DNA of 64,000 bases, taken from NCBI GenBank assembly GCA_019428945.1, contig JAHYJM010000001.1, positions 28,837 through 92,836 on the forward strand, read 5' to 3'. Position 1 is the stretch's first letter; the number at the start of each line of letters is the position of its first letter. The notes under the pieces were generated by a model. That model worked only from the letters and a program-made list of their open reading frames with translations. It was not told the origin of the DNA and ran no database searches. The stretch is from Bacillota bacterium. GTDB taxonomy: Bacteria; Bacillota; Dethiobacteria; DTU022. Position numbers and translations under genes: made by a program. Below, piece by piece: positions 1 to 64,000 of the stretch.

Positions 1-1
1 C

Positions 2-478
2 ATTATGTCTGCAAACCCTGATGCTGTTTACTGGACAGCATACCAGGGCCTGGGCGCTCTTTTGATCAGGCAGCTTCGTCAGGATGGTTATGAAGGCGTA
101 ATCATGGTTGGCGACGGCTCAAGCGCGCAAGAACTGCTCGACCTTGCCCAGGCTGAAGGAGAAGGCGTATACTGCACCGCTCCTCCGGTAGTTGACTTTT
201 TACCTGCAGCTCAAAGCTTTATTGAGGGCTACAACGAAAACTTCCCGAGAGAACCGGGTGCATATGCCGGCCTGATGTATGATGCTACTTACCTGCTGGT
301 TAATGCGATTGAAAGAGCAGGATCTTTTGACGGCGAAGCAATCAAAGACGCTCTTGCCGCAACAGACGGTTTTGAAGGTATTACCGGACCGATCGGTTTT
401 ACCCCGCAGAATACACTGAACAGAAGCAACTTCGTTATTCTGGTCGGTGAAGGCGGAAGATGGCAACTGGCAGAATAA
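2..478 (+). CDS. Branched-chain amino acid-type ABC transporter substrate-binding protein (C-terminal part, truncated by window start)
   Basis: Periplasmic-binding-protein type I C-terminus (GVIMVGDGSSAQELLDLA...YDATYLLVNAIERAGS...TGPIGFTPQN); followed by livH/M/G/F homologues. Confidence 0.85.
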   Translation: MMSANPDAVYWTAYQGLGALLIRQLRQDGYEGVIMVGDGSSAQELLDLAQAEGEGVYCTAPPVVDFLPAAQSFIEGYNENFPREPGAYAGLMYDATYLLVNAIERAGSFDGEAIKDALAATDGFEGITGPIGFTPQNTLNRSNFVILVGEGGRWQLAE

Positions 479-547
479 AAAAGATAGTATAAAACGGCTT
501 GCAGGCCTGGTTAAAGCCAGGCCTGCACATGCTTGAGAGGTGAACAG

Positions 548-1462
548 ATGACTACCTGGGAGATTTTTTTGCAGCAGCTTTTTAATGGTTTGCTTGTCGG
601 TTCTTTTTATGGACTAGTTGCTATCGGTTATTCCATGGTCTACGGTATCATTAAGCTGCTGAACTTTGCCCATGCTGATATTTACATGAGCGGAGCTTTT
701 GCCGGACTTATCATACTAGGTTTCTTAAACCCCTATATCGGTAACCAGTGGCTCGGCATTATAGTTGCACTTTTATTAAGCATGATTTTAGTCGGATTGC
801 TGGGGGTAGCAATTCAAAGAGTCGCTTACCGGCCTATGTTAAAAGCGCCGCGGCTATCAATACTCATTACTGCTTTAGCTGTATCAATGATCCTTTACAA
901 TACAGTTTTACTAATGACCCAGGGGCAGTACAAACCATTTACAACAGGTTTGACTCATGAAAGCTTTTATATTGGGGCCCTGCGTATGACAGAAACGAGG
1001 CTGGTTCTGCTTATTGCCGCCCTTGCTCTTATGTTGATGCTGCACCTGTTTATTACCAGAACCATGTATGGAAAAGCAATGCGCGCCATTGCACTTGACC
1101 GGGATACCTGCCAGTTGATGGGGATAAACGTATATAAAATTATAGCCATCACTTTTTTCGTCGGTTCTGCACTGGCTGCAGCAGCCGGTATCATGGCTGG
1201 CGTTTACTACGGAACGGTTCACTTTTTCATGGGCTTTTTAATCGGCCTCAAAGCTTTTACAGCCGCAGTTATCGGGGGCATTGGGATCATACCCGGGGCC
1301 ATGCTGGGTGGTCTGCTGCTCGGTCTGCTGGAAGCTTTCGGCACCCAGATACCTTTTATCGGTTCATCGTGGAGAGATGTGTTTACCTTTGTATTCCTGA
1401 TTCTTTTCCTAATCTTTAAGCCTAACGGCCTTTTGGGACGTATGGAAAGCGAAAGGATGTAG
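548..1462 (+). CDS. livH: Branched-chain amino acid ABC transporter permease, LivH family
   Basis: LivH motifs (NGLLVGSFYGLVAIGYSMVYGIIKLLNFAHADIYM; ALDRDTCQLMGINV; AFTAAVIGGIG). Start moved to ATG at 548 inside the ORF. Confidence 0.92.
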   Translation: MTTWEIFLQQLFNGLLVGSFYGLVAIGYSMVYGIIKLLNFAHADIYMSGAFAGLIILGFLNPYIGNQWLGIIVALLLSMILVGLLGVAIQRVAYRPMLKAPRLSILITALAVSMILYNTVLLMTQGQYKPFTTGLTHESFYIGALRMTETRLVLLIAALALMLMLHLFITRTMYGKAMRAIALDRDTCQLMGINVYKIIAITFFVGSALAAAAGIMAGVYYGTVHFFMGFLIGLKAFTAAVIGGIGIIPGAMLGGLLLGLLEAFGTQIPFIGSSWRDVFTFVFLILFLIFKPNGLLGRMESERM

Positions 1463-1466
1463 CGTT

Positions 1467-2468
1467 ATGGCTGAGAAAAAACAAAAAAAGTTCACTAATC
1501 CATTTGGCACTGTCGTAGAAAGTCTTTATGATCTATTCGATAAGAAGGCTCCGCGTTACCTGCTTATGACCATAATGACAGCTTTCTTAATATATCTGCC
1601 GCTTAGTTCCAGCCGTTTTACGCAGGAGATTATGACAAACCTGTTTTTTTATGTAGTAGTGTGCCTTGGCCTTAATATTATAGTTGGTTTTGCCGGCTTA
1701 CTGCATTTGGGGTATGCTGCTTTTTTTGCTGTCGGAGCTTACACTACAGGAATCCTCAGTTCGGTATACGGGGTGAACTTCTGGCTAACTCTACCCTTCA
1801 GTATAATTGCGGCAGTAATTGCAGGTCTGGCGATCGGGGCTCCTACTCTCAGGTTACGCGGTGATTACCTGGCTATAGTAACACTTGGTTTTGGTGAAAT
1901 AATCCGACTGACTGTCCGCAACCTGGATATAACCGGTGGAGCAATGGGCCTAATCGGCATCCAGCGTCCGGTTTTGTTCGGTATAGTTTTAAACCAGATT
2001 ACCCATTTTTATTATCTTTTTTTCATACTGGCTGTTATTGCCATTATTGTTTCTTATCGCCTGCACGATTCAAGGTTGGGAAGGGCATGGGAATATATCA
2101 GGGAAGATGAGGATGCTGCCTCGGCTATGGGCATCAACGTAGTCCAAATCAGGCTATACGCTTTTATTATCGGATCAGCTTTCGGAGCACTCGCCGGTTC
2201 TTTGTATGCCGCAAAGATGACAGCTATATCACCGGAATCTTTCATGTTTATTCACTCGGTAATGATTCTACTGGCAGTAGTACTCGGCGGAATGGGCAAA
2301 ATTCCGGGTGTTATCCTAGGTGCAATCATTGTAACCCTTATTCCCGAATTATCACGTGATATCGGACAATTCAGACTGATCATATTCGCAGTTCTACTAT
2401 TAATTCTAATGCTTTACAGGCCTCAGGGTATTTGGCCTGAAAGACAAGGTATATCAACTAAATTATAA
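1467..2468 (+). CDS. livM: Branched-chain amino acid ABC transporter permease, LivM family
   Basis: LivM motifs (GLNIIVGFAGLLHLGYAAFFAVGAYTTGIL; LRLRGDYLAIVTLGFGEIIRL). Confidence 0.92.
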   Translation: MAEKKQKKFTNPFGTVVESLYDLFDKKAPRYLLMTIMTAFLIYLPLSSSRFTQEIMTNLFFYVVVCLGLNIIVGFAGLLHLGYAAFFAVGAYTTGILSSVYGVNFWLTLPFSIIAAVIAGLAIGAPTLRLRGDYLAIVTLGFGEIIRLTVRNLDITGGAMGLIGIQRPVLFGIVLNQITHFYYLFFILAVIAIIVSYRLHDSRLGRAWEYIREDEDAASAMGINVVQIRLYAFIIGSAFGALAGSLYAAKMTAISPESFMFIHSVMILLAVVLGGMGKIPGVILGAIIVTLIPELSRDIGQFRLIIFAVLLLILMLYRPQGIWPERQGISTKL

Positions 2469-2480
2469 TGGGGTGTTGCA

Positions 2481-3260
2481 GTGGCGCTACTTGATATTAA
2501 AGACCTGACCTTGCGTTTTGGCGGCCTCTGCGCCGTTAACCAACTTTCACTTGAAATTGAAGAGGGCTCTATCCGCAGTTTAATCGGCCCGAACGGTGCC
2601 GGTAAAACCTGTGTTTTTAACTGCCTGACCGGTTTTTATAAGCCGAGCAGCGGTGATATGGTATTCATGGGTACAAGTATTATGAAGAAAAAACCGCACC
2701 TGATCACCCACATGGGGATGGCACGTACTTTTCAAAATCTGCGGCTTTTTAAACAAATGACTGTAATGGAAAATGTAATGTCCGGAATGCACTGCAGAAC
2801 CAACGCAGCCTTTGCAGGCGCTGTTTTGCGGACACAAAGCCAGAAAGCCGAAGAAAAACTTATTCGGGAAATCGCTGAAGAGTGCCTTGATTTCGTCGGT
2901 ATCCTTGATAAAAAGAATTACATGGCCAAGAATCTTCCTTATGGCGATCAGCGCCGGGTAGAATGGGCCAGGGCGCTGGCCACACAGCCTAAACTTCTGC
3001 TCCTTGATGAACCGGCCGCCGGCCTGAATAAAGAAGAAAAGGCTCGCCTGATTAACCTAATGCGTAGAATCAGGGATGAAAGAAAAGTAACCATATTCCT
3101 GATTGAGCATGACATGGGCCTGGTTATGAAGGTTTCGGAAAAGATTTTTGTAATCGACTACGGGGTTAAAATTGCTGAAGGAACTTCCAAAGAAGTTAGA
3201 GACAATCCAAGGGTAGTAGAAGCATACCTTGGCAAGGAAGAAACGGAGGATGCCGTATGA
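2481..3260 (+). CDS. livG: ABC transporter ATP-binding protein, LivG family
   Basis: Walker A GPNGAGKT, GMARTFQNLRLF, Walker B LLLLDEPAAGLN. Confidence 0.93.
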   Translation: MALLDIKDLTLRFGGLCAVNQLSLEIEEGSIRSLIGPNGAGKTCVFNCLTGFYKPSSGDMVFMGTSIMKKKPHLITHMGMARTFQNLRLFKQMTVMENVMSGMHCRTNAAFAGAVLRTQSQKAEEKLIREIAEECLDFVGILDKKNYMAKNLPYGDQRRVEWARALATQPKLLLLDEPAAGLNKEEKARLINLMRRIRDERKVTIFLIEHDMGLVMKVSEKIFVIDYGVKIAEGTSKEVRDNPRVVEAYLGKEETEDAV

Positions 3261-3973
3261 GCGAAACAATACTAGCTTTAAAAGATCTTGAAACCAGGTA
3301 TGGGCAAATTTACGCTCTGCGCGGCATCAACTTTGAAGTTAAAAAGGGTGAAATTGTAACTCTGTTGGGTGCTAATGGTGCCGGGAAAAGCACGACCCTT
3401 AAAACAATTTCAAGCCTTGTTCCTGCCTCTGCCGGTAGCGTCAATTTTTTCAACGAAGATATTACTCACCTTGATCCTTATGCAATTGTTGAAAGAGGCC
3501 TGATCCATGTACCTGAAGGACGGATGATTTTTAAGGAATTAACTGTACTCGAAAACCTTGAGCTGGGCTCATTTACTCTTAGGGATAACGTTGAACGGAA
3601 AAAAAGAATCGACAGGGTATGCGAACTTTTTCCTGTATTAAAAGAGAGACATAAGCAGATGGGTGGTTTTCTCTCCGGGGGAGAACAGCAAATGCTTGCT
3701 ATCGGAAGGGCCCTGATGACGGAACCGAAAATACTGATGCTCGATGAACCTTCAATGGGACTAGCTCCGATTATTGTTCAGAACATCATGGATATTATCA
3801 AGCAGATCAACAGTGAGGGAACGACTATTTTATTGGTAGAACAAAATGCCAAAGTTGCCCTCAAGCTCGCTGACAGAGGTTACGTTTTAGAGACCGGAGA
3901 AATTGTCATGGAAGGCGATGCAGATGTTCTCAGCAAAGATGAAAGTATTGTAAAAGCTTACCTTGGCGAATAA
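3257..3973 (+). CDS. livF: ABC transporter ATP-binding protein, LivF family
   Basis: Walker A GANGAGKS, LSGGEQQMLAIGRALM signature, ATGA overlap with livG. Confidence 0.93.
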   Translation: MSETILALKDLETRYGQIYALRGINFEVKKGEIVTLLGANGAGKSTTLKTISSLVPASAGSVNFFNEDITHLDPYAIVERGLIHVPEGRMIFKELTVLENLELGSFTLRDNVERKKRIDRVCELFPVLKERHKQMGGFLSGGEQQMLAIGRALMTEPKILMLDEPSMGLAPIIVQNIMDIIKQINSEGTTILLVEQNAKVALKLADRGYVLETGEIVMEGDADVLSKDESIVKAYLGE

Positions 3974-5239
3974 ATGACTAATATTAGTTTCAATAAAACC
4001 GTTCTTTTAATTTGTATTACAATGATCTGCCTCTTGCTAAGCCACGGTTCAGCCTGCGCTGAAGATAACCCGGCTTTAGTTTCAGATAATGATGCTCCTG
4101 AAAAGACTGTGCTTTACTATTTTTGGGGATATTGTCCTGTTTGCAGTAAACCGGAAGAACATGTCCATCTTTTTGAAGATTACCCAATCACGGTAGAGAT
4201 TTATGAAGTTTTTCACGACGAAGAAGGTCGGGCAATTTATGATCAATTCAGTGAAGACCTGGGTATTGAAGTATATGGCTTTCCGACCCTGGTTTTTAAA
4301 GATAAATATTGGCTCGGTTTTTCAGAGACAGTCCAGGTTGAAATTCTAACCGAAATAGAGGCCCACCTCAGTGGTGAAGATAGCGCTGCAGGTCAGATTA
4401 TACAGATACCATTTTATGGCGAAGTTGATCTTCAGGCCTCTCCGTTACTTCTGACAACGGCTATCATAGCTACACTGGACGGTTTTAATCCCTGCTCTCT
4501 ATTTGTTTTAACATTCCTGCTGGCAATAATCGTTCATTCGGCATCACGTAAAAGGATTTTCCTGGTTGGTTTAACTTTTTTGGCAGTAACTTCTGCTGTT
4601 TACGGCCTTTTCATGCTGGGTGTTCTTAATATTATGCTCTTCGCAAGTCAGCTTTTCTGGATTCGCAACATAGTCTCGGCTGTTGTAATTTTACTGGGAC
4701 TGGTGGGAATCAAAGATTTTCTGTTTTTCAAAGAAGGCGTTTCTTTCGTCATTCCCGATTCTTATAAAAAGAAATATTACAGCCAGGTTCGAAATATATT
4801 TTACACGAAGTCAGTAATACCGATGATTATTGCCACGTCTGTGATGGCACTGGGAATTGCACTAATCGAGTTGCCCTGTACCGCTGGCTTTCCTTTTATC
4901 TGGAGCAGTATAGTCAGCACAAAAGATCTACCCTTATCACAGTATGCCATCCTGTTTATAATCTATCTCTTTCTCTACCTTTTGATCGAACTAATTATTT
5001 TTTTTATTGCCGTCATCAGGATGCGATCAGTTAAAATGACTGAAGAGAGGGGACGGATACTTAAGCTCATTGCCGGCAGCCTGATGCTTGTATTAGGTTT
5101 GGTACTATTCTTCAGACCTGGTTATATGGAGAATCTTATTGGGATACTAATCACTTTCGGATCAGCTTTCATTTTGATTTTATTAATGTTCCTTTTTAAA
5201 AAGATTTTTTTAACTGACGTGGGGAGGCAGACCAAATGA
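3974..5239 (+). CDS. Membrane protein: secreted thioredoxin-fold domain (CPVC) fused to CcdA/DsbD-like transmembrane domain
   Basis: N-terminal signal sequence, YYFWGYCPVCSKPEEH and FPTLVF (cis-Pro) Trx features, then about 6 TM segments with FNPCSL and ELPCTAG cysteine-proline motifs. Confidence 0.75.
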   Translation: MTNISFNKTVLLICITMICLLLSHGSACAEDNPALVSDNDAPEKTVLYYFWGYCPVCSKPEEHVHLFEDYPITVEIYEVFHDEEGRAIYDQFSEDLGIEVYGFPTLVFKDKYWLGFSETVQVEILTEIEAHLSGEDSAAGQIIQIPFYGEVDLQASPLLLTTAIIATLDGFNPCSLFVLTFLLAIIVHSASRKRIFLVGLTFLAVTSAVYGLFMLGVLNIMLFASQLFWIRNIVSAVVILLGLVGIKDFLFFKEGVSFVIPDSYKKKYYSQVRNIFYTKSVIPMIIATSVMALGIALIELPCTAGFPFIWSSIVSTKDLPLSQYAILFIIYLFLYLLIELIIFFIAVIRMRSVKMTEERGRILKLIAGSLMLVLGLVLFFRPGYMENLIGILITFGSAFILILLMFLFKKIFLTDVGRQTK

Positions 5240-6258
5240 ACTGGAAACCATCGGAAAATTGGATCACTTTAACCGCTATTGATGCTCACACAGGAGGGGA
5301 GCCTCTGAGAATATTTGCAGGTGATCATCCTAAAATACCAGGCGATACAATTCTTGAAAAACGAAAGTATGCCCTGAAAAATATCGACTACCTCAGAACA
5401 GCAACACTCTGGGAACCACGTGGACATGCTGACATGTATGGCTGTATAATTACCGAACCAGTAACTGACGATGGCCATTTTGGTGTTCTTTTTACTCACA
5501 ATGAAGGTTACAGCAGCATGTGCGGCCATGGGATTATCGCCGTAACAAAAGTTGTGCTTGAAACAGAATTAATAAATATACCCTTTGATAGCAGGCAGGT
5601 AAATATTGACACTCCCGCAGGCAGGGTAACCGCCTATCCTTCCTGGAAAGATGGCTCAGTAACCAGTGTCTCTTTTTTGAATGTGCCTTCTTTTATTTAC
5701 GCTGCGGCTGAAGTTGTTAATGTACCGGGATTGGGTAAAATAAATTATGATGTTGCGTTCGGAGGAGCTTTTTACGCATTTGTTGATGCTGAAGAAGCTG
5801 GGGTTGAACTGAATCCCGGTGGGTTCAGGAAGCTGATCGAAAGAGGAACATTGATAAAGAAGGCAATTATGAATGAGAGTGAGATTAAGCATCCCTTTGA
5901 AATTGATCTCGGATTCCTTTACGGTGTCATTTTTGTAGGTAAATCTGAAAAAGCGTCAAATCACAGCCGTAATGTATGTGTTTTTGCTGATGGTGAAGTC
6001 GATCGAAGTCCTACCGGAACCGGAGTAAGCGCAAGAGCTGCAATTCACTTCAGCAGGGGTGAAATTACTTTAAACGAACCATTTGTGGTTGAAAGTATTC
6101 TGGGCACTACTTTTACAGGCGAAGTAGTTGAAAAAACAACTTTTGGCCACCATGATGCAGTAATACCGAAAATAACAGGCTCAGCTCATATATGCGGCAT
6201 CAATAAGCTGGTTATAGATCCGGATGATCCTTTAAAACACGGTTTTATTCTCAGGTAA
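5236..6258 (+). CDS. Proline racemase superfamily; probable trans-3-hydroxy-L-proline dehydratase
   Basis: DAHTGGEPLRI, MCGHGIIA (catalytic Cys), DRSPTGTGVSARAA (Thr where racemases have the second Cys). Confidence 0.85.
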   Translation: MNWKPSENWITLTAIDAHTGGEPLRIFAGDHPKIPGDTILEKRKYALKNIDYLRTATLWEPRGHADMYGCIITEPVTDDGHFGVLFTHNEGYSSMCGHGIIAVTKVVLETELINIPFDSRQVNIDTPAGRVTAYPSWKDGSVTSVSFLNVPSFIYAAAEVVNVPGLGKINYDVAFGGAFYAFVDAEEAGVELNPGGFRKLIERGTLIKKAIMNESEIKHPFEIDLGFLYGVIFVGKSEKASNHSRNVCVFADGEVDRSPTGTGVSARAAIHFSRGEITLNEPFVVESILGTTFTGEVVEKTTFGHHDAVIPKITGSAHICGINKLVIDPDDPLKHGFILR

Positions 6259-7207
6259 TTTCACTGCCGGACCTGATCGGTATTCCAGTTAACAGGCTGT
6301 TCATGAACTCAGCCCGTTCTTTTACATGTTCCTCTGAGGGCGGCAGCAGGTCACGGCATCTGTAATCTAATCCGAGTAGTCGGTAAGTATCGCTGCCCAG
6401 CCGATGGTAAGGTAGCAGCTCGATCTCCTTGATTTTTTTCAGTTTAGTGCAAAAGCCGAGTGTGGCTGCCAGGTTTGAATCAGTATCATTATAACCGGGT
6501 ATAAGAGGAATGCGAATAATTTCTCCAAAGTGGTAACTTGTTTGATCTGCTTTTATCAGGTTGTCAAGTGTAGTTTGGTTGCTCGCTCCCACCCACAGTG
6601 TGTGCATCTGGTTGTCCATATGCTTAAGGTCGGCATAAAGGTGGTCCAGCCAGGGCAGAACCGTGTCCAGGCTGCTGTAAGGTGTATAAAGGCTGCTTTC
6701 CAGAGCTGTGTGGATGCCATTTATTTTGCATTTTTCAAGAAGAGCGGCACAGAAGTCAGGTTGGCAAAGCGGTTCTCCCCCGCTGAGTGTTATTCCTCCT
6801 CCGGAATGGAAGTAGAATATTTCATCCTTGCTGATTTCTTTCATTAAGTCGTCAACCGTCATAGTAAACCCGTATTTTTTAACCGCATTAGCCTGGCACA
6901 CTTCAAAACATCGAAAACATCCTACACATTTATCCCTGTCAGTAATAACACCCAGGCCATCATCAGATAAAGTTATGGCATTTTCGGGGCAGGATTCAAT
7001 ACAGCGGCCGCAGGCTGTGCAAAGTCTCTGATCATAGCCTTTCTCAAATTCAAAAGACTGTGACTCAGGCGTAGAACACCAGGGGCAGCTTAGCTGGCAG
7101 CCCTTTAAAAATATTACGGTTCTCAAACCCTGACCATCATGTATTGAAGATCTTTCGATCCTGATAATATTGCCTTTTAAATGTTTTTTCTTCAATGTGT
7201 CTTTCAT
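6251..7207 (-). CDS. Glycyl-radical enzyme activating enzyme (radical SAM)
   Basis: GCQLSCPWCSTPES (CxxxCxxC), two ferredoxin-type clusters (CTACGRCIESCP, CVGCFRCFEVCQ), GGGITLSGGEPL; overlaps the 3' end of the adjacent GRE. Confidence 0.93.
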   Translation of the reverse strand: MKDTLKKKHLKGNIIRIERSSIHDGQGLRTVIFLKGCQLSCPWCSTPESQSFEFEKGYDQRLCTACGRCIESCPENAITLSDDGLGVITDRDKCVGCFRCFEVCQANAVKKYGFTMTVDDLMKEISKDEIFYFHSGGGITLSGGEPLCQPDFCAALLEKCKINGIHTALESSLYTPYSSLDTVLPWLDHLYADLKHMDNQMHTLWVGASNQTTLDNLIKADQTSYHFGEIIRIPLIPGYNDTDSNLAATLGFCTKLKKIKEIELLPYHRLGSDTYRLLGLDYRCRDLLPPSEEHVKERAEFMNSLLTGIPIRSGSEIT

Positions 7208-9621
7208 CCCGTCGAAATGCCATGTTGTACAGTACGACCGATAATTTCATCCTGAACATCTTTTCCAAGCTCTACGAAGTAGGCAGTATAGCCGGCGACA
7301 CGCACCAGCAAACCTTTATACTTTTCAGGCTCCCGTTGAGCGTTGATCAGTGTTTCCTGATCAATAACATTGAACTGCACGTGAAAAACACCTAAGCTGC
7401 AAAGGCTCTTTAATAGGGCCATTAACTGGGTTATCCCATTTTCCGTCTTGAGCATTGCAGGCTCAACTTTCATGTTCAACAGGGTTCCCTGGACAAACCT
7501 GCCGTGAGGAATATGAGCAACAGATTTGATTACAGCACTGGGCCCGTTCAAATCTGTTCCTCCACTCGGACTGACACCATCAGCAAGGGGCTGCCAGGCT
7601 TTACGTCCGGATGGCAGGGCACCTACTTCCAGGCCGAAAGGTGTATTTCCCGATACAGGAAGTATACCCGGGGTCATTTTCCCGAACTTGCTTTCATAAC
7701 GCTCTATTTCGTCGGCGATGTATGTAAATATTTCTCCCGCAATTTCATCAGCATATGGGTCATCGTTACCGTATTTTGGCGCTTCAAGACACAGTTTGCG
7801 GATTTCTTCATATCCACAAAAATCATGATCAAGGGCTTCTATAAGCTGTTCCATCGGCACCAGTTTCTGATCATAAACCAGGTATTTAACAGCTGTAATA
7901 CTATTGATCAAATCAGCCACCCCGATCAGGATAATGCCGTTTCCCACATTATACTTGGCGCCTCCCCATGCATAATCTTTCGCATTTTCTATACAATCCC
8001 TGAAAGTGAGAGAAAGAGCGGGCACCGGCCTGTTAAGGCCAATCTCATCTATTACGTGGCTTCCGGCAATAACTGCCCTGGTTGCGTAAGCAATCTGACT
8101 TTTTACAGCCTGGAGAAACTGATCAAATGAAGTGAATTCTTTTGGTTCTCCGGTTCTCTCAGATATGATCAGGCCGCTCTTTCTGTTGATGCCGTTTAGC
8201 AGGGTAAATTCGACCATGCTTCCAAGGTTAATGTCGGCAAGAGCGGTGTACTGCCGCATGCGCCCTTCTAAGTTAGTCTCGACACAACCACAGGGGTTCC
8301 AGTTATACGCTTCTCTGAGAGGGACGCCCTTGTTCATTAGCATGGCAATACCTATATCATCATTATGAAAAGCAGGGAATCCCGTCCCCAGTCTGATCAG
8401 CTCCACAACCTTGCGAAGAAATGAGTTCGGGTTTTTAGAGACGCTGTAGCGCACCGAGAGAGAAGGCTGGTATAGCTGTACATCCATTGTAGCCTGCAAT
8501 ATCATGTATGAGAGATCGTTTACGGCGTCTTTACCAGCCTCATCAACTCCGCCTGCACAGACATTCTGAAACATGGGATAACCTGCGGCAAACTCTGCTG
8601 TCTGAGCATCCTGAAAAAGACATGGCTCGCTGAATTTAATCCAGAGACAGTCGAGAAGTTCCTGAGCCTGTTCCGGAGTTATGCGTCCTGCATCAATATC
8701 AGCTTTATAAAATGGCCAGAGATACTGATCCATTCTGCCCGGGTTGTAACTGGCGGCATTCTGCTCCATGAAGATCATCGTCTGATAAAAATATAGTGAT
8801 TGCAAGGCTTCGCGGAAAGTGCGGGCCGGCTTCATCGGGACCCGGCGGCAGACTTCAGCAATTTCAATTAATTCTTTTTTACGCCTGGGGTTATCCTCTG
8901 CAGCTGCCAGCTTATCAGCCTCTTCAGCATATCGTTCAGCATTTCTGGCTATGCCGTCAGCGGCAATTAAAAGCGATTTAAGGTAGTAATCTTTTTCGAA
9001 ATCACCCGGTTTAGTTAGATCCAGTTTTGATTTTCTCTCTTTAATGCTGAGAATAATCCCTTCAAGCCCTTCTTTAATCAGCCATTCATAACCGGCAGTT
9101 GTTTCGCCCCAGCCACGAACAGCTTTTCGATCTATATAGACAACACCGTTATCGCGAAGAACCCTGGTTTCATCGGGAATCTGGGCCAACCATTCCTCAT
9201 AATTTGAACGTCCTTTCCAGTAAGGACGAATTTCTTCTTCAAAAGCAAACCTGTCTTCCGGTTTAAGGTTGAAAGGATCGTATTTCCGGCTGCTTATTGT
9301 ATCGAGCTCCTTGTCTAATACGGACCAGCAGGAGTCGGCGCAGAGAATACCTGCCCTGATCTTACTGCCTGAACAACCGACAATAAGCTCTTCATCCCAT
9401 ATCTTAATCGTTTTTTCGCAGCACTGATTCCTGAAAGCCCTGGCTTTGCGCATTACAAGCGGTTCACCCTCAGCTTCCCTGAAACCCTTTGTCAACAGCC
9501 TGGCATTTTCCAGATCCATCTCAGGCTGAGTATCAAGAACCCGTTGTTTCAGAAAGTGGATGCGTTTCATGTAGGTCGGTTCAACTCGGGCTTCCAGTTT
9601 TTTTTGCTTTGTCTGAGGCAT
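7204..9621 (-). CDS. Glycyl radical enzyme (PFL-like), substrate unassigned
   Basis: Active-site NPCGCVETNLEGR (CxE), C-terminal glycyl loop RVAGYTAYFVELGKDVQDEIIGRT; paired with activase. Confidence 0.92.
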   Translation of the reverse strand: MPQTKQKKLEARVEPTYMKRIHFLKQRVLDTQPEMDLENARLLTKGFREAEGEPLVMRKARAFRNQCCEKTIKIWDEELIVGCSGSKIRAGILCADSCWSVLDKELDTISSRKYDPFNLKPEDRFAFEEEIRPYWKGRSNYEEWLAQIPDETRVLRDNGVVYIDRKAVRGWGETTAGYEWLIKEGLEGIILSIKERKSKLDLTKPGDFEKDYYLKSLLIAADGIARNAERYAEEADKLAAAEDNPRRKKELIEIAEVCRRVPMKPARTFREALQSLYFYQTMIFMEQNAASYNPGRMDQYLWPFYKADIDAGRITPEQAQELLDCLWIKFSEPCLFQDAQTAEFAAGYPMFQNVCAGGVDEAGKDAVNDLSYMILQATMDVQLYQPSLSVRYSVSKNPNSFLRKVVELIRLGTGFPAFHNDDIGIAMLMNKGVPLREAYNWNPCGCVETNLEGRMRQYTALADINLGSMVEFTLLNGINRKSGLIISERTGEPKEFTSFDQFLQAVKSQIAYATRAVIAGSHVIDEIGLNRPVPALSLTFRDCIENAKDYAWGGAKYNVGNGIILIGVADLINSITAVKYLVYDQKLVPMEQLIEALDHDFCGYEEIRKLCLEAPKYGNDDPYADEIAGEIFTYIADEIERYESKFGKMTPGILPVSGNTPFGLEVGALPSGRKAWQPLADGVSPSGGTDLNGPSAVIKSVAHIPHGRFVQGTLLNMKVEPAMLKTENGITQLMALLKSLCSLGVFHVQFNVIDQETLINAQREPEKYKGLLVRVAGYTAYFVELGKDVQDEIIGRTVQHGISTG

Positions 9622-9748
9622 TAAAATCCCTCCAGGTCTTTTTATACTATTTTATAATTATAGCATACCTTATTTGTTCAGTATATTGTTGATACTAACA
9701 TCTCGTCCGAACTTCTGATATAATATTTAATGTCAATGAAAGTGAGAA

Positions 9749-10669
9749 ATGATGAACAAGGGAATAATTTTTAACATTCAAAGGTTTTCACTGCACGACG
9801 GCCCGGGGATTAGAACAACTATATTTTTTAAAGGCTGCCCATTAAGCTGCCCTTGGTGCCAGAACCCGGAGGGGATGAGGCCTGAAAAAGATCTTTTCAG
9901 ACATTCAGCCCGCTGTATCGCATGCCGGTTTTGCGTAGAGCATTGTCCGGAAAAAGCCGTTGAACTTACTGAAAATGGTCCGGTAATTAATCGTGACTTA
10001 TGTTCACTATGCCTGATCTGTGCAGAAAATTGTCCTGTTGAAGCATTTGAAAAAGCGGGCAGGGAAATCACTGTAGGCGAGCTTGTAAATGAAATCATAA
10101 AAGATAGAATTATATTTGAAGAATCGGGAGGAGGAGCAACATTTTCCGGCGGTGAACCGCTTATGCAAAGTGGGTTTTTGATCAGTGTATTAAAAGCATT
10201 AAAAAACGAAGGGATCCACACAGCTATTGAAACATCCGGTTATGCTTCCTGGGAGAGCTTTAGGGATACGCTTCCATATACAGATCTATATTTATTTGAT
10301 TTAAAAATTGTTGATCCGGGAAAGTGCAAAGAATTTCTGGGCGTAAATATAGAACCGATACTTGAGAATCTGAATAAACTAGCTAAAAATAATGCTGATA
10401 TATTAGTGCGTATTCCAGTAATTCCCTCGGTAAATGATGATTTAAGAAATTTGAACCTGGTGGTGAAAACTTTGAACAGCGCCGGAATTGATTCTCTCGA
10501 GCTGATCCCATACCATAAACTCGGTTCGGCAAAATACTCAAACCTTGATCTTAATTACAGCATGCATAATATTGAACCGCCCGGCCCCGATCAATTGGAT
10601 CGAATCACAAAACTGCTTGAAGCATCTGGTATTATTATACATAGCGAGGTAGAACGCGAAAATGATTAA
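9749..10669 (+). CDS. Glycyl-radical enzyme activating enzyme (probable HypD activase)
   Basis: GCPLSCPWCQNPEG, two 4Fe-4S motifs (CIACRFCVEHCP, CSLCLICAENCP), GGGATFSGGEPLMQ; overlaps the downstream hypD-like ORF. Confidence 0.93.
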   Translation: MMNKGIIFNIQRFSLHDGPGIRTTIFFKGCPLSCPWCQNPEGMRPEKDLFRHSARCIACRFCVEHCPEKAVELTENGPVINRDLCSLCLICAENCPVEAFEKAGREITVGELVNEIIKDRIIFEESGGGATFSGGEPLMQSGFLISVLKALKNEGIHTAIETSGYASWESFRDTLPYTDLYLFDLKIVDPGKCKEFLGVNIEPILENLNKLAKNNADILVRIPVIPSVNDDLRNLNLVVKTLNSAGIDSLELIPYHKLGSAKYSNLDLNYSMHNIEPPGPDQLDRITKLLEASGIIIHSEVEREND

Positions 10670-13043
10670 ACAAAACCGTGGTATGAACGACAGAGTACAA
10701 AAATTACGGGAAATAAGTGAGACAACAAGACCGTCAATTTCAATCGAGCGAGCTTTACTGGTTACTGAGGCATATAAAAACCATGCCGGCAAGGTGAGTA
10801 TCCCTGTGCTCAGAGCTCTTGTTTTTAAGCATTTGATGGAGAATAAAACTATCCATATTGAGAATGGAGAACTGATCGTAGGCGAACGCGGAACGGGACC
10901 ACAGGTCACACCGACCTATCCTGAGCTTTGCTGTCACACGCTTGATGATCTATCGGTTATTTCAGAAAGAGAAAAAATTTCATTTGAAGTTAACGAGCAT
11001 GTCCGAAATACCCAGGAACATGAAATCATCCCTTACTGGCATGGTCGTTCCATGCGGGAAAATATATTTAAACAGATGAGCAAGGATTGGCACAACTGTT
11101 ACGAAGCCGGTATTTTTACAGAGTTTATGGAGCAGCGTGCCCCTGGCCACACTGTGGCAGGAGATAAAATATACAACACAGGTATGCTTGATTTAAAAGC
11201 TCAGATTACCAGTAAACTTAATTCACCTGGTTTAAAAGATAATCCTGATCAAGAAGCTAAACGAGAACAGCTTAAAGCAATGGATATATGCGCCGACGCT
11301 TTAATCACCTTTGCAAAACGGCATGCTCAAAAAGCAAGGGAAATAGCCAAAACAGAAATTTTACCGGAAAGAAGAGCGGAGCTGCTAAAAGTCGCGTCTG
11401 TTTGTGAAAGAGTTCCGGCCAATGCTCCATGCGATATGTGGGAAGCTCTTCAATATTACTGGTTCGTTCACCTCGGTGTTATAACCGAGCTCAATACCTG
11501 GGATGCTTTCTGTCCCGGCAGGCTTGATCAACACCTCCGGCCATTTTACGAGAAAGATATTGAAAAGGGAAACCTCAACCGCGAGAAGGCAAAAGAACTT
11601 CTTGAATGTTTCTGGATTAAGTTCAATAATCAACCAGCCCCGCCCAAAGTCGGAATAACCCTGAAAGAAAGTGGAACATACACCGATTTTTCGAACATCA
11701 ACCTCGGTGGTGTAAAGCCTGACGGTAAAGACGGTGTAAACGATATAACCTACCTGCTGCTTGAAGTAATTGATGAAATGCGCCTGCTTCAGCCAAGTAC
11801 TAATATACAGCTCAGCAAGAAAAATCCTGATCTCTTTATCAGGAAAGCCGGCGAAATTATCCGTAAAGGCTGGGGACAACCTTCAGTTTTTAATGTTGAA
11901 GCTGTAATCCAGGAGCTTCTGATCCAGGGTAAATCACTGGTTGATGCCAGGAATGGAGGAACAAGCGGGTGTGTTGAAACTGGTGCATTCGGAAAGGAAA
12001 GCTATATCCTGACTGGTTATTTCAACCTGACTAAAGTATTGGAAATAACCCTGAATAATGGCTTCGATCCTTTAACGGGTAAACAGCTTGGACCGGATAC
12101 CGGTAACCCACGTGACTTTAACAGCTTTGAAGAGTTGCTGAAAGCTTTTGAAACGCAGCTAAAACATTTTCTGGATATAAAAATAACAGGAAACCAGGTG
12201 ATTGAAAAACTCTATGCTGATAACATGCCAGCGCCATTTCTTTCACTAATCATCGATGACTGTCTTGAGAATGCCAAAGATTACAATGCCGGTGGTTCGC
12301 GCTATAATACAAACTACATTCAGGGTGTAGGCATAGGCTCAATCACTGACAGTTTGGCATCGATCAAAAAACATATATACGACGATCAAAAATACAGCTG
12401 GGATCGGTTATTATCTGCCCTCAATACTAATTTTTCAGGTCTTGAAGCAATGAGACAGTATATAATTCACAAAACACCGCACTACGGCAACGATGACGAC
12501 TATCCCGATGATATTATGCAAAAAGTTTTCAGTATGTTTCACCATCTGGTTGACGGACGTAAAACTTTCCGCGGCGGCACGTACAGGATCAACATGCTGC
12601 CAACAACATGCCACGTTTATTTCGGATCAATAATCGGCGCAACTCCCGATGGACGTTTAGCAGGGATACCATTATCGGAAGGTATATCACCCGTGCAGGG
12701 TACTGACATAAGCGGACCGACAGCGGTAATTAAATCAGCTGCTAAGATGGACCACCTGCTGACAGGCGGAACTCTGCTAAACCTGAAATTTTCACCCATA
12801 GCGCTGGCAGGAGATAAAGGTCTTGATAACCTGGTCCATCTTGTCAGGTCATATTTCAGGATGGACGGTCATCATATACAGTTTAATGTTGTTGACGCCG
12901 ATACACTTAAAAAGGCCCAGGCCAACCCTGAGCTTCACCGTGGTTTGATCGTGAGGGTGGCCGGTTACAGCGACTATTTCAACAACCTCAGCGAACAGCT
13001 TCAAAACGAGATAATTACCCGCACTGCACACGAAGCCCTTTGA
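10662..13043 (+). CDS. hypD: Glycyl radical enzyme, probable trans-4-hydroxy-L-proline dehydratase
   Basis: HypD-characteristic stretches recalled from the characterised clostridial enzyme: PTYPELCCHTL, AGIFTEFMEQRAPGHTV, FNNQPAPPKVGITLKES, NGGTSGCVETG, GTLLNLKFSP, RVAGYSDYFNNLS. Confidence 0.88.
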   Translation: MIKQNRGMNDRVQKLREISETTRPSISIERALLVTEAYKNHAGKVSIPVLRALVFKHLMENKTIHIENGELIVGERGTGPQVTPTYPELCCHTLDDLSVISEREKISFEVNEHVRNTQEHEIIPYWHGRSMRENIFKQMSKDWHNCYEAGIFTEFMEQRAPGHTVAGDKIYNTGMLDLKAQITSKLNSPGLKDNPDQEAKREQLKAMDICADALITFAKRHAQKAREIAKTEILPERRAELLKVASVCERVPANAPCDMWEALQYYWFVHLGVITELNTWDAFCPGRLDQHLRPFYEKDIEKGNLNREKAKELLECFWIKFNNQPAPPKVGITLKESGTYTDFSNINLGGVKPDGKDGVNDITYLLLEVIDEMRLLQPSTNIQLSKKNPDLFIRKAGEIIRKGWGQPSVFNVEAVIQELLIQGKSLVDARNGGTSGCVETGAFGKESYILTGYFNLTKVLEITLNNGFDPLTGKQLGPDTGNPRDFNSFEELLKAFETQLKHFLDIKITGNQVIEKLYADNMPAPFLSLIIDDCLENAKDYNAGGSRYNTNYIQGVGIGSITDSLASIKKHIYDDQKYSWDRLLSALNTNFSGLEAMRQYIIHKTPHYGNDDDYPDDIMQKVFSMFHHLVDGRKTFRGGTYRINMLPTTCHVYFGSIIGATPDGRLAGIPLSEGISPVQGTDISGPTAVIKSAAKMDHLLTGGTLLNLKFSPIALAGDKGLDNLVHLVRSYFRMDGHHIQFNVVDADTLKKAQANPELHRGLIVRVAGYSDYFNNLSEQLQNEIITRTAHEAL

Positions 13044-13063
13044 GATAATTCTCCGGGCAAGCG

Positions 13064-13092
13064 TTGACATGAACGGGTAAATCGAATACAAT
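13064..13092 (+). promoter_or_regulatory. Sigma-A-type promoter for tRNA-Trp
   Basis: TTGACA (13064-13069), 17-nt spacer, TACAAT (13087-13092), 11 nt before the tRNA 5' end. Confidence 0.8.
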
Positions 13093-13103
13093 AATTTTGG
13101 CAA

Positions 13104-13179
13104 AGGGGAGTAGCTCAACTGGCAGAGCAGCGGTCTCCAAAACCGCAGGCTGCGGGTTCAAGTCCTGTCTCCCCTGCCA
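13104..13179 (+). tRNA. tRNA-Trp (anticodon CCA)
   Basis: AGGGGAG/CTCCCCT acceptor stem, GCGGT-CTCCAAA-ACCGC anticodon arm, GGTTCAAGT T-loop, encoded CCA 3' end. Confidence 0.96.
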
Positions 13180-13190
13180 TTGATAACAGA

Positions 13191-13221
13191 CAAGATGCTG
13201 CATTTAAGTTGCAGCATCTTG
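13191..13221 (+). terminator. Perfect 12-bp hairpin downstream of tRNA-Trp (probable terminator/processing hairpin)
   Basis: CAAGATGCTGCA - 7 nt loop - TGCAGCATCTTG. Confidence 0.65.
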
Positions 13222-13255
13222 TTTAAATGTGGTTTTTTGGGAAGGAGTTTATTTA

Positions 13256-13345
13256 ATGCCCGCGCAGGAGCTGATGAATGAACTCGAAAGTATGGCTCCA
13301 CTGGAGATTACAATTCTCGAAATCACCGATCTCTTGATCCCGTGA
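13256..13345 (+). CDS. Candidate 29-aa microprotein (MPAQELMNELESMAPLEITILEITDLLIP)
   Basis: ATG preceded by GGAAGGAG at appropriate spacing; stop codon lies inside a following hairpin. Confidence 0.3.
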   Translation: MPAQELMNELESMAPLEITILEITDLLIP

Positions 13346-13366
13346 TTAACTACGGGATATTTTTAT
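13337..13366 (+). terminator. Intrinsic terminator-like hairpin
   Basis: ATCCCGT - 8 nt - ACGGGAT followed by ATTTTTAT. Confidence 0.6.
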
Positions 13367-13426
13367 GCCCCTGCCTGTAACGTTTTAAATTGAATAGGGT
13401 TAATCACTATGAAAGAGGTGTTATAT

Positions 13427-14617
13427 ATGCAGTCTACAAAAGAAGTGTTGCAGCTGAATGAAAAGTTCGGAGCAAGGAATTACCTTCCTCTGCCCGTTGT
13501 TCTTTCCAGTGGAGAAGGCGTTTGGGTTACAGATCCGGAAGGGAATCGCTACATGGATATGCTCAGTGCATATTCGGCTATGAATTTTGGCCATTGCCAT
13601 CCTAAAATTATAGATGCATTAAAAAAGCAGGCTGATAAAATAACCCTCACATCACGAGCTTTTCATAACGATCAGCTTGGTGAATTCTGCCGGAGGCTGG
13701 CCGAATTAACGGGCAAAGAGATGGTCCTGCCCATGAATACGGGAGCCGAAGCAGTTGAAACGGCTATTAAAGCAGTACGCCGCTGGGCATACAGAGTAAA
13801 AAATGTGCCCGAAGATAAAGCTGAAATAATTGCGTGCAGCGGTAATTTTCATGGACGAACAGTAACAATTGTCTCATTCAGTTCTGACGAAGCTTATAAA
13901 TCAGGGTTTGGCCCTTATACACCGGGGTTCAGAATTATTGAATACGGCAGCATTGACGCGCTTAAAGCAGCGATCAATAAGAATACAGCCGCTTTGCTAA
14001 TCGAACCGATTCAGGGCGAAGGGGGAATAATCATTCCCCCCGCAGGCTACTTAAATGAAGCCTATAAACTCTGTAAAGAAAATAATATTATTTTTATGGC
14101 TGATGAAATACAAACCGGTTTCGGCCGTACCGGCACAATGTTTGCCTGTGACCGGGAAAATGTGGCTCCTGATCTTTACATCCTTGGCAAAGCGCTTGGT
14201 GGCGGAGTCCTGCCTATCTCTGCTGTTACAGCTTCAGAAGAGGTCCTGGGCGTTTTTGAACCGGGCTCACATGGCTCTACATTTGGCGGAAATCCCCTTG
14301 CCTGCGCTGTATCGCTTACCGCCCTGGATGTGCTTGAAGAGGAAAAACTTGTTGAAAATTCAGAGGGTCTGGGTATTTATTTCGTAAAAAGGCTCCGGGA
14401 AATTCAACATCCGGTTATTGCTGAAATCAGGGGCAGGGGGCTTATGGTTGGCGTTGAGTTAAAGGAAAAAGCCCGTCCGTATTGTGAAAAACTAATGAAA
14501 AAAGGCATATTGGCCAAAGAAACACACGAGAATGTTATAAGGTTTGCGCCACCGCTGGTTATAACAAAAAAAGAACTGGACTGGGCAATTGATATAGTAG
14601 ACCAGGTTTTCAGTTAG
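13427..14617 (+). CDS. rocD: Ornithine aminotransferase (class III PLP aminotransferase)
   Basis: [76 protein letters not shown]; start set after GAAAGAGGTG. Confidence 0.92.
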
Positions 14618-14644
14618 AAGAATAAAATAAAAATATAAAAAGTA

Positions 14645-14675
14645 TTGACAAATCAAATTACTTGATCAATAATAC
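14645..14675 (+). promoter_or_regulatory. Putative sigma-A promoter upstream of candidate structured RNA
   Basis: TTGACA 14645-14650, then AATAAT (14669-14674, 18-nt spacer) or TAATAC (14670-14675). Confidence 0.5.
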
Positions 14676-14679
14676 CCTT

Positions 14680-14970
14680 ACCAGGTTCCGAGAGACTGGA
14701 TAGCAAACTGGATCTGGTTTGCAGGGAAAAGCCGGAATGGAAAAAGGGTTAACCGGATTCCAAAGAAGGGTCCCTAAAATAACCAGATCGCTGAAAGAGC
14801 CGGATAATGAAAGGTCGCCAGGCCGGGAATTACCGGAAATCGCAGCACGGATAATAGTAACTTCCTGGAGGTTGAGTGAATGCCATCCAAAGGTGGTGGT
14901 GGAAGCTCAGCTGTAGATGGGCAAGCGAAGAAGATCCGACAGTGAGTTAAAAGGCCTGTTGGGACCTGGT
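14680..14970 (+). ncRNA. Candidate structured non-coding RNA (~291 nt), family unrecognised
   Basis: Terminal 12-bp helix ACCAGGTTCCGA (14680-14691)/TTGGGACCTGGT (14959-14970) with two G-U pairs; internal hairpins GCAAAC/GTTTGC and CCGG-gaatta-CCGG; purine-rich, no convincing ORF; followed by TTTAATTT. Confidence 0.5.
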
Positions 14971-15074
14971 TTTAATTTGTACAATGTTTGCTTATGAGAT
15001 TCTAACCGCTTGTATTTCTTTTACACAAATAATAACATCTACATAAATAACTAACATTACTATTCTTCGTTTCG

Positions 15075-15104
15075 TTGACACTTCTGAATAAACTCTGGTA
15101 TAAT
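15075..15104 (+). promoter_or_regulatory. Consensus sigma-A promoter for the redox complex operon
   Basis: Perfect TTGACA (15075-15080), 18-nt spacer, perfect TATAAT (15099-15104). Confidence 0.75.
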
Positions 15105-15201
15105 TTTTATTGTGATAAATGTTCTTAGTTAACCTATAACTTAAGATTTAATAAAATATGTCTAGCTTTAATACAAAACTAAATAAACCAAAGGACGGGT
15201 A

Positions 15202-17574
15202 ATGAGCAACCAATTAAATCTATTCGACACCATCATTGAACGTCACAATAGCAAAGCCTCCGGATTAATTATGATTCTGCAGGATATCCAGACTGAATTT
15301 GGTTACCTTCCGCCGGAGGCTGTATCAAGAATATCCGAAACACTTCATATTCCGCAGTCACAGGTTTATTCAGTAGCAACATTTTATAAATCCTTTTCTT
15401 TAAAACCGCAGGGTAAGCATAAAATAGATATTTGCGAAGGCACCGCCTGCCATATCAGGGGTGCTTCTGTTTTAATGAGCCAGGTATCTGAAGAATTAAG
15501 TATAAAGCCCGGTGAAACCACCGCAGATGGTGAATTAACATTAAACTCTGTTCACTGTGTGGGAGCCTGCGCAATGGCCCCTGTAGTTGTAATTGACGGT
15601 GCCTACCATGGCAGCGTTACCTCTTCGCAGTTGTCAAAAGAGCTTAAGAGTTGCTGTTCTTCAGAAATTAAAAAGAAAGATGCTAAACCACCGGCAGAAA
15701 CAATAGTTGGGCTGGGTGAAAAAATAGCATCTCCTGAACAACTCGATAGAATAAGAAACCGGATCGCCAGTGAAAAACCGCTAAACGAAGCAAAGATTCT
15801 GGTTTGCGCCGGAACCGGCTGCCTGGCCAAAGGTAGTCTTGCAGTTGCTGAAGCGATCAGCCGGGAATTAAGATCTTCAGCCCTCGACCTACCGGTTAAT
15901 CTTGGCTTAAAAAGAGTAGGCTGCCAGGGCTTTTGTGAAAAGGGACCCCTTGTAATTATTTCACCACAGAAAATTTTCTATAACAATGTCCGTCCGGAAG
16001 ATGCCGAAGTAATAATCAGGGAAACAATAATCGGTAAAAAGGCAGTGGAGAGACTGCTTTATCATGATCCTGAGACTGAAAAGAGCATGGAGGTTTATGA
16101 AGAGATACCGTTTTTCGCCGGACAGGAGCGAATAGCCCTTAGAAATGTTGGTACTATCGATCCGCTCGACATTAAAGATTATATCGCACAGGGCGGTTTC
16201 AGTGCTCTAATAAAAGCACTTTATAAAATGAATCCCGGGCAGGTTATCAGCGAAATTGAAAGTTCCGGTTTGCGTGGAAGAGGAGGAGGAGGCTTTCCCA
16301 CCGGAAGAAAATGGCGCACAAGCGCTTCTGTTCCGTCTGATATCCGTTATGTAATCTGTAATGGTGACGAGGGAGACCCCGGCGCTTTTATGGATCGCAG
16401 TATCATGGAAGGCGATCCATACTCAGTTCTTGAAGGCATCATAATCTGTGCATATGCGATAGGCGCTTCTGAAGGTTTTATCTATGTCAGGGAAGAATAT
16501 CCGCGCGCTTTAAAACACCTCCAGGCTGCAATCGACCAGAGCAGGAAAGCCGGGATCCTCGGCAGTGATATTTGTGGCACCGGTTTTTCATTTGATATCA
16601 CTATTAACCGGGGTACGGGCGCTTTTATCTGCGGCGAGTCAACAGCGCTAATGCAATCAATTGAAGGTAAGGTCGGAGAGCCACGGGCAAAATATATCAG
16701 ATCCGCCGAACGGGGTCTTTATGATAAACCTACTGTTTTAAACAACGTTGAAACTTTTACTAATATACCTGAAATTATTCGCAAAGGTGCCAAATGGTAC
16801 TCCTCGACCGGAACAAGCACCAGTCCCGGCACCAAAGTCTTTTCAGTCGTGGGCAAAGTGAAGAACACAGGACTGGTAGAGGTTCCAATGGGAATAACTA
16901 TGCGTAAAATCATCTATGATATATGTGGTGGGATCCTTGACAACAAATCATTTAAAGCTGTCCAAACCGGCGGCCCTTCAGGTGGCTGTCTGCCGGCAAG
17001 CAAGCTTGACATACCGGTAGATTTTGACACACTTACACTTGAAGGATCGATGATGGGTTCCGGCGGCATGATAGTAATGGACGAAGAAACCTGTATGGTT
17101 GATGTTGCCCGCTACTTTACAGATTTTCTTTCCCAGGAATCATGTGGGAAATGTGCTGCCTGCAGGCTCGGCCTGGCCAACCTTCACGACATTCTGGACA
17201 ATATTTGCCGCGGTAAAGGTAGAGCAGGGGATATAGAAAGAATAGAAAAGCTGCTTGAACTGCTTGAACAGGGCTCTTTGTGCGGTCTTGGCAAATCTGC
17301 GCCCAACCCTGTTCGCAGTACACTTAAACACTTTAAAGAAGAGTACCTGGCTCACATTAATGAAAAGAGATGCCCTGCCGGAGTCTGCCGGGATTTAATC
17401 AGTTTTCATATAACCGACGACTGTACCGGATGCCGGCGATGTGCCAGGGTTTGTCCGCAAAAAGCGATAAGCGGCAATAAAAAGGAGCTTCATATTATTG
17501 ATCAGGATCTCTGCAACCGCTGCGGCCTATGCCGTGTTACCTGCAACTTTGATGCCGTTATTGTTGAAAGTTGA
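15202..17574 (+). CDS. NuoE-NuoF fusion: NADH-binding FMN/Fe-S oxidoreductase subunit with C-terminal 2x[4Fe-4S]
   Basis: NuoE-type Trx [2Fe-2S] (CEGTACHIRGA...CVGACAMAP), second Trx-like [2Fe-2S] (CAGTGCLAKG...CQGFCEKGP), NuoF GLRGRGGGGFPTGRKW, ESCGKCAACRLG, then CTGCRRCARVCP/CNRCGLCRVTC. Confidence 0.9.
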   Translation: MSNQLNLFDTIIERHNSKASGLIMILQDIQTEFGYLPPEAVSRISETLHIPQSQVYSVATFYKSFSLKPQGKHKIDICEGTACHIRGASVLMSQVSEELSIKPGETTADGELTLNSVHCVGACAMAPVVVIDGAYHGSVTSSQLSKELKSCCSSEIKKKDAKPPAETIVGLGEKIASPEQLDRIRNRIASEKPLNEAKILVCAGTGCLAKGSLAVAEAISRELRSSALDLPVNLGLKRVGCQGFCEKGPLVIISPQKIFYNNVRPEDAEVIIRETIIGKKAVERLLYHDPETEKSMEVYEEIPFFAGQERIALRNVGTIDPLDIKDYIAQGGFSALIKALYKMNPGQVISEIESSGLRGRGGGGFPTGRKWRTSASVPSDIRYVICNGDEGDPGAFMDRSIMEGDPYSVLEGIIICAYAIGASEGFIYVREEYPRALKHLQAAIDQSRKAGILGSDICGTGFSFDITINRGTGAFICGESTALMQSIEGKVGEPRAKYIRSAERGLYDKPTVLNNVETFTNIPEIIRKGAKWYSSTGTSTSPGTKVFSVVGKVKNTGLVEVPMGITMRKIIYDICGGILDNKSFKAVQTGGPSGGCLPASKLDIPVDFDTLTLEGSMMGSGGMIVMDEETCMVDVARYFTDFLSQESCGKCAACRLGLANLHDILDNICRGKGRAGDIERIEKLLELLEQGSLCGLGKSAPNPVRSTLKHFKEEYLAHINEKRCPAGVCRDLISFHITDDCTGCRRCARVCPQKAISGNKKELHIIDQDLCNRCGLCRVTCNFDAVIVES

Positions 17575-20500
17575 AAGAAACAGGTGAAAATATATCTATG
17601 TCAAACAAAGTATTAATTACAATCGATGGCCGTAAAGTAGAAACAGAAAACAGAACCATGCTCCTGAGTATTTTACGGGACATGGGTTTTAACCTACCAA
17701 CCTTGTGCCATCATCCTTCACTCACTCCATCCGGGGCTTGCCGACTCTGTGTTGTAGAGGTAACCAAAGATAGTTGGAAAGGCGCTTCAAAGATTGTAAC
17801 TTCATGTCTCTATCCGGCGGAAGAAGGTTTAATCGTAAAAACGAGATCTGAGGAAGTTCTGAAAACCCGCCGTACTCTGCTGGAGCTATATATGGCCCAG
17901 TGCCCCGGTTCAGAAGAGATCAGGGCTATGGCCCGCCTTGAAGGTATAGATACAACCTCTTTTACAGTTGGTGAAGCTGATAACAAGTGTGTGTTGTGCG
18001 GTCTTTGCACCAGGGTTTGTCAGGATTGTGGTCCGGGAGCAATTTCAACCCTTTTTCGCGGAAATGACAAATTGGTCGCACCTAACCCTGAGGGAGTTGG
18101 CGATGACTGTACCGGCTGCCGCGCTTGTGCTTATATCTGCCCGACCGGAGCGATACCGATTGAACAGTCTAATCAGACTATGAAAATCTGGAACCGCGAA
18201 TTTGAAGTGCCGATTTGCGAGGTTAAAAGCGACCTGTGCCGCGGCTGTGGGATATGCGAAGAAGTATGCCCATTCTCGGTACCAAGAGCTTCTATACAGA
18301 TTGGGTCTGAAACTGTTTCGTTTATATCCCCTACAGCCTGCCTGGGATGCGGTATCTGTGCCGGGGCCTGTCCCACCGGTGCAATAAGTCAGAAAAAAAC
18401 AGAAGAACTTACAGATCTTGAAAATAATTTGTTTAATAGAAACCTGCAGGGTAAAAATATTGTTTTTGCCTGCTCCCGCTCACCCTTCCCGGCTGACAAC
18501 AGCGAATTAATCAGGGTCAGTTGCATTGGAAGTGTTGATATCACAACTATTTTATCCTGCCTCGCCCGGGGCGCTGACAAAGTGGCCCTGATGTGCAGGG
18601 ACAGACTGACATGTCCCTATAAAGATGGCGGAGATCTTGGTGAAAACCGGGTTAAAACAATTCAGGATATCCTAGGCTACTTAGATTTAGATCCTAATAT
18701 TACATCCTTATTGACCCCTGAACCAGGTCCGGACGGCCCTCAAAATACCTGGGGCGAATATAAACTTTATAAGGGTTTAAAACCGCAAACAGCAATTTAT
18801 ACCACTGATACCATTGAAAAAACCGGGTTGGATCAAGCTCTTGCATTAATTGACTGGTTCAAACTGCAGCCTGAAATTAAAACGGTTCTGCCACCTGAGC
18901 TGGCCTCTCTTTTCGAACCTGAAACTGCAGAAAATTATGATCTTTTATATCTCGGAAATCTTTCCGAGCTTCATCTGTTATTTAAAGATCTTACAGATGA
19001 ATCGCCTGTAATTCCTATTATAGAATCGGCTCTCAGCTTTCTTAAAGAGAAAAATATACCAGTAAAACCGGTATGCAGTATAAAAGAAATTGAAGAATCC
19101 GGTTCCGGCAGAGTGATAACTTTTTCAACTCCACCTAAAGCGCTCCTTGATTCAAAATATGAAATAGTCACTCTGAATCAACTTGCCGGCGGTAATGCTT
19201 TAAATCAGCCCGGATTTACTTTTGCCTTAAATGATACTGAGCGTAAAGAGCTGATTGGTGCCTTATCACAGGAAAACAGGGCTAAATCATGTTCATCGGC
19301 AGATGAGTACCTTCAGTACGCCCTTTTGATGCGAAGCGGCGCCTGGCTGAAAACGCTTTCTCCAAAACCGGTTTTTTTTAAACCCGAATATACAATTTCT
19401 AAAGGACCTGAGATAAAGAAATTACCAGATCTATACCGGATAAAAGATCACCCCATCTTACCACCTCTTAGCAAAGCTGACATATCTTTTACTTTTAATG
19501 AACAGCAAGTTATGGCCCGTAAAAATGAAGTCATCACCTCTGCTTTGTATGCTTCCGGAATTCACGTTTTCGGACATCACCAAAGTGATGGAGGCGCTCA
19601 GGGCATCTATTGCGTAAATGGTCAGTGTTCCCAATGTATGGTCATTGCCGACGGCAAACCGGTCAAGGGCTGCATGACTCCGGTCAGGGAAGGTATGGTC
19701 GTAAAGAGTGTAGATGGACTGCCTGTTTTATCAGATTTACCCCCATCTGAAATCGTGATACCGGACACAGCAGAAATCGACACAGATGTGCTGATTATTG
19801 GTGGTGGTCCTGCCGGAATAAGCGCAGCGATTGAACTTGGCACAGTTGGGATAGATACATTAATTATAGATGACAAGCAGGAACTGGGAGGAAAACTGAG
19901 CCTTCAGACCCATAATTTTTTCGGATCTGTGGCTGACTGTTATGCCGGTTCAAGAGGTATGCACATCGGTAAAATTCTAGTTGGTAATCTGAATAAACTG
20001 CCTACGGTCAAAATCTGGCTGAACTCGACGGTAATTGGAGTATTCAGTGACGGCAAGTTTGGGGTATCATGCAATGGGGTTTATCGCCTGGTTAGTGCGA
20101 AAAATGCTCTCTTTTCAACCGGGGCAAGAGAAAAAAGCCTGGCTTTCCCCGGGGCTGACTTACCTGGAGTTTATGGAGCCGGAGCATTTCAGACACTTGT
20201 AAATCGCGATCTAATCCGCTGCGCTGAAAGACTGTTTATTATTGGCGGCGGGAATGTGGGCTTAATTGGCGCCTATCATGCCCTGCAGGCAGGAATTGAT
20301 GTTGTAGGCCTTGTTGAAGCGTTGCCGCACTGCGGCGGTTACAAGGTTCATGAAGATAAAATCAGGCGCTTTGGAGTGCCGGTATGGACCTCGCATACTG
20401 TTCTGCGCATTGAGGGAGAAGAGAAGGTCGAAAGAGTGATCACCGCTGCCCTGGATGATAATTTCAAACCAGTCCCCGGTACCGAAAGGTCTTTTGAAGT

Positions 20501-21503
20501 CGACACTGTCTTGATTGCAGTAGGCTTAAGCCCGGTTAACGAACTTCTTGAAAAAGCTAAGGAATACGGAATCGAAGCTTACGCAGCCGGTGATGCCAAT
20601 GAAATTGCTGAAGCCTCTGCCGCAATCTTTTCAGGTAAAATCATCGGGCGCAGGATTGCGCAGGCTATGGGCGTAGACCTGCCGGTTCCGAGCGACTGGG
20701 AAGCATTCGGCGAAACCTTAAAACACCATGCCGGCGACAGCGACCCATTTATTCCAGAGGAAAGAAAAGATACCGTTTATCCTTTGATCCGCTGCATGCA
20801 GGAAATTCCCTGCAATCCATGCACCGAGGCCTGCCCGAAAAACTGCATCACCATGAATGATTCAATCCTCTCACTGCCGGAATTTGGCGGGGAGTGTATC
20901 GGCTGCGGCCGCTGTGTCCTTGCCTGCCCCGGTTTGGCTATAAATCTTGTCATTGACGATTATGATCCTGAAATGAAAAAAGCGCTTCTGATTATGCCCT
21001 TTGAATTTGTCAATGATCTGATCCCTATCGGGCAGGAGGTTACCACCACCGATATGGAAGGGAATATTGTCGGCAGGGGCAGGGTGATAGCTTATAAAGA
21101 TCGTAAGGCTCAGAACAGCAGGCGTCTGCTTATGCTTGAGGTACCTTACGAAGAGAGACTAGAGGTAGCCGGGTTCCGGGTAAGGGAAATTGATCCGGGA
21201 CAACCGCTTGAAGCGCCTCTTACTGATGCGGAGGATCCGATTGTGTGCCGCTGTGAAAGAGTCAGGAAGAGTGAAATTGTCAGGGCGATAAAAGATGGAG
21301 TGCGTGATTTGAACCAGTTAAAAGCACTCTTACGAACCGGGTTGGGTGGCTGTAACGGAAAAACCTGCACCGATTTGATTCTGCGCATTTACAGGGAAGA
21401 AGGCATCCCTTTAACTGAGCTGACCATGCCTACTCACAGGCCGCTTGTCGCTGAGGTTCACCTGGGTGATTTTATTGCCAAAGATAGAGGAGGAATGAAA
21501 TAA
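17571..21503 (+). CDS. 1310-aa multidomain redox fusion: NuoG-like Fe-S region, MvhD-like domain, HcnA/LhpF-like [2Fe-2S], FAD/NAD-dependent oxidoreductase, [4Fe-4S], BFD-like [2Fe-2S]
   Basis: CHHPSLTPSGACRLCVVEV; CVLCGLCTRVC; CTGCRACAYICP; CRGCGICEEVCP; CLGCGICAGACP; VSCIGSVDITTILSCLARGADKVALMC; CVNGQCSQCMV; DVLIIGGGPAGISAAIEL; FIIGGGNVGLIGAYHAL; CIGCGRCVLACP; CRCERVRKSEIVRAI...GGCNGKTC. Confidence 0.88.
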   Translation: MKETGENISMSNKVLITIDGRKVETENRTMLLSILRDMGFNLPTLCHHPSLTPSGACRLCVVEVTKDSWKGASKIVTSCLYPAEEGLIVKTRSEEVLKTRRTLLELYMAQCPGSEEIRAMARLEGIDTTSFTVGEADNKCVLCGLCTRVCQDCGPGAISTLFRGNDKLVAPNPEGVGDDCTGCRACAYICPTGAIPIEQSNQTMKIWNREFEVPICEVKSDLCRGCGICEEVCPFSVPRASIQIGSETVSFISPTACLGCGICAGACPTGAISQKKTEELTDLENNLFNRNLQGKNIVFACSRSPFPADNSELIRVSCIGSVDITTILSCLARGADKVALMCRDRLTCPYKDGGDLGENRVKTIQDILGYLDLDPNITSLLTPEPGPDGPQNTWGEYKLYKGLKPQTAIYTTDTIEKTGLDQALALIDWFKLQPEIKTVLPPELASLFEPETAENYDLLYLGNLSELHLLFKDLTDESPVIPIIESALSFLKEKNIPVKPVCSIKEIEESGSGRVITFSTPPKALLDSKYEIVTLNQLAGGNALNQPGFTFALNDTERKELIGALSQENRAKSCSSADEYLQYALLMRSGAWLKTLSPKPVFFKPEYTISKGPEIKKLPDLYRIKDHPILPPLSKADISFTFNEQQVMARKNEVITSALYASGIHVFGHHQSDGGAQGIYCVNGQCSQCMVIADGKPVKGCMTPVREGMVVKSVDGLPVLSDLPPSEIVIPDTAEIDTDVLIIGGGPAGISAAIELGTVGIDTLIIDDKQELGGKLSLQTHNFFGSVADCYAGSRGMHIGKILVGNLNKLPTVKIWLNSTVIGVFSDGKFGVSCNGVYRLVSAKNALFSTGAREKSLAFPGADLPGVYGAGAFQTLVNRDLIRCAERLFIIGGGNVGLIGAYHALQAGIDVVGLVEALPHCGGYKVHEDKIRRFGVPVWTSHTVLRIEGEEKVERVITAALDDNFKPVPGTERSFEVDTVLIAVGLSPVNELLEKAKEYGIEAYAAGDANEIAEASAAIFSGKIIGRRIAQAMGVDLPVPSDWEAFGETLKHHAGDSDPFIPEERKDTVYPLIRCMQEIPCNPCTEACPKNCITMNDSILSLPEFGGECIGCGRCVLACPGLAINLVIDDYDPEMKKALLIMPFEFVNDLIPIGQEVTTTDMEGNIVGRGRVIAYKDRKAQNSRRLLMLEVPYEERLEVAGFRVREIDPGQPLEAPLTDAEDPIVCRCERVRKSEIVRAIKDGVRDLNQLKALLRTGLGGCNGKTCTDLILRIYREEGIPLTELTMPTHRPLVAEVHLGDFIAKDRGGMK

Positions 21504-22675
21504 TGCCGACGGACAATATTTACGATGTTATAGTTATCGGCTGCGGCAGTGTTGGCAATCCGACCGCCTATCATCTGGCAAAAGCAGGTTTAAAAGTACT
21601 TGTTATAGACAGGCGATCAGCAGCAGGACAGGGTGAAAATAAAACTGCAATCGGCGGAGTAAGAGCGACTCACTCAGATCCAGGCAAGATCAGTATTGGT
21701 CTTGAAAGCATCAGGATCTTTTCGACCTGGAAAGATATTTACGGTTTTGATATTGAATGGAAACCGGGTGGTTACTGTTTTCCTGTCTACGATGATATTG
21801 TCGAAGCCACACTAAAAAGCCTTCTACCAGCCCAGAAAGGATACGGTCTAAATATTAACTGGGTCGGTCCCGATGAAATTAAAGAAATTATCCCCGGCAT
21901 TAACCCCGATGGCTTGCGGGGTGGGACCTACTCACCCGATGATGGCCAGGTATCATCTATTCTGGCTCCGATTGCCTTTCAGCGTGAAGCTGAAAAATGC
22001 GGCGCCGTTTACCACTTTAACGAAAGAGTTACCGGTTATTTACTTGATCGTGACAGGGTAACAGGAGTTAAAACTGATAGGGACACGTACTCATCATGCT
22101 GGGTGGTAATTGCTGCCGGTTCTGACGCGGCTGAGCATGGACCGATGCTCGGTATAGATATACCGGTCACACCAGATTCACATGAGGCAGGTATCTCCGC
22201 ACCGATAGAGCATTTCCTTGCCCCACTCATTGTTGATCTGCGCCCCGGACCAGAAGGGAAAACGACAAACTTTTATTTCGGCCAGAATAAAGAAGGACAG
22301 ATTATCTTTTGCTACACGCCAAAAGATCTCTTTATCGGAACAAACCGTGAATCACGATCTGAATTTTTACCCGTTCTGGCCAGCAGGATGGTTGCTCTGA
22401 TTCCCAAGTTTAAAAATCTTTTAATCCGCCGGATCTGGAGAGGCTGTTACCCCATGACGCCAGACGGCGTCCCAATCATCGATTATGCCCGGGAGCTGGA
22501 AGGCCTTATCCTTGCGGTCGGCATGTGCGGCCAGGGTCTGATGCTCGGCCCTGGAGTCGGCAGAAATATTGCATCCATGATCACCAGCAGCAGCCCCTGC
22601 ATTTCTGATCAAGCACAGGCCTGTTTCCGCTGCGATCGTGATATCTATAAATCGGACACAGAAGCCCTCAAGTGA
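21503..22675 (+). CDS. FAD-dependent oxidoreductase, DAO family (proline/hydroxyproline/sarcosine dehydrogenase beta-subunit-like)
   Basis: DVIVIGCGSVGNPTAYHLAKAGLKVLVID; GCYPMTPDGVPIIDY; GMCGQGLMLGPGVG; overlaps preceding gene (ATAATG). Confidence 0.85.
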   Translation: MPTDNIYDVIVIGCGSVGNPTAYHLAKAGLKVLVIDRRSAAGQGENKTAIGGVRATHSDPGKISIGLESIRIFSTWKDIYGFDIEWKPGGYCFPVYDDIVEATLKSLLPAQKGYGLNINWVGPDEIKEIIPGINPDGLRGGTYSPDDGQVSSILAPIAFQREAEKCGAVYHFNERVTGYLLDRDRVTGVKTDRDTYSSCWVVIAAGSDAAEHGPMLGIDIPVTPDSHEAGISAPIEHFLAPLIVDLRPGPEGKTTNFYFGQNKEGQIIFCYTPKDLFIGTNRESRSEFLPVLASRMVALIPKFKNLLIRRIWRGCYPMTPDGVPIIDYARELEGLILAVGMCGQGLMLGPGVGRNIASMITSSSPCISDQAQACFRCDRDIYKSDTEALK

Positions 22676-22884
22676 AAACAGTCTATTGCCCACAAGAAAT
22701 ACTTTCCATATCATTTTCAGTTTTTAAATATTAATAGGCTGACTATCTTTTTTTGTCATGCATTGACCCTGTATGTAGATCACTTCAGAGCAATTTCTCT
22801 GCATTTATATATTCCCTGTATTGCACAAAGCCCTCAATTTCGGTAGAATACATGCTAAGACTTTAATTCAGGGGAGTATGAGCG

Positions 22885-23697
22885 ATGAAAAATGATAACA
22901 TTGGTATTATCGGCTGCGGCGCAATGGGTTCAGCGCTGGCAAAAGGTATGGTAAAAGCAGGTGGCATTAAACCGGCTTCTATTTTCCTTTATGATCTGGA
23001 CAAAGGAAGAATGACAGAACTCGCAAATGAATTGAAAGCGACACCGGCTGAAAAACCGGCAGATTTTATTCCTTTCTGCCGTCACATTTTTATCGCTGTT
23101 AAGCCTCAGGATACGGAAGGATTATTGTACGCTATAAAACCTTACGTCCAGTCTGATCAAATTTATGTATCGATAGCAGCAGGAATTACAATTAGTTTTA
23201 TCGAAAGTTGTCTTTCATCCGGTACTAAGGTCATTCGATTAATGCCGAACACTCCCTGCCTGATCGGTGAAGGCACAATAGCGCTGAGCACCGGTGACGC
23301 TGTTACGGATGATGAAAGGCGAGAAGTTGAATGCCTGCTTAAATCACTTGGCCTGACGATGAGGCTTCCTGAAAAGCTAATGGATGCTGCAACAGGCCTC
23401 AGTGGTACAGGACCTGCCTATGTCTATCTCTTTATAGAAACTATGATTGATGCCGGTGTTTCTGTTGGTATAAGACGTGATGTCGCTACAAAAATGGTAG
23501 TACAGAATGTGATCGGCGCCGCAAAAATGCTGGAGACAAATGCGCAGCATCCTGCGGAACTTCGTAATATAGTCACATCTCCGGCAGGAACTACAAGTTC
23601 AGCTCTGCTTGTTCTTGAAGAATCTGGTTTCCGCAGCTGTCTGATTAAAGCAGTGAGGGAAGCAACCAGGCGTTCAGAAGAACTACGGCTGGGTTAA
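22885..23697 (+). CDS. proC: Pyrroline-5-carboxylate reductase
   Basis: IGIIGCGAMGSALAKGM; IRLMPNTPCLIGEG; GLSGTGPAYVYLFIE; VTSPAGTTSSALLVLEESGFR. Confidence 0.94.
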   Translation: MKNDNIGIIGCGAMGSALAKGMVKAGGIKPASIFLYDLDKGRMTELANELKATPAEKPADFIPFCRHIFIAVKPQDTEGLLYAIKPYVQSDQIYVSIAAGITISFIESCLSSGTKVIRLMPNTPCLIGEGTIALSTGDAVTDDERREVECLLKSLGLTMRLPEKLMDAATGLSGTGPAYVYLFIETMIDAGVSVGIRRDVATKMVVQNVIGAAKMLETNAQHPAELRNIVTSPAGTTSSALLVLEESGFRSCLIKAVREATRRSEELRLG

Positions 23698-23742
23698 ATT
23701 ATTTACATCTATGATACACTGCGGAACAAAGGAGGTGCTTTT

Positions 23743-24924
23743 ATGAAAAGATTTCAGGAAGGGCTTGATAATAAAGTCCCCATGCTTGTTGATACTACTT
23801 TAAGAGATGGAGAACAGACTGCAGGTGTAGTATTTTCCAACAGGGAGAAATTAAGAATAGCAAAAATGCTTGACAACCTTGGCGTACATCAGATAGAAGC
23901 AGGAATACCGGTAATGGGCGGCGATGAAAAAGAGGTTATCAAAGAGATCGTCTCCTATAAACTGCAGGCCAGCATTATGGCGTGGAACCGGGCAAACATA
24001 GAAGATATAAAGCACTCCCTGGATTGCAACGTTGATGCCGTGGCAATATCTATTTCTACCTCGGACATTCATATCGCCCATAAATTAAGGACTTCCCGCG
24101 AGTGGGTTCTTAAAAATATGGTAAAAGCTGTAGAGTTCGCCAGTAAACACAATCTTTATATATCTGTAAATGCAGAGGATGCATCACGAAGCGATCTCGA
24201 TTTTCTGGTTGAGTTTGCAAAACAAGCCCAGGCGGCAGGAGCAAACCGCCTCCGTTTTTGTGATACGATTGGCGTTCTCGAACCCTTTAAAACTTATGAA
24301 GTAATCAGCTCATTGATCGATAAGACGGGAATGGATATAGAGATGCATACTCACAACGATTTTGGCATGGCTACCGCTAACGCTCTTGCCGGCTTGAAAG
24401 CAGGCGCCAGCTTCATCGGCGTTACAGTTAACGGTCTTGGTGAAAGAGCCGGTAACGCTGCCCTTGAAGAAGTGGCAATGGCTTTAAAACATCTTTTCGG
24501 AGTTAACCTTGGAGTTAATACCCGTGATTTCAGAAACCTCTGTGAATATGTAGCCCGGGCATCAGGCAGGCAGCTATATCCTTCCAAACCTATTGTGGGC
24601 ACAAATACATTTGCTCATGAGTCAGGCATTCACGCTGACGGCGTGTTAAAACACCCGGCAACATACGAAGTATACAGCCCCGAAGAGGTAGGCCTTGAAA
24701 GGCAGATCGTGATCGGAAAACATTCCGGATCAAGCGCAATTAAGATGAAGTTTGTTGAATACGGCATTGATTTGTCCGATGAAGAGGCTGCAGATTTACT
24801 GTCAGCTGTCCGCAGTGTCACTGTTGATATGAAGCGAACACTCTTCGACAAAGAGCTGATGTATATTTATGAAGATTACCTATATGAGAAAAAACTTGTT
24901 CCTTCCCTCGATAAGAGTGAATAA
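23743..24924 (+). CDS. Homocitrate synthase-like (LeuA/NifV superfamily)
   Basis: VDTTLRDGEQTAGVVFSNREK; EMHTHNDFGMATANALAG; GLGERAGNAALEEV; HESGIHADGVLKHPATYE; C-terminal LeuA regulatory domain lacking. Confidence 0.85.
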   Translation: MKRFQEGLDNKVPMLVDTTLRDGEQTAGVVFSNREKLRIAKMLDNLGVHQIEAGIPVMGGDEKEVIKEIVSYKLQASIMAWNRANIEDIKHSLDCNVDAVAISISTSDIHIAHKLRTSREWVLKNMVKAVEFASKHNLYISVNAEDASRSDLDFLVEFAKQAQAAGANRLRFCDTIGVLEPFKTYEVISSLIDKTGMDIEMHTHNDFGMATANALAGLKAGASFIGVTVNGLGERAGNAALEEVAMALKHLFGVNLGVNTRDFRNLCEYVARASGRQLYPSKPIVGTNTFAHESGIHADGVLKHPATYEVYSPEEVGLERQIVIGKHSGSSAIKMKFVEYGIDLSDEEAADLLSAVRSVTVDMKRTLFDKELMYIYEDYLYEKKLVPSLDKSE

Positions 24925-24943
24925 GGAACTTTAAATTATCATT

Positions 24944-24978
24944 AATAACCCGCTTTTTATCATAACGGGTTATTCTTT
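24944..24978 (+). terminator. Intrinsic terminator
   Basis: AATAACCCG - loop - CGGGTTATT followed by CTTTT. Confidence 0.75.
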
Positions 24979-25057
24979 TAACTTTTTTATGATTCACGTA
25001 TAATAAAAGATAAGTTTAAATCATCTTTTATTTGAGTTACATGAAAAGGACACCGAG

Positions 25058-26011
25058 ATGAAAAGCGATTTATATTGCCTGGTTGATATTGGCGGAACAA
25101 AAATCCTGATGCTTTTGATCGATGAAAATGGACGGGTTCTGTTTCGCGGTAAGAGAAGCACTCCAAAACCAACTCCCCCTGAATCTTTGATCGATACAGT
25201 AAAGACGATGCTGATTGATGCCAAAAGAGAAACAGGGAGCGCTGCTGATATAAAGCCATTGGGTCTGGGTATTTGTATTGCCGGCTTCATAGAATCAGAA
25301 CAGGGAATCATTTATCAATCTCCAAATCTTGATTGGGTGAAACCTGTCCATTTTAGAAGTATGCTTGAATCGAACTTCTCCTGCCCGGTAATTATAGAAA
25401 ATGATGCTAATGCCGCAGTGTTGGGAGAAGTGTACTATGGTGCAGCAAAAGGGCATGATAATGTCATCTACGTAACCATTAGCACCGGAATTGGCGGAGG
25501 CCTTTTTCTGAACGGCAGAATTTACCGCGGCAGCACTGGATTTGCAGGTGAAATCGGTCATATCAAACCCTTTGGGACAGGCAGAGTTTGCAAGTGTGGT
25601 GGTGACAACTGCCTGGAAATTTGGGCAGCGGGCAGTGCAATAGCGATGGCCGCTAAAACGTTGTGGGATGAAAATGATCCCGGTATAGGCCCGATCTCAA
25701 CGGAGTGGGTTTTTGAACAGGCAGACCAGGGTAATGAAATTGCTCTCTCAATTATAAATGATGCCGCCCTGAAAACCGGCAGGGGTCTGGCAAACCTGGT
25801 TACCCTTCTTAACCCTTCTTGTATTGTGGTAGGAGGTGGAGTGGCAGCCGGAAGGCCGGATTACATGGAAAAGGTGAAAATACATATTTACAGCGAAGCG
25901 ATCCCTCCATCTGTCAATATCACTAAAGTTGAACTGGTAGCTGCTGATCTGGAACCGGAAGCGGGAATCTGGGGGATATATGCTCTTTTAACCGGCCGGG
26001 CGGTGAGATAA
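25058..26011 (+). CDS. ROK family sugar kinase (glucokinase-like)
   Basis: VDIGGTKILMLLID; ENDANAAVLGE; STGIGGGLFLNG; CKCGGDNCLEIWAAG Zn motif. Confidence 0.88.
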   Translation: MKSDLYCLVDIGGTKILMLLIDENGRVLFRGKRSTPKPTPPESLIDTVKTMLIDAKRETGSAADIKPLGLGICIAGFIESEQGIIYQSPNLDWVKPVHFRSMLESNFSCPVIIENDANAAVLGEVYYGAAKGHDNVIYVTISTGIGGGLFLNGRIYRGSTGFAGEIGHIKPFGTGRVCKCGGDNCLEIWAAGSAIAMAAKTLWDENDPGIGPISTEWVFEQADQGNEIALSIINDAALKTGRGLANLVTLLNPSCIVVGGGVAAGRPDYMEKVKIHIYSEAIPPSVNITKVELVAADLEPEAGIWGIYALLTGRAVR

Positions 26012-26013
26012 AC

Positions 26014-26739
26014 TTGGAAAATGTAGAGCCCTTTGAATCAATTTTCGAGCTGACAGAAATGCTCATTGCCAAATACGGTGTTGTCGGTATTGCAGCAGCA
26101 ATGTTTGCAGAAAGCGCCGGCGTACCATTTGCTTCAGCTATACTTCTTTTGACTTCAGGGACTTTGATCTTAAGAGGCACTGTATCCTTCTGGTCAATTT
26201 TTATTGCTTCCACAGTAGGAATCACCCTGGGGAGCATTTTTAGCTATTTCCTCGGGATGTTGGGCAGTATAGTGGGCAGAAAATTTAAATCAAATTATTA
26301 TAGTCAAAACAATTATAGTAAACCCACAAAAGATGAATTCAAACAAACGCCTTCCAAGATAAAATACTTGTGGAAAAGATATGGTAACTTTTCAATCTTT
26401 ATGGCGCAGTTGTGGGGAGTTACCCGCACTTTCATATCTTTTCCCGCAGGTGCGATGCAGATGAATTTTTATCTTTTTATAGCTTACACATTTCTGGGGG
26501 GTTCCATCTTCAGTCTTGCTGCAATTGGTCTTAGTATCGTTCTTACCGGAACGATGGGTGCAACGATCAAATTTCTCAGGACACTGGCCGGATTCTCGCC
26601 GTGGCTGTTAGCCATACCGGCCCTGATCGTTATAGCAATTATATATAACGTTTGTTACCAGCGTAAATTCAAACGAAAACCAGGCTTCATTAGTATTTTT
26701 AATCGATTTTGGAAGCGTATCAAAGGCAGGGACCGTTGA
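26014..26739 (+). CDS. DedA family membrane protein
   Basis: ESAGVPFASAILLLTSGTL; SIFMAQLWGVTRTFISFPAGAMQM; multiple TM segments; TTG start. Confidence 0.8.
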   Translation: MENVEPFESIFELTEMLIAKYGVVGIAAAMFAESAGVPFASAILLLTSGTLILRGTVSFWSIFIASTVGITLGSIFSYFLGMLGSIVGRKFKSNYYSQNNYSKPTKDEFKQTPSKIKYLWKRYGNFSIFMAQLWGVTRTFISFPAGAMQMNFYLFIAYTFLGGSIFSLAAIGLSIVLTGTMGATIKFLRTLAGFSPWLLAIPALIVIAIIYNVCYQRKFKRKPGFISIFNRFWKRIKGRDR

Positions 26740-26806
26740 TATATAATAGAAATAGTTTAGAAAAACGATTGCTTCTGATATTTTCTGAAAGGAATGATAC
26801 CTATAG

Positions 26807-27037
26807 ATGGGAAAAGCCCGCTTCAACTTAAAAGTATATAATGAGAGGTGTAAAGACTGCGGTATCTGCTTTGAATTTTGCCCCAAGGATAATCTAAAAC
26901 CCGGACCTGACGGCAGCCCGGTATTTATAGAACCCGATAATTGCACCGGCTGTAAATTATGCGAGTATTTATGTCCCGATTTTGCAATACAGGTTCAAAA
27001 AATCGATCAAAATGCCGGTAAAGAAAAGGAAGAATAA
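26807..27037 (+). CDS. 2[4Fe-4S] ferredoxin, KorD/2-oxoacid:ferredoxin oxidoreductase delta-like
   Basis: ERCKDCGICFEFCPKDNL and CTGCKLCEYLCPDFAI. Confidence 0.82.
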   Translation: MGKARFNLKVYNERCKDCGICFEFCPKDNLKPGPDGSPVFIEPDNCTGCKLCEYLCPDFAIQVQKIDQNAGKEKEE

Positions 27038-27056
27038 GTTTTAGGAGTGTTTTTTA

Positions 27057-28424
27057 TTGAAACCCGAGCAATCTGCTAATTCTTACGCAATTGGTGAAGG
27101 CAAAAAATATCTGTTGATCACCTTTGGGTGTCAAATGAACGAACATGATTCTGAAGTAATCTGCTCAGTCCTCGAAAGCCTTGGCTATTCAGCTGTCCTT
27201 ACTGCAGAAGAAGCCGATCTGATTATAATCAACACCTGTGCTGTCAGACAGAAACCAGAAGATAAAGTAACATCTCTGTTAGGTAAATATTATGCTCTTA
27301 AACAGGAAAACAAAGAACTGATCATTGCCGTTGGTGGCTGCATGACGCAGCAGGAAGAAGCTGCCCGTTATATCAGGGATCGCTTTCACCATGTAAATAT
27401 TGTATTCGGCACTCATGCGCTGCCAAGACTACCGCTTCTGTTAGAAGCAGCAATTAATTACAAGGGAACAATTATCGACATAGATGAAGACTACACCGGA
27501 AGAGAAGAACTTACCGCAGCCCACAGCAGTACATTTAAGGCCTGGCTTCCCGTAATCTACGGCTGCAACAACTTCTGTTCATATTGTGTTGTTCCCCATG
27601 TACGCGGCCGGGAACGCAGCAGACACGGAGAAGACATTCTTAAGGAAGCAAAATCACTTGCGGCGCGGGGCTACCTTGAACTAACCCTGCTTGGCCAGAA
27701 TGTAAACTCATACGGTCAGGATTTAGCCGGTGATTATACTTTTGCCGGTCTCCTTCGAGATATGAATTATGTAGAGGGACTCAAAAGAATCCGCTTCATG
27801 ACATCGCATCCAAAAGATCTGTCGCCTGAATTAATCGAGGCTGTTCGCAGCGGAGATAGCATCTGTGAGCACTTTCATCTCCCCGTTCAGTCAGGCAGCA
27901 ACCGAATCCTGAAAAATATGAACCGCGGCTACAGTCGTGAGCATTATATAAAGCTTGTAAATATGATCAAGGATTCAATTCCCGGCGTTTCTATTACTTC
28001 AGATATCATAGTGGGCTTTCCCGGCGAAAGTGAAGAGGATTTTCAGGCTACCCTGGATCTCCTGAAAACAGTAAGGTTCGACAATGCTTTTTCATTTATT
28101 TACTCTCCGCGAAAAAATACCACTGCCGCAGCTATGAGGGAACAGCTCAGCCACGGCGAAAAAGAAGAAAGACTGCAGCGTTTAAATGAAGTTCAGCACG
28201 CAATCAGCAGCGAGCTGAATCTGCAGTTGGAAGGCAGCACTGTTGAAGTTCTTGTTGAGGGCCCCAGTAAGAATAATATTGATATGCAAACCGGAAGAAC
28301 CAGAACTAACAAGCTTGTACACTTTCCGGGATCTTCTGATTTAACTGGAAAATTAGTCAATATCAATATCAGTGAAGCAAAAACCTGGAATCTGGCAGGA
28401 GTGCTTGAAGGAGAGAATAGTTGA
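27057..28424 (+). CDS. miaB: tRNA-2-methylthio-N6-dimethylallyladenosine synthase
   Basis: TFGCQMNEHDSE; YGCNNFCSYCVVPHVRGRERS; LPVQSGSNRILKNMNRGYSREHY; TTG start. Confidence 0.95.
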   Translation: MKPEQSANSYAIGEGKKYLLITFGCQMNEHDSEVICSVLESLGYSAVLTAEEADLIIINTCAVRQKPEDKVTSLLGKYYALKQENKELIIAVGGCMTQQEEAARYIRDRFHHVNIVFGTHALPRLPLLLEAAINYKGTIIDIDEDYTGREELTAAHSSTFKAWLPVIYGCNNFCSYCVVPHVRGRERSRHGEDILKEAKSLAARGYLELTLLGQNVNSYGQDLAGDYTFAGLLRDMNYVEGLKRIRFMTSHPKDLSPELIEAVRSGDSICEHFHLPVQSGSNRILKNMNRGYSREHYIKLVNMIKDSIPGVSITSDIIVGFPGESEEDFQATLDLLKTVRFDNAFSFIYSPRKNTTAAAMREQLSHGEKEERLQRLNEVQHAISSELNLQLEGSTVEVLVEGPSKNNIDMQTGRTRTNKLVHFPGSSDLTGKLVNINISEAKTWNLAGVLEGENS

Positions 28425-31054
28425 ACCGGACCAGCCCAATGATGGAGCAGTACAAAAAAATTAAAGAACAGCATCCTGATAAGCTGTTAATGTTTCAGGT
28501 GGGCGATTTTTATGAACTCTTTTTCGGCGATGCCGAACTTGGTGCAAGAGAAATGGAAATTGCTCTGACCTCAAGAGGCATCGATAATGAAAATCCGATT
28601 CCATTGGCAGGCGTGCCGATCCATGCAGCTGACACATACTTAAATAAGCTTTTGGCCAAGGGTTTTAAAGTTGTTATATGTGACCAGGTAGAGAACTCTT
28701 CACAGGCAACAGGTTTAGTTCGTCGCGAAATCACCAGGATTCTAACTCCGGGAACTATTACAGATCCGGAAATGCTGGATGAGGGACGCAATAATTATTT
28801 AATGGTAATTCTTCGCTCACAGGAAGAAAAATATGGTTTAGCTGCGCTTGATATATCCACAGGTGATTTCAGGGTTACCGAATTTAAGGGAGACGATTCA
28901 TATGATTTAATCCTTGATGAAATCAGGCGTCTTCAACCTTCAGAAATACTTTGCAGTTCCAGTGATCTTGAAAAATCTTTACGGACTACTTTAAACGCAT
29001 TTAACAGCGCCCTGATCGAAACCCTGCCGGTTATACCCGATATTAAAGAGACAGAAGAACTGATTAAAAAACATTGGAATAACAATATTTGGGAAGCACT
29101 ATCGCTGGACAGTTATCCCCTGGCCGCTTCTGCCGGCGCTGCCGCGCTAATTTATCTTGAACTTCTTCAGCAGCTTCCGCCGGCAGTCAATCATTTTCAC
29201 AATATCGAACTTTATTTCAGCAAGAAAAATATGATCATTGACAGCATAACCAACCGTAACCTCGAACTGACTCAATCACTGCGAACCGGAGGCAGACAGG
29301 GCAGCCTGCTTGGACTTTCAGATCGCTGCATGACTGGAATGGGCAGAAGACTGCTTAAACGCTGGATCGACCAGCCTCTACTTGACAAAAGCCAGATTGA
29401 AGAAAGATTTGATGCAGTTGAAGAACTTGTCGGAAAACCTATTCCGAGAAAAAATTTGCGCAAAAAACTTGATGATATTTTTGATCTGGAAAGATTTTGC
29501 AGCAGATTAACCTATCAACGTATTAACGCCAGGGACCTCGTTGCCTTAAAAAACACAATCAGGCTGATCCGGCCCCTGAAAGATATACTCTCGGAACTTA
29601 ATGCCCCTAAACTGAAAAATATAAATGTCAATCTTCCGCCATTTGAAGATTTGGCCTTAAAAATTGAATCAGCGCTGGTTAGCGATCCACCGATGACAAT
29701 TAAAGAAGGCGGCTTGTTCAGAGAGGGTTATCATGAAGAGGTAGACCGGTTGAACAAATTGTCAAGTGACAGTGGGAACCTGCTTTTGGAATATGAACAA
29801 AATGAACGCAGACGCACAGGTATAAAAACTCTGAAGGTAGGCTACAACCGCAATTTTGGTTACTTCATGGAAATTACCAAAACAAACCTGAATTATGTAC
29901 CACCGGACTATAACCGCAAGCAAACACTGGTTAATGCTGAACGCTTTACAACAGAATATCTGCAGCAGATGGAAGAGCAGGTTACCGGAGCCAGGGACAA
30001 ACTAGCCCAACTGGAATATAAACTATTTGAGGAGTTAAGGAATCATGTTTTATCATTTGCCGAAGATTTGCTTGACGCCGCATACCAGGTAGCTCTCCTT
30101 GACGTAATCCAGGGTTTAGCCGAAACAGCAGAAAACCATCACTACTGTCGCCCGGAATTTTCAGAAAACCGTGAAATGATCATAAAACAGGCCCGCCACC
30201 CTGTTGTAGAGCAGCTTGCCTGTGAAAGATTCGTTCCCAATGATCTGATTATGAATAATCGCCATTTTCTTCTCTTAATTACCGGACCAAATATGGCAGG
30301 AAAAAGCACTTACATTCGCAGCGCCGCCCTGATTGCAATCATGGCTCAAATCGGTTCTTTCGTTCCGGCTGAATCAGCCTTAATGCCGCTTTTCGACAGG
30401 GTGTTTGCCCGGGTGGGCGCAAGTGACGATCTAAGCAGTGGCCACAGCACTTTCATGGTTGAAATGCAGGAAACCGCGGTAATCCTAAAAGAAGCCACAA
30501 TCGACAGCCTTGTAATCCTTGATGAAATAGGCAGGGGAACAAGCACATATGATGGTATGAGCATTGCCCGCGGGGTTATTGAATATATTTGTAATAAAGT
30601 AAAAGCAAAAACCCTTTTTTCAACCCATTATCATGAACTGACCAGACTGGAAGGCGAGCTGTCCGGAGTCAGAAATTATACCATGGCAGTAAAAGAAAAG
30701 GGCAAAGAGGTAATTTTTCTGAGGCAGATAGTCCCCGGCAAAGCTGATAAAAGTTACGGGATTAATGTCGCCCGCCTGGCCGGAGTCCCGCCGGAAGTGC
30801 TCTTCAGGGCAGAAGCATATCTCTTTGAACTTGAGCTGGCTGCATCCACAGCTGCCGAACAACAGTTAAGTTTACTTCCTATGGTTTCAGAGCCCCTCAG
30901 TGATCACAGATTTGAACTCGAACTAATCGAGCAAATCAGGGAGATCGATCTGAACAGGCTGACACCGTTGGAGGCAATGCAAAAACTATTTGAGCTGCAA
31001 AACAGGCTGCTTGCTGATGATAATAAGTTGGATATTGATAAAGAAGGGAAATAA
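28421..31054 (+). CDS. mutS: DNA mismatch repair protein MutS
   Basis: FQVGDFYELFFGDA; GPNMAGKSTYIRS; LDEIGRGTSTYDGMSIA. Confidence 0.97.
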   Translation: MNRTSPMMEQYKKIKEQHPDKLLMFQVGDFYELFFGDAELGAREMEIALTSRGIDNENPIPLAGVPIHAADTYLNKLLAKGFKVVICDQVENSSQATGLVRREITRILTPGTITDPEMLDEGRNNYLMVILRSQEEKYGLAALDISTGDFRVTEFKGDDSYDLILDEIRRLQPSEILCSSSDLEKSLRTTLNAFNSALIETLPVIPDIKETEELIKKHWNNNIWEALSLDSYPLAASAGAAALIYLELLQQLPPAVNHFHNIELYFSKKNMIIDSITNRNLELTQSLRTGGRQGSLLGLSDRCMTGMGRRLLKRWIDQPLLDKSQIEERFDAVEELVGKPIPRKNLRKKLDDIFDLERFCSRLTYQRINARDLVALKNTIRLIRPLKDILSELNAPKLKNINVNLPPFEDLALKIESALVSDPPMTIKEGGLFREGYHEEVDRLNKLSSDSGNLLLEYEQNERRRTGIKTLKVGYNRNFGYFMEITKTNLNYVPPDYNRKQTLVNAERFTTEYLQQMEEQVTGARDKLAQLEYKLFEELRNHVLSFAEDLLDAAYQVALLDVIQGLAETAENHHYCRPEFSENREMIIKQARHPVVEQLACERFVPNDLIMNNRHFLLLITGPNMAGKSTYIRSAALIAIMAQIGSFVPAESALMPLFDRVFARVGASDDLSSGHSTFMVEMQETAVILKEATIDSLVILDEIGRGTSTYDGMSIARGVIEYICNKVKAKTLFSTHYHELTRLEGELSGVRNYTMAVKEKGKEVIFLRQIVPGKADKSYGINVARLAGVPPEVLFRAEAYLFELELAASTAAEQQLSLLPMVSEPLSDHRFELELIEQIREIDLNRLTPLEAMQKLFELQNRLLADDNKLDIDKEGK

Positions 31055-31059
31055 TTCTC

Positions 31060-32850
31060 TTGGTAAAAATCAAAATTCTCGATAAAGATACGGCTGAACA
31101 GATTGCCGCCGGTGAAGTAATTGAAAACCCCTCCTCGGTAGTTAAGGAACTTGTTGAAAACGCCCTTGATGCCGGCTCAACGAGAATAGAGGTTGTCCTC
31201 GACGAGGGTGGTAAAAAGTTGATAACAGTTACAGATAACGGTCATGGAATGGCACCTGCGGATCTCGCCCTTGCTTTTCAACGTTTTGCCACCAGTAAAT
31301 TAAACAGCTTTGACGATCTCAGCAGGCTGAAAAGTCTTGGATTCAGGGGAGAAGCGCTGCCAAGTATAGCGGCGGTATCGAGAATTAAAGTTACTGCGAG
31401 AGCAGAAAATTCTATTTCAGCCTCAGCAATAAGCCTTTCCGGTGGTAAAATAACGGAACAAATTGAAACCGGAGCCCCTTACGGCACCAGGGTGGAGGTA
31501 TCTGACCTTTTCTATAATACACCAGGGCGCTTAAAATTTCTTCGCGCGGCTATGTTTGAGACATCAAGGATCAGTACGTTGCTGACAGAAATTGCTCTCG
31601 CTAATCCCGGTGTATCATTTGATCTGAAAAGCAAAGGGAGAACTCTTTTCCGCTCAGCCGGTGACGGAAACCTACTACATACCATCGGTTCTGTATATGG
31701 AAATGAAACAGCCGGGGAAATGCAGGAATTAAACCGAGTTGATAAAGAATCAGGTGCTTCTGTATCAGGTTACACCTCTGCTCCTCACACGACCAGATCA
31801 TCAAGAAAATGGATTACAATCGTAGTTAACGGACGCCTGATAAAAAATGCTATGCTTGTCAATGCAATTGAAAGAGCCTATGGGGATCTTCTGCCTGTAA
31901 GGCGCCACCCCATAACAATTTTGCATATTAATCTGCCTCCCCACACAATTGATGTAAATGTTCATCCGGCAAAAACTGAAATCAGATTTGAGCACCCCGA
32001 AACAGCTAAAAACCTGGTTTACAAGGCAGTAAAAAACACCTTACAGAGTTCTTCAAATCTCCCTTCATGGCCGGAAAGCATTTCTGAATCAGGTTTTAAA
32101 AGCGCTGATCAGTTGGATCAGTTAAATATGATCAGGGAAAGCAGTTTTTCCGGTATCCCCTTCAAATACGAATTGTTTTTGAAAAAGAACCGGGGAAGCG
32201 CGGAAGATATAGATTATCAACCTGAACCGGAGAGAGACTGCCCTGAAAGACTGAATGAAGCAGGCTCCTGCCGTTTAATCGGACAATACCTGAACAGTTA
32301 CCTTGTTGTACAAAGGGATGATAACCTTCTGTTGATAGATCAACACGCTGCTCATGAAAGAGTAATTTATCACCGCCTGTCCACAGAGGATAATATAAAA
32401 GGCAAAACCGGTAGTTCACAGCTAACCATACCTCTGACAATTGAACTGCCACCAAAGTGGCGCCAAAAAGCTTTGGATATTTTGCCTGATCTGAAAAATT
32501 TCGGCTTTGAAATAGAACCGCTTGGAGAAGACAGCTATGTTGTAAGAGCTGTGCCTTTTATGCTAAAAAGCAACCCGGGCAGCTCAGAAATATACGATAT
32601 GCTGGAAAAACTTTTCGAAACAGAAGAAATAGATGAAGTTACAACAAAAGATATTGTAAGCAAAACTGTCGCCTGCCACCGTTCTGTTAAAGCAAAACAA
32701 AAACTGGCCTGGGAAGAAATGCTGGAACTGCTCAAAAACTGGGAGAAAACCCCTAATGCGCAGTATTGTCCACATGGAAGGCCTACCGTGATCAGTTTCG
32801 ATCGCTCAAGGCTGGAAAAAGGCTTTCACCGCGGAGGTGAGCCGATTTGA
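31060..32850 (+). CDS. mutL: DNA mismatch repair protein MutL
   Basis: IAAGEVIENPSSVVKELVENALDAGS; GFRGEALPSIAAVS; DVNVHPAKTEIRF. Confidence 0.96.
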   Translation: MVKIKILDKDTAEQIAAGEVIENPSSVVKELVENALDAGSTRIEVVLDEGGKKLITVTDNGHGMAPADLALAFQRFATSKLNSFDDLSRLKSLGFRGEALPSIAAVSRIKVTARAENSISASAISLSGGKITEQIETGAPYGTRVEVSDLFYNTPGRLKFLRAAMFETSRISTLLTEIALANPGVSFDLKSKGRTLFRSAGDGNLLHTIGSVYGNETAGEMQELNRVDKESGASVSGYTSAPHTTRSSRKWITIVVNGRLIKNAMLVNAIERAYGDLLPVRRHPITILHINLPPHTIDVNVHPAKTEIRFEHPETAKNLVYKAVKNTLQSSSNLPSWPESISESGFKSADQLDQLNMIRESSFSGIPFKYELFLKKNRGSAEDIDYQPEPERDCPERLNEAGSCRLIGQYLNSYLVVQRDDNLLLIDQHAAHERVIYHRLSTEDNIKGKTGSSQLTIPLTIELPPKWRQKALDILPDLKNFGFEIEPLGEDSYVVRAVPFMLKSNPGSSEIYDMLEKLFETEEIDEVTTKDIVSKTVACHRSVKAKQKLAWEEMLELLKNWEKTPNAQYCPHGRPTVISFDRSRLEKGFHRGGEPI

Positions 32851-33842
32851 TCCATACCGTTAAATCTATAAGCTCAATCCCCCTGGTAATTCTGGCAGGA
32901 CCAACTGCCATCGGGAAATCAACCCTGGCAATGAAGCTTGCAAAAAAACTTTACACAGATATTATTAGCGCTGATTCAGCTCAGGTTTACCGCGATCTTA
33001 ATATAGGCACAGCCAAACCATCTGTAAAAGAACAGAAAGAGATAAAACATCACCTGCTTGATCTTATCAACCCTGATCAACAGTTCAGCGCTGCCGATTT
33101 TCAAAAAGCAGCAGGAGAAACGATACATAATTTGTGGAACTCAGGCAAGCTGCCTCTGATGGTGGGAGGCACAGGTTTATACATCCGGGCAGTTACTGAC
33201 TGCTATGCATTCGGTAAAAAGAGATCGTCGGCAGCATTAAGAGATTCACTGAATAAAGAAGCCGATCTGGTAGGTCTTGATCAGATCTATATAAAACTGA
33301 AAGAAGTTGATCCCGATGCAGCACTTAAAATCCACCCAAACGACAGACGCAGGATTATCAGAGCTCTTGAAGTTTATAATCTTGAAGGGCGGCCTATTTC
33401 AAAGCAGGCAGCAGAAACAGAACCGGATACATCGCCATACGATTGTTATTTTTACTGCCTTACAATGGAGAGAGAAAAACTTTATAAACGCATAGAAAAC
33501 CGGGTTGATACGATGATCGAGAAGGGTTTCCTCGACGAAGTTAAAACACTCAGACAGGATGGCTACAGCTGCGATACACCAGGGATGCAAATACTCGGCT
33601 ATCGCCAGCTATGTAACTATCTTCAGGGAAACGCAAGCTGGGATGAGACTGTCAGCGAAATTAAAAAAGAAACCAGAAATCTTGCCAAGAGGCAGCTCAC
33701 ATGGTTTCGCCGTCTTAAAAATATTAAATGGATAGAAATCAGCGGTGAAAAAGATTTTGAAAAGGAATTAAATGCTGCTTTAGAAATTATTTACGCTGAA
33801 GTGAAGGAACTTATACCATCACAGGCGAATAATACTTTCTAA
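32847..33842 (+). CDS. miaA: tRNA dimethylallyltransferase
   Basis: LAGPTAIGKSTLAMKLAKKL; ISADSAQVYRDLNIGTAKPS; VGGTGLYIRAV. Confidence 0.96.
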   Translation: MIHTVKSISSIPLVILAGPTAIGKSTLAMKLAKKLYTDIISADSAQVYRDLNIGTAKPSVKEQKEIKHHLLDLINPDQQFSAADFQKAAGETIHNLWNSGKLPLMVGGTGLYIRAVTDCYAFGKKRSSAALRDSLNKEADLVGLDQIYIKLKEVDPDAALKIHPNDRRRIIRALEVYNLEGRPISKQAAETEPDTSPYDCYFYCLTMEREKLYKRIENRVDTMIEKGFLDEVKTLRQDGYSCDTPGMQILGYRQLCNYLQGNASWDETVSEIKKETRNLAKRQLTWFRRLKNIKWIEISGEKDFEKELNAALEIIYAEVKELIPSQANNTF

Positions 33843-33870
33843 AGCAACAGAAATGAAGGGAGCCAGATAG

Positions 33871-34143
33871 ATGAAAGGCATGATCAATTTACAGGATACT
33901 TTTCTTAACCAGGCTCGCAAAGAAAATATGTTAACCACAGTTTTCCTGATAAACGGCTATCAGATAAAAGGTGTTGTCCGCAGTTTTGATAATTTTACTA
34001 TACTTCTTGAAGTGGAAGGTAAACAACAGTTGGTTTACAAACATGCTGTTTCGACGATCATTCCCATGCGCAATATCAACCTGAGAACATCTGACAACGA
34101 TGATTCCGGCGATGATGAGGAATCCCCGGAAGAATCGCTTTAG
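33871..34143 (+). CDS. hfq: RNA chaperone Hfq
   Basis: [57 protein letters not shown]; miaA-hfq-hflX synteny; acidic C-tail. Confidence 0.96.
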
Positions 34144-34168
34144 AACTATCCCATATTTCCTGAATAGA

Positions 34169-34196
34169 GACACTTAAGCAGAAGTGTCTTTTTTCT
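34169..34196 (+). terminator. Intrinsic terminator after hfq
   Basis: GACACTT-AAGCAG-AAGTGTC followed by TTTTTTCTT. Confidence 0.8.
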
Positions 34197-34251
34197 TATT
34201 ACTTACTGATATAAACTTTTCAATAAAGATATGTAACGGAGATTAATTATT

Positions 34252-35523
34252 ATGGAGGATAACCTGATCAATAAGGAAAATGAAAAAGCAATCCTTGTCG
34301 GGCTCGATCTCGGAGCAGTGGGAGATGATTTTGAGCGGTCGTTGGAAGAACTCGCCCTGCTCGCTGATACAGCAGGCGCCGACGTTGTCGACCGCGTGGT
34401 TCAAAACCGTAACAGCCCTGACAAGACATACTACATCGGCAAGGGTAAGGTGGAAGAGTTGGCTGCATCAATTAAAATGCGTGACGCCGACCTCGTTATT
34501 TTTAATGACGAGCTTTCACCATCACAGATTCGCAACCTGGACAGGATGATTGAAGCAAAGGTCATAGACAGGACAGCGCTTATATTAGATATTTTTGCCA
34601 GACGAGCTCTGTCAAAAGAGGGAAAGCACCAGGTAGAACTGGCCCAACTCCATTACCTGCTGCCACGCCTGATTGGTCTTGGCAATCAACTTTCCCGTCT
34701 CGGCGGAGGTATCGGCACCAGGGGGCCGGGAGAAACCCAGCTTGAAGTCGATAGAAGGGTTATCCGCAAAAGAATTAGCGATCTGAAAAAGGAAATTTTG
34801 CTGCTGCGCAAACACCGCAGCCTGCACCGTCAAAGGCGAAAGCGCAACCAGTGCCATGTAATATCACTTGTCGGCTATACAAACGCGGGGAAATCAACCC
34901 TTTTAAACGCTCTTACTGGTGCAGACCTTTACACAGAAGATAAACTTTTTGCAACACTGGATCCCACAGTACGTCGCGGTTCTTTAAACGGGGGACAGGT
35001 AGCTTTATTTACAGATACCGTCGGTTTTATTGAAAAGCTTCCCAAACAGCTTGTAACAGCATTTCAGGCCACTCTGGAAGAGATTGCCGCTGCCGATATA
35101 CTGCTGCATGTGGTCGATATTAGTCACAAAGACCATTTGAGGCAGATAAGAGTTGTGCGTGAACATCTCAGTAAAATTGATCCTGATTACTATATGAGGG
35201 AGATTCTTGTTTTCAATAAAGTTGACAGGGTAGAAGAGGGCGCGGACACACTTTACCTGGCCAGAGAGTTTCCAAGTTCAGTATTTATTTCTGCTTTAGA
35301 AAATAAAGGGCTGGAAGAGCTGAAGGAACAGATTATCACTTTCATCCGCGAGCAGCGCTCTGCTATTCATATTTATCTACCTTATAGTGAGGGAAAGTTG
35401 TTATCACAACTGCAGGAGCAGGGAGATATAGCAAGCATTGAGTATAAACCTGATTACCTTGAAATTAAAGCTGCTGTAAATGCCGACCTGGCGCGAAAGT
35501 TCGATAATTATATCAAACCTTAA
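34252..35523 (+). CDS. hflX: GTPase HflX
   Basis: [57 protein letters not shown]. Confidence 0.95.
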
Positions 35524-35587
35524 TTCAAGGCTGTCTCAAAGAATAAATTTGTGATCAGTATCTTCAGATCAAGAGGTGATAATAACA

Positions 35588-35618
35588 AAACCTGTCATAC
35601 TTTAATCCTGACAGGTTT
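35588..35618. terminator. Probable bidirectional terminator between hflX and lexA
   Basis: AAACCTGTCA - 11 nt - TGACAGGTTT between convergent genes. Confidence 0.75.
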
Positions 35619-35659
35619 CAATTATTTTAATAGAGATAAGGGCTTCTGATAATTATAAC

Positions 35660-36271
35660 TTACTGGATTTTACGGAACAGGCCGATTACCTTACCTAAAA
35701 TATCAACACTGCTTGTAATTATGGGCTCGTAGGCATCATTTTCCGGCTGCAGCCGATAACTGCCGCCATCCCGGTAAAATCGCTTTACCGTAGCTTCATC
35801 TTCAAGCAAAACAGCTACAATTTCACCGTCATCAGCGGTATTCTGCTGCCTGATATAAACATAATCGCCATCATTGATTCCTGCGTTAATCATGCTCATT
35901 CCGGAAATCTGCAATACAAAACAATCTTCCTCAGATGCCAGATGGTCCGGTATGGGAAAATAACCTTCAAGGTTCTCCTCAGCAAGAACAGGAGATCCGG
36001 CAGTAATTCTGCCAATCATGGGAGCAAATGAACACTTCATTTCAGGATTGCCTTCAGGATCTCTTAACAGCTTGATTGCCCTCGGTTTTGTAGCCATCCT
36101 GGAGATATAACCTTTACTTTCAAGTATGTCGAGATATCCATGAACTGTGGCTGTAGAACTTATGCCGAGAGCTTTGCCGATTTCACGGACAGATGGCGGA
36201 TAATTACAACGTGCTACTTCCTGTTCAATGAATTTCAGGACTCGTTTTTGTTTTTCCGTCAGCTGCTCCAA
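35660..36271 (-). CDS. lexA: LexA repressor
   Basis: LTEKQKRVLKFIEQEV...PPSVREIGKALGISSTATVHGYL; ITAGSPVLAEENLEGYFPIP cleavage region; serine/lysine protease motifs. Confidence 0.95.
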   Translation of the reverse strand: MEQLTEKQKRVLKFIEQEVARCNYPPSVREIGKALGISSTATVHGYLDILESKGYISRMATKPRAIKLLRDPEGNPEMKCSFAPMIGRITAGSPVLAEENLEGYFPIPDHLASEEDCFVLQISGMSMINAGINDGDYVYIRQQNTADDGEIVAVLLEDEATVKRFYRDGGSYRLQPENDAYEPIITSSVDILGKVIGLFRKIQ

Positions 36272-36354
36272 AAAATCACCCTCTTAAAGCTGTTTATTGC
36301 TGATTATAACATATCTTAATCCTGCCAACAAACTTTTGTTTGCTTTTTTACAGT

Positions 36355-37902
36355 TTACTGGTAACCATTTAGCTTCAGAAGTTTGTTTAATCCATTCAGG
36401 TAAGCCTTTACACTGGCTTCAATAATATCAGTGCTTGTTCCCCTGCCGGTGATGGTCCTGTCCTGGTAGGACATCTGAACCTGAACCTCACCAAGAGCAT
36501 CGCGCCCCTGTGTCACAGCATTAATCCGATAATTTTCCAGGCCGATGCTCAACCCGGTTATCTTGTTAATTGCATTGTAGGCAGCATCGATCGGACCACT
36601 GCCGATAGCTACCTCTTCAACAATGCTGTCGTCGTCTTTCCTGAGCCGAATGACAGCCGCCGGTATGCTTTTACTGCCGCTGATCGTCTGCATGTAGTCA
36701 AGCTTGTACCTCGGCTCTGTAAATGAGAGGTGATCGAGAACCAGGGCTTCAAGGTCTTCAGGGTAAACCTCTTTCTTTTTATCTGCCAGATTCACAAAGT
36801 GTTCATATATCTTTTCAAGTTGTTCACTATCCAGCGAAAAACCGAGCTTCTTAAGTTGATCAAGAACTGCATGCCGGCCGGAACGTGCAGTGAGGCACAT
36901 CTGGGCCGCTTTCCCGCCAATAAGTTCAGCATCAATAATTTCATATGTTTCCTTGTTCTTCAAAATACCATCCTGATGAATACCCGAAGAGTGAGCGAAG
37001 GCGTTCAGGCCGACAACTGCCTTATTCGAAGGTATTGAAATCCTCGTAAGCTTGCTGACAAGCCTGCTAGTTCTGTAAATCTCCGGAAAATTAAGATCAG
37101 TATAGTAGGGAAAATGATTTCCACGGATTCGCAGGGCTACTGCAATTTCTTCAAGCGCAGCATTACCGGCTCTTTCACCGATACCATTAATGTTACACTC
37201 AATCTGCCTGGCGCCATGCTTAACCGCCTCGAGGGAGTTCGCAACAGCAAGACCGAGGTCATTATGGCAGTGCACACTTAGAATAACCTTATCAATCCCT
37301 GCTACATTCTCACGCAACCTTTTGATCATAGCCCCAAATTCTTCAGGTACTGCATAACCAACAGTATCGGGTATATTAATTACAGTCGCTCCGGCCTTGA
37401 TAACCGCTTCTAAAAGCTCAAAAAGATATTCATCCCTTGCTCTTGTTGCATCTTCCGGTGAATACTCTACATCACTGCAGTATTTTTTTGCATACTTAAC
37501 CGCTTCAACTCCCTGTTCAAGAAGAAGAGCCGGATCTTTTTTCAGTTTATGCTCCATATGGATATCAGAAGCGCCAAGAAACACATGCAGCCTGGGTCGT
37601 TTTGCCTCCTTGACGGCTTCCCAGGCAGCATCAATATCGCCCTGAACAGCCCTGGCAAGCGCACAGATAACCGGACCATCTATCTGTCTTGATATCGCCT
37701 GAACCGCCTTTTTTTCACCGGGTGACGATATGGGAAAACCGGCTTCAATTACATCTACGTTAAGCCGCGCCAACTGCCTGGCCACTTCTATTTTTTCTTC
37801 GTAATTTAATCTTGCCCCCGGTGTTTGTTCACCATCTCGCAAAGTACTGTCAAATAAAAATATTTTTTCTGCCTTTTCTGGTTGAATAAACTTATCGGTC
37901 AT
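36355..37902 (-). CDS. leuA: 2-isopropylmalate synthase
   Basis: FDSTLRDGEQTPGARLNYEEK; SVHCHNDLGLAVANSLEAV; GIGERAGNAALEEI; C-terminal regulatory domain; start set after GGAGGTTTTAAAA. Confidence 0.95.
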   Translation of the reverse strand: MTDKFIQPEKAEKIFLFDSTLRDGEQTPGARLNYEEKIEVARQLARLNVDVIEAGFPISSPGEKKAVQAISRQIDGPVICALARAVQGDIDAAWEAVKEAKRPRLHVFLGASDIHMEHKLKKDPALLLEQGVEAVKYAKKYCSDVEYSPEDATRARDEYLFELLEAVIKAGATVINIPDTVGYAVPEEFGAMIKRLRENVAGIDKVILSVHCHNDLGLAVANSLEAVKHGARQIECNINGIGERAGNAALEEIAVALRIRGNHFPYYTDLNFPEIYRTSRLVSKLTRISIPSNKAVVGLNAFAHSSGIHQDGILKNKETYEIIDAELIGGKAAQMCLTARSGRHAVLDQLKKLGFSLDSEQLEKIYEHFVNLADKKKEVYPEDLEALVLDHLSFTEPRYKLDYMQTISGSKSIPAAVIRLRKDDDSIVEEVAIGSGPIDAAYNAINKITGLSIGLENYRINAVTQGRDALGEVQVQMSYQDRTITGRGTSTDIIEASVKAYLNGLNKLLKLNGYQ

Positions 37903-37959
37903 TTTTAAAACCTCCAATTTAAATAGTTCGTATTAAATCTGGAGTGGGGGAGAGCCAAA

Positions 37960-38215
37960 TAAAAAAACTTTCGTACAAGAGACGAAAGTTAATTTCCGTG
38001 GTACCACTCTTCTTGGCGGCATAACTTCTACCACCCACTCTTTAAGATAACGGAAGTCTCCGGCCAGGCCTAATTTCGCTCATTGAGAACTGATTTCGGT
38101 TGGCGGCTTACGGAGGAGTTCATTGACATCTTAATTACCGCTTTTCACTCTGCAGCGGCTCTCTGCTAATTAACCTGTCGATTACTGGTTCCGATCATTG
38201 CCTTTATTTTATTGA
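37960..38215 (-). promoter_or_regulatory. T-box leader (probable Leu, CUC specifier) upstream of leuA
   Basis: Minus strand AAGAGTGGTACCACGG antiterminator T-box, terminator AACTTTCGT-CTCTTGT-ACGAAAGTT-TTTTTAT, stem I with ..AATGAACTCC.. candidate specifier. Confidence 0.9.
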
Positions 38216-38384
38216 CTTGAATGATAGATTACCTAATTTTTTTTACTTTGTCAAGCTGATTATTTTACGGAACTGAATAAGATACCGAAAATGCTTGACA
38301 AGATTATAATAATCATTCAGAATATAGATATATTTCAATAACATATTTTATATTCCGTTTATTTATATTTCGGTATTATATAAG

Positions 38385-39437
38385 GTGATGTGGATGTCTG
38401 TTGTCAAAAGGATCCCCGAGCCGCTTAACAACTACGAACAGTTAGCCCTTCTCAAGCAGCCCAACCCAAGGGCACCTACCGGGCTGAGAAACCTCTGTAT
38501 TATCAGCCTAATGCTTAAAACAGGAATGCGTGTCAGCGAAATCATCAATTTGCAGGTAAATGATATTGACTGGGATAAATGTAAAATCCACATTCGGGAA
38601 AGCGGTGCTGCCCGTAAACGAACATTATGGCTGGATCGAGCTGAAATTATGCTTCTTAAAAGCTGGCAAAGTATAAACCCTGCAAAGGGGCCTATTTTTT
38701 TTACAACGCTCGACGGTTCCATGTTAAAAGATCGGTATATCCGGGAAATGGTTAAGCGTCTGGCCCGTAAAGCAGGAATTGCAAAAGACGTTTATCCTCA
38801 CTTGCTTAGGTATACATTTGCAGTTGACTTCATACGTGAAACCAGGGATATAAAACTGCTGCAGGATGCTCTCGGACACAGGGAAATCTCGGCTACGCAA
38901 ATATATACCAGGCTTCTGTTTGACAGTAAAGATATTCCTGATATTACCAGTGAAACTGCAACCAGAAGTGGTATGCCGGCATCTGATGAAGATCAGAAGC
39001 AAATTAACTTTAATGAATTCCATGATGATAAAAAGATCCCAAATCAGGATACAATCCGGGGTGTAATTTCTAAGAACGTCGATAAGAGTCACTCGGAAAA
39101 AAGGGCAATTTTAACCGGTGAAGCTAAGGAAAACATTGCTGTAGAAGAAAGGCTTCCTATGAACAACAGCAACGGGTATACCTATGGTATTAACCGGCCG
39201 GACAAAACGCAGCAGAAGCCGTCTGAGAGGCTTCACGATAGAATGGAAGGCAAACAGACAGACGAAGCTTTGAAACCAACTATAGCAGTAGTGTCTGAAG
39301 AAACAACTGATGATCGAAAAAAAATCCCGGCAATCAAATGCAGTAATTGCAGTTTTATTCTGCATTACCAGGGCGACTGTCCACAGTGCGGTGCATCATT
39401 TAACGAAATAATGAGGCATTGGGGGAAAATTATATGA
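38385..39437 (+). CDS. Tyrosine recombinase catalytic domain with C-terminal zinc-ribbon extension
   Basis: TGMRVSEIINLQVNDID (Arg I), HLLRYTFAVDF (HxxR), LGHREISATQIYTRL (Tyr); C-terminal CSNCSFILHYQGDCPQCG. Confidence 0.85.
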   Translation: MMWMSVVKRIPEPLNNYEQLALLKQPNPRAPTGLRNLCIISLMLKTGMRVSEIINLQVNDIDWDKCKIHIRESGAARKRTLWLDRAEIMLLKSWQSINPAKGPIFFTTLDGSMLKDRYIREMVKRLARKAGIAKDVYPHLLRYTFAVDFIRETRDIKLLQDALGHREISATQIYTRLLFDSKDIPDITSETATRSGMPASDEDQKQINFNEFHDDKKIPNQDTIRGVISKNVDKSHSEKRAILTGEAKENIAVEERLPMNNSNGYTYGINRPDKTQQKPSERLHDRMEGKQTDEALKPTIAVVSEETTDDRKKIPAIKCSNCSFILHYQGDCPQCGASFNEIMRHWGKII

Positions 39438-39706
39438 GGGAGGTGTGCGTCGCCTGTAATTTCACCTTCCTTTTAATCCTGATTTAACTTCCGATAATAC
39501 ATCTTATGTTAACTAGCTGGTTTTTTTATTCTTTTTTCCAGGGTATTTCAGTTAAACCTCCCTCCATGTTTTAACTTTTAAGCCACTCTGCTATAATATC
39601 AGTTAAAGGTTCAGCAGTTGCGTAATTATTACTTTTACACTTGAAGTACAATTAAAGTAGATTTAATTTAACAATACAGCCTGTATAACTCATTCAACGT
39701 GAAAGT

Positions 39707-39741
39707 AGTGGGACAAATGGACCTGTCCCCTTTGTCCCACT
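39707..39741. repeat. GTGGGACAAA palindrome (REP-like intergenic element)
   Basis: AGTGGGACAAA (39707-39717) - 13 nt containing CCTGTCCCC - TTTGTCCCACT (39731-39741), perfect 11-bp stem. Confidence 0.6.
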
Positions 39742-39771
39742 GGTTATTTCGGAGGATATCTAATCAATATA

Positions 39772-40698
39772 ATGAAGAATACTAACAGAACGAAACTAAC
39801 CTACCTTCTCTCTTATCTGCTTATACTGTTCATTGCCCTGATGCTGATCGCCTGCTCAGAGTCGGTATTTCAAAATGAAATTGGATTAGATGATCAGATT
39901 ATTGATTCTGACGGAAATGATCCAAACCAGCCTGAAATTGAAGAATCCGGCCATAATAACAGATCAACCGGTGAAAATGGCTCAGCTGAACCTGAACCTG
40001 TACGAGACCTCCCAGTTATTGGTATTTACAGCGGGGCAGGCAGTTGGGATGTAAATGTAGAAGCATTTAAAAGATTTTTCGATCATTATGGCTACCAGTG
40101 GGCCGAATTTGACGAAAATGATGCCATAGATATGGATCTCACGGCGAATTTCGATTTACTCTGGTTTCCAGGCGGCTTTGCTGCTGAATATAAGAATTAT
40201 ATTTCAAGCCATGATAATATTCGCGATTTCATAGAAAATGGCGGGATGTTTGCCGGTAGCTGTGCAGGAGCTTATTACGCCTCTGACATTCTGCGCTGGC
40301 TCAATGAAGATCACGAATACCCCCTGAAACTCTTCGAAGGTAAGGCAGCAGGCCCACTGACCGGACAAATAGCCTGGGGAGAAGTTGCAAATTTTATTCT
40401 TCTTGATAATATCCCTGCTAATGCAGATTTTGAACCTCAATTACCGGTTTACTATTTTGACGGCCCTTATTTTTCCCCATATAATGATCAAACTATAACT
40501 GTTCTTGCCCGTTATGAAGTAAATAATGAACCTGCTGTAATTGCCGGGCGTTTTGGCGAAGGTTCATATCTCCTATTCGGCCCCCACCCTGAACTGGGCG
40601 GCTACAGTTCATCATCACCGGATTTTAACTTAGATGGCGGAGAGGGCGCGCAGTGGCCCTGGCTTAATTCAGTTCTGACCTGGTTTTACATGTGGTAG
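39772..40698 (+). CDS. Lipoprotein with class I glutamine amidotransferase/BPL_N-like domain
   Basis: Lipobox LMLIAC; VIGIYSGAGSWDVNVEAFKRFFDHYG; LLWFPGGFAAEY; GMFAGSCAGAYYAS. Confidence 0.78.
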   Translation: MKNTNRTKLTYLLSYLLILFIALMLIACSESVFQNEIGLDDQIIDSDGNDPNQPEIEESGHNNRSTGENGSAEPEPVRDLPVIGIYSGAGSWDVNVEAFKRFFDHYGYQWAEFDENDAIDMDLTANFDLLWFPGGFAAEYKNYISSHDNIRDFIENGGMFAGSCAGAYYASDILRWLNEDHEYPLKLFEGKAAGPLTGQIAWGEVANFILLDNIPANADFEPQLPVYYFDGPYFSPYNDQTITVLARYEVNNEPAVIAGRFGEGSYLLFGPHPELGGYSSSSPDFNLDGGEGAQWPWLNSVLTWFYMW

Positions 40699-40766
40699 AT
40701 AATTAAACCTGATATGATATAATTGAGCCAGTGATAAATCCATTATCGGGGATGGTGGTTTTTTTT

Positions 40767-42083
40767 ATGCGTCGCATCTACTTTATCGGTATATTTTTAA
40801 TTCTGGTTATAATATCTTTCTTTATCGGCACCAGGGCGGGAGAAATTTTTTCACCTGATGCCCTGATAAATAGCGGTTCTGAAACAGAAAGCGTTTCTGA
40901 GCCTGACCAGGAGCCTGAACCTGAAGCTGAAGAGCCGGAAGCTGATCTTCGAACAGTAAATTTAATTGCCGTGGGCAATATATTCCCCCATGTTCCAAAT
41001 ATCGAACAGGCCCATCTGGGTGATGGCCGTTATGATTTCAGCCCTACATTTGAGATTATTGCGCCGATTCTGCAAAAGGCGGATCTGGCTGTTGCCGACC
41101 TGGAGACATCCCAGGCGGGCCCTGATATTACTTTCTGGGGTTACAGCGGTTATACCGGATACCCTCTTTTTAATTCGCCACAGGAGCTTTCAGTTGCCCT
41201 CAGAGATGCCGGTATTAGCCTGATGACTCTCGGGAATAACCATGCGCTTGATCGCGGTTACGAAGGCCTGCTTGCCAGTCTCGATCATATCCGCAGCCTC
41301 GGTATTAAAACCTTTGGCGCTTATAAAAGCCAGGATGAACGCGACAAACCATTAATTATAGAATCTGATGGTATAAAAATTGCTTTTATCGGTTATACAT
41401 TTAGCACAAACGGTATATCAATACCTGAAGGACATGAATATTGCATAAATTTTGCTCCCGGTTTCAGCGATATAGCCCCTGTAATTGAAGACATTAATAC
41501 TGCAAAACAGGCTGGAGCTGATTTAATTGCGGTTTTCCCTCACTGGGGTGAAAATGAGTATGCCCAGGAACCTTATCCTCAGTACTACCGGGAAGTAGCA
41601 GCAGAATTGGCTGCAGCAGGAGCAGATTTAATAATTGGCGGTCATCCGAAGTATGTGCAACCGATAGAATGGTTTTTTAATCATAAACCAGACGGCACAG
41701 AAAGAGCCACGCTGGCTATCTATTCGCAGGGAACATTTCTCTCAAACCAACACTACCCTGCAAATATATCGCCACTGGTTGAATACCACCTGCTGCTGGA
41801 TCTCGATTTAAGCAAAAATATGGATACCGGTGAAGCCTGGATCAGCCGGGCAGATTATGAAATCACCTGGATTCACAGGGAATGGCGGCACAGAATACTG
41901 CCTCTCTCAGAAGTTTTCAACGGATTGCCTCAGGATTACAACTTGAGTGAATCAAAGGTCGAAGATCTTAAAGCTATGTATCAGCGCAACATTGAGGCCG
42001 CAGAGGCATACGGTCATGCAGAAGGCAAACTTAAAGCCCTTACGATATCTGATCAGCTTTTTGAAAAAGCTTATAGTGAATAA
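40767..42083 (+). CDS. CapA-family poly-gamma-glutamate synthesis-like metallophosphoesterase
   Basis: VNLIAVGNIFPH; ADLAVADLETSQ; LMTLGNNHALDRGYEGL; VFPHWGENEYAQEPYPQYYREVA; LIIGGHPKYVQPIEWF. Confidence 0.87.
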   Translation: MRRIYFIGIFLILVIISFFIGTRAGEIFSPDALINSGSETESVSEPDQEPEPEAEEPEADLRTVNLIAVGNIFPHVPNIEQAHLGDGRYDFSPTFEIIAPILQKADLAVADLETSQAGPDITFWGYSGYTGYPLFNSPQELSVALRDAGISLMTLGNNHALDRGYEGLLASLDHIRSLGIKTFGAYKSQDERDKPLIIESDGIKIAFIGYTFSTNGISIPEGHEYCINFAPGFSDIAPVIEDINTAKQAGADLIAVFPHWGENEYAQEPYPQYYREVAAELAAAGADLIIGGHPKYVQPIEWFFNHKPDGTERATLAIYSQGTFLSNQHYPANISPLVEYHLLLDLDLSKNMDTGEAWISRADYEITWIHREWRHRILPLSEVFNGLPQDYNLSESKVEDLKAMYQRNIEAAEAYGHAEGKLKALTISDQLFEKAYSE

Positions 42084-42108
42084 TATTTTAAACTGGGGGT
42101 AATATTCA

Positions 42109-43326
42109 TTGAAAATAGGTGTATTTACCGATAGTTTCAGACCTTACACAAGCGGTGTGGTCAGATCTATTGAACTATTCTCACGTGAATTTACAGCACA
42201 TGGCCATGAGGTTTATATTTTCGGGCCCGATTACCCACTTCTCCACCCTCCGAAAGAAGAAGGAGTATTCCGCTTTATATCACTTCCCGCCCCAACTATG
42301 CCGGAATTCTCCCTGCCCATCCCCATCTCCGTTCAGCTGGGGCCTACTATCAAACGGATTGGGCTTGAAATTATTCATGTCCACTCCCCTTTCCTGCTTG
42401 GAAGCCTGGGAGCCAGGGCAGCAAGACGTCACAGACTTCCCCTGATATTTACTTTTCACACACTCTATGATCAATATGTCCATTACTTTCCCTTTGCTGA
42501 GGAAGCATCCCGACAGGTGGTTCAGGCTATTGGCCGTGATTTCTGTAATCGATGCAACATGGTTGTTGCTCCCTCTCAGCTTGTTGTAAATTACCTGAGA
42601 AGAATTGGGGTTAAAGCACCCATAGAAAATATTCCTACCGGTGTCGATCTTGAGGAATTCAGGAACCTTGATAAAAATTGGCTAAGGGATAATTACGGTA
42701 TTAAGGATAAAGAAAAGGTCCTTCTATTTGTGGGCAGACTTGGCAAAGAAAAGAATGTGACTTTCTTGCTTAAGTCTTTTGAGATGATCTTAAACAGACA
42801 TCCCGACACAAAGCTGGTCATGGTCGGAGCGGGGCCACAGGATAAATACCTTGAGAAAATGTGTAAAGAAGCAGGTATCAGGGATAAGGTGATATTTACA
42901 GGTGTACTGCCCCGTAATTTGATCGTTCACTGCTACGCAAGTTCAGACCTTTTTGTGTTTCCTTCAGTTACTGAAACGCAGGGACTTGTTATAGGTGAAG
43001 CAAAGGCAACCGGACTGCCTGTAGTAGCTGTGAGAGCTTTCGGTCCGGCAGAGATGGTTAAACATGGTGAAGACGGGCTATTAACCGACCCATCCCTCCC
43101 CGCTTTTACAAACGCCATCCTCGAACTACTTGAAGACAGCAAAATGCACAAAATGATGAGCAGACAGGCTTTGAAAAATGTTCGTGAAATATCCTCGGTC
43201 AAATGTGCCGATAAAATGCTCTCTATTTACAAAAAGTTGATTGAAGAAAATGCTGCAGCGCCCCGTAAGCGAAAACCTTACAAAATAAGTGTTTTTAAGC
43301 AGCGAAGCAAAAAAATATACAATTAA
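42109..43326 (+). CDS. Glycosyltransferase family 4 (diacylglycerol glucosyltransferase-like)
   Basis: MKIGVFTDSFRPYTSGVVRSIELFSREF; FTFHTLYDQYVHYFP; LFVGRLGKEKNV; FVFPSVTETQGLVIGEAKATGLPVVA. Confidence 0.9.
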   Translation: MKIGVFTDSFRPYTSGVVRSIELFSREFTAHGHEVYIFGPDYPLLHPPKEEGVFRFISLPAPTMPEFSLPIPISVQLGPTIKRIGLEIIHVHSPFLLGSLGARAARRHRLPLIFTFHTLYDQYVHYFPFAEEASRQVVQAIGRDFCNRCNMVVAPSQLVVNYLRRIGVKAPIENIPTGVDLEEFRNLDKNWLRDNYGIKDKEKVLLFVGRLGKEKNVTFLLKSFEMILNRHPDTKLVMVGAGPQDKYLEKMCKEAGIRDKVIFTGVLPRNLIVHCYASSDLFVFPSVTETQGLVIGEAKATGLPVVAVRAFGPAEMVKHGEDGLLTDPSLPAFTNAILELLEDSKMHKMMSRQALKNVREISSVKCADKMLSIYKKLIEENAAAPRKRKPYKISVFKQRSKKIYN

Positions 43327-43391
43327 CCAAAAGATCAATGCGATCCAAAATTTATTTTTATATTGTTAACCGATAGTAAAATGTTAAGATC

Positions 43392-43499
43392 TTACTTATG
43401 ATCTTTTTCTTTGTTCTTTTTGTCGTAGCCGCTTTTAACAAAAAAGACAAGTAAAAAAAATACGCCGATCAGAATTATCCCTGTTATCAATTGCTGCAT
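43392..43499 (-). CDS. Candidate 35-aa single-TM small protein (MQQLITGIILIGVFFLLVFFVKSGYDKKNKEKDHK)
   Basis: ATG preceded by AGGGAG on the minus strand, one hydrophobic helix then Lys-rich tail; not in the supplied ORF track (too short). Confidence 0.45.
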   Translation of the reverse strand: MQQLITGIILIGVFFLLVFFVKSGYDKKNKEKDHK

Positions 43500-43559
43500 G
43501 TAATTTCCACTCCCTTAGGTTTAGAGCCCTCTGTTGAGAACAGAGAGCTCATATTATCA

Positions 43560-43633
43560 TGGCTGCGGGACTAGGGATCGAACCTAGGCTTGATGATCCA
43601 GAGTCATCCGTGCTACCGCTACACCATCCCGCA
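43560..43633 (-). tRNA. tRNA-Gln (anticodon CTG)
   Basis: Minus strand TGCGGGA/TCCCGCA acceptor, GATGA-CTCTGGA-TCATC anticodon arm, GGTTCGATCC T-arm, encoded CCA. Confidence 0.95.
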
Positions 43634-43718
43634 TCACCTAATACATTATACAAAAAGTGTTTATTCTAAGCAACCTTACTTCTTTTAAGCAGCGCCCGCT
43701 GAATCCGGTTTGGATATT

Positions 43719-45161
43719 TTATAATTCCTCAATATACTTTGCTGCTCTTTTAAGTCTCTCAACTGTTTTTTCACGGCCGAGCAGCTCCATAATTTCGAAA
43801 AGGCCCGGACCGCCCATGCGCCCTGTGATTGCCAGGCGTGTCGGTTGGATCAGACGCCCTGCTGATATTTCAAGATTTTCGCAGATAACATTAAATTTTT
43901 CTTCAGCCTCTGCTCTGCTGAATGTATTCATCAAATCCAATTCTCCGGCGGCATGAAGAAGCAGCTCTCTTACCCCTTCTTTCATGAAGGCTTTTTTTAC
44001 ACCTTTTTCCTCATATACAAATTGATCTTCATAAAAATATTCTGAAGCATCAGCTAGCTCTACAAGTGTTTTTGCCCGCTCCCGGACTGTTTTGATTACA
44101 TTTTTGTAATATAGAAATTCATCTCCGGCAGGCCTGTTCTGAAACAACTCTTTCCGGATAAAAAAAGGCAGGGCAGATTCTGCAAGTTTTTCAAGATCGT
44201 ATTCCCGGATATAATGGCTGTTCATCCAGGTTAACTTTACAGTATCATATATCGCAGCAGTTTTATTAACTTTTTGCAGAGAAAATACGCTAACTGACTC
44301 ATCTATCCCAAAGATTTCTTTGTCTCCACCAGGAGACCATCCCAACAGGGTCATGTAGTTAATCAGCGCTTCAGGCAGAAAACCTTCATCGCGGAATTCT
44401 TCTACTGAGGTAGCCCCATGTCTTTTACTCAACTTACTGCGATCAGGTGCAAGGATCATCGGGACATGAGCAAAGATCGGCATCTCGTAACCCATAGCCA
44501 GAGCGCATAACTGCTGACGAGGCGTATTGGACAGATGCTCTTCAGCCCTGATAATGTGTGTTATATTTAACTGCAGGTCATCGACAACACTGGCAAAATT
44601 ATAAGTAGGCAGTCCGTTTGATTTAATTATAATGAAATCATCGAGATCAGAGTTCTCAAAACTTACCTCCCCCCTAATCTCATCTTTAACAACGGTTGCT
44701 CCACTGTCTGGAACCTTCAACCTGATTACCGCTTTACGGCCTTCGCTTCGCAACTTATCTTCCGTTTCCGCACTCAGGTTTCTGCAGGTTCCGGGATATA
44801 AATATGCTTTATTTTCAGTGCGGGCAGCTTCCCTGCCTGCGGCAAGTTCGTCAACCGTGCAGTAACAGCGATAAGCCCTGCCTTCATTGAGCAGTCTTTC
44901 AGCTTCCCTGTTATACTCAGCCATCCTTTTAGACTGAAAATAAGGGCCTTCATCCCATTCAAGACCCAGCCACTTCATTGAAGCCATTAATTTATTGATA
45001 TAATCTTCTTTGGATCGTTCTAAATCTGTATCATCAATACGCAGAACAAAAGTACCGCCGACCCTGCGGACAAACAGATAATTGAAAAGCGCCGTCCTGG
45101 CTCCACCGATGTGCAGTTCTCCGGTCGGGCTTGGTGCAAATCGAACTCTTACATCTGACAC
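43719..45161 (-). CDS. gltX: Glutamyl-tRNA synthetase
   Basis: RFAPSPTGELHIGGARTALFNYLF; LSKRHGATSVEEF (KMSKS-type). Confidence 0.96.
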   Translation of the reverse strand: MSDVRVRFAPSPTGELHIGGARTALFNYLFVRRVGGTFVLRIDDTDLERSKEDYINKLMASMKWLGLEWDEGPYFQSKRMAEYNREAERLLNEGRAYRCYCTVDELAAGREAARTENKAYLYPGTCRNLSAETEDKLRSEGRKAVIRLKVPDSGATVVKDEIRGEVSFENSDLDDFIIIKSNGLPTYNFASVVDDLQLNITHIIRAEEHLSNTPRQQLCALAMGYEMPIFAHVPMILAPDRSKLSKRHGATSVEEFRDEGFLPEALINYMTLLGWSPGGDKEIFGIDESVSVFSLQKVNKTAAIYDTVKLTWMNSHYIREYDLEKLAESALPFFIRKELFQNRPAGDEFLYYKNVIKTVRERAKTLVELADASEYFYEDQFVYEEKGVKKAFMKEGVRELLLHAAGELDLMNTFSRAEAEEKFNVICENLEISAGRLIQPTRLAITGRMGGPGLFEIMELLGREKTVERLKRAAKYIEEL

Positions 45162-45190
45162 TTAAACACCCCGTTAATAAAATATAAATT

Positions 45191-46321
45191 TTAATTTAAA
45201 ATTGAAAGCAGTATACCCGCTGCAACAGCTGAGCCAATAACTCCTGCCACATTGGGGCCCATTGCATGCATCAGCAGGTAATTATTCGGATTTTCTTCTT
45301 TGCCAACTGTCTGCGATACCCTTGCGGCCATCGGTACAGCTGAAACACCGGCAGAACCGATTAGCGGATTAATCTTCCCTTTTGAGATAACATACAATAA
45401 CTTACCCATTAGTACACCTGCAGCAGTGCCAAAAGCAAAAGCGGTCAGCCCGAGCAGGATAATTTTGATTGTATCAGGGGTAAGGAAATAAGCTGCCGTC
45501 GCTTTAGCGCCAACTGTTAACCCGAGGAATATAACGACAATGTTGTTCAGTTCATTCTGAGCCCCTTTGCTCAGCCGTTCAGTAACACCACTTTCTCTTA
45601 AAAGGTTTCCGAACATCAGCATTCCGAGAAGTGGAAGCGCAGCTGGTAATAAGAGGCCTGTCAGGATTATAACTGCAACCGGGAAGATAATCTTTTCAAT
45701 TTTCGATACCGGCCTCAGCTGCTCCATTACAACGACCCGTTCTTTTTTGCTGGTTAAGAGGCGCATGATTGGAGGCTGAATAATCGGGACCAGCGCCATA
45801 TATGAATATGCAGCAATGGCAATTGATCCTAACAGTTCCGGCGCCAGTTGATTGGCTAAAAATATAGCTGTTGGTCCGTCGGCGCCGCCGATAATACCTA
45901 TAGCGCCTGACTGCTGGGCTGAAAAACCAAGAAAAAATGCACCTATGAAAGTTAAAAATATACCAAACTGCGCGGCTGCTCCGAGAAGCAGGGTTACGGG
46001 GTTGGCAATTAATGGACCGAAATCAGTCATTGCCCCTACCCCGAGAAAGATTAAGGGTGGATATATTCCTAATTCAAGACCCTTTGAAAGGTAGTAAAAC
46101 AAGCCTCCAAGCTCCTGGCCGACTTCAGGCTGCATCAGAGTACCAAGCGGCAGGTTAACCAGAAGTATTCCAAAACTAATCGGCACCAGTAACAGCGGCT
46201 CATATTTTTTGGCGATACCAAGATAGAGCAAAATACATGCTATCAAAATCATGATAGCTTCGTTTAATTGCATATTTACAAAACCAGTACCTTCTAAAAA
46301 CTCATATAGAAGGTCTAACAT
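45191..46321 (-). CDS. Sodium ion-translocating decarboxylase beta subunit (OadB/GcdB/MmdB family)
   Basis: [72 protein letters not shown]. Confidence 0.93.
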
Positions 46322-46364
46322 TGCGGATCAACCCCTTTCATAATCTGCGTAGATGCTCTCTTTG

Positions 46365-46769
46365 TTAGTTCAGGACGATTAAGGGGTCACCGCTGTTTAC
46401 GGTATCGCCTTTTTTAACCAGAACCTGGCCGACTGAACCGGCTTGAGGCGCAGTAAGCTCGTTTTCCATTTTCATTGCTTCTAAAACAAGCAGTACATCG
46501 CCTTCATTAACACTGTCGCCAACTGCCACTTTTACTTCCAAAACTGAGCCTGGCATAGGCGCATTTATACTTGCGCTGCCGCCGCTTGCCGCTGCAGATT
46601 TATTAGTATTCTCCTGTGGCGGTGAAGCTTTAGCCGGCGCAGAATTCGTCGCAGGAACAGCTGCCGGAGCTGCAGGTGTGTTTGTAACAACTGGTTGACT
46701 ATCCGGGGCTTCTTCTTCAACCTGGACTGAGTATGTTTGGCCATCTACAGTGACTTTAAATGTTTTCAT
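46365..46769 (-). CDS. Biotin carboxyl carrier protein of sodium-pump decarboxylase
   Basis: Ala/Pro-rich linker, VLLVLEAMKMENELTAPQAG biotinylation site. Confidence 0.93.
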   Translation of the reverse strand: MKTFKVTVDGQTYSVQVEEEAPDSQPVVTNTPAAPAAVPATNSAPAKASPPQENTNKSAAASGGSASINAPMPGSVLEVKVAVGDSVNEGDVLLVLEAMKMENELTAPQAGSVGQVLVKKGDTVNSGDPLIVLN

Positions 46770-47151
46770 GATGTTTTTTCCTCCTAATAGTTTCTAGTTC
46801 CATTCTGTTTTGCAGCAGAACTCTTCTTCCTGTTATTTGCCAATTGTCACCGGTCCTGCTTTCACTTGGTTTGACATTAAAACTTATTCTACCAGCCGAC
46901 GCAAGCAGATTGTTACCCTGCATGTATTGATAAACGGCGGCAATAATAGCAGCTGTAATCCTTTTATTATCGAAATCTTTGTTTACGGGAGCAGCTTCTG
47001 TAGTTGCCGCACCAGTCACATTTTTCCCCTTTTTTTCTCTTGTAAAAATCAAGTTAAATAAATGAAGTAAACCATACAATAATAAGAGCGTAAACATTAC
47101 AACAGCAAATCCGATCACCATTACCTGTATTGCAAATTCGATTTTTTCCAT
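46756..47151 (-). CDS. Sodium pump decarboxylase gamma subunit (OadG family)
   Basis: Single N-terminal TM (FAIQVMVIGFAVVMFTLLLLYGLLHLFNLIF), AAIIAAVYQYM; adjacent to beta/BCCP. Confidence 0.82.
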   Translation of the reverse strand: MEKIEFAIQVMVIGFAVVMFTLLLLYGLLHLFNLIFTREKKGKNVTGAATTEAAPVNKDFDNKRITAAIIAAVYQYMQGNNLLASAGRISFNVKPSESRTGDNWQITGRRVLLQNRMELETIRRKKHHENI

Positions 47152-47278
47152 ACAGCAGTTCACTCCTCCAAGAGTTACATATAGATGATTGTAGCATTTT
47201 ACAGGTGGCATGAAAAGAGCAGTATGCTCTGTAAGGTCAAATATATACTATTTAAATTCATTGTCAGCAAGGTTAATT

Positions 47279-48103
47279 TCAAGTAATACCCGCACATTCT
47301 TTCAATCTGTTCAAATAGTATTTTTCAACTGCAAATTTACCTGAATATGAAGATGGAGTTAATTCTCCACCATGATAATCAGAGCCACCAGTGATGACCA
47401 AACCCATATTCTCTGCGGCCTGCCTGTAAATTCTAACCAGATTAGGGCTGTGATCAGGATGAAATACTTCTATACCCTTCAGTCCTAAAACTACCAATTT
47501 CTTCAGAGAGTATTTCCCATCTACGCCGGGATGAGCCAGTACCGGTACTGCGCCGGAATTTTTAAGCAAATTCAAAACATCTTCAACCTGCACATAATTC
47601 CTGGGCACATAAGCAGGTTTATCTCTGCCCAGGTACACAGAAAATGCCTCATCAAGTGAGTGCACATATTTTTTTTTAAGCAGCAACCTGGCAAGGTGCA
47701 ATCTGCCGGGAGCGGCGCTTCCGCTTTCAAGCAGGATATCTTCCATTTTTATTTTGAAGCCTAACTTATGCAGAGCTTCGAGCATTTTATTCATTCTTAC
47801 ATGTCTTTCGCTTTTCATGTCATTTAGTGCTGCATTTAAATCATTTTTATTGAGCGGGTAGTATCCAAGGATATGAACTTCCCTGCCTTCGATCTCTGTG
47901 CTGATTTCAACGCCGGGTACAAATTCTATATTATAATTTTTTGCTGCCGCTGCCGCTTTCGCAAGCCCGTCCAGAGTATCATGATCAGTTAAAGCGAAGG
48001 CTGCAAGACCTGCTTCTGCAGCTCTGAGAGACAGTTCATTTGGGCTGAGCAGTCCGTCTGAGGCATTACTATGCATGTGCAAATCAACTTTTTCTACATT
48101 CAT
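47279..48103 (-). CDS. PHP-domain phosphoesterase (RNase AM/3',5'-nucleoside bisphosphate phosphatase-like)
   Basis: DLHMHSNASDGLLSPNEL; LTDHDTLDGL; PGVEISTE; GGSDYHGG. Confidence 0.88.
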   Translation of the reverse strand: MNVEKVDLHMHSNASDGLLSPNELSLRAAEAGLAAFALTDHDTLDGLAKAAAAAKNYNIEFVPGVEISTEIEGREVHILGYYPLNKNDLNAALNDMKSERHVRMNKMLEALHKLGFKIKMEDILLESGSAAPGRLHLARLLLKKKYVHSLDEAFSVYLGRDKPAYVPRNYVQVEDVLNLLKNSGAVPVLAHPGVDGKYSLKKLVVLGLKGIEVFHPDHSPNLVRIYRQAAENMGLVITGGSDYHGGELTPSSYSGKFAVEKYYLNRLKECAGIT

Positions 48104-48171
48104 AGGGTAAAATCCTCCACTTTCAGGTGAATCAAAGATAAAACTTATACTCTGGTTGATATCCCCTGAAA

Positions 48172-48207
48172 TAAAAAAAAGACCCTCTGCAGACTAATTT
48201 GAGAGGG
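48172..48207 (-). terminator. Intrinsic terminator downstream of spoVS
   Basis: Minus strand CCCTCT - loop - AGAGGG followed by TCTTTTTTTTATTT. Confidence 0.75.
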
Positions 48208-48243
48208 CGCTTTTAGCATCCTAATGGTGTCTGTCTGAGCTGT

Positions 48244-48504
48244 TTAGCGAGGTTCAATGATCAACTTTATTGCTGTTCTTTCCTCACCATCAATTTCAAT
48301 GTCGGTAAATGCAGGGATACAGATTAAATCTATTCCTCCCGGCGCAACAAACCCTCTTGCAATCGCAACCGCTTTTACAGCCTGATTCAAGGCTCCCGCT
48401 CCGATTGTCTGGATTTCTGCTCCACCCTTTTCCCTGAGCACCCCCGCCAGGGCGCCTGCTACTGAATTTGGATTCGACTTTGCTGAGACCTTTAATATAT
48501 CCAT
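48244..48504 (-). CDS. spoVS: Stage V sporulation protein S
   Basis: MDILKVSAKSNPNSVAGALAGVLREKGGAEIQTIGAGALNQAVKAVAIARGFVAPGG; start set after AAAGGAGG. Confidence 0.95.
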   Translation of the reverse strand: MDILKVSAKSNPNSVAGALAGVLREKGGAEIQTIGAGALNQAVKAVAIARGFVAPGGIDLICIPAFTDIEIDGEERTAIKLIIEPR

Positions 48505-48596
48505 TATTAGATGCCTCCTTTGCGGATTTAAATACATTATTCTGCTTAATCCACAAAAGTCCTGCCAGAATTATATGAATTATTCGATATTCATTT

Positions 48597-49382
48597 TTAG
48601 TTTATAATAAATATTCTTTCTATTGATAGGGCTTCTCCTCTTATTTCATTAACGGTAATAACTACTGCATTAAATAGTGATTTTCCTCCGCTGATATGGA
48701 GCCGATTTGGCAGCCCTGTGGTAAAACGTTCCAGTGGACCGTCTATATCAACACCCAGGATCGAATTATATAATCCAGTCATGCCCACATCAGTTATATA
48801 AGCCGTATTGCCGGGTAGTAATCTTTCATCCGCTGTCTGAACATGGCTGTGTGTTCCTATAACTGCGCTTACTCTTCCATTAAGATGCCAACCCATGGCC
48901 TGTTTTTCTGAAGTTGCTTCTGCATGAAAATCAATAATTATTACTTCAGCCTCTTCGTTTACTTTTTTTATTTCCCTGTCTGCAGCTTTGAAAGGACAGT
49001 CTACAGGTTTCATAAATACCCTGCCGATTAGGTTAATTACCGCCACTTTAGTATTGCTTTTTCCTGCTTCATAGATTACTGAGCCATTACCGGGGGTTGT
49101 TTCTTCAGGGTAATTAGCCGGTCGGAGCAGGCATGGCTCATTATCAATAAATTCAAATATATCTTTTTGATCCCAGGTATGGTTTCCACCGGTTACAATA
49201 TCCACACCTGATAAACGCAGTTCACGGAATATCTCTTCCGTTATCCCCGCGCCGCCTGCAGCATTTTCCCCATTAGCAATGATTACATCGGGATTATATT
49301 TTTTTTTCAACTCCGGAAGGTTGCGGCCGAGTGAATCGCGGCCTGTTTTACCAACGATGTCACCGATTAAAAGAACTTTCAT
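48597..49382 (-). CDS. ymdB: YmdB-family metallophosphoesterase (2',3'-cyclic nucleotide phosphodiesterase)
   Basis: MKVLLIGDIVGKTGRDSLG; NGENAAGGAGITEEIF; GGNHTWDQKDIFEFID; GTHSHVQTADERLLPGNTAYITDVGMTG. Confidence 0.93.
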   Translation of the reverse strand: MKVLLIGDIVGKTGRDSLGRNLPELKKKYNPDVIIANGENAAGGAGITEEIFRELRLSGVDIVTGGNHTWDQKDIFEFIDNEPCLLRPANYPEETTPGNGSVIYEAGKSNTKVAVINLIGRVFMKPVDCPFKAADREIKKVNEEAEVIIIDFHAEATSEKQAMGWHLNGRVSAVIGTHSHVQTADERLLPGNTAYITDVGMTGLYNSILGVDIDGPLERFTTGLPNRLHISGGKSLFNAVVITVNEIRGEALSIERIFIIN

Positions 49383-49496
49383 CTGAATTTCTCCATGTTT
49401 CACTGTTTATTTACAGGGAAAGTGCCCTTTAAGGGGCACTCTCTGATTGTATTTAATCTTCAGGGTTTATTCATGTAAGTTTATTTTGTTGTTTGC

Positions 49497-51032
49497 CTAC
49501 TTGGCATAATCTACCGCCCTGGTTTCCCGGATCACTGTAACTTTGATCTGACCGGGATACTCAAGTTCACTTTCTATTTTCTTGACTATATCTCTGGCAA
49601 CCTGAATCGAAGCATAATCATCAATTCGGTCCGGTTTTACCATGATCCTTATTTCACGACCGGCATGAATAGCATAAGCTTTTTCCACACCTTCAAAAGA
49701 GTCGGCAATATTCTCGAGATTCTCTAACCTCTTTATATATGATTCCAGGGTTTCCCGCCTGGCGCCAGGACGAACAGCTGATATAGCATCGGCAGATTGA
49801 ATCAGGACAGCTTCAAGAGTATTGAAGTCAACATCACCATGATGCGCTGCGATCGCGTTTATAATACCCGGTGATTCCTTGTATTTCCTGGCGATATCAG
49901 CGCCTATGACGACATGGGAGCCTTCAGTTTCATGATCGATTGCCTTACCGATGTCATGTAAAAGACCGGCCCTCTTGGCAAAGGTTACATCGAGTCCGAG
50001 CTCTGCAGCCATTATACCGGCCAGGTGAGCCACCTCGATTGAGTGTTGGAGTACGTTTTGTCCGTAGCTGGTGCGGTAACGCAGCTTGCCAAGCAGGGTA
50101 ACCAGTTCCGGATGAAGACCGTGAACTCTTGCCTCAAAAGTAGCACGTTCACCTTCTTCTTTGATTTGATTCTCGACCTCTTTACGGGTTTTTTCTACGA
50201 TCTCTTCTATTCTGGCCGGATGAATTCTGCCATCACTGACCAGCTTTTCCAGCGCCAATCTGGCAACTTCACGCCTGATCGGATCAAAACCTGAAATGAT
50301 AACTGCTTCGGGAGTATCGTCGATAATAAGATCAATACCGGTTAAAGTTTCGAGAGCTCTGATATTACGCCCTTCCCTTCCGATAATTCTCCCTTTCATT
50401 TCATCATTGGGTAGGTTAACAACAGAAACAGTTGTCTCGGAGACATGATCTGCCGCACATCGCTGTATCGCCAGGGTGACAATCTCACGGGCTTTTTTAT
50501 CCCCATCAGCCTTGGCCTGACTTTCTATATCCTTAACCATTACAAGCATTTCATGTTCAATTTCTTCACGTACACGCTGAAGGAGAAGATCTTTTGCTTC
50601 ATCTGTGCTCATCCCGGAGACATGTTCAAGTTCAGCCAGCTGTTGCTGATGGAGCTCTTCAAGCTTATCCCTGAACTTTTTGTTCTCTTCCTCTTTGTCT
50701 CTGAGTTCTTCTTCCTTGCGTTCCACATTATTGATTTTGCGGTCAAGACCTTCTTCTTTTTGGACCAGTCGTCGTTCCAGCCGCTGCAGTTCAGCACGCC
50801 TTTCTTTGCTTTCCTTCTCCAGCTCTGTTCTTAATTTATGGACCTCTTCTTTTGCTTCAAGTTGTTTTTCTCTTTTTAGAGAATTAGCTTCATGGGTAGC
50901 TTCTTCCAAAATCTTTTTTGCTGCCAACTCTGCAGAAGATATTTTAGCTTCTGCTATCATCTTACGAATAAAATACCCGCCCCCAAAACCTGCAGCCAGG
51001 GCGGCTATAACCATAAGTAGACTTTCAAGCAT
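49497..51032 (-). CDS. rny: Ribonuclease Y
   Basis: N-terminal TM, long coiled coil, [44 protein letters not shown] (KH), [19 protein letters not shown] (HD). Confidence 0.96.
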
Positions 51033-51090
51033 ATTTTTCACCTCCGTAACCATGATTTAAGTAACATTGATTAGTGCAAAATAAAAACAT

Positions 51091-51113
51091 AAGCTGTGTC
51101 CAGGACACAGCTT
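51091..51113 (-). terminator. Intrinsic terminator downstream of recX
   Basis: Perfect 11-bp AAGCTGTGTCC/GGACACAGCTT hairpin; minus strand followed by ATGTTTTTATTTT. Confidence 0.65.
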
Positions 51114-51303
51114 AAAAGAGAAAGGTCAGGAAAAGGTTACACTTATCCCTTTACCATAAAGATTATATAAAATTTTAATCTATCCGCAGTGCCCTCAGAC
51201 ACCAGGCTTTCTCTTATCGGTTATGAACTGAACATATAATCACACATACACGATTCCTTTATAATTTTAGCCCTTTAACTAGATTATGTCAAGAAAAGAA
51301 TCT

Positions 51304-51774
51304 TCAATCAGAAAGTTTGTAATCTCTGATCGCTTCGATGATTAAGCTGTCCTGATAGCCTCTTCTTTTAAGAAATCCAACCTGTCTCGATATCCATTTT
51401 TCATCGATCTTTCCCTCTGCCGGATATCTTCTTTCAAGCATATTTTTGATGATCGATAAGTCATCTTCGTTACAAAAACTATCAGCTATTTTTTCATCAA
51501 TAACTTCTCTGTCAATTCCTTTTAAGCCCAGTTCATGGCGGACCCTGTTGCGGCCATAGCCTCTTGGTTTACGATAAGTGATATAGTCTTCGGCAAATCT
51601 TGAATCATCTATGTAACCGTATTCAATCATCTCTGAAACTACCTGACTAATAAGGTCAGGAGCATAATCTTTTCGTAGAAGGTACTCTTTTAGCTCTTTG
51701 AGGGTTCTCGCCCTGTATGTGAGATAACGCAGCGCCCTGCTTCTGGCTTTTTTCAGGTTATTAGAATCATCCAC
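51304..51774 (-). CDS. recX: Regulatory protein RecX
   Basis: ALRYLTYRARTLKELKEYLLRKDY; YGYIDDSRFAEDYITYRKPRGYGRNRVRHEL; adjacent to recA. Confidence 0.92.
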   Translation of the reverse strand: MDDSNNLKKARSRALRYLTYRARTLKELKEYLLRKDYAPDLISQVVSEMIEYGYIDDSRFAEDYITYRKPRGYGRNRVRHELGLKGIDREVIDEKIADSFCNEDDLSIIKNMLERRYPAEGKIDEKWISRQVGFLKRRGYQDSLIIEAIRDYKLSD

Positions 51775-51796
51775 TGCATTTCAACTCCATCAACTG

Positions 51797-52861
51797 CTAC
51801 TGCTTAGCCTCATCTTTAACTGCTTTTTCAGCAGGAGCTTTTTCTTCTTTGTCTGCTATTACAGGTGTAGAAAGAGGCAGGCCTGCCAGCTTTCTTACTT
51901 TTTGATCAATTTCATCCCTGATTTCAGGATTATCTTTAAGAAAAGCTCTCACATTTTCGCGACCCTGACCCAATCTTTCCTCTCCGTATGAAAACCATGC
52001 CCCGCTCTTGTTGATAACGTTATGTTCCAGACCAAGATCTATAAGTGAACCTTCAGCAGAAATTCCAGTTCCGTAGATAATATCGAATTCGGCGATTTTA
52101 AAGGGTGGAGCAACTTTATTTTTTACTACTTTAACCCTGGTTCGGTTACCTATGACCTGATCGGAGCCTGCTTTAAGTGATTCGATTCTCCTCACGTCCA
52201 TGCGTACTGATGAATAAAATTTAAGCGCTCTGCCGCCGGGAGTAACCTCTGGATTACCGAACATTACCCCTACTTTTTCCCTGATCTGATTGATAAAAAT
52301 TGCACAGGTCCTGGATTTACTGATTACTCCTGACAGCTTGCGAAGAGCCTGAGACATCAGCCTTGCCTGCAGGCCGACATGGGCGTCACCCATTTCTCCT
52401 TCTATTTCAGCGCGTGGCACTAGAGCCGCTACCGAGTCAATTACAAGGACATCAATTGCCCCGCTTCGAACAAGCGCTTCCGCTATTTCCAGAGCCTGCT
52501 CACCTGTATCAGGTTGTGATACCAGTAATTCATCTAGATTTACCCCCAGATTTGTCGCATACTGAGGATCAAGCGCATGTTCAGCATCGATAAATGCTGC
52601 ATAGCCCCCTCTTTTTTGTGCTTCGGCAATGATATGAAGAGCAACAGTGGTTTTACCTGATGATTCAGGCCCAAAAACCTCAACAACTCTTCCCCGTGGT
52701 ACGCCGCCAATTCCAAGCGCTGCATCAAGAGCAAGGCTGCCGGTTGGAATTACTGCCACTTCATAGTTGACATCCTGGCCCAATTTCATTACCGAGCCCT
52801 TGCCGAACTGTTTTTCAATCTGTAATAGTGCTGCTTCCAGTGCTTTTTCTTTTTCCAACAA
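51797..52861 (-). CDS. recA: Recombinase RecA
   Basis: [71 protein letters not shown]. Confidence 0.98.
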
Positions 52862-52942
52862 GACTTACCTCCTTAACCGGTTTCTTACCGGTTTACTTCT
52901 TTTTAATAGTTTATGATTCCTGCCTTCCTGAACCAGGTAAAT

Positions 52943-53533
52943 TTAATTATCAAACCTTTTCCAGTGTACTGATCTGTATTGCGCTCCCTGCCTTGTCAGT
53001 ATGCTTTCGAAAAGAGTAACCCCCTCAATTAATGCCGGTGAAGTAATAAATGTATCTGTTGCATCAAGCATATCTTTGATAACTTTTTCATCGATAGGCT
53101 GCCTGATTCTACCTAATGTTAAATGGGGATGATAGCTGCGTTTTTCCGGTTTAATGCCTATGCCAGCCAGATCTGAATCAAGCTTATCAGCAAGATCTGT
53201 ACTTATACTGTAACCTTTTTTCACTGCAACCCAGATTACTCTTGCCCTGGCAGTGGAGGGGAATACTCCACTGCCAGAAATATCCAGTTCAAAGGGTTTA
53301 AATGATCGCGCCGCTTTATCGATCACATTTTTGATTAAATCAATATTAGAATCGTCTGTTTCACCGATGAACTTCAGAGTAAGGTGCAGCCCGTCGGCTT
53401 TAACCCAGCGAACACCACTTAACTGATGTTTTAACTCATTCTGAAGAGTGGCAACTTCATGTCGCTGCTTGTCCGATAACTCCAGGGCTATAAAAAACCT
53501 GCTCACTATTAACTCCTCCGCCTTGCCTGTCAT
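52943..53533 (-). CDS. thpR: RNA 2',3'-cyclic phosphodiesterase (ThpR/LigT)
   Basis: Two HxTL motifs (HLTLKFIG, HLTLGRIR). Confidence 0.92.
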   Translation of the reverse strand: MTGKAEELIVSRFFIALELSDKQRHEVATLQNELKHQLSGVRWVKADGLHLTLKFIGETDDSNIDLIKNVIDKAARSFKPFELDISGSGVFPSTARARVIWVAVKKGYSISTDLADKLDSDLAGIGIKPEKRSYHPHLTLGRIRQPIDEKVIKDMLDATDTFITSPALIEGVTLFESILTRQGAQYRSVHWKRFDN

Positions 53534-54766
53534 TTAAGTATCCAACAAAAACTTTCTCAGCATATCCAGGGCAGCCTGCGCCGAACGCTCTTTGATCACT
53601 CTTCGCCCCCCGCCCAGGTTCAATTCCCGGCAATTAAGGCCGCTATCTCCTTCAATTGCAATATAAACCAGGCCCACCCTGCTTTTCGAACTATCACTTT
53701 GCGGCCCGGCAATACCAGTAATCCCGACTCCAAGATCGGATTTAAATCTCGACCTTGCCCCTTTAGCCATCGCTTTGGCTGTCGCCTCACTAACTTCGCC
53801 TTCCTTTTCGATAAGAGCAGGATCAATGCCAAGCAGCTTTGTTTTGGCAAAACGGGAATAGGCAACAATGCCACCCAGGTAAAATTTTGAACTACCCGGA
53901 ATATCAGTTAGGACATCTGACAACAGTCCTCCACTGCATGACTCTGCCAAAGCCAGGGTCTTACCCCTGGATGTCAGCTTGTAGGCAACGACACCAGCCA
54001 GGGTTTCATCATCAGCGCCGAAAATGTAATCTCCAAGCGCATCTCTCAGGCGCCGCTCTGCCTCTTCGATTAAGAGCTCTGCCTCTTTTCGATTGCCATA
54101 CCCTTTAATCTGCAGGTATACTTCATATCCCCTGGCGACATATGAAATAGGTGGAAATTCCCAGACGCCGATTGACTTAATTTTTTCTTCGAGCATCGAT
54201 TCACCCATACCGATACATTTCAGGGTTTTTACCATACTCAGATTACAGTAATTTTGCTCCACTAAAACGGGTACTACAGCATTGTCAAACATGTATTGCA
54301 TTTCGTTAGGCGGCCCGGGCAGCATCACTATCAGTTTTCCTTCATAATCTACGATCATCCCGGGAGCTGTTCCACGGGTATTTTCAAGCATTTTCCCGCC
54401 ATCAATTACCATCGCCTGCTTTATATTGTTGTCTGTCATATTAATGCCCCGAAGTTTGAAAAAGCGCTCCATTTTATAGAGCCATGTTCTATCCAGGATT
54501 AACTGTTTATCAATAATTCCAGCTACAGCTTCCCTTGTCAGATCATCATCTGTTGGGCCAAGTCCTCCGGTTATGATTACCAGGTCGGTTTTACTTAGTG
54601 CCCTGTCGAGAGCATCCCTTATTGCAGGCTCTTCATCGGCAACCACTACAGATTCCCTCACATCAATACCCATTGACCATAGCCTGCGCGATATAAAACC
54701 ACTGTTACTATTTTCAACCAGTCCTGTTAATATCTCATTGCCAATACAGATCAGGTCAGCCGACAA
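53534..54766 (-). CDS. cinA: CinA-family protein (competence/damage-inducible)
   Basis: CIGNEILTGLVENSNSGFISRRL; GGLGPTDDDLTREAVAG; LPGPPNEMQYMFD; AESCSGGLLSDVLTDIPGSSKFYLGGIVAYS. Confidence 0.95.
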   Translation of the reverse strand: MSADLICIGNEILTGLVENSNSGFISRRLWSMGIDVRESVVVADEEPAIRDALDRALSKTDLVIITGGLGPTDDDLTREAVAGIIDKQLILDRTWLYKMERFFKLRGINMTDNNIKQAMVIDGGKMLENTRGTAPGMIVDYEGKLIVMLPGPPNEMQYMFDNAVVPVLVEQNYCNLSMVKTLKCIGMGESMLEEKIKSIGVWEFPPISYVARGYEVYLQIKGYGNRKEAELLIEEAERRLRDALGDYIFGADDETLAGVVAYKLTSRGKTLALAESCSGGLLSDVLTDIPGSSKFYLGGIVAYSRFAKTKLLGIDPALIEKEGEVSEATAKAMAKGARSRFKSDLGVGITGIAGPQSDSSKSRVGLVYIAIEGDSGLNCRELNLGGGRRVIKERSAQAALDMLRKFLLDT

Positions 54767-54786
54767 GTATATTCACCTCGATTATT

Positions 54787-56169
54787 TTAGACAGGCAGTT
54801 CATCCAGCGGTGTCACCTTTAGAGCGAGAAGGTTGTACGGTGATACGGCTGATATTTTCGCCCTAACCCAGCCTCCCGCTTTCAAAGGTTTATCTGAATG
54901 CATATACACCACGCCGTCAACATCAGGAGCCTGGTGCTCGCTTCTGCCTACATACCAATTCTCCTTCGAATCGATCGCCTTATCTACAAGAACTATCAGA
55001 TTCTTACCGACCATATCTCTGTTCAGTCGAAGTGCAATTTCCTGTTGCTTAATCATCAGTTCTGCCCTTCGTCTCTCTGCTATGCGGCGGGGCACTTTTC
55101 TGATCTGATCTACGGCGGTGGTACCGTCCTGTCTGGAATAAACAAATGCTCCCATCTTTTCAAACGGCCTGCTTTCGATGAAATCAAGCATGCCCTGAAA
55201 GCGAGACCTGGTTTCCCCCGGAAAGCCAACCATCAACGTTGTTCTCAATGCAATACCGGGGACAGTTACCCTTAGTTTGTCAATTAAAGACTTAAGATAT
55301 GTGTTGTTATAATGCCTGCCCATCATTTTTAGAATAAGATCGTCTGTATGTTGAATAGGTATATCCAAATAGTTGCAGATACGACTTTCTGAAGCGATTA
55401 GATCAATTAAATCGTCATCGATTCTTGATGGATATGTATACATTATTCTGAGCCAGAATTTCTCAGGAAGCTGCATTATTTTTCTGATCAGCTTGCTTAA
55501 GCTTTTACCATCACCCCATTCGCTTCCATAGGCAGTTGTATCCTGGGCAATTAATACTATTTCACTTGCGCCTCCGGATACCAGTATACTTATCTCATCT
55601 AAAATACTTTTCTCATCCCTGCCGCGATAATCTCCACGAATTGAGGGTATCAGGCAATAGCTGCACCTGTTACTGCAGCCTTCGGCTATTTTAACATTGA
55701 CGCTGTGAGCAGGTGTAGTGAGTATCCGGGGAGCAAGCGATATATATTCCGCAGAAGGTTTATCTTTTAGAACTGTTTTGATACCGGCAAACAGCAACTT
55801 AAATAAATTATCCAGCCGTTTGTAACTGTGAACACCAATTGCTCCGTCAACTTCCTCTATTCTGGCCAATATTGTACTGCCGTATACTTCAACAAGACAG
55901 CCTGCCACAACAAGGATAGGTTTACCGTCAACTTTTTTTGATCCCAGTTCCAGAATCGTATTGATTGCTTCCTGCTGAGCTTCCTCGATAAACCCGCATG
56001 TATTGACAAAGGCAAGATCTGCCGATGAATAATCATCGGTTAACACTGCGCCTCTGCCGGCCAGATAACCTAATACCTCTTCCGTATCAACTCTGTTTTT
56101 AGTGCATCCCAATGATACGCTGTAAACTTTTAACCCTTTAAGCCTCAGATGGTTTGTTCTCTTGATCAA
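54787..56169 (-). CDS. rimO: Ribosomal protein S12 methylthiotransferase RimO
   Basis: SLGCTKNRVDTEEVLGYL; EGCSNRCSYCLIPSIRGDYRGR; TRAM domain C-terminus. Confidence 0.94.
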   Translation of the reverse strand: MIKRTNHLRLKGLKVYSVSLGCTKNRVDTEEVLGYLAGRGAVLTDDYSSADLAFVNTCGFIEEAQQEAINTILELGSKKVDGKPILVVAGCLVEVYGSTILARIEEVDGAIGVHSYKRLDNLFKLLFAGIKTVLKDKPSAEYISLAPRILTTPAHSVNVKIAEGCSNRCSYCLIPSIRGDYRGRDEKSILDEISILVSGGASEIVLIAQDTTAYGSEWGDGKSLSKLIRKIMQLPEKFWLRIMYTYPSRIDDDLIDLIASESRICNYLDIPIQHTDDLILKMMGRHYNNTYLKSLIDKLRVTVPGIALRTTLMVGFPGETRSRFQGMLDFIESRPFEKMGAFVYSRQDGTTAVDQIRKVPRRIAERRRAELMIKQQEIALRLNRDMVGKNLIVLVDKAIDSKENWYVGRSEHQAPDVDGVVYMHSDKPLKAGGWVRAKISAVSPYNLLALKVTPLDELPV

Positions 56170-56182
56170 GGTAAAACTCCCT

Positions 56183-58501
56183 TTATTCTTTTCGCTTTTC
56201 GAATTCCTCGCAGATCAGGGCTGCCTGTTCCTGCGTCACTAAAACCTCACGGGGTTTACTCCCCTCAAACTGACCGACCACACCTCTTCTTTCAAGGTCG
56301 TCTATTAACCGTGCAGCCCTGGTATAACCTATCCGGAATCTACGCTGTAAAAGTGAAATAGAAGCCTGCCCGGTTCGAACTACAAGATCAACGGCTTCGG
56401 CAAACAAAGCATCAGCTTCTTCCGCTTCAGGCTCATCAATTTTTTCTAGAAAGGTATCGCCCTCAACGTAATCCGCATTACCCTGCTCTTTTATGAAATC
56501 TGTTACCTTTTTAACTTCAATTTCACTGATGTATCCACCCTGCACCCGGAACGGCTTAACCGCACCAACAGGATAGAAAAGCATATCGCCACGGCCAAGC
56601 AGTTTTTCAGCTCCGCCCATGTCCAGTATAGTCCGTGAATCAAACTGAGAGGATACAGTAAATGCAATTCTTGAAGTAATATTAGCTTTGATAATGCCGG
56701 TTAAAACATCAACTGAAGGCCTCTGCGTAGCTACCAGTAAGTGAATTCCTGCTGCTCGCGACATCTGCGCCAGGCGGGCTATTGAGTCTTCGACCTCTCC
56801 CGGTGAAACCAGCATCAGATCAGCCAGTTCATCAATAATCACTACTATGTATGAAAGAAGTTCAAGCTCTTCGTCTTCTGTTGTAAGTTCATTGTATGCT
56901 CCGATATCCCTTACCCCGAGTCGCGCAAAAAGATCGTAACGACGCCCCATCTCCCTGACCATGTTTCTCAGGGCAAGAGATGCTTTTCGCGGATCAGTGA
57001 CAACTGGCATAAGCAAGTGTGGAATACCGTTGTAAATGCTCAACTCGACAACCTTGGGATCAATCATCATAAAGCGTACCTGTTCCGGGCCTGCTTTATA
57101 TAGAATACTTGTAATAATAGTATTCAGGCAAACGCTCTTACCGGCCCCGGTTGCTCCGGCAATCAGGAGGTGTGGCATTTTTGTCAGATCGGCAATCACG
57201 GCAATACCGGTGATATCTTTTCCAAGGGCTATGGTTAATGGTGAAAGGCTCATTTTGAAAGCTCTGTCTGTCATTACCTCACGCAGGTTAACCAAAGATA
57301 TAGTCTGGTTGGGAACTTCGATGCCAAGGGCAGCCTTACCGGGTATTGGGGCTTCTATCCTCACCAGCGGAGCAGCAAGATTAAGCGCAAGATCGTCGGA
57401 CAGACTGCTGATTCTGCTTACCTTAACCCCCGCTTCGGGCTGCACTTCAAACCTGGTGACTGTTGGCCCTGACTGAACATGGATCACTTTTGCTTTCACG
57501 CCAAAACTGAGAAGCGTATTTTCAAGGAGTTTAGCCCTTTCTCTGCTGTTTTTCGCCTGTTGCTCTTCGCCCCCGCTGGGCATTGTTAGCAGATCAAGCG
57601 GTGGAAATTTATATTCAGGTCGGACACTCTTACTGCGGACAGTAACCAGGAGCTCTTCCCTCTCCTCACCGGCTGTTTCAGGCGAGATCGTCTCCATAAC
57701 CTCTGGCAGGCTTTTCTGCAATAATTTGTCTTGATCCTCCGCAGTATCATGAACCGGCTCCGTTTCAGCCGCGCTAATCTGATCTGGTTGCTCTCCGGTT
57801 GAAAGAGCAATTTCTGCCAGCGCATGCTCCCTGACCTTCATGGCTTCGGCCCGATTTGCGGCCATATTCGTTACACCTTTATTTATAGATCTGCCGCACC
57901 ATTTAATACCGTTGATAAATAACCGGCTGGTTTTCCTGAAAGCCTTGTAAAGAGATTCGCATATTTTCAGAAGAGTGTTAACAATTTTTTTAAGCGATAT
58001 ATCAAAAAGCAGCAGTAAAGAAATAACAACCAGAGCATATATTAATATTAGACTACCCAGAGGACCTATAGCCAGGTATAAAGAAGTCGCGGTGAGCGCC
58101 CCCAGTAATCCTCCGCCTTCGCGGGCCAATCCTGCCATTATGCTCTCTCTGAAACCGAAAAGACCTGTTATATCAGGCAACTTTTCTGTAATCAGCTGCA
58201 GATGAATCCAGGTTATATAGAGAAAAGGCATGATTAACAGGCCAATTAACCGGTTCTTGAGCCGGATTCGATTTTGCGGTAAAAATGTTCTGATGGCAAG
58301 AATTGCAATAAAAAGCGGGATGATAAATGCGGCATCGCCAGCCAGGCTGCGCAGCAAATTATTCAGAAAAATGCCGATGCCCCCGGTTTGTCCGGGAATG
58401 AAAAGACCAATCAAGGCAAAAGCGGCCAATGCAAATAATAAAACGGCCTTAATTTGCATCCGCATCTCTTTTTTAATGCTTTTTCTTCGACGTTTGGCCA
58501 A
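56183..58501 (-). CDS. ftsK: DNA translocase FtsK/SpoIIIE
   Basis: N-terminal TM bundle, PHLLIAGATGAGKSVCLNTII, ATQRPSVDVLTGIIKANITSRIAF, C-terminal winged-helix gamma domain. Confidence 0.95.
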   Translation of the reverse strand: MAKRRRKSIKKEMRMQIKAVLLFALAAFALIGLFIPGQTGGIGIFLNNLLRSLAGDAAFIIPLFIAILAIRTFLPQNRIRLKNRLIGLLIMPFLYITWIHLQLITEKLPDITGLFGFRESIMAGLAREGGGLLGALTATSLYLAIGPLGSLILIYALVVISLLLLFDISLKKIVNTLLKICESLYKAFRKTSRLFINGIKWCGRSINKGVTNMAANRAEAMKVREHALAEIALSTGEQPDQISAAETEPVHDTAEDQDKLLQKSLPEVMETISPETAGEEREELLVTVRSKSVRPEYKFPPLDLLTMPSGGEEQQAKNSRERAKLLENTLLSFGVKAKVIHVQSGPTVTRFEVQPEAGVKVSRISSLSDDLALNLAAPLVRIEAPIPGKAALGIEVPNQTISLVNLREVMTDRAFKMSLSPLTIALGKDITGIAVIADLTKMPHLLIAGATGAGKSVCLNTIITSILYKAGPEQVRFMMIDPKVVELSIYNGIPHLLMPVVTDPRKASLALRNMVREMGRRYDLFARLGVRDIGAYNELTTEDEELELLSYIVVIIDELADLMLVSPGEVEDSIARLAQMSRAAGIHLLVATQRPSVDVLTGIIKANITSRIAFTVSSQFDSRTILDMGGAEKLLGRGDMLFYPVGAVKPFRVQGGYISEIEVKKVTDFIKEQGNADYVEGDTFLEKIDEPEAEEADALFAEAVDLVVRTGQASISLLQRRFRIGYTRAARLIDDLERRGVVGQFEGSKPREVLVTQEQAALICEEFEKRKE

Positions 58502-58652
58502 TTATCTTTTTCCGCCTTTCAGGTTAACTATACCTCAGGTTCAGAACTCAATCAATTATAAAACATTTGTTCGCCATTGTAAAGTTTCTTTCTGTTCAAA
58601 AGCTTAAATCAGCAGTTAATATTACGACTTTTAATTTGAAGGTTTAATCAGA

Positions 58653-59438
58653 TCACTTCAGCAATGAATATGTTATAACTACCAGGCCGGCAGCCCAGCA
58701 GTAGTAAGCAAAATAGTGAAATCTGCTGCCGGTCAGCAGTTTGATAAATACTTTTATGGCGAATACTCCTGAAATAAAGGCAACCAGGCCGCCGGCCAGG
58801 TAATTGAGCAGCATCGCCTCTTCAATCCCTGTTGTAATAATTTGTCTTAATTCAAGCAATGTCCCTCCGAGAATAACTGGCGCAGCCAACATAAAAGAAT
58901 ATTTCACAGCTGTTTCCCGATCAAGACCTCTCCAGAGTGCGGCCATGATCGTTGAGCCTGATCGGGAAATACCGGGAATTATTGCCATCCCCTGTAAAAG
59001 ACCGATCCAGATTGCATCTCTTAACTTAATTGATCCTTTATCTGTAATCCCTTCAGGAATCAGTGTAAGCAGCTTTAATATAATACCGGTAACCAGCAGC
59101 ATGATGCCGACCAATAAAGTTGATTTGAAAAATAGTTCAACATAATTTGAAAACAGGAGCCAGACAGCTGCGGTAACAGCGACTCCTGCGATTAACATGA
59201 GCAGAAAATTTTGTTCAATTTTATCCCTGCGAAATTTTAATAGAGCAATAAAATCTTTTCCAAATACATATAAGACCGATAAGAACGTTCCGAAGTGAAG
59301 CAGGATCTCCAGAGTAACTCCCGGTTCATTAAGACCAAGAATTTCCTGGAATATAACCAGATGTCCGGAACTGCTAACCGGCAGAAATTCTGTTAAGCCC
59401 TGGATCAGGCCGAGAATGATTGCTTCAATTATATTCAT
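58653..59438 (-). CDS. uppP: Undecaprenyl-diphosphatase
   Basis: LGLIQGLTEFLPVSSSGHLVI; GISRSGSTIMAALWRGLDRE. Confidence 0.95.
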   Translation of the reverse strand: MNIIEAIILGLIQGLTEFLPVSSSGHLVIFQEILGLNEPGVTLEILLHFGTFLSVLYVFGKDFIALLKFRRDKIEQNFLLMLIAGVAVTAAVWLLFSNYVELFFKSTLLVGIMLLVTGIILKLLTLIPEGITDKGSIKLRDAIWIGLLQGMAIIPGISRSGSTIMAALWRGLDRETAVKYSFMLAAPVILGGTLLELRQIITTGIEEAMLLNYLAGGLVAFISGVFAIKVFIKLLTGSRFHYFAYYCWAAGLVVITYSLLK

Positions 59439-59624
59439 AATCTCCTGGAACCCCTTTCTGAAATAGAAATTTTAACTCTGAGTATAGTTTATACACCATA
59501 AGAGCTGCCGTTCGGAGGCAGCCCTTTTAAAACACACATATCACTGTAACATCCCCGCTAAAGAGAAACATTTTATATTATAAAAATTCGACTGTAATCA
59601 TCTTATATCCTGCATAAAGTAAAA

Positions 59625-59643
59625 CGCCGGTTGCAATCCGGCG
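59625..59643 (-). terminator. Intrinsic terminator downstream of rnj
   Basis: Minus strand CGCCGG-ATTGCAA-CCGGCG followed by TTTTACTTT. Confidence 0.7.
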
Positions 59644-59703
59644 CCTTTATAAACCATGCATATATAATAGCCGGGAGGCTATTATCTTTGAAGAATGATC
59701 CTG

Positions 59704-61398
59704 CTAATTATCGCCTTTATTTTGAATATCGATAATGATCGGCATGATCATCGGCTTGCGTCCGGTGTGCTCATAAAAGTAAGAAGAAGCGACATCTCTG
59801 AGCTTTGATTTTACTTTATTCCACTCATGAAGCTGCTCCGCGCTCATTTTATCCAGGGCTCTGGTCAGCACCGTGCGTGCTTCCCCGAGAAGGTCTACAG
59901 ACTCTCTTACATAAACGAACCCCCGGGTAATTATTTCGGGGCCTGATATTACCTCGCCCTTATCCTGGTCTACCGCAAGCACAATAATGACGATTCCGTC
60001 TTCTGACAGGATCTGGCGATCTCTGATTACCACTTCACCCACATCACCGACACCAAAACCGTCAACCAGTACCCGTCCGGCAGGAACAGAACCGGCCAGG
60101 CGGCCCCGGCCTTCATTAAATTCCATTACATTTCCCGGTTTAACCAGGAAGACATTATCTTCAGGTATACCAAGTTTTTGCGCTGTCTGGGAACAGAAAG
60201 CCTGCTGACGGAACTCGCCGTGAACCGGTATCAGGTATTTCGGTTTAAGCAGGTTAATCATTAACTTGATTTCTTCCCCACTGCCGTGGCCGCTTACATG
60301 AACTCCTGATACCGGCCTGTAAATTACATTGGCTTTAAGCTGGAAAAGATTGTTTACAGTTCTGGACACAAGCTTTTCATTACCCGGAATCGGACTGGCA
60401 GCGATAATTACTGTATCACCGGGGACTATTCCTACCTGCCGGTGTTCCGCCTGTGAGATTCTGGTTAGCGCAGACATGGGTTCCCCCTGGCTGCCTGTTG
60501 TGATCAAAGCCATTTTTTCCGGTTTTATATCCTTAATTTTATCTATATCAATCAAAACTCCATCAGGAATTTTAAGGTAACCAAGTTCCGTCGATATATC
60601 AACTGAGTTTACAATACTTCTGCCTACAACGCAGACTTTTCGGTCATAACGTGTTGCGGCATCAACAACCTGTTGGATACGATGAATATTTGAAGCAAAT
60701 GTGGCCAGAATTATTCTGCCCTGTGAAAGCCTGAATATCTCATTTATGCTTTCACCTACCTGCTTTTCTGAGAGTGTGTAACCTGGTCTGTCTGCATTAG
60801 TGCAATCAATTAAAGCGGCAACCACGCCTTTTCGGCCCAGCTCGGCAAGTTTATGATAGTCTGTAATCTTTCCGTCAACAGGTGTTTGATCAAATTTAAA
60901 ATCGCTGGTGTAAACAATTACACCGGCCTGTGTTTCGACGGCAACCCCTACAGAATCGGGGATGCTGTGGTTTGTTCTGAAAAATTCCAGTTTAAAGTTT
61001 TCAGACAAGATCAGCTTTTCATCGGGGCTGATTTCATTTAAACACACGTTACTTACCGGATGCTCTCTTAGCTTGGCCTCAAGCAGACCAAGCGTAAGCC
61101 TTGTTCCGTAAATCGGGGCATCAAGATCCTCCAGGATATAAGGAAGAGCTCCGATATGATCCTCGTGGCCGTGTGTAAGTATTACGCCCAGGATATGAAG
61201 ATCATTATCCAGAATATAAGATATATCGGGGATAACAATATCGACTCCCAGCATAGATTCATCGGGAAATTTCAGCCCGGCATCCATTAATATAGCTTCA
61301 TCTCCATATTGCAGGAGAAACATGTTCTTCCCGATTTCGCCAACTCCACCAAGGGGGATTAGCTGAACCGAATTACTCTTTTTATTTTTTCTTGACAA
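59704..61398 (-). CDS. rnj: Ribonuclease J
   Basis: LIPLGGVGEIGKNMFLL; ILTHGHEDHIGALPYIL; TTGSQGEPMSALTRIS; HVSGHGSGEEIKLMINLLKPKYLIPVHGEFRQ. Confidence 0.95.
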   Translation of the reverse strand: MSRKNKKSNSVQLIPLGGVGEIGKNMFLLQYGDEAILMDAGLKFPDESMLGVDIVIPDISYILDNDLHILGVILTHGHEDHIGALPYILEDLDAPIYGTRLTLGLLEAKLREHPVSNVCLNEISPDEKLILSENFKLEFFRTNHSIPDSVGVAVETQAGVIVYTSDFKFDQTPVDGKITDYHKLAELGRKGVVAALIDCTNADRPGYTLSEKQVGESINEIFRLSQGRIILATFASNIHRIQQVVDAATRYDRKVCVVGRSIVNSVDISTELGYLKIPDGVLIDIDKIKDIKPEKMALITTGSQGEPMSALTRISQAEHRQVGIVPGDTVIIAASPIPGNEKLVSRTVNNLFQLKANVIYRPVSGVHVSGHGSGEEIKLMINLLKPKYLIPVHGEFRQQAFCSQTAQKLGIPEDNVFLVKPGNVMEFNEGRGRLAGSVPAGRVLVDGFGVGDVGEVVIRDRQILSEDGIVIIVLAVDQDKGEVISGPEIITRGFVYVRESVDLLGEARTVLTRALDKMSAEQLHEWNKVKSKLRDVASSYFYEHTGRKPMIMPIIIDIQNKGDN

Positions 61399-61410
61399 AA
61401 TATACCTCCA

Positions 61411-61791
61411 TTAACCAGTATGCCCGAACCCTCCATCACTTCTTTCGGTAGCCGGAAGCTCGTTCTGAAGTTCCAACTTCGCCCTTGCCACCGGACAGAG
61501 AACAATCTGGGCAACACGCTCTCCGCGTTTTACTGTAAAGGGCTCCTGGCCCATATTGATCATTATTATTTTTATTTCCCCGCGGTAATCCGAATCAATT
61601 GTCCCCGGGGCATTTAATATTCCAATTCCATATTTAACAGCAAGACCGCTGCGGGGCCTTACCTGCAACTCGTATCCCTGGGGCACTGCTGCATACAATC
61701 CCGTCGGAATTAAAGCCCTTCCACCGGGAAAAAGCTTCAATTCATCTTGTACAGCAGCATAAAGATCCATCCCCGATGCCCCAAGAGTCAT
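61411..61791 (-). CDS. dut: dUTP diphosphatase (minimum extent; homologous reading frame continues upstream to about 61863)
   Basis: GASGMDLYAAV; RPRSGLAVKYGIGILNAPGTIDSDYRGE; RGERVAQIVL; ERSDGGFGHTG. Confidence 0.93.
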   Translation of the reverse strand: MTLGASGMDLYAAVQDELKLFPGGRALIPTGLYAAVPQGYELQVRPRSGLAVKYGIGILNAPGTIDSDYRGEIKIIMINMGQEPFTVKRGERVAQIVLCPVARAKLELQNELPATERSDGGFGHTG

Positions 61792-61980
61792 ATAGCCGGG
61801 TAAAGGCAGATCTGCACAATCCTCAGACTTATAAACGGGAACTAAAACTGTATCGCCAGCTATTAATAATCTCTCCTGTCTCTTAAGTCACCCGGAGATG
61901 AACTGTCTTTTAATCCATCTATCAGCTGATAATGACAGATGTGCAAGTGCCTTATTACATTGCTAATGCAGTTCAGGTTA

Positions 61981-64000
61981 TTAACTGCGGCGGTTTCGTG
62001 GGCGTCCTCTGTCACTTCCGCCTCTGTCGCTTCCACCCCTGTCACTGCTGCCTCTCTCTTCGCTCATCCCTTCCGGCCTTTTAAGCAGCGCCTTCCGGGA
62101 AAGGTTGATTCTGCCCTTGTCGTCAATGTCGAGTACTTTGACCTCGATTGAATCACCGATGTTCACAACGTCTTCGGTTTTCTCCACACGGCGATGATCA
62201 AGGTGCGAGATATGCAGAAGGCCTTCTTTGCCCGGTATAAGTTCAACAAAAGCGCCGTACCGTTCAACCCTGGTTACTTTGCCCATGTAAATTTCACCGG
62301 CTTCTACGTCTTTAACAAGGTTTTCAATAATCTGCAACGCTTTTTTACCCATTTCCGGGTCTACTGCAGCGATAAATACCCTGCCGTCGGGTTCAATATC
62401 AATATTAACACCTGTTTCCGCAATGATCTTGTTAATCATTCGCCCGCCAGGTCCGATAACATCCCTGATTTTATCAACGCCGATCTGGATTTTAATCATC
62501 CGCGGAGCATTAGGCGAAAGTTCTTCACGCGGGGCTGCCATTGTTTCGTTCATAATACCGAGGATATACTTATATCCCTTATCAGCCTGCTCCAGGGCTT
62601 CTTCAAGAATTTCATCTGAAATACCCTTGATCTTAATATCCATCTGCAGGGCAGTAATTCCCTTTTCTGTACCGGCGACTTTAAAATCCATGTCGCCCAG
62701 GAAATCTTCGAGACCCTGGATATCAGATAAAACGACAACATCATCGCCTTCTTTGATTAAGCCCATCGCGATCCCTGCGACAGCTCTTTTCAACGGAACA
62801 CCGGTATCCATCATCGATAAAGATCCTGAACAAACACTTGCCATAGATGTTGATCCGTTCGATTCAAGTACCTCAGAAACCAATCGTATTGTATAGGGGA
62901 ATTCATCTTCAGAAGGAACTACCGGTTCCAGTGCGCGTTCAGCAAGAGCGCCATGACCGATCTCTCTCCGCCCCGGGCCGCGCATGAAGCCAGCTTCGCC
63001 CACACTGAACGGAGGGAAATTATAATGATGAATGAAGCGTTTAGATTCCTCAAGACCTAAGCCATCGAGGATCTGAACATCGCGCAGCGCTGAAAGAGTG
63101 CATACGTTAAGAACCTGGGTCTGGCCTCTTGTAAATATTGCCGAACCATGAGTTCGTGGAAGCACAGTAGTCTCACAGGTGATCGGTCTGATCTCTTTGG
63201 GGCTGCGTCCGTCTGCGCGTAAACCTTTTGTAACCACAAGCTCCCGCATTGTGCTTTTCAGGACGTTTTCAAAGGTTTTACGAATTTCAGCTTCATCTTC
63301 AGGGTATTCAACAAGATATTTTTCAACCAGTTCTGCTTTTATTGCGGCCAGTTTTTCCTCGCGTTCCTGTTTTTCATTTATATGCAAAGCTGCGGTAATT
63401 TTACTCTTCATTTCCGATTCAACTGCCTGAATCAGATCCTTTGACTGTTCAGGCTGAATAACTTCCATCTTGGGCACTCCTGCATCTGCAACCATTTCCT
63501 CCTGCACTGCAACAATTTTCCTGATCACCTGGTGTCCTGCTTTTATGCATTTCAGGACATCGGAGTGACTGATTTCCTGGGCGCCTGCTTCCACCATCAT
63601 TACAGCTTCTTTAGTTCCGGCAAGCATTAGATGCAGTGCGCTCTTTTCAGTCTCTTCCTGCGTTGGGTTGATTACCGGTTCTCCGTCAATAAGCCCCACT
63701 ATAACCGCAGCTATCGGACCGGCGAAGGGGATCTTCGAAATTGATAATGCCGCTGAAGCGCCAATGATTGATAGCGGTTCAGGCGGGCAGTCCTGATCCA
63801 TTGATAAAACTGTCGAAACGATATGCACTGAATTATGAAATCCTTTTGGAAAAAGTGGTCTTAACGATCTGTCTGTAAGGCGACATCCAAGAATTGCTCT
63901 TTCTGTAGGGCGGCCTTCCCTCTTGATAAAGCCTCCGGGAATACGACCTACTGCGTAAAGACGCTCCTCGTAATCGACAGTCATCGGGAAAAAATCTATC
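61981..64000 (-). CDS. pnp: Polyribonucleotide nucleotidyltransferase (5' end beyond window)
   Basis: [35 protein letters not shown]; PNPase core, KH ([11 protein letters not shown]) and S1 ([20 protein letters not shown]) domains; frame open to window end. Confidence 0.96.
61998..62052 (-). repeat. Short in-frame tandem repeats encoding (G)SDRG units in the PNPase C-tail
   Basis: Protein tail [25 protein letters not shown]; imperfect 15-nt DNA units. Confidence 0.8.

What the first reader, a model, noticed from the sequence alone, without database searches (positions are those of the whole stretch)
14645..14985. Probable undescribed structured RNA between rocD and the redox complex
Seen: a 12-bp terminal helix pairs 14680-14691 (ACCAGGTTCCGA) with 14959-14970 (TTGGGACCTGGT), including two G-U wobbles, and encloses ~270 nt of purine-rich sequence. 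Internal hairpins include GCAAAC-TGGATCTG-GTTTGC (14703-14722) and CCGG-gaatta-CCGG. The motif CGGATAAT occurs twice (about 14800 and 14848). A TTGACA/AATAAT promoter sits just upstream of the 5' strand, a U-rich stretch follows the 3' strand, and a separate perfect promoter follows before the next gene. It does not show the hallmarks I know for RNase P, tmRNA, SRP, 6S, group I/II introns, T-box or common riboswitches.
Basis: partly seen in the sequence, partly recalled or inferred. Interest (0 to 1): 0.78.

Follow-up and report, generated by a model that had tools for sequence, protein, structure and literature searches.

The report
New stand-alone structured RNA family
The stretch is a real non-coding RNA gene, one of about 100 copies of an undescribed bacterial RNA family whose two ends are almost fixed while the middle varies freely, with its own promoter and probably its own terminator; what it does is not known.

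Summary
Confirmed and extended. Window 14681-14969 (+) is one member of an RNA family that matches no Rfam 15 model. Relatives occur in 61 of 98 genomes of its class (Dethiobacteria-type Bacillota), up to four per genome, and in at least two further lineages. I catalogued 97 copies of 154-410 nt. The ends are nearly fixed: NCAGGUUCCGAGAGRC ... GGYCUGUUGGRACCUGN, forming a 16-17-bp helix with compensatory changes and an invariant G·G mismatch. The interior is structured but, between distant groups, not recognisably related. Of the 97, 95 start 6-12 nt (mostly 7) after a TTGACA-17-TATAAT-like promoter; a U-rich tract follows the helix. Two genomes carry head-to-tail pairs in which copy 2 lacks a promoter and only copy 2 has the U tract, suggesting that helix plus U tract is the terminator. 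Covariation is strong in both subtypes (0/500 shuffles). No ORF is conserved. It is not 6S, a leader, or a CsrA sponge. Function is open. The best candidate partner, the neighbouring Cytidylate_kin2/nuclease-like protein, co-occurs within the class (p about 1e-10, uncorrected for phylogeny or linkage) but also exists elsewhere without the RNA.

The parts
14645..14673 (+). sigma-70/A-type promoter of the RNA: TTGACA, 17-nt spacer, AATAAT
   Evidence: 11 of 12 consensus matches; same arrangement in 95 of 97 catalogued copies, spacer 17 in 92
14681..14969 (+). the RNA (type A, 289 nt)
   Evidence: homologues with the same ends, fold z -4.84, covariation
14681..14697 (+). 5' arm of the terminal helix, CCAGGTTCCGAGAGACT; G14692 is one half of the fixed G·G mismatch
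   Evidence: pair table over 97 copies
14953..14969 (+). 3' arm of the terminal helix, GGCCTGTTGGGACCTGG; G14958 is the other half of the G·G mismatch
   Evidence: pair table over 97 copies
14698..14952 (+). variable, multi-branched interior
   Evidence: consensus structure and covariation within type A; not alignable with distant groups
14882..14899 (+). best conserved interior hairpin (GCCATCC ... GGTGGT)
   Evidence: helix 12 of alignment A2, 98.6% of cells paired
14970..14982 (+). U-rich tract TTTTAATTTGTAC after the helix, probable site of termination (inferred)
   Evidence: T-rich positions in most copies; absent after copy 1 and present after copy 2 of head-to-tail pairs
15075..15104 (+). 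separate promoter of the following gene (TTGACA-18-TATAAT), which argues that the RNA is not a leader
   Evidence: 12 of 12 consensus matches

Best explanation
SHOWN by sequence: it is a stand-alone, non-coding, mainly vertically inherited RNA gene of a new family, nearly every copy with a consensus-type promoter at its 5' end. The constant part is a 16-17-bp terminal helix with a fixed G·G mismatch; the variable part is a multi-branched interior. INFERRED, likely: the 3' arm pairs with the 5' arm as transcription ends and, followed by the U tract, acts as a long-range intrinsic terminator, which seals both ends of a long-lived RNA. INFERRED, uncertain: the fixed helix is the common docking site of one shared protein, and the different interiors give each paralogue its own task in trans, as RNA-protein particles. 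Best candidate partner: the protein encoded beside hpt at what is probably the oldest locus, a Cytidylate_kin2 domain fused to a domain resembling T7 endonuclease I (a nuclease that binds branched nucleic acid).
For: No ORF conserved; covariation beyond 500 shuffles in types A and B; compensatory changes in the terminal helix; promoter at constant distance in 95 of 97 copies and no hit of the reversed control pattern in any of 98 + 399 genomes; conserved synteny; interiors stable on their own. Termination: U tract only after the last copy of promoterless head-to-tail pairs. Partner: co-occurrence 46/6/12/34, p = 1.8e-10 with strict searches; similarity to T3/T7 endonuclease I.
Against: No transcript data. 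The protein is also found in 27 genomes of the phylum where no RNA was detected, and the neighbourhoods checked there contain none. RNA, hpt and the protein are physically linked, so joint loss can come from one deletion; the p-value ignores phylogeny. Some RNA carriers lack the protein (G001, G008, G091 among genomes at least 90% complete), though assembly gaps could explain this. The nuclease-like domain has Thr where T7 endonuclease I has its catalytic Lys (alignment). Hfq, nearly universal here, cannot be excluded as a binder.
Confidence: 0.5

Rival explanations
1. RNA-only architecture: an ornate RNA that self-assembles, as GOLLD, ROOL and OLE do; the constant helix only closes and terminates the molecule and no dedicated protein exists.
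For: Multi-branched, purine-rich, very stable folds; no protein strictly tied to the RNA. Homo-oligomers are described for three other ornate RNAs (PMC12286853, abstract).
Against: The fixed G·G mismatch and sequence-conserved helix interior look like a recognised site; interiors are shorter and too diverse between groups for one assembly interface.
Confidence: 0.2
2. Antisense or base-pairing regulatory sRNAs, with Hfq or without, in which variable interiors carry different seed regions.
For: Hfq is present in 91 of 98 genomes of the class; U-rich 3' end.
Against: Interiors are mostly paired and covary, which leaves little single-stranded seed; no target search was made.
Confidence: 0.15
3. 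Cis-acting leader (riboswitch, T-box or attenuator) of the downstream gene.
For: Type A lies upstream of proC-like or NuoE/F-like genes on the same strand.
Against: The next gene in the window has its own perfect promoter; type B and the hpt-linked copies are convergent with their downstream gene; the downstream gene differs between genera.
Confidence: 0.05
4. Mobile element or remnant of one (intron, HEARO-like, insertion-sequence end).
For: Several copies per genome with fixed ends.
Against: Fixed syntenic positions across genera, a promoter on nearly every copy, covariation, no match in phage or plasmid collections.
Confidence: 0.03

Closest known systems
OLE RNA (Ornate Large Extremophilic)
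   Same: Stand-alone, highly structured RNA of anaerobic or extremophilic Bacillota with no coding function
   Different: OLE is about twice as long and tied to its own partner proteins (from memory); the OLE model of Rfam did not match any copy; here several paralogues with fixed ends
GOLLD and ROOL RNAs
   Same: Large ornate bacterial RNAs of unknown function
   Different: Longer, and not matched by Rfam here; homo-oligomers shown for them (PMC12286853), unknown here
6S RNA (RF00013)
   Same: Stand-alone RNA closed by a terminal helix
   Different: A separate 6S gene exists in the own genome at C166:957-1136 and in 90 of 98 genomes of the class
Eukaryotic vault RNAs and Y RNAs
   Same: Fixed ends, variable interior, several paralogues: an analogy from memory
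   Different: No sequence relation shown; different domain of life, promoter and size

Membership tests
Any Rfam 15 family | Score at or above the family's gathering threshold | tested here: not met
   No match at the RNA in the window or at the copies in 29 further loci
6S RNA | Match to RF00013; single long hairpin with a central bubble | tested here: not met
   No match; a different locus of the own genome matches with E 2.6e-20
T-box or riboswitch leader | Lies in the 5' leader of the gene it controls | tested here: not met
   Type B and hpt-linked copies are convergent with the next gene; own promoter of the next gene in the window
CsrB/RsmZ-type CsrA-titrating RNA | CsrA is encoded in the same genome | tested here: not met
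   No CsrA match in G000, G001, G003, G007 and many other carriers
OLE RNA | Match to the OLE model in Rfam | tested here: not met
   No hit
GOLLD/ROOL-type ornate RNA | Homo-oligomeric RNA complex | not testable with these tools
   Needs native gels or cryo-EM
Hfq-dependent sRNA | Binding and stabilisation by Hfq | not testable with these tools
   hfq is present in 91 of 98 genomes, with or without the RNA
Mobile element | Non-syntenic insertions, or copies in phages or plasmids | tested here: not met
   Conserved synteny; no match in phages or plasmids. The viral-contig scan failed for technical reasons

The most novel reading that the evidence does not exclude
A modular RNA system: one fixed, protein-read terminal helix with a G·G signature that also terminates transcription, carrying exchangeable structured cores, several per genome, organised around a kinase/nuclease-like fusion protein.
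Probability: 0.25. Interest if true: 0.9.

Novelty: categorically new. Interest (0 to 1): 0.72.

Why it matters
It adds a sizeable, well-supported RNA family from little-studied anaerobes, many of them from soda-lake type sediments, to the short list of bacterial stand-alone structured RNAs. The split between a fixed end module and freely changing cores is unusual and testable: one protein may serve many RNAs. The head-to-tail copies are a natural experiment on long-range intrinsic termination. The novelty claim is at the level of the RNA family; novelty of mechanism is not shown.

Tried and rejected
CsrA titration: the protein is not found in many carriers. Hfq: uninformative. 6S RNA: a separate gene exists. 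Coding ORF 14719-14916: the frame breaks in every homologue. Phage or plasmid origin: no matches. Obligate link with the Cytidylate_kin2/nuclease protein: weakened by 27 genomes with the protein but no detected RNA; no such RNA lies in the neighbourhoods checked. AlphaFold model of that protein: low confidence (pTM 0.39); its fold search gave no match at E<=0.001, only weak ones that include a putative kinase and PD-(D/E)XK enzymes. CGGATAAT repeats: not conserved. The pattern hit in a Poribacteria record (L114) gave no R1 match and is taken as chance. One well-assembled genome (G096) has the protein but no RNA that I found.

Full report
OBSERVATION. The + strand is far more stable than shuffles (z -4.84) and the - strand is not (z -1.29). 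Rfam gives no match above threshold, and only chance-level matches with relaxed thresholds.

FAMILY. Blastn over 200 related genomes found full-length homologues at 69-86% identity and a second, paralogous class in the same genomes. Type A (about 288 nt, the window copy) follows a rocD-like or aldehyde/P5C-dehydrogenase-like gene in most copies where that flank is present, and precedes, in most copies, a proC-like or a NuoE/F-like gene. Type B (about 311 nt) is in most copies divergent from an ATP-synthase-beta-like gene and convergent with hpt (most gene names by eye from the translations, some by Pfam). A covariance model of type B found members in 42 of 98 genomes of the class, up to four per genome. 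A promoter-plus-5'-end pattern found 47 of 98, with no hit for the reversed control pattern in any genome. These two searches together give 52; with one genome and eight more found by a relaxed search near hpt the union is 61 of 98. The relaxed search was made only at loci with the neighbouring protein, so that last step is biased. In a draw of 399 genomes of the phylum the pattern hits only class members and G181, G247 and G129. Named records carrying it are mostly Syntrophomonadaceae MAGs, Dethiobacter sp. and other Bacillota; NCBI places Dethiobacter in class Dethiobacteria.

STRUCTURE. Type A: 32 of 66 consensus pairs have changes on both sides, 93.9% of cells paired. Type B: 27 of 76, 96.9%. 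No shuffle out of 500 reaches either, and sliding the partners by 1-3 columns destroys both. Over 97 copies the terminal helix shows C-G/A-U/G-C at pair 1, C-G/U-A at 2, G-C/A-U at 4, 5 and 14, and a G·G at pair 12 in 96 of 97. Pairs 1-9 were partly selected for pairing when copies were collected; pairs 10-17 were not. Relaxed hits add further compensated pairs, e.g. ACAAGTCCC...GGGACTTGT and CCAAATCCC...GGGATTTGG. Interiors run from about 120 to 375 nt and are themselves unusually stable (29 of 33 with z below -2). Between distant groups they are no more similar to the window copy than shuffled sequence, while 13-15 of 17 bases agree at each end. Within the own genome copies A, B and C keep detectable interior similarity (55-65%, against 51-52% for shuffles; A against C only just).

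TRANSCRIPTION. 95 of 97 copies have a promoter ending 6-12 nt, mostly 7, before the first helix base; the two exceptions are second members of head-to-tail pairs spaced about 5 nt after copy 1. In these pairs copy 1 is followed by CAAAG or CAGTG and copy 2 by TTCTTTATTG or TTCTTTTTTT. This is the pattern expected if helix plus U tract is the terminator. No reading frame is conserved. No expression data were available.

PARTNER. The gene beside hpt encodes a Cytidylate_kin2 domain with a C-terminal domain related to T7/T3 endonuclease I (E 2.9e-4 and 1.7e-3). In the class it co-occurs with the RNA: strict searches 46 both, 6 RNA only, 12 protein only, 34 neither, p = 1.8e-10; in genomes at least 90% complete 33/3/4/23. 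A MutS/MutL/MiaA/Hfq tree puts joint absences in several places, including within genera of f5, and G017 with both nested among genera with neither. However, the protein, RNA and hpt are physically linked, and 27 further genomes of the phylum have the protein without a detected RNA, with no such RNA in the neighbourhoods I could check. I therefore rank it as a candidate only.

VERDICT. A real, undescribed RNA family; the ordinary explanations tested were not met. Function and mechanism beyond end formation remain inference. The literature check covers only an open-access library, so an existing description elsewhere cannot be excluded.

Noticed in passing
L106 2247-3221 (+) and homologues in many loci: Cytidylate_kin2 protein with an unannotated C-terminal domain related to T7 endonuclease I, next to hpt in many anaerobic Bacillota; the catalytic Lys position holds Thr.
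   Followed up: partly
L140 (G073), RNA of 410 nt: The longest copy contains its 3' domain twice in tandem, an apparent internal domain duplication.
   Followed up: no
L141 (G073), 3092-3400 and 4611-4918: Two nearly identical stretches about 1.5 kb apart that match only the 3' half of the RNA model and lack the conserved 5' end: perhaps decayed copies in a duplicated segment.
   Followed up: no
window 14703-14722 against about 14711-14790: A local hairpin seen fully in a few type-A copies competes with the conserved long-range helix; possibly alternative folds.
   Followed up: partly
L113 (PUKE01000013.1): A record labelled Nitriliruptoria carries a typical type-B copy (297.6 bits), probably a mis-binned Bacillota contig.
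   Followed up: no
window 37975-38207 (-): T-box leader (RF00230, 124.5 bits).
   Followed up: no
window about 33889-34077 (+): hfq gene, converted from genome position C18:62725-62913, about 19 kb from the RNA.
   Followed up: no
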